From NCBI GenBank assembly GCA_947489705.1, contig CANLEQ010000001.1, positions 248,001 through 312,000 of the forward strand: a stretch of 64,000 nucleotides of DNA, written 5' to 3'. This document shows, piece after piece, positions 1 to 64,000 of this stretch. The position numbers and the translations under genes were made by a program. The DNA comes from an uncultured Paracoccaceae bacterium (lineage in GTDB: Bacteria > Pseudomonadota > Alphaproteobacteria > Rhodobacterales > Rhodobacteraceae). The notes under the pieces are model-generated. The model saw only the letters and a list, made by a program, of their open reading frames with translations. It did no database searches and was not told the origin of the DNA. How positions within the stretch are numbered: position 1 is the first letter of the stretch; every line of letters begins with the position of its first letter.

Positions 1-293
1 GAGGGCATGTTGGTATCCTCGAGGACCTGCATCAGCTGGTCCTTGCCCTTCGCCTCGAGCGCATGTTCGAGTTCGGGCGCCCGGTCGAAATAATCCTCGA
101 GGGCCGACTTGCCGCGCGACGTGACGAAGATGAAATCCGTGATGCCGGCACCGCGCGCCTCGTCGATCGCGTACTGGATCAGCGGCCGGTCGACGAGCGT
201 CATGATCTCCTTGGGGATCGACTTCGTCGCGGGCAGGAATCTCGTGCCCAGACCGGCAACGGGGAATACGGCTTTGGTGACGGGTTTGACCAT
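1..293 (-). CDS. galU: UTP--glucose-1-phosphate uridylyltransferase (N-terminal part)
   Basis: Makes UDP-glucose from UTP and glucose-1-phosphate for envelope polysaccharides, in the cytoplasm. Only the first 97 codons are in the window; the gene runs off the left edge. The N-terminus reads [14 protein letters not shown] and continues with the nucleotide-binding motif [11 protein letters not shown], then the sugar-nucleotidyltransferase segment with [10 protein letters not shown], all typical of bacterial GalU. The start is the ATG at 293. The next gene on the same strand, cysQ, lies 76 bases upstream. Identification as GalU rather than another nucleotidyltransferase rests on the close N-terminal match. 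Confidence 0.92.
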
Positions 294-369
294 CTAAACG
301 TCCTCAATGATTTTGCCCCACCGGATCGGCAAGGCTGATTCGACACGTGTATACGGGGTTTTCAACGAA

Positions 370-1167
370 TTATCCCTGACGCAGGTTCACGCCGGGCGCG
401 TGGGCGATGAAGAACGGGTTCTCGAATCCGGCCTTTCCGTAGCGCAGTTCGCCGTGATCGTCGAAGCGGACGACATGCCCCCCCGCGCCCGCGAGGACCG
501 CATGGCCGGCCGCGGTATCCCACTCCATCGTGCGGCCGAGACGCGGATAGAGATCCGCCTCCCCCGTCGCGACGAGACAGAATTTCAGCGACGATCCCGC
601 GCTCTTCATGTCGCGCACGTCGTACTTGCCGATATAGGCGTCGGTCGCGGCGTCGCGATGCGATTTCGACGCCACCACCATGAGGGCCGCATTGTCGGGC
701 TCCGAGACGCGGATCGGCGCAGTATCGCCCGGCTGGCCGCGCGAGAATTCTCCGGTCTCCTCGACGGATGTCCCGTCGGCGAGAGTATAGAAGAGACGCC
801 CCTTGGCGGGTGCGTAGACGATCCCGCGGATCGGACGGCCATTTTCCACATAGGCGATGTTCACCGTGAAATCGCCGCGCCGCTGCACGAATTCCTTGGT
901 TCCGTCCAGCGGATCCACGATCAGGAACGTGTCGACGTCCTGTGCGTGCGAGGCGGATTGCTCTTCGGTCACCAGCGGAACGTCCGGAAACGCAGCGCGC
1001 AGCCCCGCCGAGATCAGCACATCCGCCGCCTCGTCGGCCGCGGTCACGGGACTTTCGTCGAGCTTGGCGCGCACGTCGAGATCGTCGCTGCGGTATATCT
1101 CCATGATCGCCTCGCCCGCATCCAGTGCGAGACGGCGCATCACCTGCGCCAGGGTGTCGTGATCCAT
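370..1167 (-). CDS. cysQ: 3'(2'),5'-bisphosphate nucleotidase, inositol monophosphatase family
   Basis: Predicted to remove the 3' phosphate of PAP/PAPS, recycling the by-product of sulfate assimilation; Mg-dependent and cytoplasmic or membrane-associated. The 265-residue protein carries the family metal-binding motifs: the acidic VTEEQSA segment, DPLDGTKEF, and a C-terminal WDTAAGHAVL. The sequence VTAADEAAD after the first helix is also typical. The ATG at 1167 was chosen because GGAAGG stands a few bases upstream; the reading frame is open further up to 1236, but the extra residues do not look like the family. An inositol monophosphatase of SuhB type is the alternative; the VTEEQ motif favours CysQ. 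Confidence 0.88.
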   Translation of the reverse strand: MDHDTLAQVMRRLALDAGEAIMEIYRSDDLDVRAKLDESPVTAADEAADVLISAGLRAAFPDVPLVTEEQSASHAQDVDTFLIVDPLDGTKEFVQRRGDFTVNIAYVENGRPIRGIVYAPAKGRLFYTLADGTSVEETGEFSRGQPGDTAPIRVSEPDNAALMVVASKSHRDAATDAYIGKYDVRDMKSAGSSLKFCLVATGEADLYPRLGRTMEWDTAAGHAVLAGAGGHVVRFDDHGELRYGKAGFENPFFIAHAPGVNLRQG

Positions 1168-1263
1168 GTCGGTCTTCCTTCCGGGCGCCTGCGCGCCGCG
1201 TCTGCCTTGGCTCACCTTATGGGCATACTGCGACAAAACGGCAAGTTTGTCCGCAAATCAGAG

Positions 1264-1884
1264 TTAGCGCGCCGAAGATCCGCTCACGGCGGTGGCCACG
1301 CGCATCGTGACGTTGATCCGCCCGCCCCCGGGCAGAAGATCGCTCGATCCGAAGCGGATCCGGTCGATTCCGTGATAGACCATGCGCCCCGGCCCGCCCA
1401 GCACCGCGACATCGCCCGAGGCGAGCCAGACCGACCGCGTGGGTCCGCCCCGCTCGAGGCCGCCGACGCGAAAGAGCGCCTGGTCCCCCAGCGAGAGCGA
1501 CACGACCGGATACTCGGTCGACGCCTCGTCGCGATCCTGATGGAGGCCCATCCTCGCCCCTTCGCCGTAGAAGTTCACGAGGCAGGTATCGAGAGGCGTG
1601 CCGCATTCCGCGACCGCACGCCAGAGATCGAGGAGTGCGAGCGGGATCGCGGGCCAGGCCCCGCCCGAGGGATGCCGGGGTTCGTACCGATAGCCCTTGC
1701 GGTCGCTGGTCCACCCGACCGCGCCCGCCGAGGTCATGCGCACGCTCATCTTGCGGCCGCGCGCCGTTTCGGGCCGGAAGAGCGGGGCCTCGCGGGCGAC
1801 ATCGCGCAGCTGCGCGACCAGATCCTCCTGCGCCGCACGGTCGAGACAGCTTTGGTGTATCGTCACGCCTCCGAGGTCGAGCAT
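1264..1884 (-). CDS. alkB: Alpha-ketoglutarate-dependent DNA dioxygenase AlkB
   Basis: Fe(II)/2-oxoglutarate dioxygenase that oxidatively removes methyl groups from 1-methyladenine and 3-methylcytosine in nucleic acids. The 206 residues contain the full set of expected ligands: iron-binding HQD (H115, D117) inside NFYGEGARMGLHQDRDE, a distal His at about 171 in MVYHGIDRI, and the 2-oxoglutarate-binding RINVTMR at 189-195. Length matches the E. coli protein. A GGAGAGGAAG ribosome site precedes the ATG at 1884. It is divergent from dnaK and shares a 196-base intergenic region with it. No Ada-type regulator gene is adjacent. Confidence 0.93.
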   Translation of the reverse strand: MLDLGGVTIHQSCLDRAAQEDLVAQLRDVAREAPLFRPETARGRKMSVRMTSAGAVGWTSDRKGYRYEPRHPSGGAWPAIPLALLDLWRAVAECGTPLDTCLVNFYGEGARMGLHQDRDEASTEYPVVSLSLGDQALFRVGGLERGGPTRSVWLASGDVAVLGGPGRMVYHGIDRIRFGSSDLLPGGGRINVTMRVATAVSGSSAR

Positions 1885-1939
1885 CCCGGCTTCCTCTCCT
1901 TTTTGACGGAAAAGACTGCAACCTCTCGCTCCCGCATCG

Positions 1940-1968
1940 CTTGCAGCCCAGAAACGCCATTCCTATAT
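1940..1968 (+). promoter_or_regulatory. RpoH (sigma-32) type promoter of dnaK
   Basis: CTTG at 1940-1943 is followed by CCTATAT at 1962-1968, the spacing and sequence expected of alphaproteobacterial heat-shock promoters (CTTG, then CYTATNT about 18 bases on). It lies 112 bases upstream of the dnaK start codon, on the correct strand. No CIRCE repeat is seen, which fits DnaK being under RpoH rather than HrcA in this class. Confidence 0.72.
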
Positions 1969-2019
1969 ACCGCTTCAACGCCGTACCCCGGAGGCGTAAA
2001 ACACGGGATCTGGGATCGC

Positions 2020-2047
2020 CGGTCGGGTGCCACACCGGGCCCGACCG
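2020..2047 (+). promoter_or_regulatory. Stem-loop in the dnaK 5' leader
   Basis: CGGTCGGG at 2020-2027 is the exact reverse complement of CCCGACCG at 2040-2047, with a 12-base loop. The hairpin falls between the predicted heat-shock promoter and the ribosome site GAAGAGG, ending 33 bases before the start codon. It lacks a T run, so it is not an intrinsic terminator. A role in mRNA stability or temperature response is only a possibility. Confidence 0.4.
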
Positions 2048-2080
2048 CATATATATCGCCTAACGAAGAGGACATGTCAC

Positions 2081-3997
<1,917 letters not shown>

Positions 3998-4017
3998 GGC
4001 GCTCTTGCTCCTCTGAT

Positions 4018-4051
4018 GGGGGCCGGCCTGATCCATCGGGTCGGCCCCTTT
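4018..4051 (+). terminator. Stem-loop between dnaK and dnaJ
   Basis: GGGGCCG at 4019-4025 pairs with CGGCCCC at 4042-4048 and is followed by TTT. It resembles an intrinsic terminator with a short T run, placed inside the dnaK-dnaJ unit. It may lower dnaJ transcription relative to dnaK or protect the dnaK mRNA end. Confidence 0.5.
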
Positions 4052-4069
4052 ACGTGAAGGACGAATGAT

Positions 4070-5233
4070 ATGGCAAAACGTGATTTCTACGACGTTCTCG
4101 GCGTCTCCAAGGGCGCGTCTGCCGACGAGATCAAGAAAGCCTACCGCCAGAAGGCCAAGGAGCTGCATCCCGACCGCAACGCCGACAACCCCAAGGCCGA
4201 GACGCAGTTCAAGGAGGCGAACGAAGCCTACGAGGTCCTGAAGGACGCCGAGAAGAAGGCGGCCTATGACCGCTTCGGCCACGCGGCGTTCGAAGGCGGA
4301 ATGGGTGCCGCGGGCGGCGGCGGACGCCGGCCCGGTGCCGGCGGCTATGGCGGACAGGGCGATTTCGCCTCGGCGTTTTCGGACGTGTTCGACGATCTCT
4401 TCGGCGACATCATGGGCGGCCAGCGTCGTGGCGGCGGACAACGTGCCGCGCGCGGATCCGACCTGCGCTACAACATGACGGTGACGCTCGAAGAGGCGCA
4501 CAAGGGCCTGCAGAAGACCATCACGGTTCCGACCGCGGTGACCTGTGGCGTCTGCGAAGGCTCGGGCGCCGAGGGCGGCGCCGAACCGACCGCCTGCCCG
4601 ACCTGTTCGGGGATGGGCAAGGTGCGCGCGCAGCAGGGCTTCTTCACCGTCGAGCGGACCTGCCCGACCTGTTCCGGCGCCGGCCAGATCGTCAAGAACC
4701 CGTGCAGCAATTGCGGCGGCGCCGGTCGGATCGAGAAGGACCGGGCGCTTTCCGTGAACATCCCCGCCGGGGTCGAGACGGGCACCCGGATCCGGCTCGG
4801 CGGCGAAGGCGAGGCGGGCCTGCGCGGCGGGCCTTCCGGCGATCTCTACATCTTCATCGAGGTCGCCCCCCACGCCCTCTTCCAGCGCGAGGCCGAACAT
4901 CTCTTCTGTCGCGTGCCGGTCTCGATGACGGATGCGGCCCTCGGCGGCGACATCGAGGTGCCGACGATCGAAGGCGGCCGGTCGCGGGTGAAGATCCCGC
5001 CGGGCAGCCAGTCTGGCAAGCAGATGCGCCTGCGCGGCAAGGGGATGCCCCATCTGCGCGGAAGCGGCGCGGGCGACATGTATATCGAGCTCGCCGTCGA
5101 GACGCCGGTGAACCTCACCGGCAAGCAGAAGGACCTGCTGCGCGAATTCGACCGGCTGAGCGAGGACAACAATCCCGAAAGCTCGGGCTTCTTCCGCAAG
5201 GTCAAGACGTTCTGGGACGGCCTTAACCAGTAG
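4070..5233 (+). CDS. dnaJ: Co-chaperone DnaJ (Hsp40)
   Basis: Delivers unfolded clients to DnaK and stimulates its ATPase. The 387-residue protein shows the full type I architecture: J domain with the HPD tripeptide in ELHPDRN near residue 33, a Gly-rich linker at about 75-115, four CxxCxGxG zinc repeats ([32 protein letters not shown]) at about 160-225, and the C-terminal client-binding domains. The start at 4070 has AAGGACGA upstream. It follows dnaK by 72 bases on the same strand. Confidence 0.98.
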
Positions 5234-5240
5234 CGGCCGA

Positions 5241-5267
5241 GGGGCTCCGGATCCGGTCCGGAGCCCC
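5241..5267 (+). terminator. Strong hairpin after dnaJ
   Basis: GGGGCTCCGGA at 5241-5251 and TCCGGAGCCCC at 5257-5267 form a perfect 11-bp stem with a 5-base loop, 8 bases after the dnaJ stop codon. There is no T run, so it could be a Rho-dependent end protected by a stable 3' structure rather than a classical intrinsic terminator. Confidence 0.55.
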
Positions 5268-5318
5268 GATCCGGGCACGATAACGCATCCTAAAGGGCTC
5301 GGGCGGCATCATCGTCGC

Positions 5319-6077
5319 ATGAGCTCCACCGATTCCACACCCCCCGATGCTGTCCTGCCGCTCTTCGCGCCCGACGAAGTCGCGGTGCCGGCGGGATCGG
5401 TCCTCCCCTCCTATCTCAAGGATCACCGGGCGCGTCTGCGCGACCGCTTCATGACGGGCGGGGCGGGCGCGATGCCAGATTACGAATTGCTGGAGCTGAT
5501 CCTCTTCCGTGCCATTCCCAGGCGCGACGTCAAGCCGCTCGCCCGGGCACTGATCGACCGGTTCGGCGATCTCGGCCGGGTGCTGGCCGCGCCGGACCAT
5601 CTTTTGCGCCAGGTTCCCGACCTCGGGCCCGCCGTGCTTCAGGAACTCAAGCTCTGCGAGGCCGTGGCACACCGGATCGCGCGCTCCAAGATCCTCAACC
5701 GGCCCGTGGTCAGCGACTGGCAGGCGCTTCTCGACTATTGTCACACGACCATGACCAATCGCGAGACGGAGCAGTTCCGAATCCTGTTCCTCGACACCAA
5801 GAACAGCGTCATCGCCGACGAGGAGCAGGCGCGGGGCACCGTCGACCACGTGCCCGTCTATCCGCGCGAGGTCATCAAGCGGGCGCTGGAGCTCAATGCC
5901 AAGGCGATCGTCCTCGTGCACAACCACCCCTCGGGCGACCCGACCCCGTCGCAGGCCGATACCGACATGACGGCGCAGATCGACGCCGCCTGTCAGGTCA
6001 TGGGCCTGACCCTCCACGACCATCTCATCATCGGCCGCAGCAGGGAGCTCAGCTTTCGTGCATCGGGCTATCTCTAG
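5319..6077 (+). CDS. radC: RadC family protein, JAB/MPN metalloprotease-like
   Basis: Member of the RadC/YicR family; its cellular role is unsettled and the historic link with recombination repair has been questioned. The 252 residues contain an N-terminal helix-hairpin-helix region (about 50-110) and a C-terminal JAMM/MPN zinc domain with the signature HNHPSGDPTPSQAD, where the two His and the Asp are the metal ligands. Length matches the family. The start at 5319 lacks an obvious strong ribosome site. It ends three bases before the convergent gene at 6081. Confidence 0.92.
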   Translation: MSSTDSTPPDAVLPLFAPDEVAVPAGSVLPSYLKDHRARLRDRFMTGGAGAMPDYELLELILFRAIPRRDVKPLARALIDRFGDLGRVLAAPDHLLRQVPDLGPAVLQELKLCEAVAHRIARSKILNRPVVSDWQALLDYCHTTMTNRETEQFRILFLDTKNSVIADEEQARGTVDHVPVYPREVIKRALELNAKAIVLVHNHPSGDPTPSQADTDMTAQIDAACQVMGLTLHDHLIIGRSRELSFRASGYL

Positions 6078-6080
6078 GCG

Positions 6081-7643
6081 TCACTCGAGCCAGACCTCGA
6101 CGCGGCGGTTGACCCGCGCGCCCCAGTCGGACCGGTCGCAGGCCATCGGCAGCGTCTCTCCGAAGGCGAGGGTATCGAGCGTGATCCGGTCGGCATCGGG
6201 GCCGCCGACCGCGTTCTCGACCGCGTCGCGCACCACCGCGGCCCGCTCGCGCGACAGGCGCAGATTGGTCGCGGCGCCGCCATCGCCGTCGGAAAACCCC
6301 GCGAAGGTCAGCCTTCGATCGTCGAAGACCCCCCGCTTCAGCGCTTCGGCAAGAAGGGCGACGTTCGATCGGCTCTGCGCGTCGAGCCGCGCGGAGCCGC
6401 CCTCGAACCGGAACGACAACGAGAGCCGCACTCTGCCATCCATCGCCCGCACGAGGCGCTGGAGATCCTCCAGGGTGGTCTCGTCGCCGGCCCGTTCGAT
6501 CGCATAGGCGAGCCGCTGCCCCTGATCGCCGAGTGGTATGGCCTGCGGGAACTGATCCACGTAGCCGGTGCGGCGAATGACGGGCTGCGCGGCCGGCGAG
6601 CTTGCGTAATCGACGAAGGCCTGCGCCAGTTCGGCAAGCCGGCGCATCGGCGAATAGACGAAGATCGGCGCGGTGAGCGGATAATCCTCGCTCTTGAGGG
6701 TCGCGACGTCAGCCTCGATCCGCATGCCGCACCGCCCTTCGAGCCCTAGCGGCTGCGCGTTGCCGAGCGCGGAGAACGCCGAAAGCCCGAGCGCGCCGGG
6801 ATCGTCGGCCACCGCCTCGGACAGTTGGGCATCGGTCGGGTGGACCACCGTTCCAGGCGGCAGGACAAGGTCGGTGCGGCCCGTCACGCGCTGCAGGAAC
6901 GCCTGGAAGAGGCCCGAACCGGGCCCCGCGACGTGCAAGGCGATGGGACCCGCTTCGCCCCCGAGCGCCGCCCAATCCGTGACGCGCCCCTCGATCACCT
7001 CGCGCAGCGCGTCGATGGAAACGGACTGCACGGGGTTTTCGACCGCGACCGACGGCACGATCCCGTCGAGCGCCAGGATGCGCGCACGGCCCGGCTCGTC
7101 CAGATCGCCGCGACCGGCCTGCCACGCGAGAAGGAGCTCGTCGCGGCTGATCTCGCGCCGCGAGACGACCAGATCGGCCTCGTCGGCGATCAGATCCGCG
7201 AAGCCTTCGTCGGAGGTACTGAGTGCCAAGGCAAAGCTGCCCACCAGCGGCCCATCCGGCGCGGCGCGGAACTCGAAGGTCGCATCGGCGGCGGTCTCGC
7301 CGAGGCGGGTCACGTGCAACCCCCTGCGGACCGCAAAGGTCTCGATCAGCGCCGGGAGGAGAATTTCGCCGACCGCGGCACTTCCCGAGATCCGCAACCG
7401 CGCCACGAAGGAGGCGGGGTCGGGGCACGCCTCCCCGGCGCAGCGCATCCGCGATCCATCCACCGTGACCTCGCCGAATTCGGTATCGAGCCGATAGAAC
7501 GCCCCGTCATACCCGAGCAGCCGCCCCGTGACCGAAAGCGATCCGTCACGTGTCGTCAGCGTCACGCCGTCGGAAAAAGCCGGCGATGCCCCGAGGACAA
7601 GCAGCCAGAGCGCGGCCCCGGCGCCATGCCGCAAGCGTGGCAT
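6081..7643 (-). CDS. Phosphate-type periplasmic substrate-binding protein fused to an OmpA domain
   Basis: A 520-residue exported protein. It starts MPRLRHGAGAALWLLVLGAS with Ala-rich signal peptide cleaved near SPAFSDG. A PBP-like (PstS-type) region follows at about 85-330, seen in segments such as SGSAAVGEILLPALIE and a long run resembling phosphate-binding proteins. The C-terminal ~120 residues form an OmpA-like peptidoglycan-binding domain (FAGFSDGDGGAATNLRLSRERAAVV, here abbreviated by its FAGFSDGDG and LSRERA motifs; ending VNRRVEVWLE). The fusion would hold the binding domain at the cell wall. The frame is open upstream to 7748, but the signal peptide fixes the start at 7643. Ligand and role are unknown; no pst transport genes are adjacent. 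Confidence 0.8.
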   Translation of the reverse strand: MPRLRHGAGAALWLLVLGASPAFSDGVTLTTRDGSLSVTGRLLGYDGAFYRLDTEFGEVTVDGSRMRCAGEACPDPASFVARLRISGSAAVGEILLPALIETFAVRRGLHVTRLGETAADATFEFRAAPDGPLVGSFALALSTSDEGFADLIADEADLVVSRREISRDELLLAWQAGRGDLDEPGRARILALDGIVPSVAVENPVQSVSIDALREVIEGRVTDWAALGGEAGPIALHVAGPGSGLFQAFLQRVTGRTDLVLPPGTVVHPTDAQLSEAVADDPGALGLSAFSALGNAQPLGLEGRCGMRIEADVATLKSEDYPLTAPIFVYSPMRRLAELAQAFVDYASSPAAQPVIRRTGYVDQFPQAIPLGDQGQRLAYAIERAGDETTLEDLQRLVRAMDGRVRLSLSFRFEGGSARLDAQSRSNVALLAEALKRGVFDDRRLTFAGFSDGDGGAATNLRLSRERAAVVRDAVENAVGGPDADRITLDTLAFGETLPMACDRSDWGARVNRRVEVWLE

Positions 7644-7662
7644 GGCCCCCCTATGGGGGGCC
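7644..7662 (-). other. Perfect GC hairpin abutting a start codon
   Basis: GGCCCCCC at 7644-7651 and GGGGGGCC at 7655-7662 form an 8-bp stem with a 3-base loop between the secA stop codon and the ATG of the substrate-binding/OmpA gene. On the minus strand the start codon follows the hairpin directly and the only purine-rich ribosome-site candidate is inside the stem. It may end secA mRNA or restrict translation of the downstream gene. Confidence 0.5.
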
Positions 7663-7666
7663 GATC

Positions 7667-10369
7667 TCAGGCCAGTTGACCGTGACAATGCTTGAATTTT
7701 TTGCCGGACCCGCAGGGGCAGAGATCGTTTCGGCCCGGATTGCCCCAAGTGGACGGATCGGCCTCGACGAAACCCGGCGCAGCCGCTTCGGCCTGTGCCT
7801 GACCCTGCGGCGGCGACGCGTCGGCCTGCTTCTGCACGGCGGCGCGCTGCGCCTCCATGCGGGCGATCATCTGGCGCTGTTCCTCCTCCGTCAGCGGGCG
7901 GATCTGCGCGAGCTTCTGCGTCACCTCCTCGCGCAGCGAATCAAGCATCGTCTCGAAGAGCTGGAAGGCCTCGTTCTTGTACTCGTTGAGCGGATCGCGC
8001 TGCGCATAGCCGCGGAAGCCCACGACCGAGCGCAGATGTTCCAGCGTCAGCAGGTGTTCGCGCCATTTCGTGTCGATTGCCTGGAGCAGGATCTGCTTTT
8101 CGATCGCGCGCATGTTCTGCGGCCCGAACTGCGCGGTCTTCGAGGCCATGAACTCGTCCGACTTCTCGTAGAGCCGTTCCCGGATCGTCTCGTCGTCGAC
8201 GCCGTCCTCCTCGGTCCAGGCGATGACCGGCACGTCGATGCCCACCCGTTCGAGCACGGCGACATAGAGCCCCTCGCCGTCCCACTGGTCGGCATAGCTC
8301 TTGGCGGGGATGTGCCGGTCGACCAGATCGTCGATGACCTGATGGCGCATGTCGCGGGCGATCTCGCCCAGATCCTCAGCTTCCATGATCTCGCGGCGCT
8401 GGCCGAAGATGACCTTGCGCTGGTCGTTCATCACGTCGTCGAACTTCAGAAGCTGCTTGCGCGTGTCGAAGTTGCGCCCCTCGACCTTGGCCTGCGCCTT
8501 TTCGAGCGACTTGTTGACCCATGGATGCACGATGGCCTCGCCTTCCTGCATCCCGAGCTTCTGCAGCACGTTCTCGAGGCGCTCGGACCCGAAGATCCGC
8601 ATCAGGTCATCCTCGAGCGAGAGATAGAACGACGATTTGCCGGGATCCCCCTGCCGGCCCGACCGTCCGCGCAGCTGGTTGTCGATCCGGCGGCTTTCGT
8701 GGCGTTCGGTGGCCAGGACATAGAGGCCGCCGGCCTCCTTGACCTTTTCCTTCTCGTCGGCCGTCTCGGCGGCGATGCGGGCGCGGACCTCTTCGGGGTC
8801 GGCCTCCGGATCGGCCTCGATCGCCTGCAGCACCTTGAGCTCGACATTGCCGCCGAGCTGGATGTCCGTGCCGCGCCCGGCCATGTTGGTGGCGATCGTC
8901 ACGGCGCCGAGCTTGCCCGCATCGGCGACGATCTGCGCCTCCTGCTCGTGCTGCCGCGCGTTGAGGACGTTATGCGGCAGGCTTTCCTTCTGAAGCAGGC
9001 TCGACAGGAATTCGGACTTCTCGATCGAGGTGGTGCCGACCAGCACGGGCTGCTTGCGGGCATGGGCGTCCTTGATCGCGTCGACGATGGCGGTGTATTT
9101 CTCGCGCGCGGTCCGATAGACGGCGTCGTGCTCGTCGACCCGGGCGATGGGGCGGTTGGTGGGAACCTCGACGACGCCGAGGCCATAGATCTCGGCGAAT
9201 TCCTCCGCCTCGGTCAGGGCGGTGCCGGTCATGCCGGCGAGCTTCTCGTAGAGGCGGAAGTAGTTCTGGAACGTTACCTGCGCCAGGGTCACGTTCTCGG
9301 GCTGGATCTTCAGCCCCTCCTTGGCCTCGATCGCCTGGTGCAGACCGTCGCTCAGCCGCCGTCCGGCCATCATCCGGCCGGTGAACTCGTCGATCAGCAC
9401 GACCTCGTCGTTGCGCACGATATAGTCCTTGTCGCGGGCGAAGAGCTTGTGCGCGCGCAGGCCCTGGTTGACGTGGTGCACGAGCGTCGTCGATTCGGGA
9501 TCGTAGAGGCTCTGGCCTTCGGGAAGGATCCCCGCCTCGAGCAGATGGTTCTCGAGGAATTCGTTGCCCTCGTCGGTATAGGTGACGTTGCGGGTCTTCT
9601 CCTCGAGCTTGTAATGCTCTTCCTTGAGATGCGGGATCACGCCGTCGATGGTGCGATAGAGATCCGAGCGGTCCTGCGCCGGGCCCGAGATGATCAGCGG
9701 GGTCCGCGCCTCGTCGATCAGGATGCTGTCGACCTCGTCCACGATCGCGAAATGGTGCCCGCGCTGGTACATGTCCTTCAGCTCGGCCTTCATGTTGTCG
9801 CGCAGATAGTCGAAGCCGAGCTCGTTGTTGGTCGCGTAGGTCACGTCGCAGCGATAGGCCTCCCGCTTCTCGGCATCGGGCTGCTGCGGATAGATCACGC
9901 CGCAGGTCATCCCGAGCGCGCCGTAGACCTTCGACATCCATTCCGCGTCACGCTTGGCGAGGTAGTCGTTGACCGTGACGATATGCACGCCCTTGCCGGT
10001 CAGCGCGTTGAGATAGGCCGGGAAGGTCGCGACGAGCGTCTTGCCCTCGCCCGTCTTCATCTCCGAGATGTTGCCCTGATGCAGGAAGATGCCGCCCATC
10101 AGCTGCACGTCGAAGGCCCTGAGGCCGAGGGTGCGGCGCGCGGCCTCGCGGCAATTGGCAAAGGCCTCGGGCAGCAGATCGTCGAGCGCCTCGCCCTCGG
10201 CGGCGCGGGCGGCCAGCGCCTTGGTCCTGTCCTTGAGCTCCTGGTCCGACATCGCCTCGAATTCCGGCTCGAGCGCGTTGATGCGCTGCACCATCGGCCG
10301 GGTGGCCTTGATTTTGCGATCGTTCGGTGTGCCGAAGACCTTCTTGGTGACAGTTCCCAGACCCAGCAT
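7667..10369 (-). CDS. secA: Preprotein translocase ATPase SecA
   Basis: Motor that pushes unfolded preproteins through SecYEG at the inner membrane. The 900 residues include Walker A in [12 protein letters not shown], the DEAD-type DEVD box, the [13 protein letters not shown] motif of the second ATPase fold, the [12 protein letters not shown] segment, and a C-terminal zinc motif [14 protein letters not shown] that binds SecB. The ATG at 10369 is preceded by AGGAG at a good distance; an in-frame start further upstream would add 32 unrelated residues. The partner chaperone gene secB is also in the window, at 61.4 kb. Confidence 0.98.
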
Positions 10370-10468
10370 GATATCTCCTGACGGCATCGTGTTAGGGGGA
10401 CCTGCTTGCTCGCTCGGCTGCGCGCGCGTAGGTAGGGCGGCAATTGCCCCCTTCAAAGGCTGCAAGCG

Positions 10469-10496
10469 ATGTAAGGGGCACCCACCAATGTGTCAA
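10469..10496 (-). promoter_or_regulatory. Predicted sigma-70 promoter of secA
   Basis: On the minus strand TTGACA (10496-10491) and TTACAT (10474-10469) are separated by 16 bases. It lies about 100 bases upstream of the secA start and overlaps the region shared with the divergent peptidyl-prolyl isomerase gene. Confidence 0.55.
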
Positions 10497-10538
10497 CGGC
10501 GCCCCCGGATCGGGGTCCCTGCAGTAAAGGACGAAACG

Positions 10539-11372
10539 ATGTCGAAACTGAAGCTCTGCACCGCCATCTGCGCCGTGTCGCTGGGCCTCGCGGGCCCGAT
10601 CGCCGCCCAGGATGCCAGCACCGTCGTCGCGACCGTCGACGGCAACGACATCACCCTCGGCCACATGATCGCCTATCGCCAGTCGCTGGGCGAACAGGCC
10701 GCGCAGATGCCGCCCGAACAGCTCTACGACGCCGTTCTCGACCAGATGCTGTCGATGACGACGCTGGCGTCGGGCCGCTCTCTCGATCCCGCCGACCAGT
10801 ATTATCTCGAGAACGAGGAACGCTCGCTTCTGGCCCGCGGCGTCGTGCAGGAGCTGTCGCAGGACGTGGTCAGCGACGAGGAGGTGCGGCAGGCCTACGA
10901 CGAAGCCTTCGGCAGCTTCGAGGGCACCGAGGAGTTCAACGCGTCCCACATCCTGGTCGAAACCGAGGAAGAGGCGCAGGCGCTTCTCGACGAGCTCGAA
11001 GGCGGCGCCGATTTCGCCGAACTCGCGCGCGAGAACTCCACCGGCCCGTCGGGCCCCTCGGGCGGCGAGCTCGGCTGGTTCGGACCGGGCCAGATGGTGC
11101 CGGCCTTCGATCAGGCGGTGCAGGACATGGCGGTGGGCGACCTTGCCGGACCGGTCCAGACCGATTTCGGCTGGCACGTGATCAAGCTCAACGACATGCG
11201 CAGCACCGAGGCCCCGGCACTCGAGGACGTGCGCGACCAGCTCGGCCAACAGATCCTCAACGCCCGCATCACGCAGCATATCAGCGAGGCGCGCGAGGCG
11301 GCCGATATCGAGATGACCGAGACGGATATCGATCCCTCGATCATCAACGATACCTCCCTTCTGGAGCAGTAG
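10539..11372 (+). CDS. Periplasmic peptidyl-prolyl cis-trans isomerase, parvulin type
   Basis: Parvulin-family foldase expected to assist outer-membrane or periplasmic protein folding. The 277-residue protein has a signal peptide (residues 1-22, ending GPIAAQ), an N-terminal SurA/PrsA-like helical region and a rotamase domain at about 135-225, marked by NASHILVETEEEA, FAELARENSTGPSG and GELGWFGPGQMVPAF. The start at 10539 is preceded by AAAGGACG. It is divergent from secA, a frequent arrangement in Rhodobacterales, and six bases separate it from argJ, so the two may be co-transcribed. Confidence 0.9.
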   Translation: MSKLKLCTAICAVSLGLAGPIAAQDASTVVATVDGNDITLGHMIAYRQSLGEQAAQMPPEQLYDAVLDQMLSMTTLASGRSLDPADQYYLENEERSLLARGVVQELSQDVVSDEEVRQAYDEAFGSFEGTEEFNASHILVETEEEAQALLDELEGGADFAELARENSTGPSGPSGGELGWFGPGQMVPAFDQAVQDMAVGDLAGPVQTDFGWHVIKLNDMRSTEAPALEDVRDQLGQQILNARITQHISEAREAADIEMTETDIDPSIINDTSLLEQ

Positions 11373-11378
11373 GCGCCC

Positions 11379-12596
11379 ATGCCGACGCTGTCGCCGCTGG
11401 CCCCCGAACGGTTTCCGGATCTGCCGCAGATCGAGGGGCTCAGGCTCGCCACCGCGCGGGCCGGGGTGCGCTATGCCGACCGGACCGACGTGATGCTCGC
11501 CGTGCTCGATCCCGGAAGCTCGATCGCGGGCACCTTCACCCGTTCGGCGACGCGATCGGCGCCGGTGCTCGATTGCCAGGCCAAGATCGGGGGCGATCCC
11601 TCCGAAGGCGCGGCGATCCTCGTCAATTCCGGCAATTCCAACGCCTTCACCGGCCGGGCCGGCGAGGCCTCGGTCGCGCGGATCTGCGAGAGCGTCGCCA
11701 CGGCCTGCGGCGTGCCGCAGACGCGCGTCTTCACCTCCTCGACGGGCGTCATCGGCGAACGGTTGCCCGACGATCGCATCACCGCGGCGATCGACGGGCT
11801 GGTCGCGGGGCTCGGTCCCGCGAACCTTCCCGCCGCCGCGGACGCGATCAAGACGACCGATACCTTCGCCAAGGGCGCCGCGCGCGAGGTGGATACGCAA
11901 GCGGGGCGCATCCGCATCGCCGGTATCGCCAAGGGGTCCGGCATGATCGCGCCCGACATGGCGACGATGCTGGTCTACATCTTCACCGACGCCACGATCG
12001 CGCAACCGCTGCTGCAGGAGATGATCTCCGACGGGACCGATAGCAGTTTCAACTGCATCACCGTCGACAGCGACACCTCGACCTCCGACAGCCTGATCGC
12101 CGCCGCGACGATGAAGGGCCCCGAGGTCACCGAGCGCGGCGGCCCGTTCGAGGAGGCTCTGCGCGCGCTGATGCTCGAGCTCGCCCATCTCGTGGTGCGC
12201 GACGGCGAGGGTGCCACGAAATTCATCGAGGTCGCGGTCAGCGGGGCGGCCGATGCGGGCGATGCCCGCAAGGTCGCCCTGTCGATCGCGAATTCGCCCC
12301 TGGTCAAGACCGCCATCGCCGGGGAGGACCCGAACTGGGGCCGCATCGTGATGGCCGTCGGCAAGGCGGGCGCAAAGGCCGATCGCGACCGGCTGACCAT
12401 CCGTTTCGGCGACGTCCTCGTGGCCGAGAACGGCTGGGTGGCCGAAACCTATACCGAGGAGGCCGGCGCCGCCTACATGAAGCGCCGCGAGATCGCGCTC
12501 GCCGTCGATCTCGGCATCGGCGACGGTGCTGCGACGGTCTGGACCTGCGACCTGACGCATGGCTACATCACCATCAACGCCGATTACCGCTCCTGA
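11379..12596 (+). CDS. argJ: Bifunctional ornithine acetyltransferase / N-acetylglutamate synthase
   Basis: Transfers the acetyl group from N-acetylornithine to glutamate (and may use acetyl-CoA), the cyclic arginine route. The 405-residue precursor cleaves itself before a Thr; the site is visible as KGSGMIAPDMATMLVY with the Ala-Thr bond at about 195-196. Other family marks are NSGNSNAFTG and NWGRIVMAVGKAG. The protein is full length and ends with the typical ITINADYRS. It follows the parvulin gene by six bases and is itself followed 28 bases later by mutT. argG, a later step in the pathway, is at 38.5 kb. Confidence 0.96.
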   Translation: MPTLSPLAPERFPDLPQIEGLRLATARAGVRYADRTDVMLAVLDPGSSIAGTFTRSATRSAPVLDCQAKIGGDPSEGAAILVNSGNSNAFTGRAGEASVARICESVATACGVPQTRVFTSSTGVIGERLPDDRITAAIDGLVAGLGPANLPAAADAIKTTDTFAKGAAREVDTQAGRIRIAGIAKGSGMIAPDMATMLVYIFTDATIAQPLLQEMISDGTDSSFNCITVDSDTSTSDSLIAAATMKGPEVTERGGPFEEALRALMLELAHLVVRDGEGATKFIEVAVSGAADAGDARKVALSIANSPLVKTAIAGEDPNWGRIVMAVGKAGAKADRDRLTIRFGDVLVAENGWVAETYTEEAGAAYMKRREIALAVDLGIGDGAATVWTCDLTHGYITINADYRS

Positions 12597-12624
12597 TGGG
12601 GTCGGTGCTCCGGGGTGTGCGGCG

Positions 12625-13023
12625 ATGACCACCATCCTGGTCTCCGCCGTGGCGCTGATCGACGTCGACGGTCGCGTCCTTCTGGCACAAAGGCCCGAGG
12701 GCAAGGCGATGGCGGGCCTGTGGGAATTTCCGGGCGGCAAGGTCGAACCCGGCGAGACGCCCGAAGCCGCCCTGATTCGCGAGCTGCACGAGGAGCTCGG
12801 GATCGACACATGGCGCTCCTGCCTCGCGCCGCTGAGTTTCGCGTCGCATTCCTACGAGGAGTTCCACCTTCTCATGCCGCTCTTCGCCTGCCGCAAATGG
12901 CAGGGGCAACCCGAGGCGCGGGAAGGTCAGGTGCTCAGATGGGTGCGCCCGCGCGACATGCGCGACTACCCGATGCCGCCCGCCGATCTTCCGCTGATCC
13001 CCGTCCTGCGCGACTGGCTCTGA
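12625..13023 (+). CDS. mutT: (Deoxy)nucleoside triphosphate pyrophosphohydrolase MutT
   Basis: Nudix hydrolase that removes 8-oxo-dGTP from the nucleotide pool. The 132 residues contain a complete Nudix box from GGKVEPGETPEAALIREL to HEELGI, preceded by WEFPGG as in E. coli MutT. The ATG at 12625 was chosen; an in-frame ATG at 12559 would overlap argJ by 38 bases and adds residues outside the family. argJ-mutT adjacency is common in alphaproteobacteria. Confidence 0.92.
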   Translation: MTTILVSAVALIDVDGRVLLAQRPEGKAMAGLWEFPGGKVEPGETPEAALIRELHEELGIDTWRSCLAPLSFASHSYEEFHLLMPLFACRKWQGQPEAREGQVLRWVRPRDMRDYPMPPADLPLIPVLRDWL

Positions 13024-13040
13024 CGCGACCACCGTGACAC

Positions 13041-13075
13041 AAAAAGGCCCGCGGATCGCTCCGCGGGCCTTTTTT
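13041..13075. terminator. Bidirectional intrinsic terminator between mutT and infB
   Basis: A 15-bp stem runs from AAAAAGGCCCGCGGA (13041-13055) to its reverse complement at 13060-13074 with a TCGC loop. The A run and the T run make it a terminator on both strands, as expected between the converging mutT and infB transcripts. Confidence 0.93.
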
Positions 13076-13092
13076 GCAACGACGGCAGAGGG

Positions 13093-15570
13093 TCAGTCGA
13101 GGTTGCGCTCGACTTCCTCGCGCTCGAAGATCTCGATCACGTCCTTGGGACGGACATCATCGTAATTCTCGAACGCCATGCCGCATTCCTGACCCGACTG
13201 AACCTCGGCGACCTCGTCCTTGAATCGCTTCAGCGTCTTGAGCGTGCCCTCGTGGATCACGACGTTGTCGCGCAGGAGGCGCACACCGGCCGAACGCCGG
13301 GCGATGCCCTCGGTCACGAGACAGCCGGCGACGTTGCCGACCTTGGTCACGCGGAAGACTTCCTTGATCTCGGCATAGCCGATGAAGTTCTCGCGCACCT
13401 CGGCCGAGAGCAGACCCGAGGCCGCCTTCTTCACGTCGTCCACCAGGTCGTAGATCACGCTGTAATAGCGGATCTCGACACCCTTCTGGTTCGCAGTGTT
13501 CCGCGCCGATGCGTTTGCACGGACGTTGAACCCGAAGACCGGTGCGCCGGACGCTTCGGCAAGGCCGATATCGGTCTCGGTGATGGCGCCCACACCGGAA
13601 TGCAGGACGCGCACGCGGACCTCGTCGTTGCCGATCTTGGCCATGGCCTGCGTGATCGCCTCGGCCGAGCCCTGCACGTCGGCCTTCACCAGAATGGGAA
13701 GCTCGGCGACATTCTCGTTGGCTTTGGCGTTGGCCATCAGCTGCTCGAGGGTCGTGGCGGCGCCGGCGGCGGCGCGTTTGTCCTTGGCGGCCTTCTCGCG
13801 GTATTCCGCGATCTCGCGGGCCTGCGCCTCGGTCTCGACGACGTTGAGCACGTCGCCCGCCTCGGGCGTGCCGTTGAGGCCGAGAACCTCCACGGGAACC
13901 GACGGGCCGGCCTCTTCGACCCGCTCGCCCTGGTCGTTCTCCATGGCGCGGACCTTGCCCCATTGCTCGCCGACGACGAAGATGTCGCCGCGGCGCAGGG
14001 TGCCGTTCTGGACCAGCACGGTGGCCACGGGGCCCCGGCCGATATCGAGCTGCGCCTCGATGACCGCGCCCTGGGCCGCCCGCGCCGGGTTGGCCTTGAG
14101 CTCGAGCAGTTCGGCCTGCAGCGCGATCGCTTCGAGGAGCTGGTCGAGGCCCTGGCCGTTGATCGCCGACACCTCGACATCCTGCACGTCGCCGGACATC
14201 TTCTCGACGATCACCTCGTGCTGGAGCAGGTCCGTGCGGACCTTGTCGGGATTGGCGCTCGGCCGGTCGATCTTGTTGATCGCAACGATCATCGGGACCT
14301 TGGCGGCCTTGGCGTGATTGATGGCCTCGATCGTCTGCGGCATCACCGCATCGTCGGCCGCCACGACCAGCACCACGATATCCGTCACCTGCGCGCCGCG
14401 GGCCCGCATCGACGTGAAGGCGGCGTGGCCGGGCGTGTCGAGGAAGGTCAGCGTGGAGCCGTTCTGCTCGACCTGGTAGGCGCCGATATGCTGGGTGATC
14501 CCGCCGGCCTCGCCCTGCACGACCCGGGCATGCCGGATCGCATCGAGCAGCGAGGTCTTGCCGTGGTCGACATGGCCCATGACCGTGATGATCGGGGCGC
14601 GCGCCTTCAGGGTTTCGGGACGATCCTTGACCTGGTCGATGACCTGTTCGACATCGGCATCGCTGACCCGGACTACGCGGTGGCCGAATTCCTCGATGAT
14701 GAGTTCGGCGGTATCGGCGTCGATGGTCTGGGTCTGGGTCGCCATGATGCCGTTCTGCATCAGCGCCTTGACGATGTCCGAGACCTTCTCGCTCATGCGG
14801 TTGGCCAGCTCGCTGACCATGATCGCCTCGGGAAGGTTGACGTTGCGCGTGACCTTTTCACGGTCCTGCTGCTGTCCCATCGCCTTCTTGCGGGCGCGCT
14901 CCTGCTGGCGCTTCATCGAGGCGACGGAACGCTGCCGGCCGCCTTCGCCGCCCGTCAGCGCCTGGTTCACCGTGAGCTTGCCGGCGCGGCGCTTCTCGCC
15001 CGCGCCCTTGACGGGTTTCGCGGCCTTCTCGCGCTCGCGTTCGGGGGCTTTGGCCGGAGCCTTCTGCGGCTTGGCGGCACGGGCCTCGGCCTCGGACGGG
15101 TCCGGGGCGGGCTGCGACGCGCGCGCCTTGGCGTCGGCTTCTTCCTGCAGGCGGCGCGCATCCTCGTCGGCCTTGGCCTTCAGCGCCTCTTCGCGCTCGC
15201 GCTCCTCGCGTTCCTTTTGCTCGATCTCGGCCCGGCGACGCTCGCGCTCCTCGGCGCGCGCCTTCTCCTCGGCCTCGCGTTCCGCGGCCTCCTCGGTCTC
15301 GCGTGCCCGGGCGGCGGAAAGTGCCCGCATCCGGCGGTCGAGTTCGGCATCCGAGATGCCGGCGGGACGCTTCCTGGGATCGCCACCGGCGGGCGACGAC
15401 TTGGTCGCACCCTCGGTCTTCGCCGCGGCCGGCTTGGGGGCCACCACGCGCTTGCGCTTCGTCTCGACCACGACGTTCTTCGTCCGTCCGTGGCTGAAAC
15501 TCTGCTTCACCTGACCGGAACGCGGGCCGCCGCGCACACCGAGCGTCTTCTTGCCGTCATTCTCACTCAT
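13093..15570 (-). CDS. infB: Translation initiation factor IF-2
   Basis: GTPase that brings initiator tRNA to the 30S subunit. The 825-residue protein has a long charged linker (about 70-240, rich in Glu, Arg, Lys and Ala), the IF2N domain, then the G domain with GHVDHGKTS at 332-340, DTPGHAAF and NKID, followed by the two beta-barrel domains and the initiator-tRNA-binding C-terminus. It is the last gene of rimP-nusA-ylxR-infB and sits eight bases after ylxR. The start at 15570 reads [15 protein letters not shown], typical of the class. Confidence 0.98.
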
Positions 15571-15578
15571 CGACTCTT

Positions 15579-16201
15579 CTATACCTTTCCGGGAACCGGA
15601 TCGCTCCCGCCATTTTGCTTGTCAGACATTCGAACGCCCGAAAGTCGCACGGCGTCATCCCTGAACACATCAGTCAATTTGCCGGCGGCAAGCGCCGCAT
15701 GTATCACACGTTCCCGCCCGAAGGACAAACCCAATTCCCGGGCGGTCAGAATATCAAAGAAGGACCCGCGCCCTCCGGGGCGGTACAATTTCGACTTTCC
15801 GCGCTCGGACCCGTCGGAGGCCTGAAGCAGGATCGCAACCTGATCCTTGTCGAGCCAGTCCTTCACCTTTTCGAACCCGGTCACCGCACGACCCGCCTTG
15901 CGCGCCATGCTGATCCGGTCGAGTACCCTGCGCAGGAGGCCGTCCTCGACCGCATCGACGAGCCCCTCGGGAATCGCGACCTGCCGTTTTGCTCCCTTCG
16001 AGAAGAGCTTCTTTCTGACGGCGGTCTCCAGCGCCTCCCGTTCGGCGGCGACATAGAGGCCGCGCCCCGGAAGCTTCCCGGCTACGTCAGGGTATATGGT
16101 ATCGCCGGGGCCCAATACAAACCGTATCAGGCCTCTTTTTGGCGAAACCTCTCCCGTGACGAGACATTTCCGCTCCGGGTCGCTGATATGTGCGTTGCGA
16201 C

Positions 16202-16205
<4 letters not shown>
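15579..16205 (-). CDS. ylxR: YlxR (DUF448) RNA-binding protein with C-terminal L7Ae-like domain
   Basis: Conserved nusA-infB operon member; YlxR proteins bind RNA, and the alphaproteobacterial form carries an L7Ae/L30e-like second domain. The signature [10 protein letters not shown] with GRGLYV lies in the first 60 residues, and the L7Ae-like part at about 95-170 begins [15 protein letters not shown]. No ATG, GTG or TTG lies in frame between the upstream nusA stop and the conserved region. The best start is a CTG at 16205-16203 that overlaps the nusA TGA and has AGGAGG seven bases before it; this gives 208 residues. The alternative is an ATG at 16283 deep inside nusA, which would add a low-complexity Arg-rich stretch. 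Confidence 0.85.
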
Positions 16206-17824
<1,619 letters not shown>

Positions 17825-17827
17825 GTC

Positions 17828-18427
17828 TCAGTGATCCTTCTGGTCGGGAAGACGCGCGTCGTCTTCGCTGTCGATGATGGTCTCTATCTGGTCGAACTGC
17901 GTCTCGTCGATCTCGCCGGCATTCTTGCGCGACGTCAGCACGTCGCGGATCAATTCGTCGGTCAGGACCAGCTTGGCGTCGGAAAGCCAGTCGAATCGCA
18001 GGCCGATCGTGCCTTCGGGGATCTCCACCAGGATCTCTCCGTCCGAGACGCCGCGCAACGTGCCCTTGAAGCGACGGCGGCCGTCGATCATCTCGTCGGT
18101 CTCGATCTTGGCGACATAGCCCTCCCACACCTCGAAATCCTTCATCCGCGTCAGCGGCCGGTCGATGCCGGGGCTCGACACTTCGAGCGTGTAAGCGTCC
18201 TCGATCGGATCCTCGACGTCGAGATGGGCCGAGACCGCGGTCGAGATCTCGCCGCAATCATCCACCTCGATGCCGCCCTCGGGCTTGTCGGCCATGATCT
18301 GCACGGTCGCGGTCTTGCCGCCCATGTAGCGGACGCGGACAAGCTCGTAGCCCATGCCCTCGATCACGGGCGTGATGATCTCGGCGAGGCGACGGTCGAT
18401 GCTGGCTTTGGCGATCAGATCGGACAT
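17828..18427 (-). CDS. rimP: Ribosome maturation factor RimP
   Basis: Needed for late assembly of the 30S subunit. The 199-residue protein contains the typical [26 protein letters not shown] and [13 protein letters not shown] segments. The start at 18427 (MSDLIAKAS) is preceded by GCGAGGCAAGCC; 11 in-frame upstream residues come from leader RNA with terminator features and were excluded. It opens the rimP-nusA-ylxR-infB operon and lies just downstream of an intrinsic-terminator-like structure. Confidence 0.95.
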
Positions 18428-18442
18428 GGCTTGCCTCGCAAA

Positions 18443-18469
18443 CACAAAAAAACGGGCCACGGCCCGCTT
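18443..18469 (-). terminator. Intrinsic terminator/attenuator in the rimP-nusA leader
   Basis: On the minus strand AAGCGGGC (18469-18462) pairs with GCCCGTTT (18457-18450), with one G-T pair and a CGTG loop, inside a run of seven T at 18452-18446. It ends 15 bases before the rimP start and lies downstream of the predicted promoter at 18522-18551, so read-through would be needed to express the operon. Confidence 0.65.
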
Positions 18470-18521
18470 GGATTAAATCGGTGGGCAACGGGTGTGGACC
18501 CCGATGCGCCGCTTGGAGGTC

Positions 18522-18551
18522 ATATAGTCCCTGCGGGGGGCGCAATGCAAG
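18522..18551 (-). promoter_or_regulatory. Predicted promoter of the rimP-nusA-ylxR-infB operon
   Basis: CTTGCA (18551-18546) and CTATAT (18527-18522) on the minus strand are separated by 18 bases. The pattern fits either a housekeeping or an RpoH-type alphaproteobacterial promoter. A 16-codon open frame (start 18523, stop 18473) lies below it but would begin at the -10 box, so it is probably not transcribed whole. Confidence 0.45.
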
Positions 18552-18622
18552 GGCGATCCGCATGAAGCCAATCTTAATCTGTGGAGTCCAATCTGCGCCT
18601 CTGAAACGGCAGGACCCGCCAC

Positions 18623-20305
18623 ATGCATCCGACACCGCTCGCCATACAGATCGAACGCGTGCAGCGTGACAGGCCGATCCGGAACATCGTGTTTCTGGCC
18701 GTCTTCCTCGTATCGCAGGCGTTCCACCCGCTTCTGCTGGGGTTCTATCTCATTGGCTGGGCCTTCGTCGTCGACACCGCCGCCTTCTTCGTCGAGAAAC
18801 GGCTGCTCCGGCGGCGGTCCTATCGGCTCTATCTGGGGTTCTGCGGGCTCAACTTCATCTATACCTCGCTCGTCACCATCCTCTCCGTGCAGACGATGTT
18901 CGCGGGGGAAATCGTCTCGTTCATCTACGGGCACGCAATCTTGTGGGTGGCCATCGTGCATTGCGTGGTCCTCAGGACCGACAAGGGCCTGCTCCACATG
19001 GCCTGCGTCCTGCCGCTGGTGGTGGGCATATTGTCGACGGTGGGCGCTTTGCCCGGCATGGGCGCCTCGCGGTTCGACGTCGTCGCCTGCGGCGCGATCG
19101 CGATCCTGCTCGCGCTCTATCTCTCCACCATCGTGCGATCCTCGATCCTGCAAAAGCAGGACCTCCACCGCGCCAACAGGACCGCCTCGGAGGCGTTGCG
19201 CACCAAGGAGCGTTTCTTCGCCGCGGTGGGCCACGAGATTCGTACCCCGCTCAACGGCGTGCTCGGCATCGCCCAGATCCTCGAGGCCGAGGCCGAGCAT
19301 CCCTGCGAGAAAGACCGCGCCCGGATCCTCGCAATGTCGTGCACCAACCTGCGCGTGCTGATCGACGACATGCTCGATCACGCGAAACTCTCCGAAGGCA
19401 AGTTCACCCTCGCACCGAAACCCGTCGTGACCGCCGATCTCGTCGATGCCGTGCGCGGCCTGTATCACGACAGCGCCATCCAGAAGGGCCTGATCCTGCG
19501 GGCCGAGTTCGTCGGCAGCAATCCCGCCTGCATCGAGGTCGACGACGTCCGCGTGCGCCAGATCCTCTGCAACCTCGTGTCGAACGCGCTCAAATACACC
19601 GACGAGGGCGAGATCGTGCTGACCGTCTCGACGCATTACCGGCGCGACGCGCCCTGGCTCTCGGTCGCGGTGCGCGACACGGGCACCGGCATCCCGCGCG
19701 ACAAGCTCGCCACGATCTTCGAGCCCTATCATCAGCTCGAGGATACGCCCTCGCGCGCGGGCGTCGGCACCGGGCTCGGCCTGGTGATCGCACGCGACCT
19801 GGCGCGCTTCATGGGCGGGGATGTGTCGGTGGCGTCCGAATACGGGCACGGCACCGAATTCACGCTCAACATCCCCGCGCCTGTGGCGTCCCTGCCCGAC
19901 GAGGGCGCGAGCGATAGGGTGCCGGACCTGTCCGGTCTCACAATCCTCGTGGCCGACGACACGCGGATGAACCGGATGATCGTGCGCAAGTTCCTGGAGC
20001 CGACGCTCGCCACGGTCGTCGAGGCCGAGGACGGTCGGGAGGCGCTCGATCTCATGCGGTCGAGCCCGGTCGATCTGGTGATTCTCGACATGCAGATGCC
20101 GCGGCTCGACGGAGCGGCAACACTCGACGCGATCCGGGCCGATCCGCGGCTTCGCGCCGTCAGGGCCGTCCTGCTCACCGCAGGCGATCGCGATTCCGAA
20201 GCCGGGGCCTTCGACGGCAGGCTCGCCAAGCCGCTCGACCGCGGCGATCTTCTGTCCCTCCTGCGCGCACTCCTGCCCGCGCCGGATCTGCGCCGCTCCG
20301 CCTGA
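18623..20305 (+). CDS. Membrane hybrid histidine kinase (HisKA-HATPase-REC)
   Basis: A 560-residue sensor kinase of unknown signal. Residues 20-175 hold five or six hydrophobic segments. The HisKA box with phospho-accepting H204 (GHEIRTPLNG) follows, then the ATPase domain with N box NLVSNALKYTDEG and the G boxes DTGTGIP and GTGLGLVIA. A C-terminal receiver domain (about 435-550) has acidic pocket VADDT, phospho-acceptor Asp in VILDMQMP and the conserved Lys in AKPLD. The start at 18623 has no strong ribosome site. No cognate regulator is adjacent; an Hpt protein at 36.0 kb is a possible partner. It ends five bases from the convergent pip. Confidence 0.92.
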   Translation: MHPTPLAIQIERVQRDRPIRNIVFLAVFLVSQAFHPLLLGFYLIGWAFVVDTAAFFVEKRLLRRRSYRLYLGFCGLNFIYTSLVTILSVQTMFAGEIVSFIYGHAILWVAIVHCVVLRTDKGLLHMACVLPLVVGILSTVGALPGMGASRFDVVACGAIAILLALYLSTIVRSSILQKQDLHRANRTASEALRTKERFFAAVGHEIRTPLNGVLGIAQILEAEAEHPCEKDRARILAMSCTNLRVLIDDMLDHAKLSEGKFTLAPKPVVTADLVDAVRGLYHDSAIQKGLILRAEFVGSNPACIEVDDVRVRQILCNLVSNALKYTDEGEIVLTVSTHYRRDAPWLSVAVRDTGTGIPRDKLATIFEPYHQLEDTPSRAGVGTGLGLVIARDLARFMGGDVSVASEYGHGTEFTLNIPAPVASLPDEGASDRVPDLSGLTILVADDTRMNRMIVRKFLEPTLATVVEAEDGREALDLMRSSPVDLVILDMQMPRLDGAATLDAIRADPRLRAVRAVLLTAGDRDSEAGAFDGRLAKPLDRGDLLSLLRALLPAPDLRRSA

Positions 20306-20310
20306 CGGGC

Positions 20311-21276
20311 TCAGCGCAGCTCGTCGGTGATCCCGACGAGCGCGGCGCTGATCCCCGGCTCCGACAGGGCATGGCCCGCGCGCGGAACGATCCGCAACGT
20401 CGATGCGGGCCATCTGTCGTGCAGCCGCCACGCCGATCGCGGCGGACAGATCATGTCGTAGCGTCCCTGCACGATATGGCCCGGAATGTGGGCGATACGG
20501 TCCATGTCGGTCAGGATCTGGCCGTCCTGGTCGAGCCAGCCGCGATGCGTGAAATAGTGGTTCTCGAGCCGCGCGAAGGCACGGGCGTAGTCGGCGGGGC
20601 TGTCGCCGCCGGGACCGTCCGTGTCGATCGAGGCCAGCGTGTTCTCCCACGACGTCCAGGCCCGGGCGAATCGCGTCTCGACGGCGCTGTCGCCCGAAAA
20701 GAGCCGCCGGTTATAGGCCGCGATCAGGTCGTGACGCTCGTCCTCGGGCACGGGATCGACGAAGCGCGTCCAGACATCCGGCCAGAACCGTCCCGCGCCG
20801 CCGGCATAGAACCAGTCGAGCTCGGATTGCGTCATCAGGAACACGCCCCGCAGGATGAGGTGGCGCACCGCCTCCGAATGGGACTGCGCATAGATGAGCG
20901 CGAGCGTCGCGCCCCAGCTGCCGCCGAAGACCATCCACCTGTCGATCCCGAGCGTCTCGCGGATCAGCTCGATATCCGCCACGAGGTGCCAGGTCGTGTT
21001 GTCGTCGACGCTGGCATGGGGCCGGGACCGGCCGCAACCGCGCTGATCGAAAAGCACGATCCGATAGGTCTCGGGGTCGAAATAGCGCCGCATCGACGGC
21101 GAACAGCCGCCGCCCGGGCCGCCGTGAAACACCACGACCGGGATACCGTCGGGATTGCCGCATTGTTCGACATAGACGGAATGTCCGTCCCCGACCGCGA
21201 GCATCCGCTGGTCGAACGGGTCGATGCGTGGATAGAGTTGCGCCGCCGCGCCTTTTTGTCCTGCAGATCTGTCCAT
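20311..21276 (-). CDS. pip: Proline iminopeptidase
   Basis: Alpha/beta hydrolase releasing N-terminal proline from peptides. The 321 residues have the family's oxyanion motif HGGPGGGCSP, the nucleophile elbow GGSWGATL, and the C-terminal catalytic Asp and His in GRYDMICPP and RAGHALSEP. YPRIDPFDQRMLAVGDGHSVY at the N-terminus is abbreviated here to its PFDQRML core, a strong family marker. The ATG at 21276 has no visible Shine-Dalgarno sequence and a TATATA lies just upstream, so the mRNA might be leaderless. Divergent from ubiG. Confidence 0.94.
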   Translation of the reverse strand: MDRSAGQKGAAAQLYPRIDPFDQRMLAVGDGHSVYVEQCGNPDGIPVVVFHGGPGGGCSPSMRRYFDPETYRIVLFDQRGCGRSRPHASVDDNTTWHLVADIELIRETLGIDRWMVFGGSWGATLALIYAQSHSEAVRHLILRGVFLMTQSELDWFYAGGAGRFWPDVWTRFVDPVPEDERHDLIAAYNRRLFSGDSAVETRFARAWTSWENTLASIDTDGPGGDSPADYARAFARLENHYFTHRGWLDQDGQILTDMDRIAHIPGHIVQGRYDMICPPRSAWRLHDRWPASTLRIVPRAGHALSEPGISAALVGITDELR

Positions 21277-21339
21277 TTACGATCTATATAACGCTCGGAT
21301 CATCCCCGCCATGGGATGGCACGGAAAAAGAGGGCCGCC

Positions 21340-22089
21340 ATGAATGTCGACACGATAGACCCCAGCGAGATCGACAAGTTCAGCGCGATGGCCGCCGAAT
21401 GGTGGGACCCGAACGGCAAGTTCAAGCCGCTGCACATGATGAATCCGGTCCGGCTCGACTATATCTGCGCCCAAATCGCCGGCGAATACGGTCGCGACCG
21501 TGCCGCCGCGCGGCCCTTCGAGGGGTTGCGCATCCTCGATATCGGCTGCGGCGGCGGTCTTCTGTCGGAACCGATGGCGCGGCTGGGGGCCGAGGTCGTG
21601 GGGGCCGACGCGGCCGAGCGCAACATCCCCGTGGCCGAGATCCATGCGCGCGAGCAGGGGCTCGACATCGATTACCGCCACACGTCGGCCGAGGCGCTGG
21701 CGCAGGCGGGCGAGCTGTTCGACGTCGTGCTCAACATGGAGGTGGTCGAGCATGTCTCCGATCCGGCCGCCTATCTCGGCGCCTGCCACGACCTGCTGAA
21801 GCCCGGTGGCCTGATGATCTGCTCGACCATCAACCGCACCACCAGGAGCTTCGGCGCGGCGATCCTCGGTGCGGAATGGATCATGCGGTGGCTGCCGAAG
21901 GGCACCCATGACTGGGCGAAGTTCATCACACCGGACGAGCTTTGCGCCCTGCTGCGGCGGGCCGGACTCGACCCCGTCGATCGCAGCGGGTTCGTGTTCA
22001 ACCCGCTGAGCTGGCAGTGGAAGATCTCCGACAACGACCTCGCGGTGAACTACGTCACGACCAGCCTGCGCCCTCAGGGCCCCTCGTAA
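21340..22089 (+). CDS. ubiG: Bifunctional ubiquinone O-methyltransferase UbiG
   Basis: SAM-dependent enzyme performing both O-methylations of ubiquinone synthesis. The 249 residues start [18 protein letters not shown] and contain [19 protein letters not shown], the SAM-binding [20 protein letters not shown] (motif core DIGCGGG), and NMEVVEHV, which together identify UbiG. The ATG at 21340 has AGAGGG just upstream; an in-frame ATG eight codons earlier is possible. The 3' end overlaps the convergent nitrilase gene by 16 bases. Confidence 0.95.
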
Positions 22090-22904
22090 TCCCGATCGTG
22101 GCCGAGGCTCGGGACCTTGCGCCGCGCCGCCGCCACCGCGTCGAGATCGAGATCCACGAGCACCACGCCGGGTGCTGTGCCCGCATCCGCCAGCACCTCG
22201 CCCCAGGGCGACACGGCGAGCGAATGGCCGTGCGTCCGCCGTTCCCGCCCGTTCGGGGCGACATGCCGGCCGGTCTGCGCCGCGGCGAGAACGAAGCACC
22301 CCGTCTCGATCGCGCGGGCGCGCAGCAGCGGCTCCCAATGGACGGGGCCGGTCGCGGGCGAAAAGGCCGAAGGCACCAGCAGGATCTCGGCCCCCGCCTG
22401 TGCCAGATCGCGGTAGAGCCGCGGAAACCGCAGGTCGTAGCAGATGGTGAGCCCCAGCACACCGATCGGCGTGCGGGCCAGAACCGCCCGGTCGCCCGGA
22501 CGATACCTGTCGGATTCGCGATAGGTCTCGGTCGCGTCGATGGCCACGTCGAACATGTGGATCTTGTCGTAACGCGCGGCGATCGCTCCATCCGGCCCGA
22601 TCAGGAAGCCGCGATTGACCAGCCGTCCGTCGCCTTCCTCGTCCCGCAGCGCGAGCGAGCCCACATGAAGCCAGATCCCCGTCCGCGCCGCGTCGTCGCG
22701 CAACGCCGCCAGGGTGGGATCGTCGCCCTCACCATGCAGCCGCCCTCGCGCATCCTCGGGGTCGGCGGAGACGATATTGGTCACCTCGGGCGTGGTGACG
22801 AGTTCCGCCCCGCGCTCGACCGCTTGTGCGATCGCGGCGCGGGTCGGCGCCAGGTTCGCGGCCGGATCGTGGCCCGCATTCGACTGGACCAGCGCGGCGC
22901 GCAT
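22074..22904 (-). CDS. Carbon-nitrogen hydrolase (Nit family, likely omega-amidase or deaminated glutathione amidase)
   Basis: A 276-residue nitrilase-superfamily hydrolase with the complete Glu-Lys-Cys triad: E40 in VTTPEVTN, K114 in RYDKIHMFD and C155 in [10 protein letters not shown]. The KIHMFDV segment and the overall size match the Nit1/Nit2-type amidases that clear deaminated glutathione or omega-amides; the substrate cannot be told from sequence. The start codon overlaps the grxC stop (TGATG), implying translational coupling, and the glutaredoxin neighbour is consistent with glutathione metabolism. Confidence 0.88.
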
Positions 22905-23161
22905 CACCCGGCCAGCATCGGGTCCAGCTTGCCCTGGCGTTCCAGCGCGGCCAGATCGTCGAAACCGCCGACATGGGCGCCGTCGATGAAGATCTGCGGC
23001 ACGGTGTGGCGGCCATTGGCGCGCGCCATCATCTCCTGGCGCTTTTCGCCGTCGCGCGACACGTCGGTCTCGACGAAGGCGGCATCCTTGGTCTTCAGAA
23101 GACGCTTTGCCGCGTGGCAGAAACCGCAAAGCGGCGTGGTGTAGATTTCGATCTGGGCCAT
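22904..23161 (-). CDS. grxC: Glutaredoxin 3
   Basis: Small glutathione-dependent dithiol oxidoreductase. The 85 residues carry the active site CGFC (C12, C15) and the glutathione-binding TVPQIFIDGAHVGG with its cis-Pro. CGFC rather than CPYC is a common variant in alphaproteobacteria. It sits between comF (34 bases upstream) and the nitrilase gene (overlapping) in a minus-strand operon. Confidence 0.95.
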   Translation of the reverse strand: MAQIEIYTTPLCGFCHAAKRLLKTKDAAFVETDVSRDGEKRQEMMARANGRHTVPQIFIDGAHVGGFDDLAALERQGKLDPMLAG

Positions 23162-23195
23162 GAAGCCCTCCTTGGGTCTGGGGGTTGCACGCTAC

Positions 23196-23915
23196 CTAGG
23201 TGTCCTTCGCGACCCGTGCCAGTGTGACCACGTCGACTTTCGCGGCCCCCCCCTCGAGGCAGGCCTCGGTCGACGCGCCAAGCGTAGCACCGGTGGTCAT
23301 CACGTCATCGACCAGAAGGACGTCGCGCCCCGCAAGCGCGCCGCCATGCCGGGGATGGGGGGCGATGGCGTCGCGGACATCCGTGAACCTCTCCGCGGCC
23401 GGCTTGCCGTCCTGGATGCGCGTGGCCCGGATCCGCGCCAGCGCGCGCGGCGCGTGCTCGGCGCCGACCTGCCGCGCAAGCGCGCGCGAAAGCTCCGCCG
23501 CCTGGTTGTAGCGCCGCTTGAGTAGGCGACGCCAATGGCTCGGCACCGGCACGACCAGGGTGTCCGGCGTCAGGAGCGGCTCGGCCGCCCGCGCGAGCCA
23601 GGTGCCCATGATCGGCATCAGGTCCAGCCGGTCGCCATGCTTGATCTGCAGCACCAGCTTGCGGCCCCGCCCACCGTAGATCAGCGCCGCGCGGCCGCGC
23701 GACCAGGGCCGCCCCCAGGTCATGCATTCGTCGCAGAGCCAGGCATCGTCCGAATAGCCCGGCAACGGCGCCCCGCAGGCGTCGCAGCAGAGACCCATGA
23801 TGAACGGCGTCTCGCGCCAGCAATCGCCGCAGAGCCCGCCGGCCTGGGTCACCGGTGCCTCGCAGGTCGCGCATTGCCGGGGATAGATCAGCGACAGCGC
23901 CGATTGCATCAGCAT
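23196..23915 (-). CDS. comF: ComF family phosphoribosyltransferase-like protein
   Basis: ComF homologue; in naturally competent bacteria it helps DNA import, elsewhere its role is uncertain. The 239 residues have two CxxC pairs near the N-terminus (CATC and CGDC, then CDAC and CDEC), compatible with zinc binding, and a type I phosphoribosyltransferase fold with PRPP loop DVLLVDDVMTTGATL near residue 200. The ATG at 23915 has AGGAG six bases upstream. First gene of comF-grxC-nitrilase and divergent from the methyltransferase at 23938. Confidence 0.93.
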   Translation of the reverse strand: MLMQSALSLIYPRQCATCEAPVTQAGGLCGDCWRETPFIMGLCCDACGAPLPGYSDDAWLCDECMTWGRPWSRGRAALIYGGRGRKLVLQIKHGDRLDLMPIMGTWLARAAEPLLTPDTLVVPVPSHWRRLLKRRYNQAAELSRALARQVGAEHAPRALARIRATRIQDGKPAAERFTDVRDAIAPHPRHGGALAGRDVLLVDDVMTTGATLGASTEACLEGGAAKVDVVTLARVAKDT

Positions 23916-23937
23916 CGAAATCTCCTATCTGACGGAT

Positions 23938-24783
23938 ATGACCCAGCCGCCCCGCCTGACCGACCGCGCCCAGCTCGCGCGCAATCGCGCCCGCATCCGT
24001 GACGAGGCGCTGTTCCTGCACGAAATCGCCGCCGATCAGCTGCAGGAGAGACTGAAAGAGGTTAACAGATCCTTTACGGATGTCGCCGTCGTCACCGGGG
24101 CCCCGGCGCTCTGGGCCGCGCGGTTCCCCGGGGCACGCGTGGTGGCCGACAACGACCGGCTCGACCTGCCGCAGGGCGCGCACGATCTCGTCATCCACGC
24201 CATGGCGCTGCACTGGGCCGACGATCCGGTGGGCCAGATGGTGCAATGCCGCCGTGCGCTCCGGCCCGACGGGCTCTTTCTCGGCGTGACGCCCGGCGGC
24301 CAGACCCTCTCGGAGCTCCGGATCGCGCTGGCTCAGGCCGAGACGTCGCTGCGCGGCGGGCTCGCACCCCGCGTGGCGCCGATGGCCGAGATCCGCGACC
24401 TCGGCGGCCTGATCCAGCGCGCGGGCCTGGCGCAGCCGGTGGCCGATTCCGACAGCTACACCGTCACCTACCGCGATCTTCCGGCGCTGATGCGCGAACT
24501 GCGCGCCATGGGCGAGGGCAACGCGCTGGCCACCCGCGATCGCCGCCCGCTGCGCCGCGCCGTGCTCGACGAAGCGGCCCGGCTCCACGCGCAGAGCTTT
24601 CCCGACCCGGACGATCCGGACCGCATCCGCGCGACCTTCGAGCTCATCTACCTGTCGGGCTGGGCGCCGCACGAAAGTCAGCAAAAACCCCTTCGCCCGG
24701 GATCGGCCCAGGCGCGCCTCGCCGAGGCGCTCGATACCGCGGAGGGTACGTTGCGTGACGATTCGTCCCGCCGCGACGATTGA
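23938..24783 (+). CDS. NDUFAF5/BioC-like SAM-dependent methyltransferase
   Basis: A 281-residue methyltransferase-fold protein related to mitochondrial NDUFAF5, the complex I assembly hydroxylase/methyltransferase-like factor, and more distantly to BioC. Supporting segments are ALHWADDPVGQMVQCRRALRP (shortened here to ALHWADD and RRALRPDG), GGQTLSELR and the C-terminal FELIYLSGWAPHESQQKPLRP region with its GWAPHESQQKP motif. The classical glycine-rich SAM motif is weak (VVTGAPALW), as in NDUFAF5 homologues. Divergent from comF. Its bacterial function is not established. Confidence 0.85.
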   Translation: MTQPPRLTDRAQLARNRARIRDEALFLHEIAADQLQERLKEVNRSFTDVAVVTGAPALWAARFPGARVVADNDRLDLPQGAHDLVIHAMALHWADDPVGQMVQCRRALRPDGLFLGVTPGGQTLSELRIALAQAETSLRGGLAPRVAPMAEIRDLGGLIQRAGLAQPVADSDSYTVTYRDLPALMRELRAMGEGNALATRDRRPLRRAVLDEAARLHAQSFPDPDDPDRIRATFELIYLSGWAPHESQQKPLRPGSAQARLAEALDTAEGTLRDDSSRRDD

Positions 24784-24835
24784 CGCCCGTCGCCAACAGG
24801 GTATCTCCCTGCCAACAAGGAAGGACGACGCAACC

Positions 24836-25924
24836 ATGCTGGACGCGAAATCGCCTGACGGCGCCCCCCTCTTCTCGGGCGAGGATGCGACCCGGCCCGA
24901 CCACGCGCCCCAGGATCACCCCGCAATTCCGCCGGAGAAGATCGGCGTGCTGGTGGCCAATCTGGGCACGCCAGACGGCTACGATTACTGGAACATGCGC
25001 CGCTATCTCAACGAGTTCCTGTCCGACAAGCGCGTCGTGGATTATTCCGCCTGGATCTGGCAGCCGCTGCTGCAGGGCATCATCCTCACCAAGCGGCCGT
25101 TCTCGAGCGGCGCGGCCTACAAGTCGATCTGGAACGAGGAGGCCGGGGAAAGTCCGCTGCTCACCATCACCAAGGCCCAGACGGTCAAGTTGCGCAAGCT
25201 GATCACCGAGGCGCATGGCGACCACGTGATGGTCGATTACTGCATGCGCTACGGCAATCCCTCGACGCAGTCGAAGGTGCGCGAGATGATCCGGGCCGGA
25301 TGCCGCAAGATCGTGTTCTTTCCGCTCTATCCGCAATATGCGGGGGCGACGACCGCGACCGCGAACGACCAGTTCTTCCGTGCGCTGATGGCCGAGAAAT
25401 GGCAGCCTTCGGTCCGCACCGTTCCACCCTATTCCGACGATCCGCGCTATGTCGATGCGCTGGCGCGATCGGTCGAACGGGCATTGGGCGCGATGGAGAC
25501 GAAACCCGACGTGCTGGTCGCCTCCTATCACGGCGTTCCGCAACGCTACCTGATGGAGGGCGACCCCTATCATTGCCAGTGCCAGAAGACCTCGCGCCTG
25601 CTGAAGGATCGTTTGGGCTGGACCGACGGCGACATCGTCACCACGTTCCAGTCCCGCTTCGGGCCCGAGGAATGGCTGCAGCCCTACACGGTCGAAGAGG
25701 TCGCGCGACTGGCCAAGGCCGGCAAACGGCGGATCGCCGTGATCGCGCCCGCCTTTTCCGCCGATTGCATCGAGACCCTCGAAGAGATCAACGAGGAGAT
25801 CCGCGAAAGCTTCGAGCATGCGGGCGGCGAAAGCTTCACCTACATTCCCTGCCTGAACGACGACGACGCGCATATGGCGGCCCTGGCCGAAGTCATCGGT
25901 GAGAACCTTCGCGGCTGGGCATAG
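24836..25924 (+). CDS. hemH: Ferrochelatase
   Basis: Inserts Fe(II) into protoporphyrin IX, the final step of haem synthesis. The 362 residues contain GVLVANLGTPDGYDYW near the start, the conserved His in VASYHGVPQRY, CQCQKTSRLLKD, and FQSRFGPEEWLQPYT, all family hallmarks. The ATG at 24836 follows AAGGAAGGAC; an earlier in-frame ATG at 24755 would overlap the upstream methyltransferase and adds unrelated residues. Another haem gene, hemJ, is at 57.8 kb. A strong terminator follows directly. Confidence 0.97.
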   Translation: MLDAKSPDGAPLFSGEDATRPDHAPQDHPAIPPEKIGVLVANLGTPDGYDYWNMRRYLNEFLSDKRVVDYSAWIWQPLLQGIILTKRPFSSGAAYKSIWNEEAGESPLLTITKAQTVKLRKLITEAHGDHVMVDYCMRYGNPSTQSKVREMIRAGCRKIVFFPLYPQYAGATTATANDQFFRALMAEKWQPSVRTVPPYSDDPRYVDALARSVERALGAMETKPDVLVASYHGVPQRYLMEGDPYHCQCQKTSRLLKDRLGWTDGDIVTTFQSRFGPEEWLQPYTVEEVARLAKAGKRRIAVIAPAFSADCIETLEEINEEIRESFEHAGGESFTYIPCLNDDDAHMAALAEVIGENLRGWA

Positions 25925-25929
25925 CGCAC

Positions 25930-25966
25930 AAAAAAGCGGCCGGACATCTCTGCCCGGCCGCTTCTT
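25930..25966. terminator. Bidirectional terminator after hemH
   Basis: AAGCGGCCGG (25934-25943) pairs with CCGGCCGCTT (25954-25963) around a 10-base loop. A run of A precedes and T-rich sequence follows, so it serves hemH and the convergent small gene at 25983. Confidence 0.88.
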
Positions 25967-25982
25967 GATCGGTCAGGTCCGA

Positions 25983-26171
25983 TCAGTCGGCGACGGCTGC
26001 CGCCACGACTGCCAGAAGCAGAAGCGGAACGACGAACCCGCCCGAGGAGGCCGAGGATTCTTCGACGACCACTTCGGGCTCCATCATCGGTGCGGGGGCG
26101 GGAGCCATCCCGCCGGCGAACGCGCTGGTCGCGGCGACGGAAAGAGTGGCGGCAAGTGCAAGTTTCTTCAT
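25983..26171 (-). CDS. Small exported protein with signal peptide and C-terminal hydrophobic segment
   Basis: A 62-residue protein I do not recognise by family. It opens with a clear Sec signal peptide, MKKLALAATLSVAATSAFAG, then a Pro/Met/Glu-rich stretch (APAPMMEPEVVVEE), a Ser/Gly spacer and a final hydrophobic run (VVPLLLLAVVAAAV) ending in Asp. Two hydrophobic ends and no Cys suggest a small membrane or periplasmic protein. The ATG at 26171 has GGAG about seven bases upstream; an in-frame start at 26264 would bury the signal peptide. It converges on hemH and shares its terminator. Confidence 0.75.
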   Translation of the reverse strand: MKKLALAATLSVAATSAFAGGMAPAPAPMMEPEVVVEESSASSGGFVVPLLLLAVVAAAVAD

Positions 26172-26252
26172 TTTGGTATCTCCAGTATACGCCCGGTGCC
26201 AATTCGATGTTGAGGCGGCAGCAGGCACCTTCAGACTGTTCCTCACCGATGT

Positions 26253-26280
26253 TTTAATCAGCAACGATAACGCTTTGCAA
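26253..26280 (-). promoter_or_regulatory. Possible promoter of the small exported protein gene
   Basis: On the minus strand TTGCAA (26280-26275) and ATTAAA (26258-26253) are 16 bases apart, about 80 bases upstream of the start at 26171. The stretch is unusually AT-rich for this window. Confidence 0.35.
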
Positions 26281-26322
26281 AGTTCGGGGGGGTGTATCCG
26301 GTTCCAATCTTCGCGTTATTTG

Positions 26323-26916
26323 TCAAATAAGCAACACTTGCGTCCCCGGCTTGGCCAGCGCGTAGAGCTCTTCGATGTGGTGATTGTAGAGGCCGATGCA
26401 GCCGTTGGACGACCGCCGCCCGATCTTGCGCGTATCCTGCGTCCCGTGGATCCGGTAATATTGCCAGCTGAGATACAGGGCATGCGTCCCGAGCGGGTTT
26501 TCCGGGCCCGGACCGATGAAATCGGGCCATTCGGGATTGCGTTCCTTCATCGCCGGCGTGGGCGCCCAGCTCGGGCCCTCGACCTTGCGCACGATCTCGC
26601 TGCGGCCCTTGCGGGTCAGGTCGTCGGTCTGCGGCACCGAGGTGGGATAGAGCTTGTAGACCGACGCGTCCTCGTTCCAGAAATGCAGCGCGCGCGAGGT
26701 GATGTCGCACAGGATCGCACCGTTGGTCAGCGTGTCGAAATGCGGCTGCCAGTCCAGCATCCGGAAACTCGACGCGTTGCGGCGGATCACGTTCGACACG
26801 CCCGGCCGGAATTCCGTGGAATCCGACGTCTGCGCGAGGGCGGGTGCGGCCAGCGTGGCGGCGGCACTGCCCAGGAACAGGCGGCGCGACAGAAGAGCAT
26901 GCGAATTCTTGGACAC
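26323..26916 (-). CDS. L,D-transpeptidase (YkuD) with twin-arginine-like signal
   Basis: Predicted periplasmic peptidoglycan-modifying enzyme that forms 3-3 cross-links or anchors proteins. The 197 residues begin with SRRLFLGSAAATLAAPALAQ, a signal with a twin Arg (11-12) followed by a hydrophobic run, suggesting Tat export. The YkuD catalytic region has His in IHGTQD and the nucleophile Cys at about 173 in SSNGCIGLYNHH. The start is best taken as GTG at 26916, because GGAGG stands seven bases upstream; the in-frame ATG at 26991 adds residues before the signal. It is divergent from a CAP-domain lipoprotein gene. Confidence 0.88.
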   Translation of the reverse strand: MSKNSHALLSRRLFLGSAAATLAAPALAQTSDSTEFRPGVSNVIRRNASSFRMLDWQPHFDTLTNGAILCDITSRALHFWNEDASVYKLYPTSVPQTDDLTRKGRSEIVRKVEGPSWAPTPAMKERNPEWPDFIGPGPENPLGTHALYLSWQYYRIHGTQDTRKIGRRSSNGCIGLYNHHIEELYALAKPGTQVLLI

Positions 26917-27086
26917 AGCGGAACCTCCGAGTTTCGGATTGGAACGAATCGAGTAGACAAGTATGGGCGCACCCGGATTTATGCAAATCAAACATGCGAC
27001 ATGGCGGGGGCTCGCGGCCCGGCGAATTGATCCGCGCCGCCGGACCCGCTATGGCGATAGACCCAGGCAGACAGGAATAGATCGAG

Positions 27087-27629
27087 ATGTTTCGCACCAT
27101 TGCGCTGACGGCACTCACGGGGGTCACCCTTCTGGCCTGCGCGCCCGCTCCGGGGCCGGTTCCCATGGTCGACGGACGCCCGCTTCCGCAGCTCTACGAG
27201 ATCAACCCGGGCGATTCCGACCGGATCCAGCTTCGGTTCCTTGATGGCGTCAACGCCGTCCGCCAGGCTTCCGGCGCGCCGCAGCTCAGCCTCAATTCCG
27301 AACTCACGGCGGCGGCGGCCACCCATTCGCGCGACATGTCGGTCCAGAACCGTCCGTGGCATTTCGGCTCCGACGGATCGTCGCCGGTCGATCGCGCGCG
27401 CCGCGTCGGCTATCGCGGCGAGATGCTGGGCGAGAACATCTCCGAAACCTACGAGACCGAGCTCGAGACGCTGTCGGCCTGGATGCAGGCCCCCGATCAG
27501 CGCGAGATCATCCTCGACCCGCGCGCGCAGCAGCTCGGATTTTCCTGGTTCCAGGAACCCAGCGGCAAGATCTGGTGGACCATGGTCACCGGCCGCCCCG
27601 CCGCCGGCGGCGGTGCGTTCGGGTCCTGA
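27087..27629 (+). CDS. CAP/SCP-domain lipoprotein
   Basis: A 180-residue protein of the cysteine-rich secretory/SCP-like superfamily, whose bacterial members are mostly uncharacterised. Residues 1-18 form a lipoprotein signal ending in the lipobox LLAC (Cys18). The CAP fold is indicated by LRFLDGVNAVRQASG, AAATHSRDMSVQNRPWHFG with its conserved His, and GENISETYE and WWTMVTGRP near the end. It lies between two L,D-transpeptidase genes, which hints at a cell-wall role, and its stop is three bases from the convergent second one. Confidence 0.85.
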   Translation: MFRTIALTALTGVTLLACAPAPGPVPMVDGRPLPQLYEINPGDSDRIQLRFLDGVNAVRQASGAPQLSLNSELTAAAATHSRDMSVQNRPWHFGSDGSSPVDRARRVGYRGEMLGENISETYETELETLSAWMQAPDQREIILDPRAQQLGFSWFQEPSGKIWWTMVTGRPAAGGGAFGS

Positions 27630-27632
27630 TCC

Positions 27633-28136
27633 TCAGGGATAGATGGTGATCGGCGTGCCGTCGCGCACCATCGCATAGATCTGTTCGATCTCGCGATCCG
27701 TCACCGCGATGCAGCCCCAGGTCCAGTCGCCCTTGGCCTGCTTGCGATCGACGTTTTCGCCCACGCCGTGGATGAAGATGTCGCCGCCCGGCGGCTGGCC
27801 CAGCGTCCGCGCGCGCGCGACGTCCATCACGTTCGGATACGAGATCCCGATCGACAGATGGAACCGCGAATCGGGATTGCGCCGGTCGATGTAGTAATGG
27901 CCTTCGGGCGTGCGCCCGTCGCCCTCGATCTGCTTGTGGCCCTTGGGTGCAAATCCGAGCCCCACCCCGTAACTCTTCAGCACCTTGTCTCGGTGGAAAA
28001 GCTGCAGGACGCGCGCATCCTTGAAGAGGATGACCCGCGTCACTTCGGGCCCGTCATAGCTCTTGAACTTGGAGGCGCCGCACGACGTCAGCACCGCCAG
28101 AGCCAAGATGGCCAGCGTTATACGTATCAATGACAT
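27633..28136 (-). CDS. L,D-transpeptidase (YkuD) lipoprotein
   Basis: A 167-residue YkuD-family protein. The start at 28136 gives a lipoprotein signal MSLIRITLAILALAVLTSC with the lipid-anchored Cys at 19. The catalytic region holds IHGVG and the nucleophile Cys at about 142 in WTWGCIAVTDREI. The segment PEGHYYIDRRNPDSRFHLS is typical of the ErfK/YbiS-like branch (motif core EGHYYIDRRN). An in-frame ATG at 28178 is an alternative start that would hide the lipoprotein signal. Second L,D-transpeptidase within 2 kb. Confidence 0.87.
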   Translation of the reverse strand: MSLIRITLAILALAVLTSCGASKFKSYDGPEVTRVILFKDARVLQLFHRDKVLKSYGVGLGFAPKGHKQIEGDGRTPEGHYYIDRRNPDSRFHLSIGISYPNVMDVARARTLGQPPGGDIFIHGVGENVDRKQAKGDWTWGCIAVTDREIEQIYAMVRDGTPITIYP

Positions 28137-28249
28137 GGAGCCTGCCCGCCCTCGTTTCTTGTCTTTTGCAAGGGTCATAGCGCAGGTTTGCCGAATCCCC
28201 CATCGATTTGCGGTGTCACATTGCCGTGAGCGGCGACGGCGTGGCAAAA

Positions 28250-29470
28250 TCACCGCGCGAGATGGGCCGCAAGCTCGATATGCGGCGACCAGCGGAACTG
28301 GTCGACGATTGTGATCGCGCGGATCGAGAACCCCGCCGCCACCGCGATCCTCGCATCGCGCGCGAAGGTCACGGGGTTGCACGACACGGCGGCGATCGTC
28401 GCGATGTCGCTCTCGGCCAGCGCGCGCATCTGCGCCTCCGCGCCGGCACGCGGCGGGTCGATCACCGCGGCGTCAAAGGCGGCAAGGTCGACCGGCAGGA
28501 GCGGCCGGGAGAACAGATCGCGCGTCTCGACGCTCAGCGCATGCAGCCCGCCCTCGCCGCGCCACGCATCCCGCGTGGCCGCCGACAGGGCCGCGAGGCC
28601 CTCGACCGCGTGGACCCGCGCCTGCCGGCTCAGCGGCAGGGCGAAGGTGCCGCAACCGGCAAAGAGGTCGACGATGCTGCGCGCGGGGCCCACGCTCTCG
28701 CGGATCGCGGCCAGCAACGCGGTCTCGCCCGCCCTCGTCGCCTGCAGGAACGCGCCGGGCGGCGGCACGACCGCGATCCCGTCGACCTGCTGCGCCGGGG
28801 GCCGTGCCTGCGCCACCAGCTCGTCGTTCCAGCTCAGGCGCGCGAAATCCGCCGCCCCCGCGATACCGGCAAGCTCCTGCGACAGCGCCGCATCGAGGGC
28901 CTTGCCGCCCGTCACCGCCACGTCGAGCCCCGCGAGACCCTGCGTGACCGCGAGGCTCATCTCGCCCTTGCGCGACCCGCCCGCCACGACCAGCGCGCGC
29001 AGCGCGGCAAGCGCGTCGCGGATCTCGGGGACCACCACGCGGCAGGACGGGATCTCGGTGATGGTGTCCGACGCGCGGGCATGGAAGCCCACGAGCGCGC
29101 CCTTCTTCGTGCGCCGCCCCGACAGGATCGCGCGGCGGCGGCTCTCGGGCGGCGACGTGGCGATGCCCTCGACGGGCGCCTCGAGGCCCTGCCCGGCCAG
29201 CGCCTGGCGCACCACCGAGATCTTCCATTCCGCCACGAATTCGTCCGAGGCATGCATCACCGCGCAGGCGCCGCAGCCGTTGTAATGCGGACAGGGAGGC
29301 GCGACCCGTGCCGCACTCGGCGTCACGATCTTCGGGGCCGGGATGCGGTCGCCCTCGCGCGGGCCGCTCACCACCTCGCCCGGCAGGGTGCGCGGCGCAT
29401 AGACCGGACCGGGCGCGATCCCGTCGCCCAGATGGCCCAGACGCTCGATGGTGACGTGTCCGGACGTCAT
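28250..29470 (-). CDS. Class I 23S rRNA (uracil-C5)-methyltransferase, RlmD/TrmA family
   Basis: A 406-residue RumA-type enzyme predicted to methylate U in 23S rRNA (or tRNA). It has an N-terminal TRAM-like beta domain, iron-sulfur cysteines C60, C66 and C69 in CPHYNGCGAC with a fourth near 143, SAM-binding VDLFAGCGTFALPL, and the catalytic region DPPRAG with nucleophile in VSCNPVTFARDA. Which of U747 or U1939 is the target is not readable from sequence. Its ATG overlaps the TGA of the ABC transporter gene (ATGA), so it is translationally coupled. Confidence 0.9.
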   Translation of the reverse strand: MTSGHVTIERLGHLGDGIAPGPVYAPRTLPGEVVSGPREGDRIPAPKIVTPSAARVAPPCPHYNGCGACAVMHASDEFVAEWKISVVRQALAGQGLEAPVEGIATSPPESRRRAILSGRRTKKGALVGFHARASDTITEIPSCRVVVPEIRDALAALRALVVAGGSRKGEMSLAVTQGLAGLDVAVTGGKALDAALSQELAGIAGAADFARLSWNDELVAQARPPAQQVDGIAVVPPPGAFLQATRAGETALLAAIRESVGPARSIVDLFAGCGTFALPLSRQARVHAVEGLAALSAATRDAWRGEGGLHALSVETRDLFSRPLLPVDLAAFDAAVIDPPRAGAEAQMRALAESDIATIAAVSCNPVTFARDARIAVAAGFSIRAITIVDQFRWSPHIELAAHLAR

Positions 29471-31299
29471 TCCGCCGCGTCGAGCCCCATGAACCCGCCC
29501 GATTGCCGCGCCCAGTACCGCGCATAGGTGCCGTCGCGCGCCAGAAGGTCGTCATGCGTCCCTTCCTCGACGATGCGCCCCTCCTCGAGCACCACGATCC
29601 GGTCCATCTGGGCGATGGTGGACAGGCGGTGCGCGATGGCGAGCACGGTCTTGCCCTCCATCACCCGGTCGAGCGCGGTCTGGATGCTGGCCTCCACCTC
29701 GCTGTCGAGCGCGCTCGTCGCCTCGTCGAGCACCAGGATCGGCGCGTCCTTGAGGATGGCGCGGGCCAGCGCGATGCGCTGCCGCTGACCGCCCGAGAGG
29801 CGCACGCCCCGCTCGCCCAGATGCGCGTCGTAGCCGCGCCGCCCCTTGAAATCCTCGAGATCCTGGATGAACCCGTGCGCCTCGGCGCGCTCGGCGGCGG
29901 CGCGCATCTCGGCCTCGGTCGCATCGGGCCGGCCATAGAGGATGTTGTCGCGGGCCGAGCGGTTGAACATCGCCGTCTCCTGCGTGACCATGCCGATCTG
30001 CTTGCGCACGCTTTCCTGCGTCAGCGAGCGTATGTCCGTCCCGTCGATCATCACGCGCCCCTTCTCGGTGTCGTAAAGCCGCAGCAGAAGGGCGACCAGC
30101 GTGGATTTCCCGGCCCCCGACGCGCCCACGATGCCGATCTTCTCGCCCGCGCGGATCGTGAGGTCGATATCGCGGATCCCGCCGCGTTCGCGCCCGTAGG
30201 CGAAGGTCACGTGGTCGAACCGCACCGCCCCGCCCCCGCCGAGCTCGGCCGCATCCTGCGCGTCGACCAGCGTGTGCGGCGGCGTCAGCGTGTTCATCCC
30301 GTCCTCGGCCTCGCCGATCGCGGCATAGATCGACATCAGCGTGAACGACACCCAGCCCGTCATCTGCGCGATGCGGATGGCGATGGCGCCGGCCGCCGCG
30401 ATCGCCCCCGGCGTCGCCATCCCCATCGACCAAAGCCACAGCGTCCCCCCGATGAGCAGGACGGGAAGGATCCCCGCCAGCGTCATCAGCGCGAACCGGA
30501 ACCAGCCCGACAGGACGCCGAAATCGATGACCTTCTCGCGGAACTGCGCGATCGCGCCCAGCGCGGCGCGGTCCTCGAAATCGGAATGCGCGAAGAGCTT
30601 GACGGTCTTGATGTTGGTGATCGTGTCCACGACCTGCCCCGACACCATCGCCCGCGATGCCGCCCGCGCCATGGAACGGGTACGGATGCGCGGCATGAAC
30701 CAGCGGATCAGCGCGAAATAGCAGATCACCCAGATGCCGAGGCCCAGCGCCATCCAGCCGTTGATCGTGGTGAGCAACAGCGTCGATCCCACCAGCGTGG
30801 CGAGCGAGAAGAACACCACGTTGATCACTTCCGAGGCGACATCGGTGATGGCGCGGCTGGTCTGCATCTGCTTTTGCGCGATGCGGCCCGCGAAATCGTC
30901 GTCGAAGAACGTGACCGCCTGCCCCAGCGTCCAGCGGTGCAGCCGGCTCAGGACGAGCGGGTTCACGTTCGGCGCGACGATGACCGAATTGGCCATCGCG
31001 CTGCTGCCGAAGAGGACCGGCCGCACGATCAGGAAGAACGCCACCGCGCCGATCAGAAGGCCGGTATTCTGCGCGAAATAGTCGGAGACGCCCGTTCCCA
31101 CCGCGGAATCGACGATCCGCCCCAGGATCAGGGCCGTCACCACTTCGGCCACGCCCGCGAGCGACGAGACCAGCGCCGAAATCCCGAGCCAAAGCCACGA
31201 CCCGCTCAGCGACCAGAGCAGGAAGGCCCAGAGAGTGCGCGGTGGCGGCCCGTTGGCGGGACGGAAGGCGTCGATGAGAGAGGCGAGGTTACGGATCAT
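29467..31299 (-). CDS. ABC exporter, fused permease and ATPase (MsbA/multidrug type)
   Basis: A 610-residue half-transporter that should act as a homodimer in the inner membrane. Six hydrophobic segments occupy about residues 25-330. The nucleotide-binding domain (about 365-600) has Walker A GASGAGKST, the Q loop, signature LSGGQRQRIALARA, Walker B ILVLDEATSALDS and the switch His in IAHRLST. Substrate unknown; lipid A, lipid or drug export are all possible. It lies between cca and the rlmD-like gene in a minus-strand operon, without a second transporter subunit. Confidence 0.92.
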   Translation of the reverse strand: MIRNLASLIDAFRPANGPPPRTLWAFLLWSLSGSWLWLGISALVSSLAGVAEVVTALILGRIVDSAVGTGVSDYFAQNTGLLIGAVAFFLIVRPVLFGSSAMANSVIVAPNVNPLVLSRLHRWTLGQAVTFFDDDFAGRIAQKQMQTSRAITDVASEVINVVFFSLATLVGSTLLLTTINGWMALGLGIWVICYFALIRWFMPRIRTRSMARAASRAMVSGQVVDTITNIKTVKLFAHSDFEDRAALGAIAQFREKVIDFGVLSGWFRFALMTLAGILPVLLIGGTLWLWSMGMATPGAIAAAGAIAIRIAQMTGWVSFTLMSIYAAIGEAEDGMNTLTPPHTLVDAQDAAELGGGGAVRFDHVTFAYGRERGGIRDIDLTIRAGEKIGIVGASGAGKSTLVALLLRLYDTEKGRVMIDGTDIRSLTQESVRKQIGMVTQETAMFNRSARDNILYGRPDATEAEMRAAAERAEAHGFIQDLEDFKGRRGYDAHLGERGVRLSGGQRQRIALARAILKDAPILVLDEATSALDSEVEASIQTALDRVMEGKTVLAIAHRLSTIAQMDRIVVLEEGRIVEEGTHDDLLARDGTYARYWARQSGGFMGLDAAE

Positions 31300-31344
31300 G
31301 CGTGACGTTCAACTGGGAAGGGATGGCAGCAGGTTCAACCGCCA

Positions 31345-32505
31345 TCATGGCGATCCCTCCTTCAACAGATCGTCGCGCCCGAGCGTGAAACCCGACGCGA
31401 TCCAGCGGCTCTCCATCTCGCGCAGGGCCGCGCCGATCTCGGGGCCCGCGAGGTGCCCCGCGAGATCGGAGCCGCGCACCGGGAATTTTGCTCCCGCCCC
31501 GCGCGCGATCCTATCCTCCAGATCCGCCGGCAGAAGCGCGTCGAACCGCGCGGCCCGCAACAGCTCCACGTCGCGCGCGATGTCCGGACCATGCCGCCAG
31601 GCGAGCTCGGCCGCGCCGGCTGTGTCGTCCACGGCACGCGCCAGCAGGTCGAGCCGCGTGGTCTCGGCCCGCGACAACCGCAACCGTCCGGCCGCATCCT
31701 CGCCGCCCAGCGCCACGAGCCGGCGCATCGCCTCCGGCGCGCGGCCCGCAAGCCCCTCGAGATGCACGAGGACGGCCAGCATCGCGACCCCCGCGCCGGG
31801 CAGGATCCGCGCGAGGATCCCCGCCTGCGCCATCGCGCCGATCGACGGGGCGGGGTCGGGCGCGCACAGCATCTTGCGCATCTCGGCGCCGATCCGTTCG
31901 GCCGACAGACGCTCCAGCCCCTCGGCGAGCTCCGCGCAGGCCGCCAATGCCTCGGCATCGAGCCCCTCTTCCGCGCCGCCATACCAGGCATGGAACCGGA
32001 AATAGCGCAGGATCCTGAGGTAATCCTCGGCGATCCGGCCCCGCGGCTCGCCGACGAAACGCACCCGCCGCGCCATGAGGTCGCCGAGACCGCCCAAGGG
32101 ATCGATCACTTTGCCGTCCGCATCGGCGTAAAGGGCGTTCATGGTGAAATCGCGCCGCGCCGCGTCGTCCTCGATCCGGTCGGAAAACGCCACGACGGCG
32201 CGGCGCCCATCGGTCTCGACATCCTTGCGGAACGTCGTGACCTCATAGCCCGTGCCCTCCGCGACGATCGTGACCGTGCCGTGGTCGATGCCGGTCGGGA
32301 TCGCCTTCACGCCGGCGGCGGCGGCGAGCTCCATTACCCTTTCGGGGCGCGCATCGGTGGCGATATCGACATCGCCCGCCGCCTCGCCCAGCGCCGCGTT
32401 GCGCACGCAGCCGCCCACGACCAGCGCGCGATGCCCCGCCCCCGCCAGCAGTCCCAGCACCGCCTGCGCGCCCGGATCGTGCCGCCAGGGACCGTCAAGG
32501 ATCAT
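31345..32505 (-). CDS. cca: CCA tRNA nucleotidyltransferase
   Basis: Adds or repairs the 3' CCA of tRNAs; a poly(A) polymerase-like activity is the alternative for this class II fold. The 386 residues contain VVGGCVRNAALGE, the catalytic DVDIATDA, RRDFTMNALYAD, and the ERIGAEMRKML helix region. Alphaproteobacteria usually have one such enzyme. Its start overlaps the nudL stop by four bases (ATGA). It is followed 45 bases later by the ABC exporter gene. Confidence 0.93.
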   Translation of the reverse strand: MILDGPWRHDPGAQAVLGLLAGAGHRALVVGGCVRNAALGEAAGDVDIATDARPERVMELAAAAGVKAIPTGIDHGTVTIVAEGTGYEVTTFRKDVETDGRRAVVAFSDRIEDDAARRDFTMNALYADADGKVIDPLGGLGDLMARRVRFVGEPRGRIAEDYLRILRYFRFHAWYGGAEEGLDAEALAACAELAEGLERLSAERIGAEMRKMLCAPDPAPSIGAMAQAGILARILPGAGVAMLAVLVHLEGLAGRAPEAMRRLVALGGEDAAGRLRLSRAETTRLDLLARAVDDTAGAAELAWRHGPDIARDVELLRAARFDALLPADLEDRIARGAGAKFPVRGSDLAGHLAGPEIGAALREMESRWIASGFTLGRDDLLKEGSP

Positions 32506-33089
32506 CGCGCCAGCCTTTCGGCAAGACCGTGCAGGATCCGCGCCGTCGCGCCCCAGATGTAATAGGGCCCGTAGGGCACCGCATAATAGCGCCGCGTCTG
32601 GCCGCGCCAGTCGCGCTCCTCCACGCGGAAATTGCCGGGATCGGTGACGAACGCCATCGGCACGCGAAAGATCTCGGCCACCTCGCCGGGTTCGGGCCGC
32701 TCGTCGAAGGGCCGCGTGACCAGCGCTACGACCGGCGTCATGGAATACCCCGTCACCGTCTCATGCCGCGGCAACTCGCCCAGGACCTCCACGGCATCGC
32801 CCGGCAGGCCGATCTCCTCATGCGCCTCGCGAAGGGCGGCGGCGGTCGCATCCGCGTCTCCGGGGTCGATCCGGCCGCCGGGAAAGGCGATCTGGCCGGG
32901 ATGCTGGCTGAGCGTCGCGGAGCGTTTGGTCAGGATCAGCGTGCCGCTCGCGGCGCAGACCGGAATCAGCACGCCCGCCCCGCGCAGCCTGGCGGCCTGC
33001 GGGGCGGCGTCGCGGTTCAGATCGAAATCCGACGATGGCCCCGTCTCGCGGGCGAGTGCCGCCCGCAAGCGGGCGCCCCACTCATCCAT
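32502..33089 (-). CDS. nudL: CoA pyrophosphatase, Nudix family
   Basis: Predicted to hydrolyse CoA and its derivatives to 4'-phosphopantetheine and 3',5'-ADP. The 195 residues contain the NudL/NUDT7-type marker LTKRSATLSQHPGQIAFPGG and a Nudix box GGRIDPGDADATAAALREA-HEEIGL in which the first conserved Glu is replaced by Asp (PGDAD). The proximal segment HPGQIAFPGG is diagnostic of CoA pyrophosphatases. It overlaps hslO upstream by eight bases and cca downstream by four. Confidence 0.9.
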   Translation of the reverse strand: MDEWGARLRAALARETGPSSDFDLNRDAAPQAARLRGAGVLIPVCAASGTLILTKRSATLSQHPGQIAFPGGRIDPGDADATAAALREAHEEIGLPGDAVEVLGELPRHETVTGYSMTPVVALVTRPFDERPEPGEVAEIFRVPMAFVTDPGNFRVEERDWRGQTRRYYAVPYGPYYIWGATARILHGLAERLAR

Positions 33090-34086
33090 CGGTGCCCGAC
33101 GACGCCTCGGCCTCGAAGCCGAGCGTCCGGGGATCGAACTCGTAATGCGCGCCGCAGAACTGGCAATCTGCGGTGACGATCCCCTCGTCGGTGGTCATGT
33201 GGCCGATATCCTTGGCCGAATAGATCGACAGGCTCTGCCGGACGCGATCGGCCGAACAGGTGCAGCCGAAGCTGACCGGCTGGGCGTCGAAGACCCGCGG
33301 CTTTTCCTCGTGGAAGAGCCGCACCAGAAGATCCGTCGGCTCGACATGCGGGCCGATGAGCTCGGTCTCCTCGACCGTGTCGAGCAGCAGGTTCGCGCGG
33401 TTCCAGTTCTCGGCCTCGTCGCCGTCAAGCACGTCCTCGGGCCGCATGAGCCCCGCATCCCCCGACCCGCCTTCGCCGCCCGCCATCAGCGGCGAGGCCT
33501 TGGGCATGTGCTGGAGCATGATGCCGCCGGCCCGCCACTGGCTCTCGGCGCCGGGCTGCTGCGCCTGGCCGAAGGCCAGCGCGAACCGCGACGGAAGCTG
33601 CTCGGATTGCGCGAAATAGGTCTCGGCGCAGGACGAAAGCGACCCGCCAGCGATGGGCGTGATCCCCTGATAGGGATGCGTGCCGTCGCCCTGATCCATC
33701 AGCACCGCGAAATAGCCCTTGCCAATCTGCGAAAACGGATCGGCCCCCGATTGCAGCCGCTCCTCGTCGTAGCTCGCATAGGCGCGGATCCGCGCCGGCG
33801 TGCCGTCGTCTCCGGGCGCGTAGTAATCCGTCGCGATCAGGCGCGCGGGCCCGTCGCCGCGCACCTGCAGCGACAGCTTCCAGCGCAGCTTGATCGTCTG
33901 CCCGATCAGCGCGGTCAGCAACGTCGCCTCGGCGACCAGGGCCTCGATCTCGGGGGGATAGTCGTGCTGCGCCAGCACCTGCTGCAACGTGGTGTCGAGC
34001 CGCGCCACGCGGCCGCGGATATCCGAGGCGTCGAGCTGGAAGGGCAGGACGGTATCGTCCCAGGCGATCTGCTTTCCGAGGGTCAT
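33082..34086 (-). CDS. hslO: Redox-regulated chaperone Hsp33
   Basis: Holdase activated by oxidation plus unfolding; protects proteins during oxidative stress. The 334 residues end in a zinc-binding redox switch with CTC in GCTCSADRV and CQFC in CQFCGAHYEF, giving the expected CxC and CxxC pairs. An insertion of acidic and Gly-rich sequence (about 190-225) is longer than in E. coli, a feature often seen in alphaproteobacteria. The ATG at 34086 has AAAGGAAG upstream. It heads the hslO-nudL-cca-ABC-rlmD-like operon. Confidence 0.93.
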   Translation of the reverse strand: MTLGKQIAWDDTVLPFQLDASDIRGRVARLDTTLQQVLAQHDYPPEIEALVAEATLLTALIGQTIKLRWKLSLQVRGDGPARLIATDYYAPGDDGTPARIRAYASYDEERLQSGADPFSQIGKGYFAVLMDQGDGTHPYQGITPIAGGSLSSCAETYFAQSEQLPSRFALAFGQAQQPGAESQWRAGGIMLQHMPKASPLMAGGEGGSGDAGLMRPEDVLDGDEAENWNRANLLLDTVEETELIGPHVEPTDLLVRLFHEEKPRVFDAQPVSFGCTCSADRVRQSLSIYSAKDIGHMTTDEGIVTADCQFCGAHYEFDPRTLGFEAEASSGTDG

Positions 34087-34168
34087 GGGCTTCCTTTGGC
34101 GGGCGGGTCTTGGCATACCGGCCCTATATAGGGCCCTCGGCCCGCCGCTTGAACCCCGGAGGCCAGCC

Positions 34169-34615
34169 ATGACCCGCCGCTTCGGAGATCCGCCGCACCG
34201 GGGCCGAACCTATGCCGCGCGCCCGGGGGCCTATGCGGTGCTGCTCAGGGGCGCGCATGTCCTGCTGACCTGCCAGCTCTCGCCGCGATTCGAATACCAG
34301 CTTCCGGGCGGCGGCATCGATCCCGGCGAACAGCCGCTGAGCGCACTTCACCGCGAGGTCTACGAGGAAACCGGCTGGCGCATCTCCCGGCCGCGCCGGC
34401 TCGGCGCATTCCGCCGCTTCGTTTACATGCCGGACTACGGCTTCCACGCGGAAAAGGTCTGCCACGTCTACCTCGCGCGCCCCACGCTGCATCTGGGCCC
34501 GCCCACGGAACCCGATCACCGCGCCGTCTGGATGCGGTCGGACGCGGCGGCGGCGCTGCTCGGCAATCGCGGCGATGCGCATTTCCTGACGAATGCGCTT
34601 CAGGCGGAATCCTGA
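34169..34615 (+). CDS. Nudix hydrolase
   Basis: A 148-residue Nudix protein of unknown substrate. The box GGGIDPGEQPLSALHREV-YEETGW fits the consensus exactly, and it is preceded by FEYQLPGGG. GGAGG stands six bases before the ATG at 34169. It is divergent from hslO and its last 16 bases overlap the 3' end of the convergent REC-PP2C gene. Confidence 0.88.
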   Translation: MTRRFGDPPHRGRTYAARPGAYAVLLRGAHVLLTCQLSPRFEYQLPGGGIDPGEQPLSALHREVYEETGWRISRPRRLGAFRRFVYMPDYGFHAEKVCHVYLARPTLHLGPPTEPDHRAVWMRSDAAAALLGNRGDAHFLTNALQAES

Positions 34616-35892
34616 AACTCGATCAGCGCGGCCGAAACGTCATCGGGCAGGTCGCGGTCGTCGACCATCATGCCAAGTTCCCAGCGCAGCGCCGCGAGCA
34701 GCCGGTCGCCCCGCTCGCCATTGTGCCGCGCGATGAGCGCCGCGAGCCCGTCCTCGTCGAGCTGCCCGCCATCTGGGTCCGGGCATTCGGTGAACCCGTC
34801 GGAATAGAGCAGCACCCGCTCGCCGGGCCCGAGCCGGATCTCGAAATCGTCGTATTGCGCGTCCTCGATCAGGCCGATCGGAAAACCCCCGTGCCCCACG
34901 AAACTTACCTCGCCCCCGGCCGAGATCAGCGCCGGATGCGGGTGCCCGGCCTGACAGATCGTCACCGTCCGGGTCCGGAGATCGATATCGGCGATCGCGA
35001 TGGTGAAGTAATGCTCGGTATCGACCTCGGCCATGAACATCGCGTTGAGCCGGCGGCAGATCTCGCTCGGGGGCAGCATGTAGATCCCGTCCCCGGACCG
35101 CTCGAGCGCCACGTTCGTGCCCGGCCGCTCCCCCGAGAGCCACGAATCGAGCCGCGCCGTGATCAGCGCCGAGGCGATCCCGTGCCCCGAGACGTCGAGC
35201 GAGAAGATCCCGACGCGGTCCTTCGAATACCGGATCTCGCCCACCAGGTCGCCGCCCACATGGCCGCTCGATTGCAGCATGTACGACAGCGACGCGCCGC
35301 CGATCCTGGTCGAGGTGCGCGGGACGAGCGACATCTGGAGCTTGCGCGCCTCGATCAGGTCGCGGTCGAGAACCTCGTTGATGGCGCGCATCTCGTCGAG
35401 GGTGCGGTTGACCAGCCGGTTCTTCTCGACCAGTTCGCGCTCGATCGACAAGAGCCGCTCGCCTGCCGACAACCGGCCGCGCAATTCCTCCCCGCTGATC
35501 GGCTTCGACAGGAAGTCGTCGGCCCCTTCGCGCAGCGCGCGGGCAAGCTCGCCCTTCTCCGACTTCGAGGTGAGGACGATGAAATAGATGTACTTGTCCC
35601 CCTGCGCCGCGCGCAGGTCCCGGCAGAGGTCGAGCCCGGAATTGCCCGGCATGACCCAATCGCTCAGCACGATGTCCGGCGGCGTGGCAAGACAGATCTC
35701 GAGCGCGGCCTCGGCGCTGTCGGCCTCCATCACCTCGTAGCGCGGATCGTCGAGCGCGCTGCGCAGCAGACGACGCTGCAACCGGCTGTCGTCCACGACC
35801 AGCAACTTGATCGTCTCGCGTCCGACATCGCGGTCGTCGGCGTCGATCCGTGAGGCATTGCTCGATTTCAATGGACGATCCTGCTGAAACAA
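34600..35892 (-). CDS. Response regulator with PP2C/SpoIIE-type phosphatase output
   Basis: A 430-residue signalling protein. The N-terminal receiver domain (about 28-145) has acidic pocket VVDDS, phospho-acceptor D78 in VLSDWVMPG and conserved Lys in LSKPIS. A helical linker (about 150-195) leads into a SpoIIE/RsbU-like phosphatase domain with GGDLVGEIRY, LDVSGHGIASALIT and a late YSDGFTEC and DDVSAALIEF. Such proteins dephosphorylate STAS anti-anti-sigma factors in partner-switching systems; RbaY of Rhodobacter capsulatus is a comparable architecture. No STAS or anti-sigma kinase gene is in the window. Divergent from the Hpt gene. Confidence 0.92.
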   Translation of the reverse strand: MFQQDRPLKSSNASRIDADDRDVGRETIKLLVVDDSRLQRRLLRSALDDPRYEVMEADSAEAALEICLATPPDIVLSDWVMPGNSGLDLCRDLRAAQGDKYIYFIVLTSKSEKGELARALREGADDFLSKPISGEELRGRLSAGERLLSIERELVEKNRLVNRTLDEMRAINEVLDRDLIEARKLQMSLVPRTSTRIGGASLSYMLQSSGHVGGDLVGEIRYSKDRVGIFSLDVSGHGIASALITARLDSWLSGERPGTNVALERSGDGIYMLPPSEICRRLNAMFMAEVDTEHYFTIAIADIDLRTRTVTICQAGHPHPALISAGGEVSFVGHGGFPIGLIEDAQYDDFEIRLGPGERVLLYSDGFTECPDPDGGQLDEDGLAALIARHNGERGDRLLAALRWELGMMVDDRDLPDDVSAALIEFQDSA

Positions 35893-35919
35893 CTAGCCGC
35901 CGTTTGTCTCCGAGAAGGT

Positions 35920-35957
35920 TTAAGGTGGCGTAAATGGCCGCGCTAACGTTGCGTTAA
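35920..35957. promoter_or_regulatory. Two CtrA-like boxes between the REC-PP2C and Hpt genes
   Basis: The CtrA consensus is TTAA-N7-TTAA. At 35920-35934 the sequence is TTAA-N7-TAAA and at 35943-35957 it is CTAA-N7-TTAA, each with one mismatch and spaced 23 bases apart, inside a 107-base divergent intergenic region. TTAA is rare in this GC-rich window. Confidence 0.5.
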
Positions 35958-35999
35958 TCCGGTGCTGTCACACTCCGCGCATAAGTCGGAGGCGGGAAC

Positions 36000-36314
36000 A
36001 TGATCGACTGGAACCATGTCGACGAACTGGAACAGCAATTGGGGCCGGGCGGCCTCGACGAAGTGCTCGCCATTTTCCTGGAAGAAACCGCGCCCGTGAT
36101 CGACGGCCTCCGCCCCGACGCCGACACCCTTGCCGCGGACCTCCACTTCATCAAGGGCAGCGCGGCGAATATGGGGTTCATCAGGCTCATGCGCCACTGC
36201 GAGGCCGGCGGCGCCCAGGTGCAGGCCGGCGAGCCCGTCGATATCGCCGCGATCGCCGAATGCTTTACCAATTCCTGCCGGGAATTCCGCGAGCGAAAGG
36301 GCGCTATTGCCTGA
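36000..36314 (+). CDS. Hpt-domain histidine phosphotransfer protein
   Basis: A 104-residue single-domain phosphotransfer protein. The phospho-accepting His is H49 in DLHFIKGSAANMGF, matching the HxxKGS motif, in a four-helix arrangement. It is divergent from the REC-PP2C gene and separated from it by only 107 bases, so it may pass phosphate to or from that receiver. The hybrid kinase at 18.6 kb, whose receiver could feed an Hpt protein, is the only kinase in the window. Confidence 0.9.
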   Translation: MIDWNHVDELEQQLGPGGLDEVLAIFLEETAPVIDGLRPDADTLAADLHFIKGSAANMGFIRLMRHCEAGGAQVQAGEPVDIAAIAECFTNSCREFRERKGAIA

Positions 36315-36323
36315 GAGCCGGCT

Positions 36324-37571
36324 TCAGACCAGGAATTCCGACAGCGTCCGGTCGTCCGTGATGTCGCGATAGACGAAATCCGCGGCATCCAGCCGCTCGA
36401 ACAGAGTCGTGAAATTCGCCGGGTCGTCGGTCTCGATGCCGATGAGCACGGAGCCGAAATTGCGCGCCGACTTCTTGAGATACTCGAATCGCGCGATGTC
36501 GTCGCCCGGACCCAGCAGTGCCAGGAAGTCGCGCAACGCGCCCGGACGCTGCGGCATGCGCAGGATGAAGTATTTCTTCACGCCGCCGAAGCGCAGGGCG
36601 CGTTCCTTGACCTCCGGCAGCCGTTCGAAGTCGAAATTGCCCCCCGACGTGACGCAGACGACCGACTTTCCGCGCAGATCCGCGCCCATCTCGCCCAGAA
36701 CGTCGAGCGAGAGCGCCCCCGCCGGTTCCAGCACGATGCCCTCGACGTTCAGCATCTCGATGATCGTGGCGCAGATCCGGTCCTCGGGCGCGGCCAGCAC
36801 CCGCGCCGGATCGACATGCCTCAGGATGTCGAATGTCCGCTCGCCGATGCGCGCCACGGCCGCCCCGTCCACGAAGCTGTCGACCCGGTCGAGCGAGACG
36901 AGCGATCCCCGCGCCAGCGCGGCGCTCAGGCTGGCGCCGCCCAGAGGCTCGACATAGCGGATCTCGGTCGCGGGCGCGGCATCCGCGAGATAGCGCGTGA
37001 CCCCCGCCGAGAGCCCGCCGCCGCCCACCGGCACGACCAGCATGTCGGGCGCCGTCCCGAGCTCCTCGAGGATCTCCACAGCGACGGAGCTCTGCCCCTC
37101 GATCACGTGCGGATCGTCGAAGGGCGACAGGAAATGCGCGCCCCGCTCGGCGCAGAAGGCCTGCGCGGTGCGCAGCGTGTCGTCGAAATAATCGCCGATC
37201 AGCCGGATCTCGACCGCGTCGCCGCCGAAGGTGCGCGTCTTGTCGATCTTCTGCTGCGGCGTCGTCACCGGCATGAAGATCACGCCCTTGACCCCGAAAT
37301 GCCGGCAATTGAACGCCACCCCCTGCGCGTGGTTGCCGGCACTCGCGCAGACGAAGAGCCGCGCGTCCGGATCGGCCTCGAGCGCCTTGCCCATCGCGTT
37401 GAACGCGCCGCGGATCTTGTAGGACCGGACCGGCGAGAGATCCTCGCGCTTGAGCCAGATGTCGGCGTCGTGCTTGGCGCTCAGGTAATCGTTGCGCTGC
37501 AACGGCGTCGCGGGAAACAGCCCGCGCAGGCGGGCGGTCACGGCAAGGGCGGTATCGACGAAATCGCTCAT
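36324..37571 (-). CDS. ilvA: Threonine dehydratase (threonine ammonia-lyase)
   Basis: PLP enzyme converting threonine to 2-oxobutanoate, first step of isoleucine synthesis. The 415 residues have the PLP lysine K52 in SYKIRGAFNAM, the glycine loop VPVGGGGLSAG, and a C-terminal ACT-like regulatory domain of about 85 residues (RPGALRDFLALLGPGDDI onwards; core GALRDFLALLG). The single short regulatory domain matches the Bacillus-type/alphaproteobacterial enzymes rather than the double domain of E. coli IlvA. The ATG at 37571 was chosen because upstream residues are out of family. Confidence 0.93.
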   Translation of the reverse strand: MSDFVDTALAVTARLRGLFPATPLQRNDYLSAKHDADIWLKREDLSPVRSYKIRGAFNAMGKALEADPDARLFVCASAGNHAQGVAFNCRHFGVKGVIFMPVTTPQQKIDKTRTFGGDAVEIRLIGDYFDDTLRTAQAFCAERGAHFLSPFDDPHVIEGQSSVAVEILEELGTAPDMLVVPVGGGGLSAGVTRYLADAAPATEIRYVEPLGGASLSAALARGSLVSLDRVDSFVDGAAVARIGERTFDILRHVDPARVLAAPEDRICATIIEMLNVEGIVLEPAGALSLDVLGEMGADLRGKSVVCVTSGGNFDFERLPEVKERALRFGGVKKYFILRMPQRPGALRDFLALLGPGDDIARFEYLKKSARNFGSVLIGIETDDPANFTTLFERLDAADFVYRDITDDRTLSEFLV

Positions 37572-37612
37572 GCACCGGACATGACGCCGATCGCGCCTCA
37601 GGTCAATTCGGC

Positions 37613-38341
37613 TCAGCGTGCGTGCAGCTCCCGCCCCTCGACGTAATGGCCGTAAAACGTCGTCATCAGGCAGAGCCCCACCAGCGTGACGAGCCACTGG
37701 AACGCCAGGTTCGAGATCTGCGCGACGAGGCCGAGACCCAGAGCCACCAGGATCGCCGGGATAGACGACAGAAGTGCCAGCAGGATCCCCGCGACCAGGA
37801 TCGCGCCCGTGCCGCCGGCCGTCGCGCGCCATGCCGCGCCGAAGGACAACCGCTCGTCCAGCGCGGCGGCCGGCAGGATCGGGCTCACCCGTCCCAGGAT
37901 GGCGAGCGATCCCGCGAAGGCCGCGACGTTCGCGGCGATGGCGACCGGCGTCGACTGCGTCGCCGCCGCGACGAGACCCGCGAGGAACGACAGGCCGAAA
38001 AACAGCGCCACGCCCGCGACGCCCAGCAGGATCGACCGCCAGAGATAGGCGCGGCTCGCCCGCCCGTGGTAATGCGGGACCACGCCCGACTGGATCTCGC
38101 CCAGAAGGACGTAGCGGTGCCATTGTACGGCCATCCACACGAAAGCCGCGAAATAGCCCGCGATCAACATTCCGACCGCCGTGGTCCACGGGATCGGCAG
38201 CCCCTCGTTGCGAAAGATCGCCGGCAGGATCAGCACGATCGCCAGCATCGCGGCATAGGGCAGCCCGGTGACGCGGAACGCCGCGCCGACATTGCGGGTG
38301 ATCATCGCCAGCGCATGGCGAAAGAGGTGCCAGCCCTTCAT
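37613..38341 (-). CDS. Multi-pass membrane protein of unknown function
   Basis: A 242-residue integral membrane protein with about six hydrophobic segments (roughly residues 25-45, 55-75, 100-125, 130-150, 165-195, 205-230). The sequence [10 protein letters not shown] with a following Trp-rich stretch resembles a family of uncharacterised Rhodobacterales proteins, but I cannot name it. AGGAGG lies seven bases before the ATG at 38341. It is transcribed toward ilvA, 41 bases away, and may be co-transcribed with it; it is divergent from argG. Confidence 0.8.
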
Positions 38342-38460
38342 TTTCGGCCTCCTGTCTCTACGCAAAGGTGTCGTCTATTCCGGTTAACGAGGGCTTGACG
38401 GCTTGCCGCTTCATATCAAAGCCGGTATCGCCACGCGACCATTCCAAGGAGACGCGCCTC

Positions 38461-39678
38461 ATGCCTTCGCCCAAGAAAGTAGTGCTCGCCTATTCCGGCG
38501 GCCTCGATACCTCGATCATCCTGAAATGGCTGATGACGGAATATGGCTGCGAGGTCGTCACCTTCACCGCCGATCTGGGCCAGGGCGAGGAGCTGGAGCC
38601 TGCGCGCAAGAAGGCCGAGCTGATGGGCGCCTCGGACATCTATATCGAGGATCTGCGCGAGGAATTCGTGCGCGACTTCGTGTTCCCGATGTTCCGCGCC
38701 AACGCGCTCTACGAGGGGCTCTACCTCCTCGGCACGTCGATCGCGCGGCCGCTGATCTCCAAACGCCTCGTCGAGATCGCCGCCGAGACGGGCGCGGATG
38801 CCGTGGCCCACGGCGCGACCGGCAAGGGCAACGACCAAGTCCGGTTCGAGCTCGCGGCCTACGCGCTCAACCCCGACATCAAGGTGATCGCCCCCTGGCG
38901 CGAATGGGATCTCAGCAGCCGGACGAAACTCATCGACTTCGCCGAAAAGCACCAGATCCAGATCGCCACCGACAAGCGCGGCGAGGCGCCGTTCTCGGTC
39001 GATGCGAACCTGCTGCACACCTCGTCGGAGGGCAAGGTGCTCGAGGATCCGGCCGTCGACGCGCCAGATTACGTCTATCAGCGCACCGTCGATCCCGAGA
39101 ACGCCCCCGATACGCCGCAATATGTCGAGGTCGGATTCGAGCGCGGCGACGCGGTCAGCATCGACGGCGAGACGATGAGCCCCGCGGCGATCCTCACGAA
39201 GCTCAACGAGATCGGCGGCGCGCATGGCTGCGGCCGGCTCGACCTCGTGGAGGGCCGCTTCGTCGGCATGAAGTCGCGCGGGATCTACGAGACGCCGGGC
39301 GGCACGCTCCTGCTCGAGGCGCATCGCGGGATCGAGCAGATCACCCTCGACCGCGGCCAGGCCCACCTCAAGGACGAGCTGATGCCGCGCTATGCCGAGC
39401 TCATCTACAACGGCTTCTGGTTCAGCCCCGAACGCGAGATGCTGCAGGCCGCGATCGACCATTCGCAGGCCCATGTGACCGGGACGGTGCGTCTGAAACT
39501 ATACAAAGGTTCGGTACGCACCGTTGGCCGGTGGAGTGATCACAGTCTTTATTCCGAGGCCCATGTGACATTCGAAGACGATGCCGGCGCCTACGACCAG
39601 AAAGATGCTGCCGGGTTTATTCAACTCAATGCCCTCCGCCTGAAGCTGCTGGCTGCCCGGGATCGTCGCCTGAAATGA
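38461..39678 (+). CDS. argG: Argininosuccinate synthase
   Basis: Condenses citrulline and aspartate with ATP in arginine synthesis. The 405 residues begin with the ATP-pyrophosphatase loop [15 protein letters not shown] and contain [27 protein letters not shown] and [14 protein letters not shown], all conserved. AAGGAGACG precedes the ATG at 38461. No argH is adjacent. A GC hairpin follows 45 bases after the stop. Confidence 0.97.
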
Positions 39679-40000
39679 GCCTTGGCGCGGGCGGATCCGC
39701 GGCCCCTTCGATCGGGTAAAGCGGCAGGCGGGCAGCACTGCCCCGCCTGCCATGGATGCGCGAGGCTTAACAGCACACGCCTCGGCACCCGTTCCGGTGG
39801 CCCCAGGCCGGTACGCTCTCGCCCGAGGGGATTGCGCTCCGGAGTCCATGCGGCTCTCGACCAATGAACACGACAAGGGTTTCCACAAAGTTTCAGTCCG
39901 GCCGCGAATTTCGCCGTCCGGCTCACCATCTCGTGACAAGGGTGCCGATCGCATTGAAACGGTGCCACCGGCCCCGCACTCTCCTGTTCGAAGGAGATCC
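39679..40000. other. 322-base intergenic region between argG and msrA
   Basis: Holds a GC-rich hairpin near its left end (39723-39751) and the msrA leader on the right with an AAGGAGATCC ribosome site. The msrA frame stays open back to 39752, but those residues show no conservation and would precede the signal peptide. No RNA gene or repeat was recognised. Confidence 0.5.
39723..39751 (+). terminator. GC hairpin after argG
   Basis: GGCAGGCGGG (39723-39732) pairs with CCCGCCTGCC (39742-39751) around a 9-base loop, 44 bases after the argG stop. There is no T run, so it is a weak terminator call. Confidence 0.5.
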
Positions 40001-40654
40001 ATGATGATGAACATATTCCCCTCTTCGAGGGCCGCGTTGCTCGGTGCGGCCCTGCTCACCGCCGGCCTCGCGGGCGGTGCGGCGCAGGCCCAAAGCGAGA
40101 CCGCGATCGTCGCGGGCGGTTGTTTCTGGTGCGTCGAGGCCGATTTCGAGAAGGTCGCGGGCGTCGGCGACGTGGTCAGCGGTTTCACCGGCGGCACCAC
40201 GCCCGATCCGGTCTATCGCGCCTCGGGCGACCATATCGAGGCCGCGCGCATTCCGTTCGATCCGTCGGAGGTCAGCTATCGCGAACTGATGGACCTCTTC
40301 TTCCGCTCGATCGACCCGCTCGATTCCGGCGGCCAGTTCTGCGACCGGGGTCTGGAATACACCACCGCGATCTTCGTCGGGAACGACGAGCAGCGCGCCG
40401 CCGCCGAAGCCGCCAAGGCTGCCGCCGAGGAAGAGCTGGGACAGGAGATCGTCACCCCGATCGTCGAGGCGACCGAATTCTACCCGGTGGATGCGTATCA
40501 CCAGGATTACTACAAAAGCGACGAGCGCATCGCGTTCTCCACCGTCGGCCTCGGCGTTCCGAAAAGCGTCGCCTACGAGCGCTACCGCGACGGCTGCGGC
40601 CGGGACCAGCGCGTCCGCCAGATCTGGGGCGACGACGCGCCGTTCGTCGACTGA
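40001..40654 (+). CDS. msrA: Peptide-methionine (S)-S-oxide reductase, exported
   Basis: Reduces methionine-S-sulfoxide in proteins. The 217 residues start with a signal peptide (about 1-30, ending GGAAQAQ), so this MsrA should act in the periplasm. The active-site motif GGCFWCVE has the nucleophile at C41, with C44 close by; QFCDRGLEY and YHQDYYK segments support the family, and a further Cys near the C-terminus (DGCGRDQ) can resolve the sulfenic acid. AAGGAGATCC precedes the ATG. No msrB neighbour is present; the reductant for a periplasmic form is not evident here. Confidence 0.94.
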   Translation: MMMNIFPSSRAALLGAALLTAGLAGGAAQAQSETAIVAGGCFWCVEADFEKVAGVGDVVSGFTGGTTPDPVYRASGDHIEAARIPFDPSEVSYRELMDLFFRSIDPLDSGGQFCDRGLEYTTAIFVGNDEQRAAAEAAKAAAEEELGQEIVTPIVEATEFYPVDAYHQDYYKSDERIAFSTVGLGVPKSVAYERYRDGCGRDQRVRQIWGDDAPFVD

Positions 40655-40664
40655 CCGTCCTTTC

Positions 40665-40686
40665 GCCGCCCTCCCCGGGGGGCGGC
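40665..40686. terminator. Hairpin between convergent msrA and thiolase genes
   Basis: GCCGCCC (40665-40671) pairs with GGGCGGC (40680-40686) around an 8-base loop, in the 33-base gap between the two stop codons. No T run on either side. Confidence 0.45.
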
Positions 40687-40687
40687 C

Positions 40688-41848
40688 CTAGCGCACGGCC
40701 TCCAGCACCGAGCAGTAATTGGCGACGCCCGAGCCGCCCATGTTGAAGACGAGGCCCAGCTCCGCACCCTCGGCCTGCATCTCGTCCGCGGTGCCGCAAA
40801 GCTGTCGTGCGGCCAGCACGTGCATCGACACGCCCGTGGCCCCCACCGGATGCCCCTTGGCCTTGAGACCGCCCGAGAGGTTCACCGGGAGCGATCCGCC
40901 CTTCATCACGGTGCCGTCGGCCACCGCTTCGGCGCCGCGGCCCTTCGGCTTCAGGCCCATCGCCTCGTAGATCATCAGCTCGGCGATGGTGAAGCAATCG
41001 TGCACCTCGGCGAAATCCATGTCGTCGATCCCCGCGCCCGCCTGCTCGAACGCCATCCCGAAGGCCCGCGCCGGCCCTTCGAGCGCGGTCATGTCGCGCC
41101 GCGACATCGGCAGGAAATCGTTGACCTGCACGGCCGAGCGGAACGTGACGGCCTGCGGGAACTCCTGCGCGATGTCGGGGCTCACGATGACCATCGCCGC
41201 GGCCCCGTCGGAGATGAGCGAGCAATCCGTCATCCGGAGCGGCGGGGCGATCATCGGGTTCTTCTCGGACACGTTGTTGCAGAAGCTGAAATTGACGGCC
41301 TTCTGAAGATGCGCCAGCGGGTTCGCCATGGCGTTCTCGTGGTTCTTCACCGCGATCCGGGCCAGCGTCTCGGACTGGTCGCCGAAATTCTGGAAATACT
41401 GCCCCGCGATGCGTCCGAAGATCTGCGGAAAGCTGACATCCGATTCCTCCTTCTGGTAGGAGGCGCCCGCCAGTGCCTTGGTGACGCCCGCGGTGTCGAG
41501 CTCGGTCATCTTCTCCGCCCCGATCACCAGCGCGATCCTCGCCGATCCGGCCCGCACCGCGTCGAGCGCGGAATAGATCGCCGCCGATCCCGACGCGCAG
41601 GCATTCTCGCACCGCGTCGCGGGCACGAAGCGCATCGTCTCGTCGAGCGCCAGGACCAGCGACGAGGCGAAGGCGTCGCCCACCATCCCCGAGTTGAAAT
41701 GGCCCAGCCAGATGCCGTCCACATCCGCCGGCGCGACCCCCGCATGGTCGAGCGCCTCCCGCGCGGCGGCGATGATCAGCTCTTCGAATGTCTGCTCGCG
41801 CAGCGCGCCGAACTTCGTGTGGCCCCAGCCGACGATGCAAGGTTCCAT
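40688..41848 (-). CDS. SCP2-type thiolase / acetyl-CoA acetyltransferase-like protein
   Basis: A 386-residue thiolase-superfamily protein. The nucleophile is C84 in CENACASGSAA, and the base His lies in GHPVGATG. It has the HDCF motif (about 283-286) typical of SCP2-thiolases, while the usual C-terminal CGGG cysteine is replaced in NMGGSGVANY. It is therefore likely a SCP2-thiolase acting on a branched or cyclic acyl-CoA rather than a classical acetoacetyl-CoA thiolase; substrate unknown. GGGAGG precedes the ATG at 41848. Divergent from a MaoC-type hydratase gene, which fits an acyl-CoA degradation role. Confidence 0.87.
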   Translation of the reverse strand: MEPCIVGWGHTKFGALREQTFEELIIAAAREALDHAGVAPADVDGIWLGHFNSGMVGDAFASSLVLALDETMRFVPATRCENACASGSAAIYSALDAVRAGSARIALVIGAEKMTELDTAGVTKALAGASYQKEESDVSFPQIFGRIAGQYFQNFGDQSETLARIAVKNHENAMANPLAHLQKAVNFSFCNNVSEKNPMIAPPLRMTDCSLISDGAAAMVIVSPDIAQEFPQAVTFRSAVQVNDFLPMSRRDMTALEGPARAFGMAFEQAGAGIDDMDFAEVHDCFTIAELMIYEAMGLKPKGRGAEAVADGTVMKGGSLPVNLSGGLKAKGHPVGATGVSMHVLAARQLCGTADEMQAEGAELGLVFNMGGSGVANYCSVLEAVR

Positions 41849-41928
41849 GTGATCCTCCCTTTTGCCCCGGCATCCTAGCGCCGGGCGGATCGCCGGGTCA
41901 TCCCATTTCTCGCGCGCCCCGCGCAATG

Positions 41929-41957
41929 TTGACAGGCGCGGTCCCATCCGCCTAGCT
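41929..41957 (+). promoter_or_regulatory. Possible promoter of the MaoC gene
   Basis: TTGACA at 41929-41934 is followed after 17 bases by CTAGCT at 41952-41957, about 65 bases upstream of the MaoC start. The -35 box is perfect and the -10 box weak. Confidence 0.4.
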
Positions 41958-42023
41958 CGGCCCCGTATCCCTGCCGCCGCACCGCCCGGCGGCCATCGGC
42001 ATCGCCAGGAAGGACGCCCGGGA

Positions 42024-42482
42024 ATGTCCGGATTGTATTTCGAGGAATTCCACGTCGGACAGCACTTCCGGCACGAACTCACACGTACCGTGACGGAATC
42101 CGACAACACCATGTTCAGCCTGATGTCGATGAATCCCCAGCCGCTGCATATCGACGCGCATTTCGCCGAAGGCACCGAATGGGGCCAACGGCTCTTTAAC
42201 TCGATGTTTACCTTCGCGATCATGGTGGGGCTCAGCGTCCAGGACACCACGCTGGGCACCACGGCCGGCAATCTCGGCTTCTCCGACGTGCGGTTTCCCG
42301 CCCCCGTCTTTCACGGCGACACGCTCCGGGCCGAGACGCGCATCCTTTCACTGCGCGAAAGCCGCTCGCGACCGAACCAGGGCCTCGTGGAATTCGAGCA
42401 TACCTGCCTCAAGCAGGACGATACCGTCGTGGCACGGTGCGTCCGGACGGCCCTGATGCTGAAGCGGCCCGCCGATAGCTGA
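42024..42482 (+). CDS. MaoC-family acyl-CoA hydratase
   Basis: A 152-residue single hot-dog protein. The hydratase-2-like motif is visible as SMNPQPLHIDAHFAEGTEWG, with the conserved His in PLHID, after TRTVTESDNTMFS. A RVAPPVFHGDTL-like segment (FPAPVFHGDTLRAETR) is also typical. Expected to hydrate an enoyl-CoA; specificity unknown and a mesaconyl-type activity cannot be excluded. AAGGACG lies about 10 bases upstream of the ATG. Divergent from the SCP2-type thiolase gene. Confidence 0.88.
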   Translation: MSGLYFEEFHVGQHFRHELTRTVTESDNTMFSLMSMNPQPLHIDAHFAEGTEWGQRLFNSMFTFAIMVGLSVQDTTLGTTAGNLGFSDVRFPAPVFHGDTLRAETRILSLRESRSRPNQGLVEFEHTCLKQDDTVVARCVRTALMLKRPADS

Positions 42483-42502
42483 AAGGTCCGCATCGGCCCT
42501 TA

Positions 42503-42522
42503 TGTTTCGCGCGCGAAACATC
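42503..42522. promoter_or_regulatory. Perfect 20-bp palindrome with parS-like arms
   Basis: ATGTTTCGCGCGCGAAACAT reads the same on both strands. Its TGTTTC and GAAACA arms equal those of parS, but the centre is six bases instead of four. It lies 20 bases after the MaoC stop and 95 bases before the sugar dehydrogenase start. There is no T run, so a transcription factor operator or an unusual ParB-related site is more likely than a terminator. Confidence 0.55.
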
Positions 42523-42617
42523 TCGCGCCCTCCGCCCGGCATCGAAGCCGCGCGGGGAACCATCGCGCAGGGCTCAGGTTCTCGCTTGAGGAGTCCAACG
42601 ACCACCGGAGAATCGTC

Positions 42618-43919
42618 ATGCGTTCGACCGCCCTTCTTCTGACCACCGCCATGGCGTTTCCGCACATGGCCCTTGCCCAGGCCGGCGCCGGCAGCAGCGA
42701 CCCCGCCGCCGACGAGGATCGCGGCCGCCAGGGCGTGGAGATCGTCGGCCACGTGATCAAGCCCGTGCCGCTCGACTGGAGCGAGGAGCGCATGGGCAAC
42801 CTCGCCCTGCCCGAAGGTTTCGCGATCGACGTCTTCGCCCGCGACCTCGACAATCCGCGCATGATCGACGTCGCCGAGGACGGTACCGTCTACATCACGC
42901 AGCGCACGCCCGGGAACCTGCTGATGCTACGCGACACCGACGACGACGGCACGGCGGACGACCAGCAGATCGTCGCCAAGAAGGAAAGCCTGCACGGGAT
43001 CGAGATCGCGGGCAACGACATCTATCTCATGACCGTCAACGAGGTCTTCCACGCCACCCGCAACGACGACGGCACGCTGGGCGAACTCGAGATGATCGCC
43101 GACGACTTCCCCGAAGGCGGCCAGCACCCGAACCGGATGCTGGTGATGGGGCCCGACGACAAGCTCTACATCTCGGTCGGATCGACCTGCAACGCCTGCG
43201 GCGAAACCAACGAGGAAAACGCGACGATCGTCTCGATGAATACCGACGGGTCGGAGCGCACGATCTTCGCCTCGGGCCTCAGGAACACGATCGGCTACGG
43301 GTTCGAGCCCGATGGCGGAGAGCTCTACGGCTTCGATCATGGCATCGACTGGCTCGGCGACAACGAGCAGCACGAGGAATTCAACCACCTGACCGAAGGC
43401 GAGCGGTATGGCTGGCCCTATGTCTACGCGATGTCGCGCTTCAACCCGCAGGACGTGCCGCCCGATTCCTCGTTCAGCGAATATGCCGAAGGCAGCGTGG
43501 AGCCCATCGGGCTGCACACGCCGCATGCCGCGCCGATGCAGATGACCTTCTATACCGGCGACGCCTTCCCCGAGGAATACCGGGGCGACGCCTTCATCGC
43601 GATGCGTGGATCGTGGAACCGCAACCCGCCCTCGGGCTACGAGGTGCTGCGCGTCGATTTCGAGGATGGCGAGTCCGTCGCCATGGTGCCGTTCCTGACC
43701 GGATTCCTCATGCAGGACGACGAGAGCCCGACCGGCTGGGGCAATATGGGCCGTCTCGCGGGGCTCGCGCAGGGACCCGACGGCGCGCTCTTCCTTTCCG
43801 ACGATACCGGTGGCGTCGTCTACCGTATCCACTACGAAGGCGAGGACGCGCCGGACCGCGCGGCGCCGGAATTCACCAATGCCGACGACACGTCGCTGAA
43901 TGTCGGGCTGGTCGACTGA
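42618..43919 (+). CDS. PQQ-dependent sugar dehydrogenase-like beta-propeller, exported
   Basis: A 433-residue protein related to soluble PQQ glucose/aldose dehydrogenases (sGDH/Asd family). The signal peptide ends near ALAQ (residue 21). Propeller repeats include GFAIDVFARDLDNPRMIDVAEDG (core LDNPRMI), LHGIEIAGNDIYL, PNRMLVMGPDDKLYISVGSTCN, SGLRNTIGYGFEP and a late GRLAGLAQGPDGALFLSDD. The His and Arg in the GLRN and HGID segments match cofactor-site positions of the family. No other PQQ gene is adjacent. Substrate unknown. A 20-bp palindrome lies upstream and a terminator follows. Confidence 0.85.
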   Translation: MRSTALLLTTAMAFPHMALAQAGAGSSDPAADEDRGRQGVEIVGHVIKPVPLDWSEERMGNLALPEGFAIDVFARDLDNPRMIDVAEDGTVYITQRTPGNLLMLRDTDDDGTADDQQIVAKKESLHGIEIAGNDIYLMTVNEVFHATRNDDGTLGELEMIADDFPEGGQHPNRMLVMGPDDKLYISVGSTCNACGETNEENATIVSMNTDGSERTIFASGLRNTIGYGFEPDGGELYGFDHGIDWLGDNEQHEEFNHLTEGERYGWPYVYAMSRFNPQDVPPDSSFSEYAEGSVEPIGLHTPHAAPMQMTFYTGDAFPEEYRGDAFIAMRGSWNRNPPSGYEVLRVDFEDGESVAMVPFLTGFLMQDDESPTGWGNMGRLAGLAQGPDGALFLSDDTGGVVYRIHYEGEDAPDRAAPEFTNADDTSLNVGLVD

Positions 43920-43931
43920 ACCCGGCAGAAG

Positions 43932-43955
43932 GGGGCGCGGGAGTGGCGCCCCTTT
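43932..43955 (+). terminator. Intrinsic terminator after the sugar dehydrogenase gene
   Basis: GGGGCGC (43932-43938) pairs with GCGCCCC (43946-43952) around a 7-base loop, followed by TTT, 12 bases after the stop codon. Confidence 0.65.
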
Positions 43956-44031
43956 CATCCACAGGAAACCGCCTTTAGACGCCGCGCGGCATTCGATAGA
44001 CTGATCCCGATTTCCCGAGGGATCCCGTGCC

Positions 44032-46692
44032 ATGAATGTCGCCAACGCCGCCGTGACGCCGATGATGGAGCAATATCTCGGCATCAAGGCCGGCCATGCG
44101 GATGCGCTGCTCTTCTACCGGATGGGCGATTTCTACGAGCTCTTCTTCGACGATGCCGTTGCCGCGGCGGCGGCGCTCGACATCGCGCTCACGAAACGCG
44201 GCAAGCACCAGGGCGACGATATTCCGATGTGCGGCGTGCCGGTGCATGCCTCCGAAGCGTATCTACTCACGCTCATCCGCAAGGGCTTTCGCGTGGCCGT
44301 CTGCGAGCAGACCGAGGATCCCGCCGAGGCGAAGAAACGCGGCTCGAAATCCGTGGTGCGCCGCGAGGTGGTGCGCCTCGTCACCCCCGGCACGCTGACC
44401 GAGGAATCGCTGCTCGACGCACGGCGGCACAATTACCTCGCCGCCTTCGCCGAGCTACGGGGCGAGGGCGCCGTGGCCTGGGTCGACATCTCGACGGGCG
44501 AGCTGGCGGTGACGCCCTGCCCGCCCGTTCGCCTCGGGCCGGAACTCGCCCGCCTCGCGCCCCGCGAGGTCCTGCTGAGCGAAACCCACGACGCGGCCCG
44601 CGCGCAGGTCGTGACCGATGCGGGCGCGCATCTGACCCCGCTCTCGCGCGGCTCCTTCGACAGTACGAGCGGCGAGAAACGGCTCTGCGCATTGTTTCAC
44701 GTGAGCACGCTCGACGCGTTCGGCTCGTTCGGGCGGGCCGAGATCTCGGCGATGGCGGCGCTGGTCGACTATCTCGAGATCACACAGAAGGGAAAGCTGC
44801 CGCTTCTGCGTCCGCCGCGCCGCGAAGAGACCGGCGCCACGATGCAGATCGACGCCGCGACGCGCCGCAACCTCGAACTGACGCGGAGTCTCTCGGGCGG
44901 CCGCGAGGGTGCGCTTCTGGCCGCGATCGACCGGACCGTGACCTCGGGCGGCGGGCGGCTTCTGGAACGGCGGCTGACCTCGCCGTCACGCGATGCGGAC
45001 CTGATCCGCGCACGCCACGACGGGGTGGCGTTTTTCGTCGATGACGCGACCTTTCGCGAGCGGGTGCGCGAGATGTTGCGCCGCACGCCCGACATGGACC
45101 GGGCGCTGTCGCGCATCGCGCTCGACCGCGGCAGTCCGCGGGATCTCGCCGCGATCCGCGACGGGCTGGGCCGGGCCGCCGACCTTGCCGGATTGCAGGG
45201 CGCCGATGCGTTGCCGCAGCTTCTGGGCGCGGCCTTCCGGACGCTCGACGGTCACGAAGACATTCTCGCGCGGCTCGACGAGGCGCTGGTGGCCGAACCG
45301 CCCGTTCTGGCACGCGACGGCGGGTTCATCGCGCCCGGCTTCGACGAGGAGCTCGACGAGGCGCGCAGCCTGCGCGACGAGGGGCGCGGCGTGATCGCGG
45401 CCATGCAGGCAGAGTATGCCGAGGAGGCCGGCATTCCCGGCCTCAAGATCAAGCACAACAACGTTCTGGGCTATTTCATCGAGACGACGGCGACCCACGC
45501 GAAGAAGATGCTGGCAGAGCCCCTGTCGCAGACCTTCATCCACCGCCAGACGACCGCCAGCGCCGTGCGTTTCACCACCGTTCCGCTGAGCGAGTTGGAA
45601 ACGCGGATCCTCAACGCGCGCGACCGGGCGCTGGAGATCGAACGGCGGCTCTTCGCGACGCTTTGCGGCGCGATCCTCGACCATGCGGGTGGCGTCGGCG
45701 ACGCGGCGCGGGCGCTGTCGGAGATCGACCTGACCGCGGCGTTGGCCGATCTGGCGGTCGACGAGGGCTGGGTTCGCCCGCAGATCGAGGAAGGGCGTGC
45801 CTTCGAGATCGAGAACGGACGTCATCCGGTGGTGGAGCAGGCCCTGCGCGCGCAGGGCGCGGGGCCGTTCGTCGCCAACGATTGCAAGCTTTCGGACGGG
45901 GCCGACAAGGCGGCCCTCTGGCTGCTGACGGGGCCGAACATGGCCGGCAAATCGACCTTCCTGCGCCAGAACGCGGTGATTGCGCTGCTGGCGCAGATGG
46001 GGGCGTTCGTGCCGGCGACGCGCGCGCGGATCGGCCTCGTCAGCCAGCTTTTCAGCCGGGTGGGCGCGGCCGACGATCTGGCGCGCGGACGCTCGACCTT
46101 CATGGTCGAGATGGTCGAGACGGCGGCGATCCTGAACCAGGCCGACGAGAACGCGCTGGTCATCCTCGACGAGATCGGGCGCGGCACGGCGACCTATGAC
46201 GGGCTGAGCATCGCCTGGGCCACGCTCGAACACCTGCACGAGGCCAATCGCTGTCGCGCGCTCTTTGCCACCCATTACCACGAGATGACGCGGCTGTCGG
46301 ACCGGCTCGAGGGGGTGCGCAACGCCACCATGGCGGTGAAGGAATGGGAGGGCGAGGTGATCTTCCTGCACGAGGTGCGGCAGGGCTCGGCCGACCGCTC
46401 CTACGGGGTGCAGGTGGCCAAGCTCGCCGGGTTGCCGTCTTCGGTCGTGGCACGGGCCCGCGACGTGCTGGCCGCGCTCGAGAAGGGCGAGGCGGAGGGC
46501 AAGAAGACGACGCTGATCGACGATCTGCCGCTCTTCTCGATGGCCGCGACACCCCCTGCCCCGAAGACAGAGCCGCACGACCCCGCGGCCGCGCGGCTGG
46601 CCGGGATTCATCCCGACGAACTCAGCCCGCGCGAGGCGCTCGATCTCATCTACGAGCTCAAGACCCTCGCGCAGGGCACCGTGGACCGCTGA
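44032..46692 (+). CDS. mutS: DNA mismatch repair ATPase MutS
   Basis: Recognises base mispairs and small loops and starts repair. The 886 residues carry the mismatch-reading motif [11 protein letters not shown] near the N-terminus, connector and lever domains, and the ABC-type ATPase with Walker [10 protein letters not shown] near residue 634, signature STFMVEM, Walker [11 protein letters not shown] and the FATHYHEM segment. Full length for MutS1. A stretch near 44693-44708 that encodes LFHVST resembles the left half of a parS site. It converges on grpE with a 16-base gap. No mutL in the window. Confidence 0.98.
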
Positions 46693-46708
46693 GCCGGGGC
46701 GGCTCGGG

Positions 46709-47371
46709 TCAGGATTTCGGAGTGGAGCTTACGCCCACCTGCGCCGCGCGCAGAAGGCGGTCATGCAGCATGAAGCCGTCGCCCATCACCTGGATGATGT
46801 CGCCCGCCTTGGTGTCGGGCACCGGCGCCTCGAACATCGCCTCGTGGTGGTTGGGGTCGAAGCGGTCGCCCAGGGCGGGCGTGATGATGCGGATGCCGTG
46901 CTTTTCGAACACGTTGGTCAGCTCGCGCAGGGTAAGCTCGATCCCTTCGATCAGGGCGGCATTGGCCTCGCGCTGATCCTCGGCGATGGAGTCGACCGCC
47001 CGCTTGAGGTTGTCGTAGACCGGCAGCATGTCGCGGCTGAGCTTGGAGCCGCCGTAATTCTCGGCCTCGCGGCGGTCGCGGTCGGACCGCTTGCGCGCAT
47101 TCTCGGCCTCGGCCAGCGCCCGCACGAACCGGTCGCGGAAATCGTCGCGCTCGGCGCGCAGCGCTTCGAGCTCGGCCGCGATGCCGTCATCCTCCTCGAC
47201 GATCGGAGGCTCTTCCGGGCCGGCGGGGCCGTCGCCGGGATTGTCGAGGTCGACCGTCTCGTCGGCGCTGGCCGCACGGGGCTTGCGGCGCACCTTGTCG
47301 GCCTCCGACGTATCCCCCTTCAACATGTCTTCGATCGCGGCTTCGATGTCGCTTTCGTTCTCTTTCGCCAT
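46709..47371 (-). CDS. grpE: Nucleotide exchange factor GrpE
   Basis: Releases ADP from DnaK. The 220-residue protein has an acidic, low-complexity N-terminal ~65 residues, a long helix (about 70-130, including LRDRFVRALAEAENARKRSD-type heptads), and the C-terminal beta domain with HGIRIITPALGDRFDPNHHEAMF (core FDPNHHEAM). It follows hrcA by 12 bases on the minus strand, forming the usual hrcA-grpE unit, apart from dnaK-dnaJ. The ATG at 47371 is conserved. Confidence 0.96.
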   Translation of the reverse strand: MAKENESDIEAAIEDMLKGDTSEADKVRRKPRAASADETVDLDNPGDGPAGPEEPPIVEEDDGIAAELEALRAERDDFRDRFVRALAEAENARKRSDRDRREAENYGGSKLSRDMLPVYDNLKRAVDSIAEDQREANAALIEGIELTLRELTNVFEKHGIRIITPALGDRFDPNHHEAMFEAPVPDTKAGDIIQVMGDGFMLHDRLLRAAQVGVSSTPKS

Positions 47372-47383
47372 AAACTCACCTAG

Positions 47384-48454
47384 CTAGCGTGGGCCCGACA
47401 GCAATCTGCCGATCATTTGTGCCGTGTAGTCGACGATCGGCACGATCCGTCCGTAATTCAGCCGCGTGGGCCCGATCACGCCGACCGCGCCGATGATCCT
47501 ACGGTCAGCGTTCATATAAGGAGAGACCACCAAAGAGGAACCCGAAAGTGAAAAAAGCTTGTTCTCGGCGCCGATGAAAATGCGCACGCCCGCGCCCTCG
47601 TCGGCCAGTTCCAGAAACTCGGCGATGTCGCGCTTGCGTTCGAGATCGTCGAAGAGCGTCCGGATCCGGTCGAGATCCTCCGCATTGCCCTCGAGCAGGT
47701 TGGCGCGGCCCCGCACGATCAGCCGTTCGTTCGGCTCGCCGTCATGGGCCCAGACAGCGATGCCGGATTCCACCAGGGCGCTGGCTAGCTCGTCGAGGTC
47801 GCGGCGATGTTTCACGATCTCGTCGGCCACGCCCCGGCGCAGTTCCGACAGAGTGCGCCCCTGGGCGATCGCGTTGAGGAAATTGGCCGCCTCGCGCATC
47901 GACGAGGGCGTCTGGCCGGGCGGCGGCGCGAAGACGCGGTTCTCGACATGGCCGTCCTCGAAGACCAGCACGACCAGCGCGCGATCGGGCCCGAGCGAGA
48001 CGAACTCGATATGCTTGATCGGCGCCTCGTGCTTCGGCGCGAGAACGAGGCTCGCCCCTTGCGTGGCGCCAGACAATGCGAGCCCGACCCGGTCGAGGAT
48101 CGTGGTGACGTCGCGTTCGTTGGTCCCCAGCGTCCGGTCGATGGCCGCGCGGTCGTCCTCGGTCGGATCGCCCACCTCGAGCAGGCCGTCGACGAACATC
48201 CTGAGGCCCAGATGCGTGGGCATGCGGCCGGCCGAGGTGTGGGGCGCGTTCAGCAGCCCCATGAATTCGAGGTCCTGCATGACGTTGCGGATGGTCGCCG
48301 CGCTGATCTTTTCGCTCATCGAGCGGCTGAGCGTCCGCGATCCCACCGGGTCGCCGGAGGCGAGATATTCCTCGACCACCCGCCGAAAGACCTCGCGCGT
48401 GCGGTCGTTCATTTCGGCCATGATCGAATGTCGGTCTGCGTTCTCATTGCTCAT
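47384..48454 (-). CDS. hrcA: Heat-inducible transcription repressor HrcA
   Basis: Represses groE-type operons by binding the CIRCE repeat. The 356 residues show the N-terminal winged helix with VVEEYLASGDPVGSRTLS and SAATIRNVMQDLEFMGLL, and the conserved PHTSAGRMPTH. The start at 48454 (MSNENADRH) was chosen; a second ATG at 48421 is possible and neither has a strong ribosome site. No CIRCE repeat was found in the window, so its targets (likely groESL) lie elsewhere. Divergent from rph with 78 bases between. Confidence 0.95.
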   Translation of the reverse strand: MSNENADRHSIMAEMNDRTREVFRRVVEEYLASGDPVGSRTLSRSMSEKISAATIRNVMQDLEFMGLLNAPHTSAGRMPTHLGLRMFVDGLLEVGDPTEDDRAAIDRTLGTNERDVTTILDRVGLALSGATQGASLVLAPKHEAPIKHIEFVSLGPDRALVVLVFEDGHVENRVFAPPPGQTPSSMREAANFLNAIAQGRTLSELRRGVADEIVKHRRDLDELASALVESGIAVWAHDGEPNERLIVRGRANLLEGNAEDLDRIRTLFDDLERKRDIAEFLELADEGAGVRIFIGAENKLFSLSGSSLVVSPYMNADRRIIGAVGVIGPTRLNYGRIVPIVDYTAQMIGRLLSGPR

Positions 48455-48532
48455 CTTTGCCGACGGTATCAGCCTTGCACACGGATTGCACCGGTGCCAA
48501 ATCAACGCCAACGATAAAATGAAGGATACGAC

Positions 48533-49243
48533 ATGCGCCCCTCCGGCAGAGATCTAGACACGATGCGCCCGATTTCCATCGAGACGGACGTGACGCGCCA
48601 TGCCGAGGGGTCGTGCCTGATCCGGTGCGGCGATACGCATGTCCTCTGCACCGCGTCGCTGGAGGAGCGCGTGCCGCCCTTCCTGCGCAATACCGGGCAA
48701 GGCTGGGTCACGGCGGAATACGGGATGCTGCCCCGCGCCACCCATACCCGCATGAACCGCGAGGCCAAGCGCGGCCAGTCGGGCCGCACGCAGGAGATCC
48801 AGCGCCTGATCGGGCGGTCCTTGCGCGCCTGCGTCGACCGCAACGCGATGGGCGAACGGCAGATCACCGTCGATTGCGACGTGATCCAGGCCGATGGCGG
48901 CACCCGCTGCGCGTCGATCACCGGCGGGTGGGTCGCGCTGCGCCTTGCGGTGAACAAGCTGATGAAGGCCGGAGACATCGTCACCGATCCGCTGACCGAC
49001 CACGTGGCCGCGGTGAGCTGCGGGATCTATGCGGGCCAGATGGTGCTCGACCTCGACTATCCCGAGGACAGCGAGGCAGGCGTCGACGGCAACTTCGTCC
49101 TGACGGGCAGCGGCCGGATGATCGAGCTTCAGATGAGCGCCGAGGGCGCCACCTTCACCCGCGACCAGATGAACGGCCTCGTCGATCTCGCCGAGAAAGG
49201 CGTCGGCACGCTGGTCGATGCACAGAAGAAGGCGATCGCCTGA
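48533..49243 (+). CDS. rph: Ribonuclease PH
   Basis: Phosphorolytic 3'-5' exonuclease that trims tRNA ends. The 236 residues begin [14 protein letters not shown] and include [19 protein letters not shown] and [14 protein letters not shown], with phosphate-binding Arg residues in [15 protein letters not shown]. Full length and conserved to the end. The rdgB ATG overlaps its TGA, and hemW follows, giving a coupled rph-rdgB-hemW unit. hrcA-rph divergence is common in this class. Confidence 0.97.
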
Positions 49244-49851
49244 TGCGCCGGTTCGACGGCGATGCGCTGGTCGTGGCGACGCATAATGCCGGCAAGCTCG
49301 CCGAGATCCGCGACCTGCTCGGCCCCTATGGCGTTTCGCTGAGCTCGGCGGCCGATCACGGCCTGGCCGAGCCAGTCGAGGATGGCGAGACCTTCGTCGA
49401 GAATGCGCGCCTGAAGGCCCATGCGGCGGCCGAGGCTCTGGGCCTCCCCGCCCTGTCGGACGATTCCGGCATCGAGATCGAGGCGCTGAGCGGGGCGCCC
49501 GGCGTCTATACCGCGGATTGGGCCGAGACGCCCACCGGTCGCGATTTCGTCAAGGCAATGACCAAGGCGCATGACAAGCTGCTGCAAAGCGGAGAGGCCG
49601 AGCCGTGGCGGGCGCAATTCTGCTGCACGCTCGTCCTTGCTTGGCCCGACGGCCACGACGAGGTCTTCAAGGGGATCATGCCAGGCCGGATCGTCTGGCC
49701 GATGCGCGGCGACGAGGGGCACGGCTACGATCCGATCTTCGGGCCCGACGGATACGACATCACCTTCGGCGAGATGGACAGGTGGGAAAAGAACCGGATC
49801 TCGCACCGGGCGAAGGCTTTCGAGAAGCTGATCGCCGGCTGTTTTGCCTGA
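49243..49851 (+). CDS. rdgB: dITP/XTP pyrophosphatase (RdgB/HAM1)
   Basis: Removes non-canonical purine triphosphates. The 202 residues contain VVATHNAGKLAEI at the N-terminus, the LSDDSGIEIEAL catalytic region, and GYDPIFGPDGYDITFGEM with NRISHRAKAF near the end. The start overlaps the rph stop as TGATG and the 3' end overlaps the TTG start of hemW by eight bases. Confidence 0.96.
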   Translation: MRRFDGDALVVATHNAGKLAEIRDLLGPYGVSLSSAADHGLAEPVEDGETFVENARLKAHAAAEALGLPALSDDSGIEIEALSGAPGVYTADWAETPTGRDFVKAMTKAHDKLLQSGEAEPWRAQFCCTLVLAWPDGHDEVFKGIMPGRIVWPMRGDEGHGYDPIFGPDGYDITFGEMDRWEKNRISHRAKAFEKLIAGCFA

Positions 49852-50977
49852 GCCCGATTTCGGCATTTACCTGCATTGGCCCTTCTGTCAGGCCAAATGC
49901 CCCTATTGCGACTTCAACTCCCACGTCGTCGCCCGCATCGACCACAATGCGTGGCGCGCGGCCTATGCCAAAGAGCTTGCGCGGGTGCGGGCACTGACCG
50001 GCGAACGACGTGTCGCGTCGATCTATTTCGGCGGCGGAACGCCCAGCCTGATGGAGGCCCGCACGGTCGAGATGATCGTGTCGGATATCCAGCGGCACTG
50101 GCAGATCGCCAACGATTGCGAGATCACCCTGGAGGCGAACCCGACCTCGGTCGAGGCCGACAGGTTCCGCGACTACCGCCTTGCCGGTATCAACCGCGTC
50201 TCGATGGGGATCCAGGCCCTCGACGACGCAGATCTGCATCGCCTGGGACGGCTCCATTCGGTCGCCGAGGCGCGCGCAGCCTTCGATATTGCGCGCGAAA
50301 CCTTCGACCGGATCAGTTTCGACCTCATCTATGCGCGGCAGGACCAGTCGCTGCACGATTGGCGGCGGGAGCTTGGCGAGGCGCTCGCCATGGCGGCCGA
50401 TCACCTGTCGCTCTATCAACTGACGATCGAACCCGAGACGGCGTTCGGGGATCGTTATGCGCGCGGCGGGCTTCGCGGGCTGCCATCCGAGGACCTGTCG
50501 GCGGACATGTATGCGGTGACGCAGGAGCTTTGCGATGCGGCGGGAATGCCCGCCTACGAGGTTTCGAACCACGCCCGTGCCGGATCGGCGTCGCGGCACA
50601 ACATGATCTACTGGACGGGCGGGGATTATGCCGGCATCGGCCCCGGAGCGCATGGCCGCTTGACCCTCGGCGGGCGCAGGCATTCCACCGAGACGGCGAC
50701 GTCGCCGCTGCTTTGGTTGCAGGGCGCGCTGAAGGGCGAGACCCCCGAGACGATCGCCGCGCTCGACGATCTGACCGTCCTGGAAGAGCGTCTGATGATG
50801 GGGCTCAGGATCGGTGACGGCGTACCGCTCGACATAGCCACGCAGGTCGACGATTTTACACGAAAGATCAGTGGCTTGGAAGAATATGGCTTGGTCGAGC
50901 GGTCGGCGGGACACCTTCGCGTGACATCGTCCGGGCGCCCGCTTCTGAACGCGATCCTGCGCGAGCTATTCGCCTAG
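49844..50977 (+). CDS. hemW: Radical SAM haem chaperone HemW
   Basis: Radical SAM protein that binds haem and helps load it into haem proteins; earlier called HemN-like coproporphyrinogen oxidase. The 377 residues have HWPFCQAKCPYCDFNSH with the CxxxCxxC cluster motif, YFGGGTPSLM, and GINRVSMGIQALDDADLHRLGR. The start is a TTG at 49844 inside the end of rdgB, which gives the conserved MPEPDFGIYLHWPFC N-terminus. It ends with a four-base overlap into the convergent parB. Confidence 0.94.
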   Translation: MPEPDFGIYLHWPFCQAKCPYCDFNSHVVARIDHNAWRAAYAKELARVRALTGERRVASIYFGGGTPSLMEARTVEMIVSDIQRHWQIANDCEITLEANPTSVEADRFRDYRLAGINRVSMGIQALDDADLHRLGRLHSVAEARAAFDIARETFDRISFDLIYARQDQSLHDWRRELGEALAMAADHLSLYQLTIEPETAFGDRYARGGLRGLPSEDLSADMYAVTQELCDAAGMPAYEVSNHARAGSASRHNMIYWTGGDYAGIGPGAHGRLTLGGRRHSTETATSPLLWLQGALKGETPETIAALDDLTVLEERLMMGLRIGDGVPLDIATQVDDFTRKISGLEEYGLVERSAGHLRVTSSGRPLLNAILRELFA

Positions 50978-51867
50978 TTTTCGGCGCCGCCCGTCAGCAT
51001 GCGACAAAGATTATCCAGTTCTTCCAATGACTTATAGGAAATCGTGATCTTTCCGTCCCCGCGATCGGCGGCATGATCGACGACGACCTTCATCCCCAGA
51101 TTTGCCGCGAGATCCTGTTCGAGGGCGCGGGTATCCGCGTCCTTCTCGGAGCTGGCGGTGGCGCGGCGGCGCGTCGAAGGCTTCGGCCCCTTGGCCAGCG
51201 CCTCGGTCTCGCGCACGGACAGGTTCCGCGCGATGACCTGACGGGCGAGGCCGTCGGGATCGTCGGCGGTGATGAGAGCACGCGCATGCCCCGCGGTGAG
51301 CTTCCCCTCCGCGAGATAGGCCTGCACGCCCGGCGGGAGCGACAGGAGGCGCAGCGTGTTGGCAATGTGCGACCGGCTTTTGCCGAGCGCCTCGGCCATC
51401 TGTTCCTGCGTATGCCCGAAGCGGTCCATCAATTGCCGGTAGCCCGACGCCTCGTCCACCGCGTTGAGATCGCTGCGCTGGATGTTCTCGATGATTGCGA
51501 CCTCGAGCACCTCGGTATCGTCAAGACTGCGGACGATCGCGGGCACTTCGTGGACCTGCGCCATCTGCGCGGCACGCCACCGCCGCTCGCCCGCGACGAT
51601 CTCGAACGCGTCCGGCTTGGTCGGATGCACGCGCAGGATCAGCGGCTGGATGATGCCCTTCGTCGCGATCGAGGCCGCGAGTTCCTCTAGGCTTTCGGCG
51701 ACGAAGCTTTGCCGAGGCTGGTTGGGATTCGGATGGATCCGGTCGATCGCGATGCTGGCTTCGGCGCGGCGCTCTCCGCCCTGCTGCGGCGCCTCCACCT
51801 CGACATCGGCCATGAGTGCCGAGAGGCCGCGGCCAAGCCCCCGGCGTTCCTGCTTTCTGTCGCTCAT
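50974..51867 (-). CDS. parB: Chromosome-partitioning protein ParB
   Basis: CTP-dependent DNA clamp that loads at parS and spreads along the origin region. The 297 residues begin with GLGRGLSALMAD, the ParA-activating N-terminus, then the nuclease-like CTP domain with GERRWRAAQMA, a helix-turn-helix (QEQMAEALGKSRSHIANTL), and a C-terminal dimerisation domain. The ATG at 51867 has GGAG six bases upstream; an ATG at 51879, directly after the parA stop, is the alternative. Two parS-like sites lie 1.4-3.3 kb upstream. Confidence 0.97.
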   Translation of the reverse strand: MSDRKQERRGLGRGLSALMADVEVEAPQQGGERRAEASIAIDRIHPNPNQPRQSFVAESLEELAASIATKGIIQPLILRVHPTKPDAFEIVAGERRWRAAQMAQVHEVPAIVRSLDDTEVLEVAIIENIQRSDLNAVDEASGYRQLMDRFGHTQEQMAEALGKSRSHIANTLRLLSLPPGVQAYLAEGKLTAGHARALITADDPDGLARQVIARNLSVRETEALAKGPKPSTRRRATASSEKDADTRALEQDLAANLGMKVVVDHAADRGDGKITISYKSLEELDNLCRMLTGGAEN

Positions 51868-51879
51868 CTTGCGCTCCAT

Positions 51880-52674
51880 CTATGCGGCCCCCCGTGCTGC
51901 GAGTTCATGTGCCAAGTCGCGATACGCGACGCTTCCCTTCGAGGCGGGATCATAATCCAGAACGGAGCGCGCATAGGACGGCGCCTCGCTCACGCGCACG
52001 TTGCGCGGGATGATCGTCCCGAAGACCAGATCGCCAAGCGTATCCCGGGCGTCCGCAAGAACCTGTTGGGCCAGTCTGTTGCGACCATCGAACATCGTCA
52101 AGACGACGCCTTCGATCCTGAGGCCGGGATTGGCGCTCTGACGCACCTCGCGCATGGTCAGCATCAGCTGCGACAGACCTTCGAGCGCGAAAAATTCGCT
52201 TTGCAGCGGGACGAGGATCGAATGGGCAGCCACCATCGCGTTGATCGTCAACAGGCTCAACGAGGGCGGGCAATCGATCAGGATGAAATCGAGGTCCAGA
52301 TTCTCGACATCGGGCGCAGTAAGCGCGTCCTTCAGCAGGAAGGACCGCTTGCTGTTCGAATACATTTCAATATCGGCGGAGCTGAGATCTGCGGTGGCCG
52401 ACACGATCTTGAGCTTGTCGTATTCCGTCGGCATCAGGACCTCGGAAAGCGACTTTCCCTCCAGCAAGAGGTCATAGGTCGTCAAATCGCGGGTTTCGGG
52501 GTCGATTCCGAGGCCGGTGGAGGCATTTCCCTGAGGATCGAGGTCGACGATCGCCACACCGAACCCGTTCTCCGCCAAAGCCGCGCCGAGGTTGATCGCT
52601 GTCGTGGTCTTTCCGACGCCGCCCTTCTGGTTGACGATCGCAATGGTTTTTGGGCGGCTATGACGGTTCGACAC
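51880..52674 (-). CDS. parA: Chromosome-partitioning ATPase ParA
   Basis: Walker-type ATPase that moves ParB-parS complexes and so segregates the origin. The 264 residues have the deviant Walker A KGGVGKTTT at 17-25, DLDPQGNAS, and LIDCPPSLSLLTINA. The start is GTG at 52674, overlapping the end of rsmG by 17 bases, which suggests coupled translation. It lies in the hemJ-rho-mnmE-mnmG-rsmG-parA-parB run of minus-strand genes next to the proposed origin. Confidence 0.97.
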   Translation of the reverse strand: MSNRHSRPKTIAIVNQKGGVGKTTTAINLGAALAENGFGVAIVDLDPQGNASTGLGIDPETRDLTTYDLLLEGKSLSEVLMPTEYDKLKIVSATADLSSADIEMYSNSKRSFLLKDALTAPDVENLDLDFILIDCPPSLSLLTINAMVAAHSILVPLQSEFFALEGLSQLMLTMREVRQSANPGLRIEGVVLTMFDGRNRLAQQVLADARDTLGDLVFGTIIPRNVRVSEAPSYARSVLDYDPASKGSVAYRDLAHELAARGAA

Positions 52675-53263
52675 GCGCGATATCCCTGATTTTCAGAATG
52701 GCCGAGGTTGCCGATGTTTTACTAGGTATCGCCTCCAAAGAGAACCGCCATTCCCGCCGGGCGAGATCAATTTCGGCGTCGAACCGCTCGCCCTTGGGGA
52801 AAAGACAGGTGGCCCCCTGCCCCGCGTGGCGGAAGGCAAAACCCAAAAGGTCCGTCAGAGGCGCGAGCGCGCGGGCGGAAAGTATATCCGCCCCGATGGG
52901 CTCGACGGTTTCGATCCGCTGGTGAATGACGCGGACATCGAGGCTCAAAAGGCGCGAAACATGCGAAAGGAAGGCGCATTTCCTTGTATCCGACTCGACG
53001 CACACAACCTTGAGCGGCGTTCCCCTCGCGCATATTCCGACCACTATGCCTGGGAGACCCCCGCCGCTTCCCAGATCGCACCATGTGCCGTCGCTTGCGC
53101 CTGACAGTTGAAAAAGCTGCAGAGAATCCGCGATATGCCGGGACATGACATCGTCGGTGGTCCCACGTCCGATCAGATTTATGCGCCGGTTCCATTTGAG
53201 GAGTTCCGACACGTAGAGCTCGATGGCCTGCAATGTTTCATGTGAAACATCGGCGTCGATCAC
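52658..53263 (-). CDS. rsmG: 16S rRNA (guanine-527-N7)-methyltransferase RsmG
   Basis: Methylates G527 of 16S rRNA; loss gives low-level streptomycin resistance in other bacteria. The 201 residues contain [25 protein letters not shown] and the SAM-binding [15 protein letters not shown]. The start is GTG at 53263, overlapping the mnmG TGA. Codons 4-12 (ADVSHETLQ) carry a parS-like 16-mer, so coding and centromere functions overlap. Confidence 0.95.
53234..53249. promoter_or_regulatory. parS: parS-like site inside the start of rsmG
   Basis: TGTTTCATGTGAAACA differs from the parS consensus TGTTTCACGTGAAACA at one central base. It lies next to parAB and within 5.1 kb of the proposed origin. Confidence 0.85.
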
Positions 53264-55140
53264 CCGTCCGTTCCCGTCTTTTTCCGTGATCGCATGGCAA
53301 GAAGGATCGCGTTCAACCCGGCAGGTGTCATTCCCTCTATCTTCGTGGCCTGTGCGAGATTGCCGGGACGATTTCCCCGGAGCTTTTCCTTCAATTCGGA
53401 CGACAATCCATGAACCCGGTCGAGATCCAAGTCATTGGGAATGGGCGTGGCCTCGTCCTTACGGAGGCGTTCCGCCTCCCGGTCCTGTCGATCGAGATAG
53501 TTTGCATAAACGCCTTCCCGCGCAAGCTGGGTGACGATTTCGGGCGCGAGGTCACCGAGCGCCGGTATGGCCACAAGAATGCGCTCGGCCGATACCCCGG
53601 CGATCGAGAGAAGCTCCGCGCCACTCCTATGCGGGCCATCGGCGGCGAGATTGATCCCGGCATTTATGGCATCTTTATTCGAAACGACGGATTCCGAGAG
53701 AATTCTCCGCCCTTCTTCGAGATGGGCAAGTTTGGATTCAAAGGCCTGAGCGCGTCGGCGAGATGCAATCCCGAGCGCGAGCGCGGCCGGCGTAAGGCGT
53801 TGGTCGGCGTTGTCCGCACGAAGTTGAAGACGGAACTCGGCACGGGACGTGAACATCCGGTAAGGCTCCGAGACGCCCCGGGCCGTCAGATCGTCGATCA
53901 TGACGCCGATATAGGCCTCGGTTCGCGAGAGAATGAGGGGCGGATCACCGCGGACAGTAAGAACCGCGTTGATCCCCGCGATGCATCCTTGCGCGGCGGC
54001 CTCTTCGTAACCGGTGGTGCCGTTGATCTGACCAGCGAGCCACAGACCATTAAGCGCCTGAAGCTGAAGCGTGGAATCCAGCGCACGCGGGTCGACATAG
54101 TCATATTCGATCGCGTAGCCGGCCTGTACAATCTCCGCCTGTTCCAATCCTGCGATCGAACGAACATATCTCTCCTGTACGTCCTCGGGCAAGGATGTCG
54201 AGATTCCGTTCGGGTAAACGAGATCGCTTTCCAGCCCTTCCGGCTCGAGAAAGATCTGGTGCGAGTCCTTGTCGGCGAAACGGGCGATCTTATCCTCGAT
54301 CGAGGGGCAATATCGAGGGCCCACCCCGCTGATATTACCGCTGTACATGGCGGACTTATCAAGATTTTCGCGAACGATGTCATGGGTTTGCGCATTCGTA
54401 TGCGTGATTGCGCAGGAGATCTGCCGCGCCTTGGGCGTGTTTGAGAGAAAAGACAGCATAACCGGTTCCGGATCGCCGGGCTGGGTCTCCAGGACGGACC
54501 AGTTGATGGTCCGCCCATCCAACCGGGGCGGCGTTCCGGTCTTGAGCCGCCCCATGGGGAGCGACATGCCGTAAAGCCGATGCGCAAGCGGGACAGAGGG
54601 TGACTCCCCTACCCGTCCGCCCGGTATCTGACGCTCGCCGATATGCATGACACCGTTGAGGAACGTTCCCGTCGTCAAAATCGCAGCATCGCAGGCGAGA
54701 TCCCCTGCCCGTTCCAGACGTAATCCGGCAAGCCGCCCGTTAAGGACAACAAGATCGACCACCTGATCCTCGACGACTTGAAGATTTTCCTGCTCAGAGA
54801 TCGCCTGCTGGACGGCCGCACGGTACAGCTGCCGGTCCATCTGCGCGCGCGGTCCTTGAACCGCCGGACCTTTGCGCCGATTCAGCAGCCGGAACTGAAT
54901 CCCGCCCGCATCGGCGGCTTCGCCCATGATACCACCGAGCGCGTCGACTTCGCGGACAAGATGTCCCTTGCCCAGTCCCCCGATCGCGGGATTGCAGGAC
55001 ATCGCGCCGATCGTATCTCGCCGAAGCGTGACCAAGGTCACATCTGCCCCGGCCCTTGCCGCGGCGGATGCGGCTTCGACGCCGGCATGGCCGCCGCCGA
55101 CCACGGCGATCTTCGGCCGTCGATGTTTCACGTGGAACAT
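53260..55140 (-). CDS. mnmG: tRNA uridine-5-carboxymethylaminomethyl modification enzyme MnmG (GidA)
   Basis: FAD enzyme that, with MnmE, modifies the wobble uridine of several tRNAs. The 626 residues start [20 protein letters not shown] with the FAD-binding [12 protein letters not shown], then [22 protein letters not shown] and [12 protein letters not shown], and end in the C-terminal tRNA-binding part. Its first seven codons contain a parS-like site; the encoded MFHVKH is a known consequence of this overlap in alphaproteobacteria. It lies one base after mnmE. Confidence 0.97.
55124..55139. promoter_or_regulatory. parS: parS-like site inside the start of mnmG
   Basis: TGTTTCACGTGGAACA differs from the consensus TGTTTCACGTGAAACA at one base and overlaps the mnmG start codon. 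Spacing to the first site is about 1.9 kb. Confidence 0.88.
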
Positions 55141-55141
55141 T

Positions 55142-56419
55142 TCACTTCCCTATGCAGAACCTCGAGAAAATATCCCCCAAGAGATCCTCAATATCTACTC
55201 GACCGATCATCGTTTCAAGCGCCACCGTTGCATCCCGCAAATGGAGCGCGATCAGGGCGTCGTCTGACCGCGCGTCTATCGCAGCGCGGGCGTTTGCCAA
55301 ATGAGAGAGCGAATTCCGCATCGCGTTGGCATGCCGTTCCCGAATTGCGACTGACGAAGAGGCGGTTCGATTTCTCAAGATGCCGGCTATCTCGTTCACC
55401 AGTTGGTCGATCCCCTGCCCCGTCAGACCGGAGACGTCACCTTCGCCGATATCGGATTTGCCGCGTTTGACGATATCGCCCTCGCGCAGCTCAATCGGAA
55501 GCGGTGCATCATCCCGCTGCGTCAGCACCACGCGAAGATCCGCCTCAAGCGCGCGAGCACGGGCAAGGTCTATCCCGGCGGCCTCGAGCGGATCGGCGGT
55601 ATCTCGAAGCCCGGCAGTGTCGAGGAACGTCACCGGCAATCCGGACAGATCGGTGCGAACTTCGATCACGTCGCGTGTCGTTCCGGCAATCTCGGATGTC
55701 AGGGCGACCTGGCGACGCGCGATCGCGTTGAGAAGGGTCGATTTTCCCGCATTCGGCGCTCCAAGGATTGCGACCTCGAACCCGTCGCGGATCCTCTCAG
55801 AGACCCCATAGCCTTCGAGTTCCCGGGTCAGCGCGGAAATTCCTGCATCGATATGGCCAAGGACATCCGGCAAAACGTCGACCGGTACCTCCTCGTCGGC
55901 AAAATCGAGCGTCGCTTCGATCAGCGCACCCGCTTCGATCAAGCGGCGGCGCCAATCCTGGACGCGGAGGGACAATTCTCCCGAGAGGACGCGCTGTGCC
56001 TGCTGGCGTTGAAGCTCGGTCTCGGCTTCGATGAGATCCGCCAGACCCTCGACCTGCGTAAGGTCCATCCGATCGTTCTCGAGCGCACGCCGGGTGAATT
56101 CGCCGGCAAGCGCCGGCCGCGCCCCGGCAAAAGTCGCGAGGAGATCGAGGACGGCGCGCACTACCGCCCGGCTGCCGTGGAGATGGAGTTCCACGCAATC
56201 CTCCCCGGTGAAACTTCGGCCAGCGGAGAACGAGAGGATCAGCCCGGTATCGAGGATGTCACCGTTCCGATCGCGTATTCGTCGTAATCCCGCCTGCCGT
56301 TCCGGCGGGCGGGATGATATTATTTCATCAATGATTTCAAATGCTTGAGGACCAGATACCCGGATCACCGCGACACCCGCCTTTCCGGGCGCTGTGGCCT
56401 CGGCAAAGATGGTGTCCAT
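55142..56419 (-). CDS. mnmE: tRNA modification GTPase MnmE (TrmE)
   Basis: GTPase partner of MnmG in wobble-uridine modification. The 425 residues have the tetrahydrofolate-binding N-terminal domain ([23 protein letters not shown]; core [11 protein letters not shown]), helical parts, G1 [13 protein letters not shown]3 DTAGLRDT, and the catalytic C-terminal CIGK. The G4 motif reads RGKSD rather than the usual NKxD, a divergence also plausible in relatives. It is about 25 residues shorter than E. coli MnmE. Confidence 0.95.
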
Positions 56420-56428
56420 TTTGCGGCC

Positions 56429-57700
<1,272 letters not shown>

Positions 57701-57827
57701 GAAACGTTCCTCGGCCTCGCGCGGGATGGCGCGGTCGGTCATGTCTGTGCTTGGAAGATCTGGCGATCGGACGATCGTTGCCTATCGATTACCCGTCCGG
57801 CCCGACTTTGTCAATCAGGCGCGAGGT

Positions 57828-58280
57828 CTAGAACGGACGCGCGACGACCGAGACCACGATGACGATCAGCAAAAGGGTCGGCACCTCGTTCATCATGCGG
57901 AAGGTCCGGCCCGGAAGCGAGCTTTCGCCCGAGGCCAATGCCTTGCGCTGCTTGCCGCACCACATGTGGAACCAGGTGAGCGCGATCACCGAGACGGCCT
58001 TGGTCCAGGGCCAGATCGCGCTCCAGTCGACGAGGCCGGGCGTGGAGACCAGGATCAGGCCGAAGATCCAGGTGAGGATCATCGCCGGATTCATTATAAG
58101 TTTCAGTAACTTGCGCTCCATCGTCTCGAGCATCTGCGCCTTGTCGGTCCCGATGCGGGCCTGTTCGGCGTGATAGACGAAGAGCCGCGGCAGATAGAAG
58201 AGACCCGCCATCCACGCCACGAACGAGATGATGTGCAGGGATTTGATCCAGGGATAGAGCGCGAGGAGCGTGTCGGTCAT
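57828..58280 (-). CDS. hemJ: Protoporphyrinogen IX oxidase HemJ
   Basis: Membrane haem-biosynthesis enzyme that oxidises protoporphyrinogen IX where HemG/HemY are lacking. The 150 residues have four hydrophobic segments and the family motifs WIKSLHIISFVAWMAGLFYLPRLFVYH (core LHIISFVAWMAGLFYLPR), MERKLLKLIMNPAMI and WFHMWCGKQRK. A conserved His near residue 16 and a Lys near 85 fit proposed haem ligands or active-site residues. It is the first minus-strand gene left of the proposed origin. hemE, which sits here in Caulobacter, is absent. Confidence 0.93.
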   Translation of the reverse strand: MTDTLLALYPWIKSLHIISFVAWMAGLFYLPRLFVYHAEQARIGTDKAQMLETMERKLLKLIMNPAMILTWIFGLILVSTPGLVDWSAIWPWTKAVSVIALTWFHMWCGKQRKALASGESSLPGRTFRMMNEVPTLLLIVIVVSVVARPF

Positions 58281-58657
58281 GATCGAGCTTCTTAAATAGA
58301 TATAGAGAAAAGGAAAGTAGATGAGTGCTGTAGGGCGGTGGATAACGTGGATAAGCGTTCCGTGCCAAGCTGTCCGCAGGCCCCTCGGACGAAGATCGCC
58401 ACCGCTGTTGACGAGCGCGCAAAATTCATCGATCCCTTTCGTTATCAGTAACTTGGTTCGAGCCTGGCCTGTGGATGAACCTGTGGTCTGAGGCGAGGGT
58501 CGCGGTGGACGGCGGATCGGCCGATGGGATATATCCCGGTCGCTGTCCACGGGTATGGAACGGCGCGAATCTGAGAACCGAACGGGGAATATCCACCGAA
58601 GCGCACGGCCTCCTCTTTGACCCCATTCCGCCCGCAGACTTTTCCCGGGAGTTATCC
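58281..58657. other. oriC: Putative chromosomal replication origin
   Basis: A 377-base gene-free region between divergent hemJ and maf. It has an AT-rich stretch at about 58288-58320, then two adjacent DnaA-box-like 9-mers, GGTGGATAA (58337-58345) and CGTGGATAA (58346-58354), each one base from TGTGGATAA. TGTGGATGA (58470-58478) is also one base off. ATATCCACC (58589-58597) and TTATCCATG (58652-58660) are two off on the other strand. A GANTC methylation site is at 58567-58571. The flanking gene order matches the origin region of Caulobacter and relatives, though hemE and the regulator gene usually beside it are missing. Confidence 0.72.
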
Positions 58658-59251
58658 ATGCACCTTATCCTCGCTTCCGGATCGCAGACGCGGGCCGACC
58701 TGCTCAGCCGCGCGGGGTTGAGCTTCGAGATCGAGATCGCGCGGATCGACGAGGACAGCGTCAAGGCGTCGATGGTGGCCGAAGGGGCGCCGCCCCGGGA
58801 TGTGGCCGACGCGCTGGCCGAGGCGAAGGCGCGCAAGGTGTCGCTGCGCCGGCCGGGTGCCATCGTCCTTGGCTGCGACCAGGTGCTGGCGCATCACGGC
58901 GCGATCCTGTCGAAGCCGGAAACACCCCGGGCGGCGGGCGAGCAGCTGAGACGTCTCAGGGACGATCGGCACACGCTTCTCTCGGCAATCGTGGCTTACG
59001 AGGATGGCGAGCCCCTCTGGCGGCATATCGCGACGGTGCGCCTCGCGATGCGGGATCTGAGCGACGTCTATATCGACGAGTACGTCACGCGGAACTGGGA
59101 GAGCATCCGTCACTCCGTCGGGGGCTACAAGCTCGAGGAGGAAGGGATGCGGCTCTTCCGGGCGGTCGAGGGGGATTATTTTGCCACACTGGGGCTTCCG
59201 ATGATCCCGCTCTTGTCCTGGTTGATCGACCGGGGCAATCTGCAGGCATGA
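58658..59251 (+). CDS. maf: Maf/YceF-family nucleoside triphosphate pyrophosphatase
   Basis: Predicted to hydrolyse modified or canonical nucleotides (dTTP/UTP or m7GTP). The 197 residues begin with LILASGSQTRADLLSRAGL, and include the catalytic LGCDQVLAHHG and the YKLEEEGMRLF region. Which Maf subgroup it belongs to is uncertain. The ATG at 58658 overlaps a DnaA-box-like sequence at the right end of the proposed origin. Its TGA overlaps the aroE ATG. Confidence 0.93.
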   Translation: MHLILASGSQTRADLLSRAGLSFEIEIARIDEDSVKASMVAEGAPPRDVADALAEAKARKVSLRRPGAIVLGCDQVLAHHGAILSKPETPRAAGEQLRRLRDDRHTLLSAIVAYEDGEPLWRHIATVRLAMRDLSDVYIDEYVTRNWESIRHSVGGYKLEEEGMRLFRAVEGDYFATLGLPMIPLLSWLIDRGNLQA

Positions 59252-60084
59252 CTCATGAGAAAATCCCGCTGGCCGGGGTGCTGGGCGCCCCGATCGCCCA
59301 TTCCCGGTCCCCGCTGCTTCACAATTTCTGGTTGAAGCGGCACGGGCTTCGCGGGGCCTATGTGCCGCTCCATGTGGAGCAGAGCGACCTGGAGCGCGTG
59401 CTCGCGGCGATGCCGCTGATGGGCTTCGTGGGGTGCAACGTCACCCTGCCCCACAAGGTCTCGGTCCTGAACCTCGCGACCAGCGTGTCGGACCGCGCGG
59501 CGTTGATCGGTGCGGCCAACACGCTGACCTTCCGCGAGGGCGGCGGGATCATCGCCGACAATACCGACGGGTACGGCTTCATCAACAATCTCAGGCAGAA
59601 CGCGCCGGATTGGGCGCCCAGATCGGGGCCGGCCACGCTGTTCGGGGCCGGCGGGGCCGCACGGGCCATCATCACCGCGCTGATCGAGGCCGGCGTGCCG
59701 GAAATCCGGCTGACCAACCGCACGCGGGCCCGGTCCGAGGCCCTGCGCAAGGAGTTCGGCGCCCGTATCACGGTCTACGACTGGGTGCAGGCCGGCAACA
59801 TGTTCGAGGACGCGGCGACGGTCATCAACACCACCTCGCTCGGGATGGAGGGCAAGGCCGAGTTTCGCGTGCCGCTCGACGGGTTGTCGCCCCGGACTCT
59901 GGTGACCGACGTGGTCTATACGCCGCTCGAGACGACGTTGCTGCGCCGGGCGCGCGAGATCGGCTGCCCGACCGTCGACGGGCTGGGCATGCTGCTCCAT
60001 CAGGCGGTGCCGGCCTTCGAGCGGTGGTTCGGCGAGCGGCCGCAGGTCGACGAGGAGACCCGCGAAACCGTCATGGCGGGATGA
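59248..60084 (+). CDS. aroE: Shikimate dehydrogenase (NADP+)
   Basis: Reduces 3-dehydroshikimate to shikimate in aromatic amino acid synthesis. The 278 residues contain GAPIAHSRSPLLHNF, the conserved GCNVTLPHK with catalytic Lys, NTDGYGF and the nucleotide-binding FGAGGAARAI, plus DVVYTPLETTLL. It starts within the maf stop (ATGA) and ends within the coaE start, so maf-aroE-coaE-dnaQ are translationally coupled. Confidence 0.97.
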   Translation: MTHEKIPLAGVLGAPIAHSRSPLLHNFWLKRHGLRGAYVPLHVEQSDLERVLAAMPLMGFVGCNVTLPHKVSVLNLATSVSDRAALIGAANTLTFREGGGIIADNTDGYGFINNLRQNAPDWAPRSGPATLFGAGGAARAIITALIEAGVPEIRLTNRTRARSEALRKEFGARITVYDWVQAGNMFEDAATVINTTSLGMEGKAEFRVPLDGLSPRTLVTDVVYTPLETTLLRRAREIGCPTVDGLGMLLHQAVPAFERWFGERPQVDEETRETVMAG

Positions 60085-60686
60085 GACCGTTCCTCGTCGG
60101 GCTGACCGGCTCCATCGGCATGGGCAAATCCACCGCGGCGGGCATGTTCCGCGCGGAAGGCGTGCCGGTCTGGGACGCCGACGCCGCGGTACACGCGCTC
60201 TACTCCATTGGCGGCGCGGGGGTCGCGGCGATCGGGGCGCTGCGACCCGAAGCGATCGTCGACGGGGCGGTGAGCCGGCCGGAACTGAAGGCATGGATCG
60301 CCGAGGATCCGCAGGCCCTCGCCCGGATCGAGGCTGCGATCCATCCGCTCGTGGCAGAGGACCGGGCGCGGTTCATCGCGGAATGCCGCTCCGACATCGC
60401 CGTTCTCGACATCCCTCTGCTTTTCGAGACGGGCGCCTGGGAGAGCGTCGATCTGGTCGCCGTGGTTTCGGCGCCCGAGGAGGTCCAGCGCGCCCGTGTC
60501 CTCGCGCGTCCGGGCATGACGGAGGCGCAACTCGACGCAATACTGGCCAAGCAGATGCCCGACGCGGAGAAGCGGTCGCGCGCGGATGTCGTCATCCCCA
60601 GCTTGAACCTCGACGCCACGCGGGCGACAATCGCGGCGCTGATCCAGGATATCCGGCAAGGAAAACATGCGCGAAATCGTTCTTGA
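60081..60686 (+). CDS. coaE: Dephospho-CoA kinase
   Basis: Last step of coenzyme A synthesis. The 201 residues start MRPFLVGLTGSIGMGKSTAA with the P-loop GSIGMGKST, and show VWDADAAVHALY and LDIPLLFETG, conserved in CoaE. The start overlaps the aroE stop by four bases and the 3' end overlaps dnaQ by 20. Confidence 0.96.
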   Translation: MRPFLVGLTGSIGMGKSTAAGMFRAEGVPVWDADAAVHALYSIGGAGVAAIGALRPEAIVDGAVSRPELKAWIAEDPQALARIEAAIHPLVAEDRARFIAECRSDIAVLDIPLLFETGAWESVDLVAVVSAPEEVQRARVLARPGMTEAQLDAILAKQMPDAEKRSRADVVIPSLNLDATRATIAALIQDIRQGKHARNRS

Positions 60687-61356
60687 TACCGAGACCACGG
60701 GCTTCGAGCCCGACGAGGGCGACCGCATCGTCGAGATCGGTGCGGTCGAGCTGATCGGTCACATGCCGACCGGCCGCACCTTTCACGAATACATCAATCC
60801 GCAGCGGTCGATGCCCGACGGCGCGTTTCAGGTCCACGGCCTCGGCGACGAGTTCCTGCGCGACAAGCCGGTCTTTGCCGAGGTGGGACAGGCCTTCCTG
60901 GATTTCGTGCAGGATTCAAAGCTCGTCATCCACAATGCCGCGTTCGACATGAAATTCCTCAACGCCGAACTGGGATGGATGAAGGCACGGCTTTTGCCGA
61001 TGGATCAGGCAGTCGATACGCTGGCCATCGCGCGGCGCCGGTTTCCCGGTGCGCCGGCATCGCTCGACGCGCTCTGCCGAAGGTTCGGGATCGACAATTC
61101 CAACCGCACGCTGCACGGCGCGCTGCTAGATTCCGAGATCCTGGCAGAGGTGTATCTGGAACTCATCGGCGGTCGTCAGCCCGATTTCGGGCTGGGACAG
61201 GCGCAGTCGGGCAGCGACGCAGTCGTGGCGGACGGGGATTGGCGGCCGCAGCCGCGCAGCACGCCCCTGCCTCCGCGGATCACCGAGGCGGAACGCGCCG
61301 CCCATGCGGCCTTCGTGGCCGGCATGGGCGACGCGGCCCTCTGGGCGAAGGTCTAG
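60667..61356 (+). CDS. dnaQ: DNA polymerase III epsilon subunit (proofreading exonuclease)
   Basis: 3'-5' proofreading subunit of the replicase. The 229 residues carry Exo I LDTETTGFEP, Exo II HNAAFDMKFLNAEL and Exo III HGALLDSEILAEVY in order. The C-terminal tail after about 190 would bind the polymerase alpha subunit. Start at 60667, inside coaE. Its stop overlaps the convergent secB by four bases. Placement beside the origin is conserved. Confidence 0.96.
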   Translation: MREIVLDTETTGFEPDEGDRIVEIGAVELIGHMPTGRTFHEYINPQRSMPDGAFQVHGLGDEFLRDKPVFAEVGQAFLDFVQDSKLVIHNAAFDMKFLNAELGWMKARLLPMDQAVDTLAIARRRFPGAPASLDALCRRFGIDNSNRTLHGALLDSEILAEVYLELIGGRQPDFGLGQAQSGSDAVVADGDWRPQPRSTPLPPRITEAERAAHAAFVAGMGDAALWAKV

Positions 61357-61871
61357 CTGACGGGCGCCTGCTGCTGCTGGGCGGCGGCCTGACGCTGGGC
61401 AAGACCCTGACGGTAGAGTGCCACGAAGTCGATCGGCTCGAGGTTGAGCGCGGGGAAGCCGCCGTCGCGGGTCACGTCGGACACGATGCGCCGGATATAG
61501 GGGAACATCAGGCGCGGCGCCTCGATCAGAAGGAACGGGTGCAGCTGTTCCTCCTTGACGTTCTCCGCGGTGAAGATGCCGCCGTATTCCAGCTCCATCA
61601 CGAACAGGATATCCTCGGAGTCCTTGTTCTTGGAGGTGATCTTGAACTTGCCAATCACCTCGTACTGGTTGCTGTCCTCGCCGCGCTTCTTGGCGTCGAG
61701 GCCGACCTGGACCGACACGTCGGGCTTGACCTGGCCCTCGACGGGCTTCGATGCGAGGATATTCTCGAACGACAGGTCACGAATGAACTGGCCCAGGGGG
61801 CGAAGCTGCGGGGTCGGCGGCGGGGTGCCGTTGCCGTTGGTCTGCGGGGTCTCGGGTTCGTTCTCGGCCAT
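61353..61871 (-). CDS. secB: Protein-export chaperone SecB
   Basis: Tetrameric chaperone that hands preproteins to SecA. The 172 residues include LGQFIRDLSFENILA, VQVGLDAKKR, LEYGGIFTAENV and APRLMFPYIRRIVSDVTRDGGFP (core FPYIRRIVSD), diagnostic of SecB. An in-frame ATG pair exists; 61871 has GGAG six bases upstream and is preferred over 61874. A Gln-rich tail (QQQQ) ends the protein. Confidence 0.97.
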   Translation of the reverse strand: MAENEPETPQTNGNGTPPPTPQLRPLGQFIRDLSFENILASKPVEGQVKPDVSVQVGLDAKKRGEDSNQYEVIGKFKITSKNKDSEDILFVMELEYGGIFTAENVKEEQLHPFLLIEAPRLMFPYIRRIVSDVTRDGGFPALNLEPIDFVALYRQGLAQRQAAAQQQQAPVS

Positions 61872-61924
61872 CATGATCTCCGGATGAAAGGTTTTCGACT
61901 GGTTAGCAGATGCGACGCATCGCC

Positions 61925-62458
61925 TCAATGCCGGGTCCAGCCGGAGGGCCTGCGGTTGGGGTCCGGCTCCTTGATCTCGACTTCCTCGTAATCGCCGTCG
62001 ATCACGTCGCTGCGTCCGCCCGGCTGCGGGCGTCGCGGGCGCGGTCCCGGTTGCGGCTGGACACGCGGGCCGGGCTGGGGCTGGGGCCCTGGGCCCTGGC
62101 CCATATGTCGCACCTCGATCCGGTCGCGGATCTGGCGGAACACCCAGGCGCGGATGCCCGGGACGAGCAGCGCAAAGCCGCAGGCATCGGTGAAGAAACC
62201 CGGCGTCAGCAGCAGCGCACCCGAGAAGAGGATCATCGCGCCATGGGCCAGCGCCTCGGTCGGATCGCGCAGGTCGTTGAACGACTTGCGCAACTCCGCG
62301 AGGGCCAGCGCGCCCTGCGACCGGACCAGCATCGTGCCGAGCATCGCCGTCAGCAGCACGATGATCAGCGTCCAGCCCAGCCCGATCGCGCCGCCGACCT
62401 GGATGAAGAGTGCGATCTCGATCATCGGTACGGCCACGAAGAGGGCGAATAACCACAT
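61925..62458 (-). CDS. fxsA: FxsA family membrane protein
   Basis: Small inner-membrane protein; FxsA overproduction relieves phage exclusion in E. coli, but its normal role is unclear. The 177 residues have three or four hydrophobic segments in the first 105 (starting MWLFALFVAVPMIEIALFI), the conserved GTMLVRSQG and LLTPGFFTDACGFALL. The last 65 residues form a Pro/Gly/Gln-rich cytosolic tail with repeated PQPGP. It follows secB's start by 53 bases on the same strand and is divergent from the Tim44 gene. Confidence 0.9.
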   Translation of the reverse strand: MWLFALFVAVPMIEIALFIQVGGAIGLGWTLIIVLLTAMLGTMLVRSQGALALAELRKSFNDLRDPTEALAHGAMILFSGALLLTPGFFTDACGFALLVPGIRAWVFRQIRDRIEVRHMGQGPGPQPQPGPRVQPQPGPRPRRPQPGGRSDVIDGDYEEVEIKEPDPNRRPSGWTRH

Positions 62459-62566
62459 GAGAACCTCCTTGGGCGCCTGCGGGCCGGTGGACTCGGCCCA
62501 TGCACGACCCTACATAGGGATGAACCGCGTGCGATGCCACGCCCGACCCATGGTTTCGAGGTTCAG

Positions 62567-63238
62567 ATGAGTTCTGCCGTCATTCAGCTTCTTGTTCTAG
62601 CCGGGATCGCGCTGTTCCTGATCCTGCGGCTGAAGAACGTGCTGGGGACCCGCGACGGGTTCGAGAAGCCGTCGGTGTCGAAGGACGATGCACCCGGCAA
62701 CCGGAACGTGCGGCAACGGCCCGAATTCGAGGTGATCGAGGGCGGCCCGGACCGCGACATCACCGACCATGTCGAGGACGGGTCCGACGACGCCAAGGCG
62801 CTCGCCGGAATGAAGATGGCCGAGCCCGGCTTCAACGTGAGCGAGTTTCTGGGCGGGGCCCGCGGCGCCTACGAGATGATCCTGACCTCGTTCGAGAAGG
62901 GCGACATCTCGGACGTGCGCGCGTTTCTCGATCCCGATGTCGCGGAGGCGTTCGACGGCGTGATCGCAGAGCGCCGCGAGCAGGGGCTGACGGTGACGAG
63001 CGAAATCCTCGGCGTGCGCGATGTCGAGCTCTACAAGGCGAGCTTCGACCGCGAAACGAAGCTTGCCGAGCTCACCGTGCGGTTCCTGGCCGAGTTGACC
63101 GTGGTCGTGCGCAACGCCGAGGGCGAAATCGTCGAGGGCGATCCCAACGAGATCAAGCGCCAGCGCGACACGTGGACCTTTGCCCGCACCATGGGAGCGG
63201 ACGATCCCAACTGGGTTCTGGTCGCAACGGGTGATTGA
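62567..63238 (+). CDS. Tim44/TimA-domain membrane-anchored protein
   Basis: A 223-residue protein with an N-terminal membrane helix (about 5-25) followed by a soluble Tim44-like domain (about 90-220; ARGAYEMILTSFEKGDI, LDPDVAEAFDGVI, RDTWTFARTMGADDPNWVLVATG with core WTFARTMG). Bacterial homologues of the mitochondrial import factor Tim44 are known in alphaproteobacteria; their function is not settled. GAGG lies seven bases before the ATG at 62567. Its stop overlaps the mltA start. Confidence 0.9.
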   Translation: MSSAVIQLLVLAGIALFLILRLKNVLGTRDGFEKPSVSKDDAPGNRNVRQRPEFEVIEGGPDRDITDHVEDGSDDAKALAGMKMAEPGFNVSEFLGGARGAYEMILTSFEKGDISDVRAFLDPDVAEAFDGVIAERREQGLTVTSEILGVRDVELYKASFDRETKLAELTVRFLAELTVVVRNAEGEIVEGDPNEIKRQRDTWTFARTMGADDPNWVLVATGD

Positions 63239-64000
63239 TGCGGTCGATCCTCTCGGCACTGGCGCTCGGCTGCGTCCTCGCGGAGGCGGCACCGGCCTCC
63301 GAGCCGCGGGCGACAATCCTGCCATGGGATGAGCTCGACGGCTGGGCCGACGACGATCACGCCGCGGCGCTCGACGTCTATCTCGAGACCTGCGGCGACA
63401 TGCGGGAGCCCGACTGGAAGACGCTCTGCCGCGTGGCGGCCGCGAAGAGCGACGCGCCGCGATCCTTCTTCGAGCTGTTCTTTCGGCCCGTCCTGATCGA
63501 GGACGGCGATCCGATGCTCTTCACCGGATATTACGAGCCCGAACTGCGCGGGTCGCGCTATCGCGGCGGGCAATATCAGTATCCGCTCTATCGCCTGCCG
63601 GAAGAGGCGCGCGACGGCCCGTGGCTCAGCCGCGCGGAGATCGAGGAGGACGGAGCGCTCGAGGGCCGGGGTCTCGAGATCGCGTGGATCAACGACCCGG
63701 TCGACGTCTTCTTTCTCCAGATCCAGGGGTCGGGTCGCGTGCGGCTCGACGACGGCACCGCGCTCCGGGTGGGATATGGCGGCAAGAACGGCCACGAATA
63801 CCGCTCGGTCGGTATGGAGCTCGTTCGGCGCGGAGAATACCAGCCGCACGAGGTCTCGGCCGACGTGATCCGCTCCTGGGTCAAGCGCAACGGGCCGGAG
63901 GGGCTCGAATTGCTGCGGCACAACCCGTCCTACGTGTTCTTTCGCGAGGTGAACCAGGTGCCGCTAAATCGGGGGCCGCTCGGGGCCATGAACCGGTCGG
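63238..64000 (+). CDS. mltA: Membrane-bound lytic murein transglycosylase A (5' part)
   Basis: Peptidoglycan lytic enzyme making anhydromuramyl ends. About 254 codons are in the window and the gene continues past the right edge. The translation has a short signal region (MRSILSALALGCVLAEAAPA), then MltA-type FTGYYEPELRGS, DVFFLQIQGSGRVRL and LLRHNPSYVFFRE. The start overlaps the TGA of the Tim44-domain gene. A Cys at residue 12 is not in a clear lipobox. Confidence 0.92.
   Translation, partial: MRSILSALALGCVLAEAAPASEPRATILPWDELDGWADDDHAAALDVYLETCGDMREPDWKTLCRVAAAKSDAPRSFFELFFRPVLIEDGDPMLFTGYYEPELRGSRYRGGQYQYPLYRLPEEARDGPWLSRAEIEEDGALEGRGLEIAWINDPVDVFFLQIQGSGRVRLDDGTALRVGYGGKNGHEYRSVGMELVRRGEYQPHEVSADVIRSWVKRNGPEGLELLRHNPSYVFFREVNQVPLNRGPLGAMNRS

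Follow-up and report, generated by a model that had tools for sequence, protein, structure and literature searches.

The hemJ-maf intergenic gap as the predicted chromosomal origin of an uncultured Paracoccaceae bacterium

The hemJ-maf gap and its DnaA boxes

In the accessible text of two papers (PMC1914354, PMC4468827), the origin of Caulobacter crescentus, Cori, is flanked by hemE and COG1806, and the locus described here raises the question of where replication would start in a genome that carries neither gene at the corresponding place. The window, which is the whole 64-kb stretch of DNA that was analysed, had been given a first-pass annotation pointing to a gene-free gap of 377 bases with flanking genes directed outward, an AT-rich stretch beside two tandem 9-mers one base off the DnaA box, and further boxes of lower match. 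All of these particulars were upheld. The gap occupies 58281-58657 (377 bp, 57% GC; 306,281-306,657 on contig C1) and separates a divergent pair, the minus-strand gene hemJ, starting at 58280, and the plus-strand gene maf, starting at 58658. The features on which the argument draws are given below; boxes were compared with the reference TTATCCACA and, here and throughout, were counted at up to one mismatch unless stated otherwise.

50974-52674, minus strand: partition genes parA (51880-52674) and parB (50974-51879), from profile matches
53234-53249, plus strand: parS-like site TGTTTCATGTGAAACA near the gidB start, a palindromic sequence match
55124-55139, plus strand: parS-like site TGTTTCACGTGGAACA at the gidA start, a palindromic sequence match
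57828-58280, minus strand: hemJ, flank of the candidate origin (TIGR00701, above cut-off)
58281-58657, no strand: candidate chromosomal origin, the hemJ-maf gap (gene ends, skew, synteny, parS, box clustering, conservation)
58287-58324, no strand: AT-rich tract (29% GC), likely DNA-unwinding element (GC content and rarity on the contig)
58317-58336, minus strand: GCCCTAC spacer (58330-58336) beside the proximal box, then a degenerate trio-like stretch (in relatives, CCTAC and the ATC repeats show strand specificity)
58337-58345, minus strand: DnaA box TTATCCACC, one mismatch, proximal of the tandem (sequence match)
58346-58354, minus strand: DnaA box TTATCCACG, one mismatch, distal of the abutting tandem (sequence match)
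58443-58455, plus strand: IHF-like site TATCAGTAACTTG, fitting the consensus WATCARNNNNTTR
58470-58478, minus strand: DnaA box TCATCCACA, one mismatch (sequence match)
58589-58597, plus strand: weak DnaA-like box ATATCCACC, two mismatches (sequence match)
58652-58660, plus strand: weak DnaA-like box TTATCCATG, two mismatches, overlapping the maf start codon (read from the sequence)
58658-59251, plus strand: maf, flank of the candidate origin (NF002690, E 5.5e-57; TIGR00172, E 2.4e-31; both below the curated cut-off)

Beyond hemJ the gene order is rho, trmE, gidA, gidB, parA and parB, and beyond maf it is aroE, coaE and dnaQ, followed by secB on the opposite strand. Going into the gap from hemJ, the AT-rich tract is followed by the GCCCTAC spacer and the abutting boxes TTATCCACC and TTATCCACG, all as read on the minus strand, and, farther out, by a third one-mismatch box, TCATCCACA, and the two-mismatch boxes. 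The gap contains no perfect box, and its three one-mismatch boxes within 377 bp form a putative intergenic DnaA-box cluster of the kind expected at an oriC. The AT-rich tract adjoins the hemJ end of the gap, where it would be the adjacent unwinding element, melting being a prediction from its composition; the lowest-GC 60-bp stretch of the gap (38% GC) is equalled by 0.023% of the 60-bp segments of contig C1. The pattern WATCARNNNNTTR, which we take to be the IHF consensus, is fitted by TATCAGTAACTTG, a putative IHF site such as a Caulobacter-type origin would have, by both match and placement. A search of 57700-59300 for known structured RNAs returned a sole match, to terC, far under the gathering score and within maf.

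Across the whole window, six boxes were counted against 2.67 expected, and 5 of 100 shuffles reached six; this excess is only mildly unusual, and it is the clustering of the boxes, rather than their number, that is exceptional. Three of the 11 boxes on contig C1 (341 kb) fall inside the gap, and no second 400-bp stretch with more than one box was found elsewhere on that contig. The exact tandem TTATCCACNTTATCCAC gave a single exact match in the 4.34-Mb draft genome, and two further locations matched it with two mismatches. Across the draft, exact TTATCCAC copies lying within 60 bp of each other on the same strand were found nowhere else.

Skew, partition sites and homologous gaps

GC skew for the window's genome was computed on contig C1, the draft consisting of 4.34 Mb in 156 contigs. 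Starting at the left end, cumulative skew showed an overall fall as far as about 292 kb, stayed approximately level up to about 306 kb, and rose thereafter. The best two-segment change point was at 304,500, which is about 1.8 kb from the gap, and its approximate support interval (291,700-306,100) stopped 181 bp short of the gap; the lowest cumulative value was at 292,658, which is 13.6 kb from the gap on the rho side. Skew switches from negative to positive within a few kilobases of the gap, as expected of an oriC, and the position of the lowest value counts against the gap. Because the plateau spans the par-gid-rho block, skew alone cannot choose a site inside it.

Three relatives were sampled for skew, and in two of them, G016 and G009, the sampled minimum coincided with the homologous gap or came to within about 5 kb of it, which was not so in G007; around the gap, G016 and G009 were sampled more densely than in other regions. 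In the case of G016, which is a single contig represented by 37 sampled stretches, the sampled minimum was the stretch containing the homologous gap, with a local minimum (3,475,899) about 1.6 kb from that gap. Twenty evenly spaced samples of G009 put the minimum at 3.05 Mb, and with local sequence added the minimum was a 9-kb stretch beside the gap, its centre about 5 kb away. The local minimum of G007 was 13.5 kb from the homologous gap on the rho side, much like that of the window's contig, and the lowest sampled value of the G007 contig was at its open end.

The partition genes lie beyond gidB on the rho side; parB scored above the parB_part cut-off, and parA was assigned from its best models, below their curated cut-offs. 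Only two parS-like 14-mers with up to one mismatch occur in the draft, at C1:301,235 and 303,125, which places them 5.0 and 3.1 kb, respectively, from the gap. Both palindromes sit in the first codons of a gene, that of gidB and that of gidA.

Homologous gaps were assembled from loci L018-L046 and L102-L181, L018 being the window itself. Loci with hemE beside or near hemJ (L043, L047, L147, L162 and L166) and those in which the left neighbour was not found (L116 and L121) were dropped, the left neighbour found at L107, L135 and L180 was aroE, and L040, L045, L178, L180 and any other named gap longer than 450 bp were trimmed to 340-450 bp. The set comprised 103 gaps, or 100 after removal of near-identical ones. 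The 100 non-redundant gaps carried 300 boxes, against a mean of 10.7 and a largest value of 15 in dinucleotide shuffles; all 100 had at least one box, 95 had at least two, and perfect boxes numbered 57 against 0.3 in shuffles. Separate analysis of ten loci retaining hemE or ppsR showed boxes in 8 of their gaps (25 boxes against 0.65 in mononucleotide shuffles), none being found in the gaps of L053 and L057.

The positions of these elements were examined in all 103 gaps. Sites of the form NNATCCAC directed toward hemJ peaked at 61-100 bp (64 sites) and at 201-240 bp (25 sites) from hemJ, those directed toward maf were concentrated at the maf end, and mean GC was about 0.3 at 21-60 bp from hemJ. 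The IHF-like consensus was present in 28 gaps, with 31 sites against 3.3 in mononucleotide shuffles, and 29 of the 31 were located 161-240 bp from hemJ. An alignment of 14 same-genus gaps gave a mean identity of 51% with 8 invariant columns, and this low identity indicates that conservation resides in the motifs and not in the sequence as a whole. We also observed that mean GC falls again, to 0.30-0.40 across the 103 gaps, in a second AT-rich zone at 141-200 bp from hemJ; seemingly weak in the window, this zone could be an alternative unwinding site.

Gene order and the fate of hemE and ppsR

Sixty genomes were searched, the window's own included, and 52 gave a hemJ match. Among the best 30 loci (again with our own), maf was directly across the gap in 26; of the remainder, two had ppsR (COG1806) between the gap and maf and two had hemE beside or near hemJ. 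A set of named-genome loci, the best 80 of 588 confirmed, had maf directly across the gap in 71, the others having aroE (three), no neighbour found (two), hemE without ppsR (two), both genes (one), or ppsR alone (one). The two sets overlap (L153, Rubricella aquisinus).

The complete order rho-hemJ-hemE-gap-ppsR-maf-aroE-coaE-dnaQ was found in the class-level outgroups G044, G047 and G049 and in G017, a member of the same family, and G036 showed this outgroup order as far as coaE, where its stretch ends, with a larger distance between ppsR and maf. Two genomes, G014 and G028, are intermediates in which ppsR is kept and hemE is gone from the locus; in G039, ppsR is at the locus and hemE is on another contig, and the G059 locus has hemE with no ppsR match. 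The ppsR family (PF03618) matched in 14 of the 60 genomes and in 3 of the 36 belonging to the window's family, and no match to ppsR/COG1806 (PF03618) was obtained in the window's draft genome. hemE was found in 53 of the 60, and in the window's genome it lies on contig C2 beside hemC, away from the hemJ-maf locus. The first-pass statement that hemE and the regulator gene are missing here was borne out. The neighbours it gave for the Caulobacter origin, rho-gid-par on one side and maf-aroE-coaE-dnaQ-secB on the other, are also those of the window locus, and the gene order of the outgroups and intermediates agrees with the origin that it inferred.

As a separate observation, L162, L166 and L053 (the G059 locus) retain hemE on the hemJ side with ppsR not found at the locus. 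These hemE-only loci, set beside the ppsR-only loci of G014 and G028, indicate that hemE and ppsR were lost in different orders. In its present place, hemE is divergent from hemC with hemF nearby (C2; L060 7656-11538), all three above NCBIfam cut-offs, and hemE-hemC-hemF is a haem-gene group away from the origin.

The gap occupies the place of a Caulobacter-type origin, between the rho-hemJ side and the maf-aroE side, and at the window locus it is not flanked by hemE and COG1806. The outgroup order, together with the intermediates, shows that the gap corresponds in position to origins of the hemE-COG1806 type, Cori among them. It is very probably an origin of this already known kind that stands without its hemE and ppsR neighbours.

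We consider it highly probable that the hemJ-maf gap is the main chromosomal origin (oriC). The earlier choice of the gap as the best candidate is supported by the skew sign change nearby, by the parS-like sites, by the conservation of boxes across about 100 gaps and by the gene order of the outgroups and intermediates; these, with the anatomy of the gap and its synteny with Caulobacter-type origins, are observed features. From them we infer that DnaA, IHF and ParB bind, and that melting and initiation occur, as follows. DnaA would load on boxes distributed along the gap, the middle of which would carry an IHF-like bend. The abutting tandem (58337-58354) would steer DnaA over the short spacer and into the AT-rich tract (58287-58324), which would melt and take up helicases. 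Replication forks would then depart both ways from the gap, and ParAB, together with the pair of parS-like sites found 3-5 kb from it, would segregate the new origins.

Three other readings have to be weighed against this one. The gap might be a mere shared promoter region of hemJ and maf under DnaA regulation, the origin lying a few kilobases off on the rho-gid-par side. The divergence of hemJ and maf is in keeping with such a region, as is a skew plateau that extends 13.6 kb rho-ward with a similar offset in G007; however, the gap is the only 400-bp stretch of contig C1 with more than one box, and boxes persist at the gap both where hemJ and maf are the neighbours and where hemE or ppsR is present (8 of 10 loci). 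A simple scan of 58000-59000, which is weak evidence in this bacterial group, also returned no sigma-70-like promoters or terminators. We regard a promoter region with a displaced origin as very improbable. Even less credence is given to the gap being a former origin or a DnaA-titrating cluster with the active site elsewhere in the draft, although the draft is in 156 contigs, the full scan for clusters of boxes with up to one mismatch covered C1, and the box copies in the gap are imperfect. The search for same-strand exact TTATCCAC pairs within 60 bp was genome-wide and found no other pair, and the skew, the parS-like sites and the box conservation all favour the gap.

In many bacteria the origin lies by dnaA. 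Here dnaA is on the same contig (C1:7016-7501), and one perfect box occurs within C1:3791-4190, but this box is single, skew changes sign near 304 kb after an overall fall of the cumulative curve up to about 292 kb, and the parS-like sites are 294-296 kb distant. An origin beside dnaA, with one box and no skew switch, was rejected and has hardly any chance of being correct. As an origin, the hemJ-maf gap is ordinary but well supported; its interest lies in the way its neighbourhood has been dismantled and in the trio-like element seen in its relatives.

Known origins and a trio-like element

The window gap was compared with Cori by description, the Cori flanks being taken from the accessible account in PMC1914354. 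The two are alike in their corresponding position, DnaA boxes, AT-rich tract and single IHF-like site, and the gap measures 377 bp against the 404 bp given for Cori. They differ in that the window locus lacks hemE and COG1806 and in box type, which is TTATCCAC in the window and, as far as the source describes it, a weaker G-box type in Cori. Cori is also reported, in the text available, with five CtrA sites, whereas the window gap has none, counting only full sites (TTAA-N7-TTAA); this does not separate the lineages cleanly, as full sites were found in none of 10 outgroup or intermediate gaps. They were present in 10 of the 103 homologous gaps. CtrA control of the gap is not evident from full sites. 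The idea that CtrA sites had been shed in the window's lineage was dropped because the 10 outgroup and intermediate gaps do not carry full sites either, and because PMC8116508, in its accessible portion, has CtrA influencing replication in some Rhodobacterales. The same paper reports that loss of the CtrA genes is not lethal in this order.

Origins of Rhodobacteraceae have been predicted by Ori-Finder or DoriC in 101 genomes (PMC6699656), and oriC1 of R. sphaeroides (PMC6315104) and the origins of D. shibae (PMC6473078) were predicted in the same way, according to the parts of these papers that were available. They come from the same family and were placed by GC skew, TTATCCACA-type boxes and proximity to parAB; they may correspond to the present locus, their flanks being unnamed in the available text. 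No publication naming hemJ and maf as origin flanks was found in the literature searched, which had subscription journals outside its scope. The dnaA gene of Rhodobacterales tends to be near the origin (PMC8116508, accessible portion), whereas that of the window's genome is about 299 kb from the gap. With the hemJ-maf gap, a large bacterial order whose published origins, in the texts available, rested on software and skew gains an origin that is precise and testable. It shows how an origin neighbourhood can be dismantled one gene at a time while the origin persists, and the recurring layout of box positions, IHF-like site and ATC repeats can serve as a template for locating origins in draft Rhodobacterales genomes.

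The trio-like element was compared with the basal unwinding system (BUS), which comprises DnaA boxes, a spacer and DnaA-trios in B. subtilis and other bacteria; the available part of PMC8287927 gives the trio consensus as 3'-GAT-5' and the pattern as NAN at least three times, with a spacer of up to 16 bp (PMC8287927). The likeness lies in the tandem boxes and short spacer, followed in many relatives by a strand-specific triplet repeat and an AT-rich tract. Within the last 130 bp, 62 of the 103 gaps had ATCATC directed toward hemJ and 2 had it on the opposite strand, and three tandem ATC units were found toward hemJ in 37 of the 103 against 0 on the other strand. The triplets of the relatives read 3'-TAG-5', in contrast to the published trio. 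Two further differences are that the window copy lacks three contiguous trios, the stretch beside its box having at most two, and that the ATCATC repeat is rare in loci that keep hemE (1 of 9 gaps). A strict BUS was rejected for the window copy, in which no run of three or more NAN trios was found within 16 bp of the box.

We give about an even chance to the following account of the Rhodobacterales: the origin stayed fixed while its flanks hemE and ppsR were lost singly and in varying orders, and hemE-less lineages carry a strand-directed series of box, short G/C CTAC spacer, (ATC)n, pyrimidine tract and AT, with 3'-TAG-5' trios that are rare where hemE is kept. The ATC-repeat layout also offers a way to test trio-type unwinding in this order. 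A minor observation concerns the boxes themselves: TAATCCACA was a common variant (26 sites in the 103 gaps) and was the hemJ-adjacent box in many of them, and it is possibly a group-specific DnaA box.
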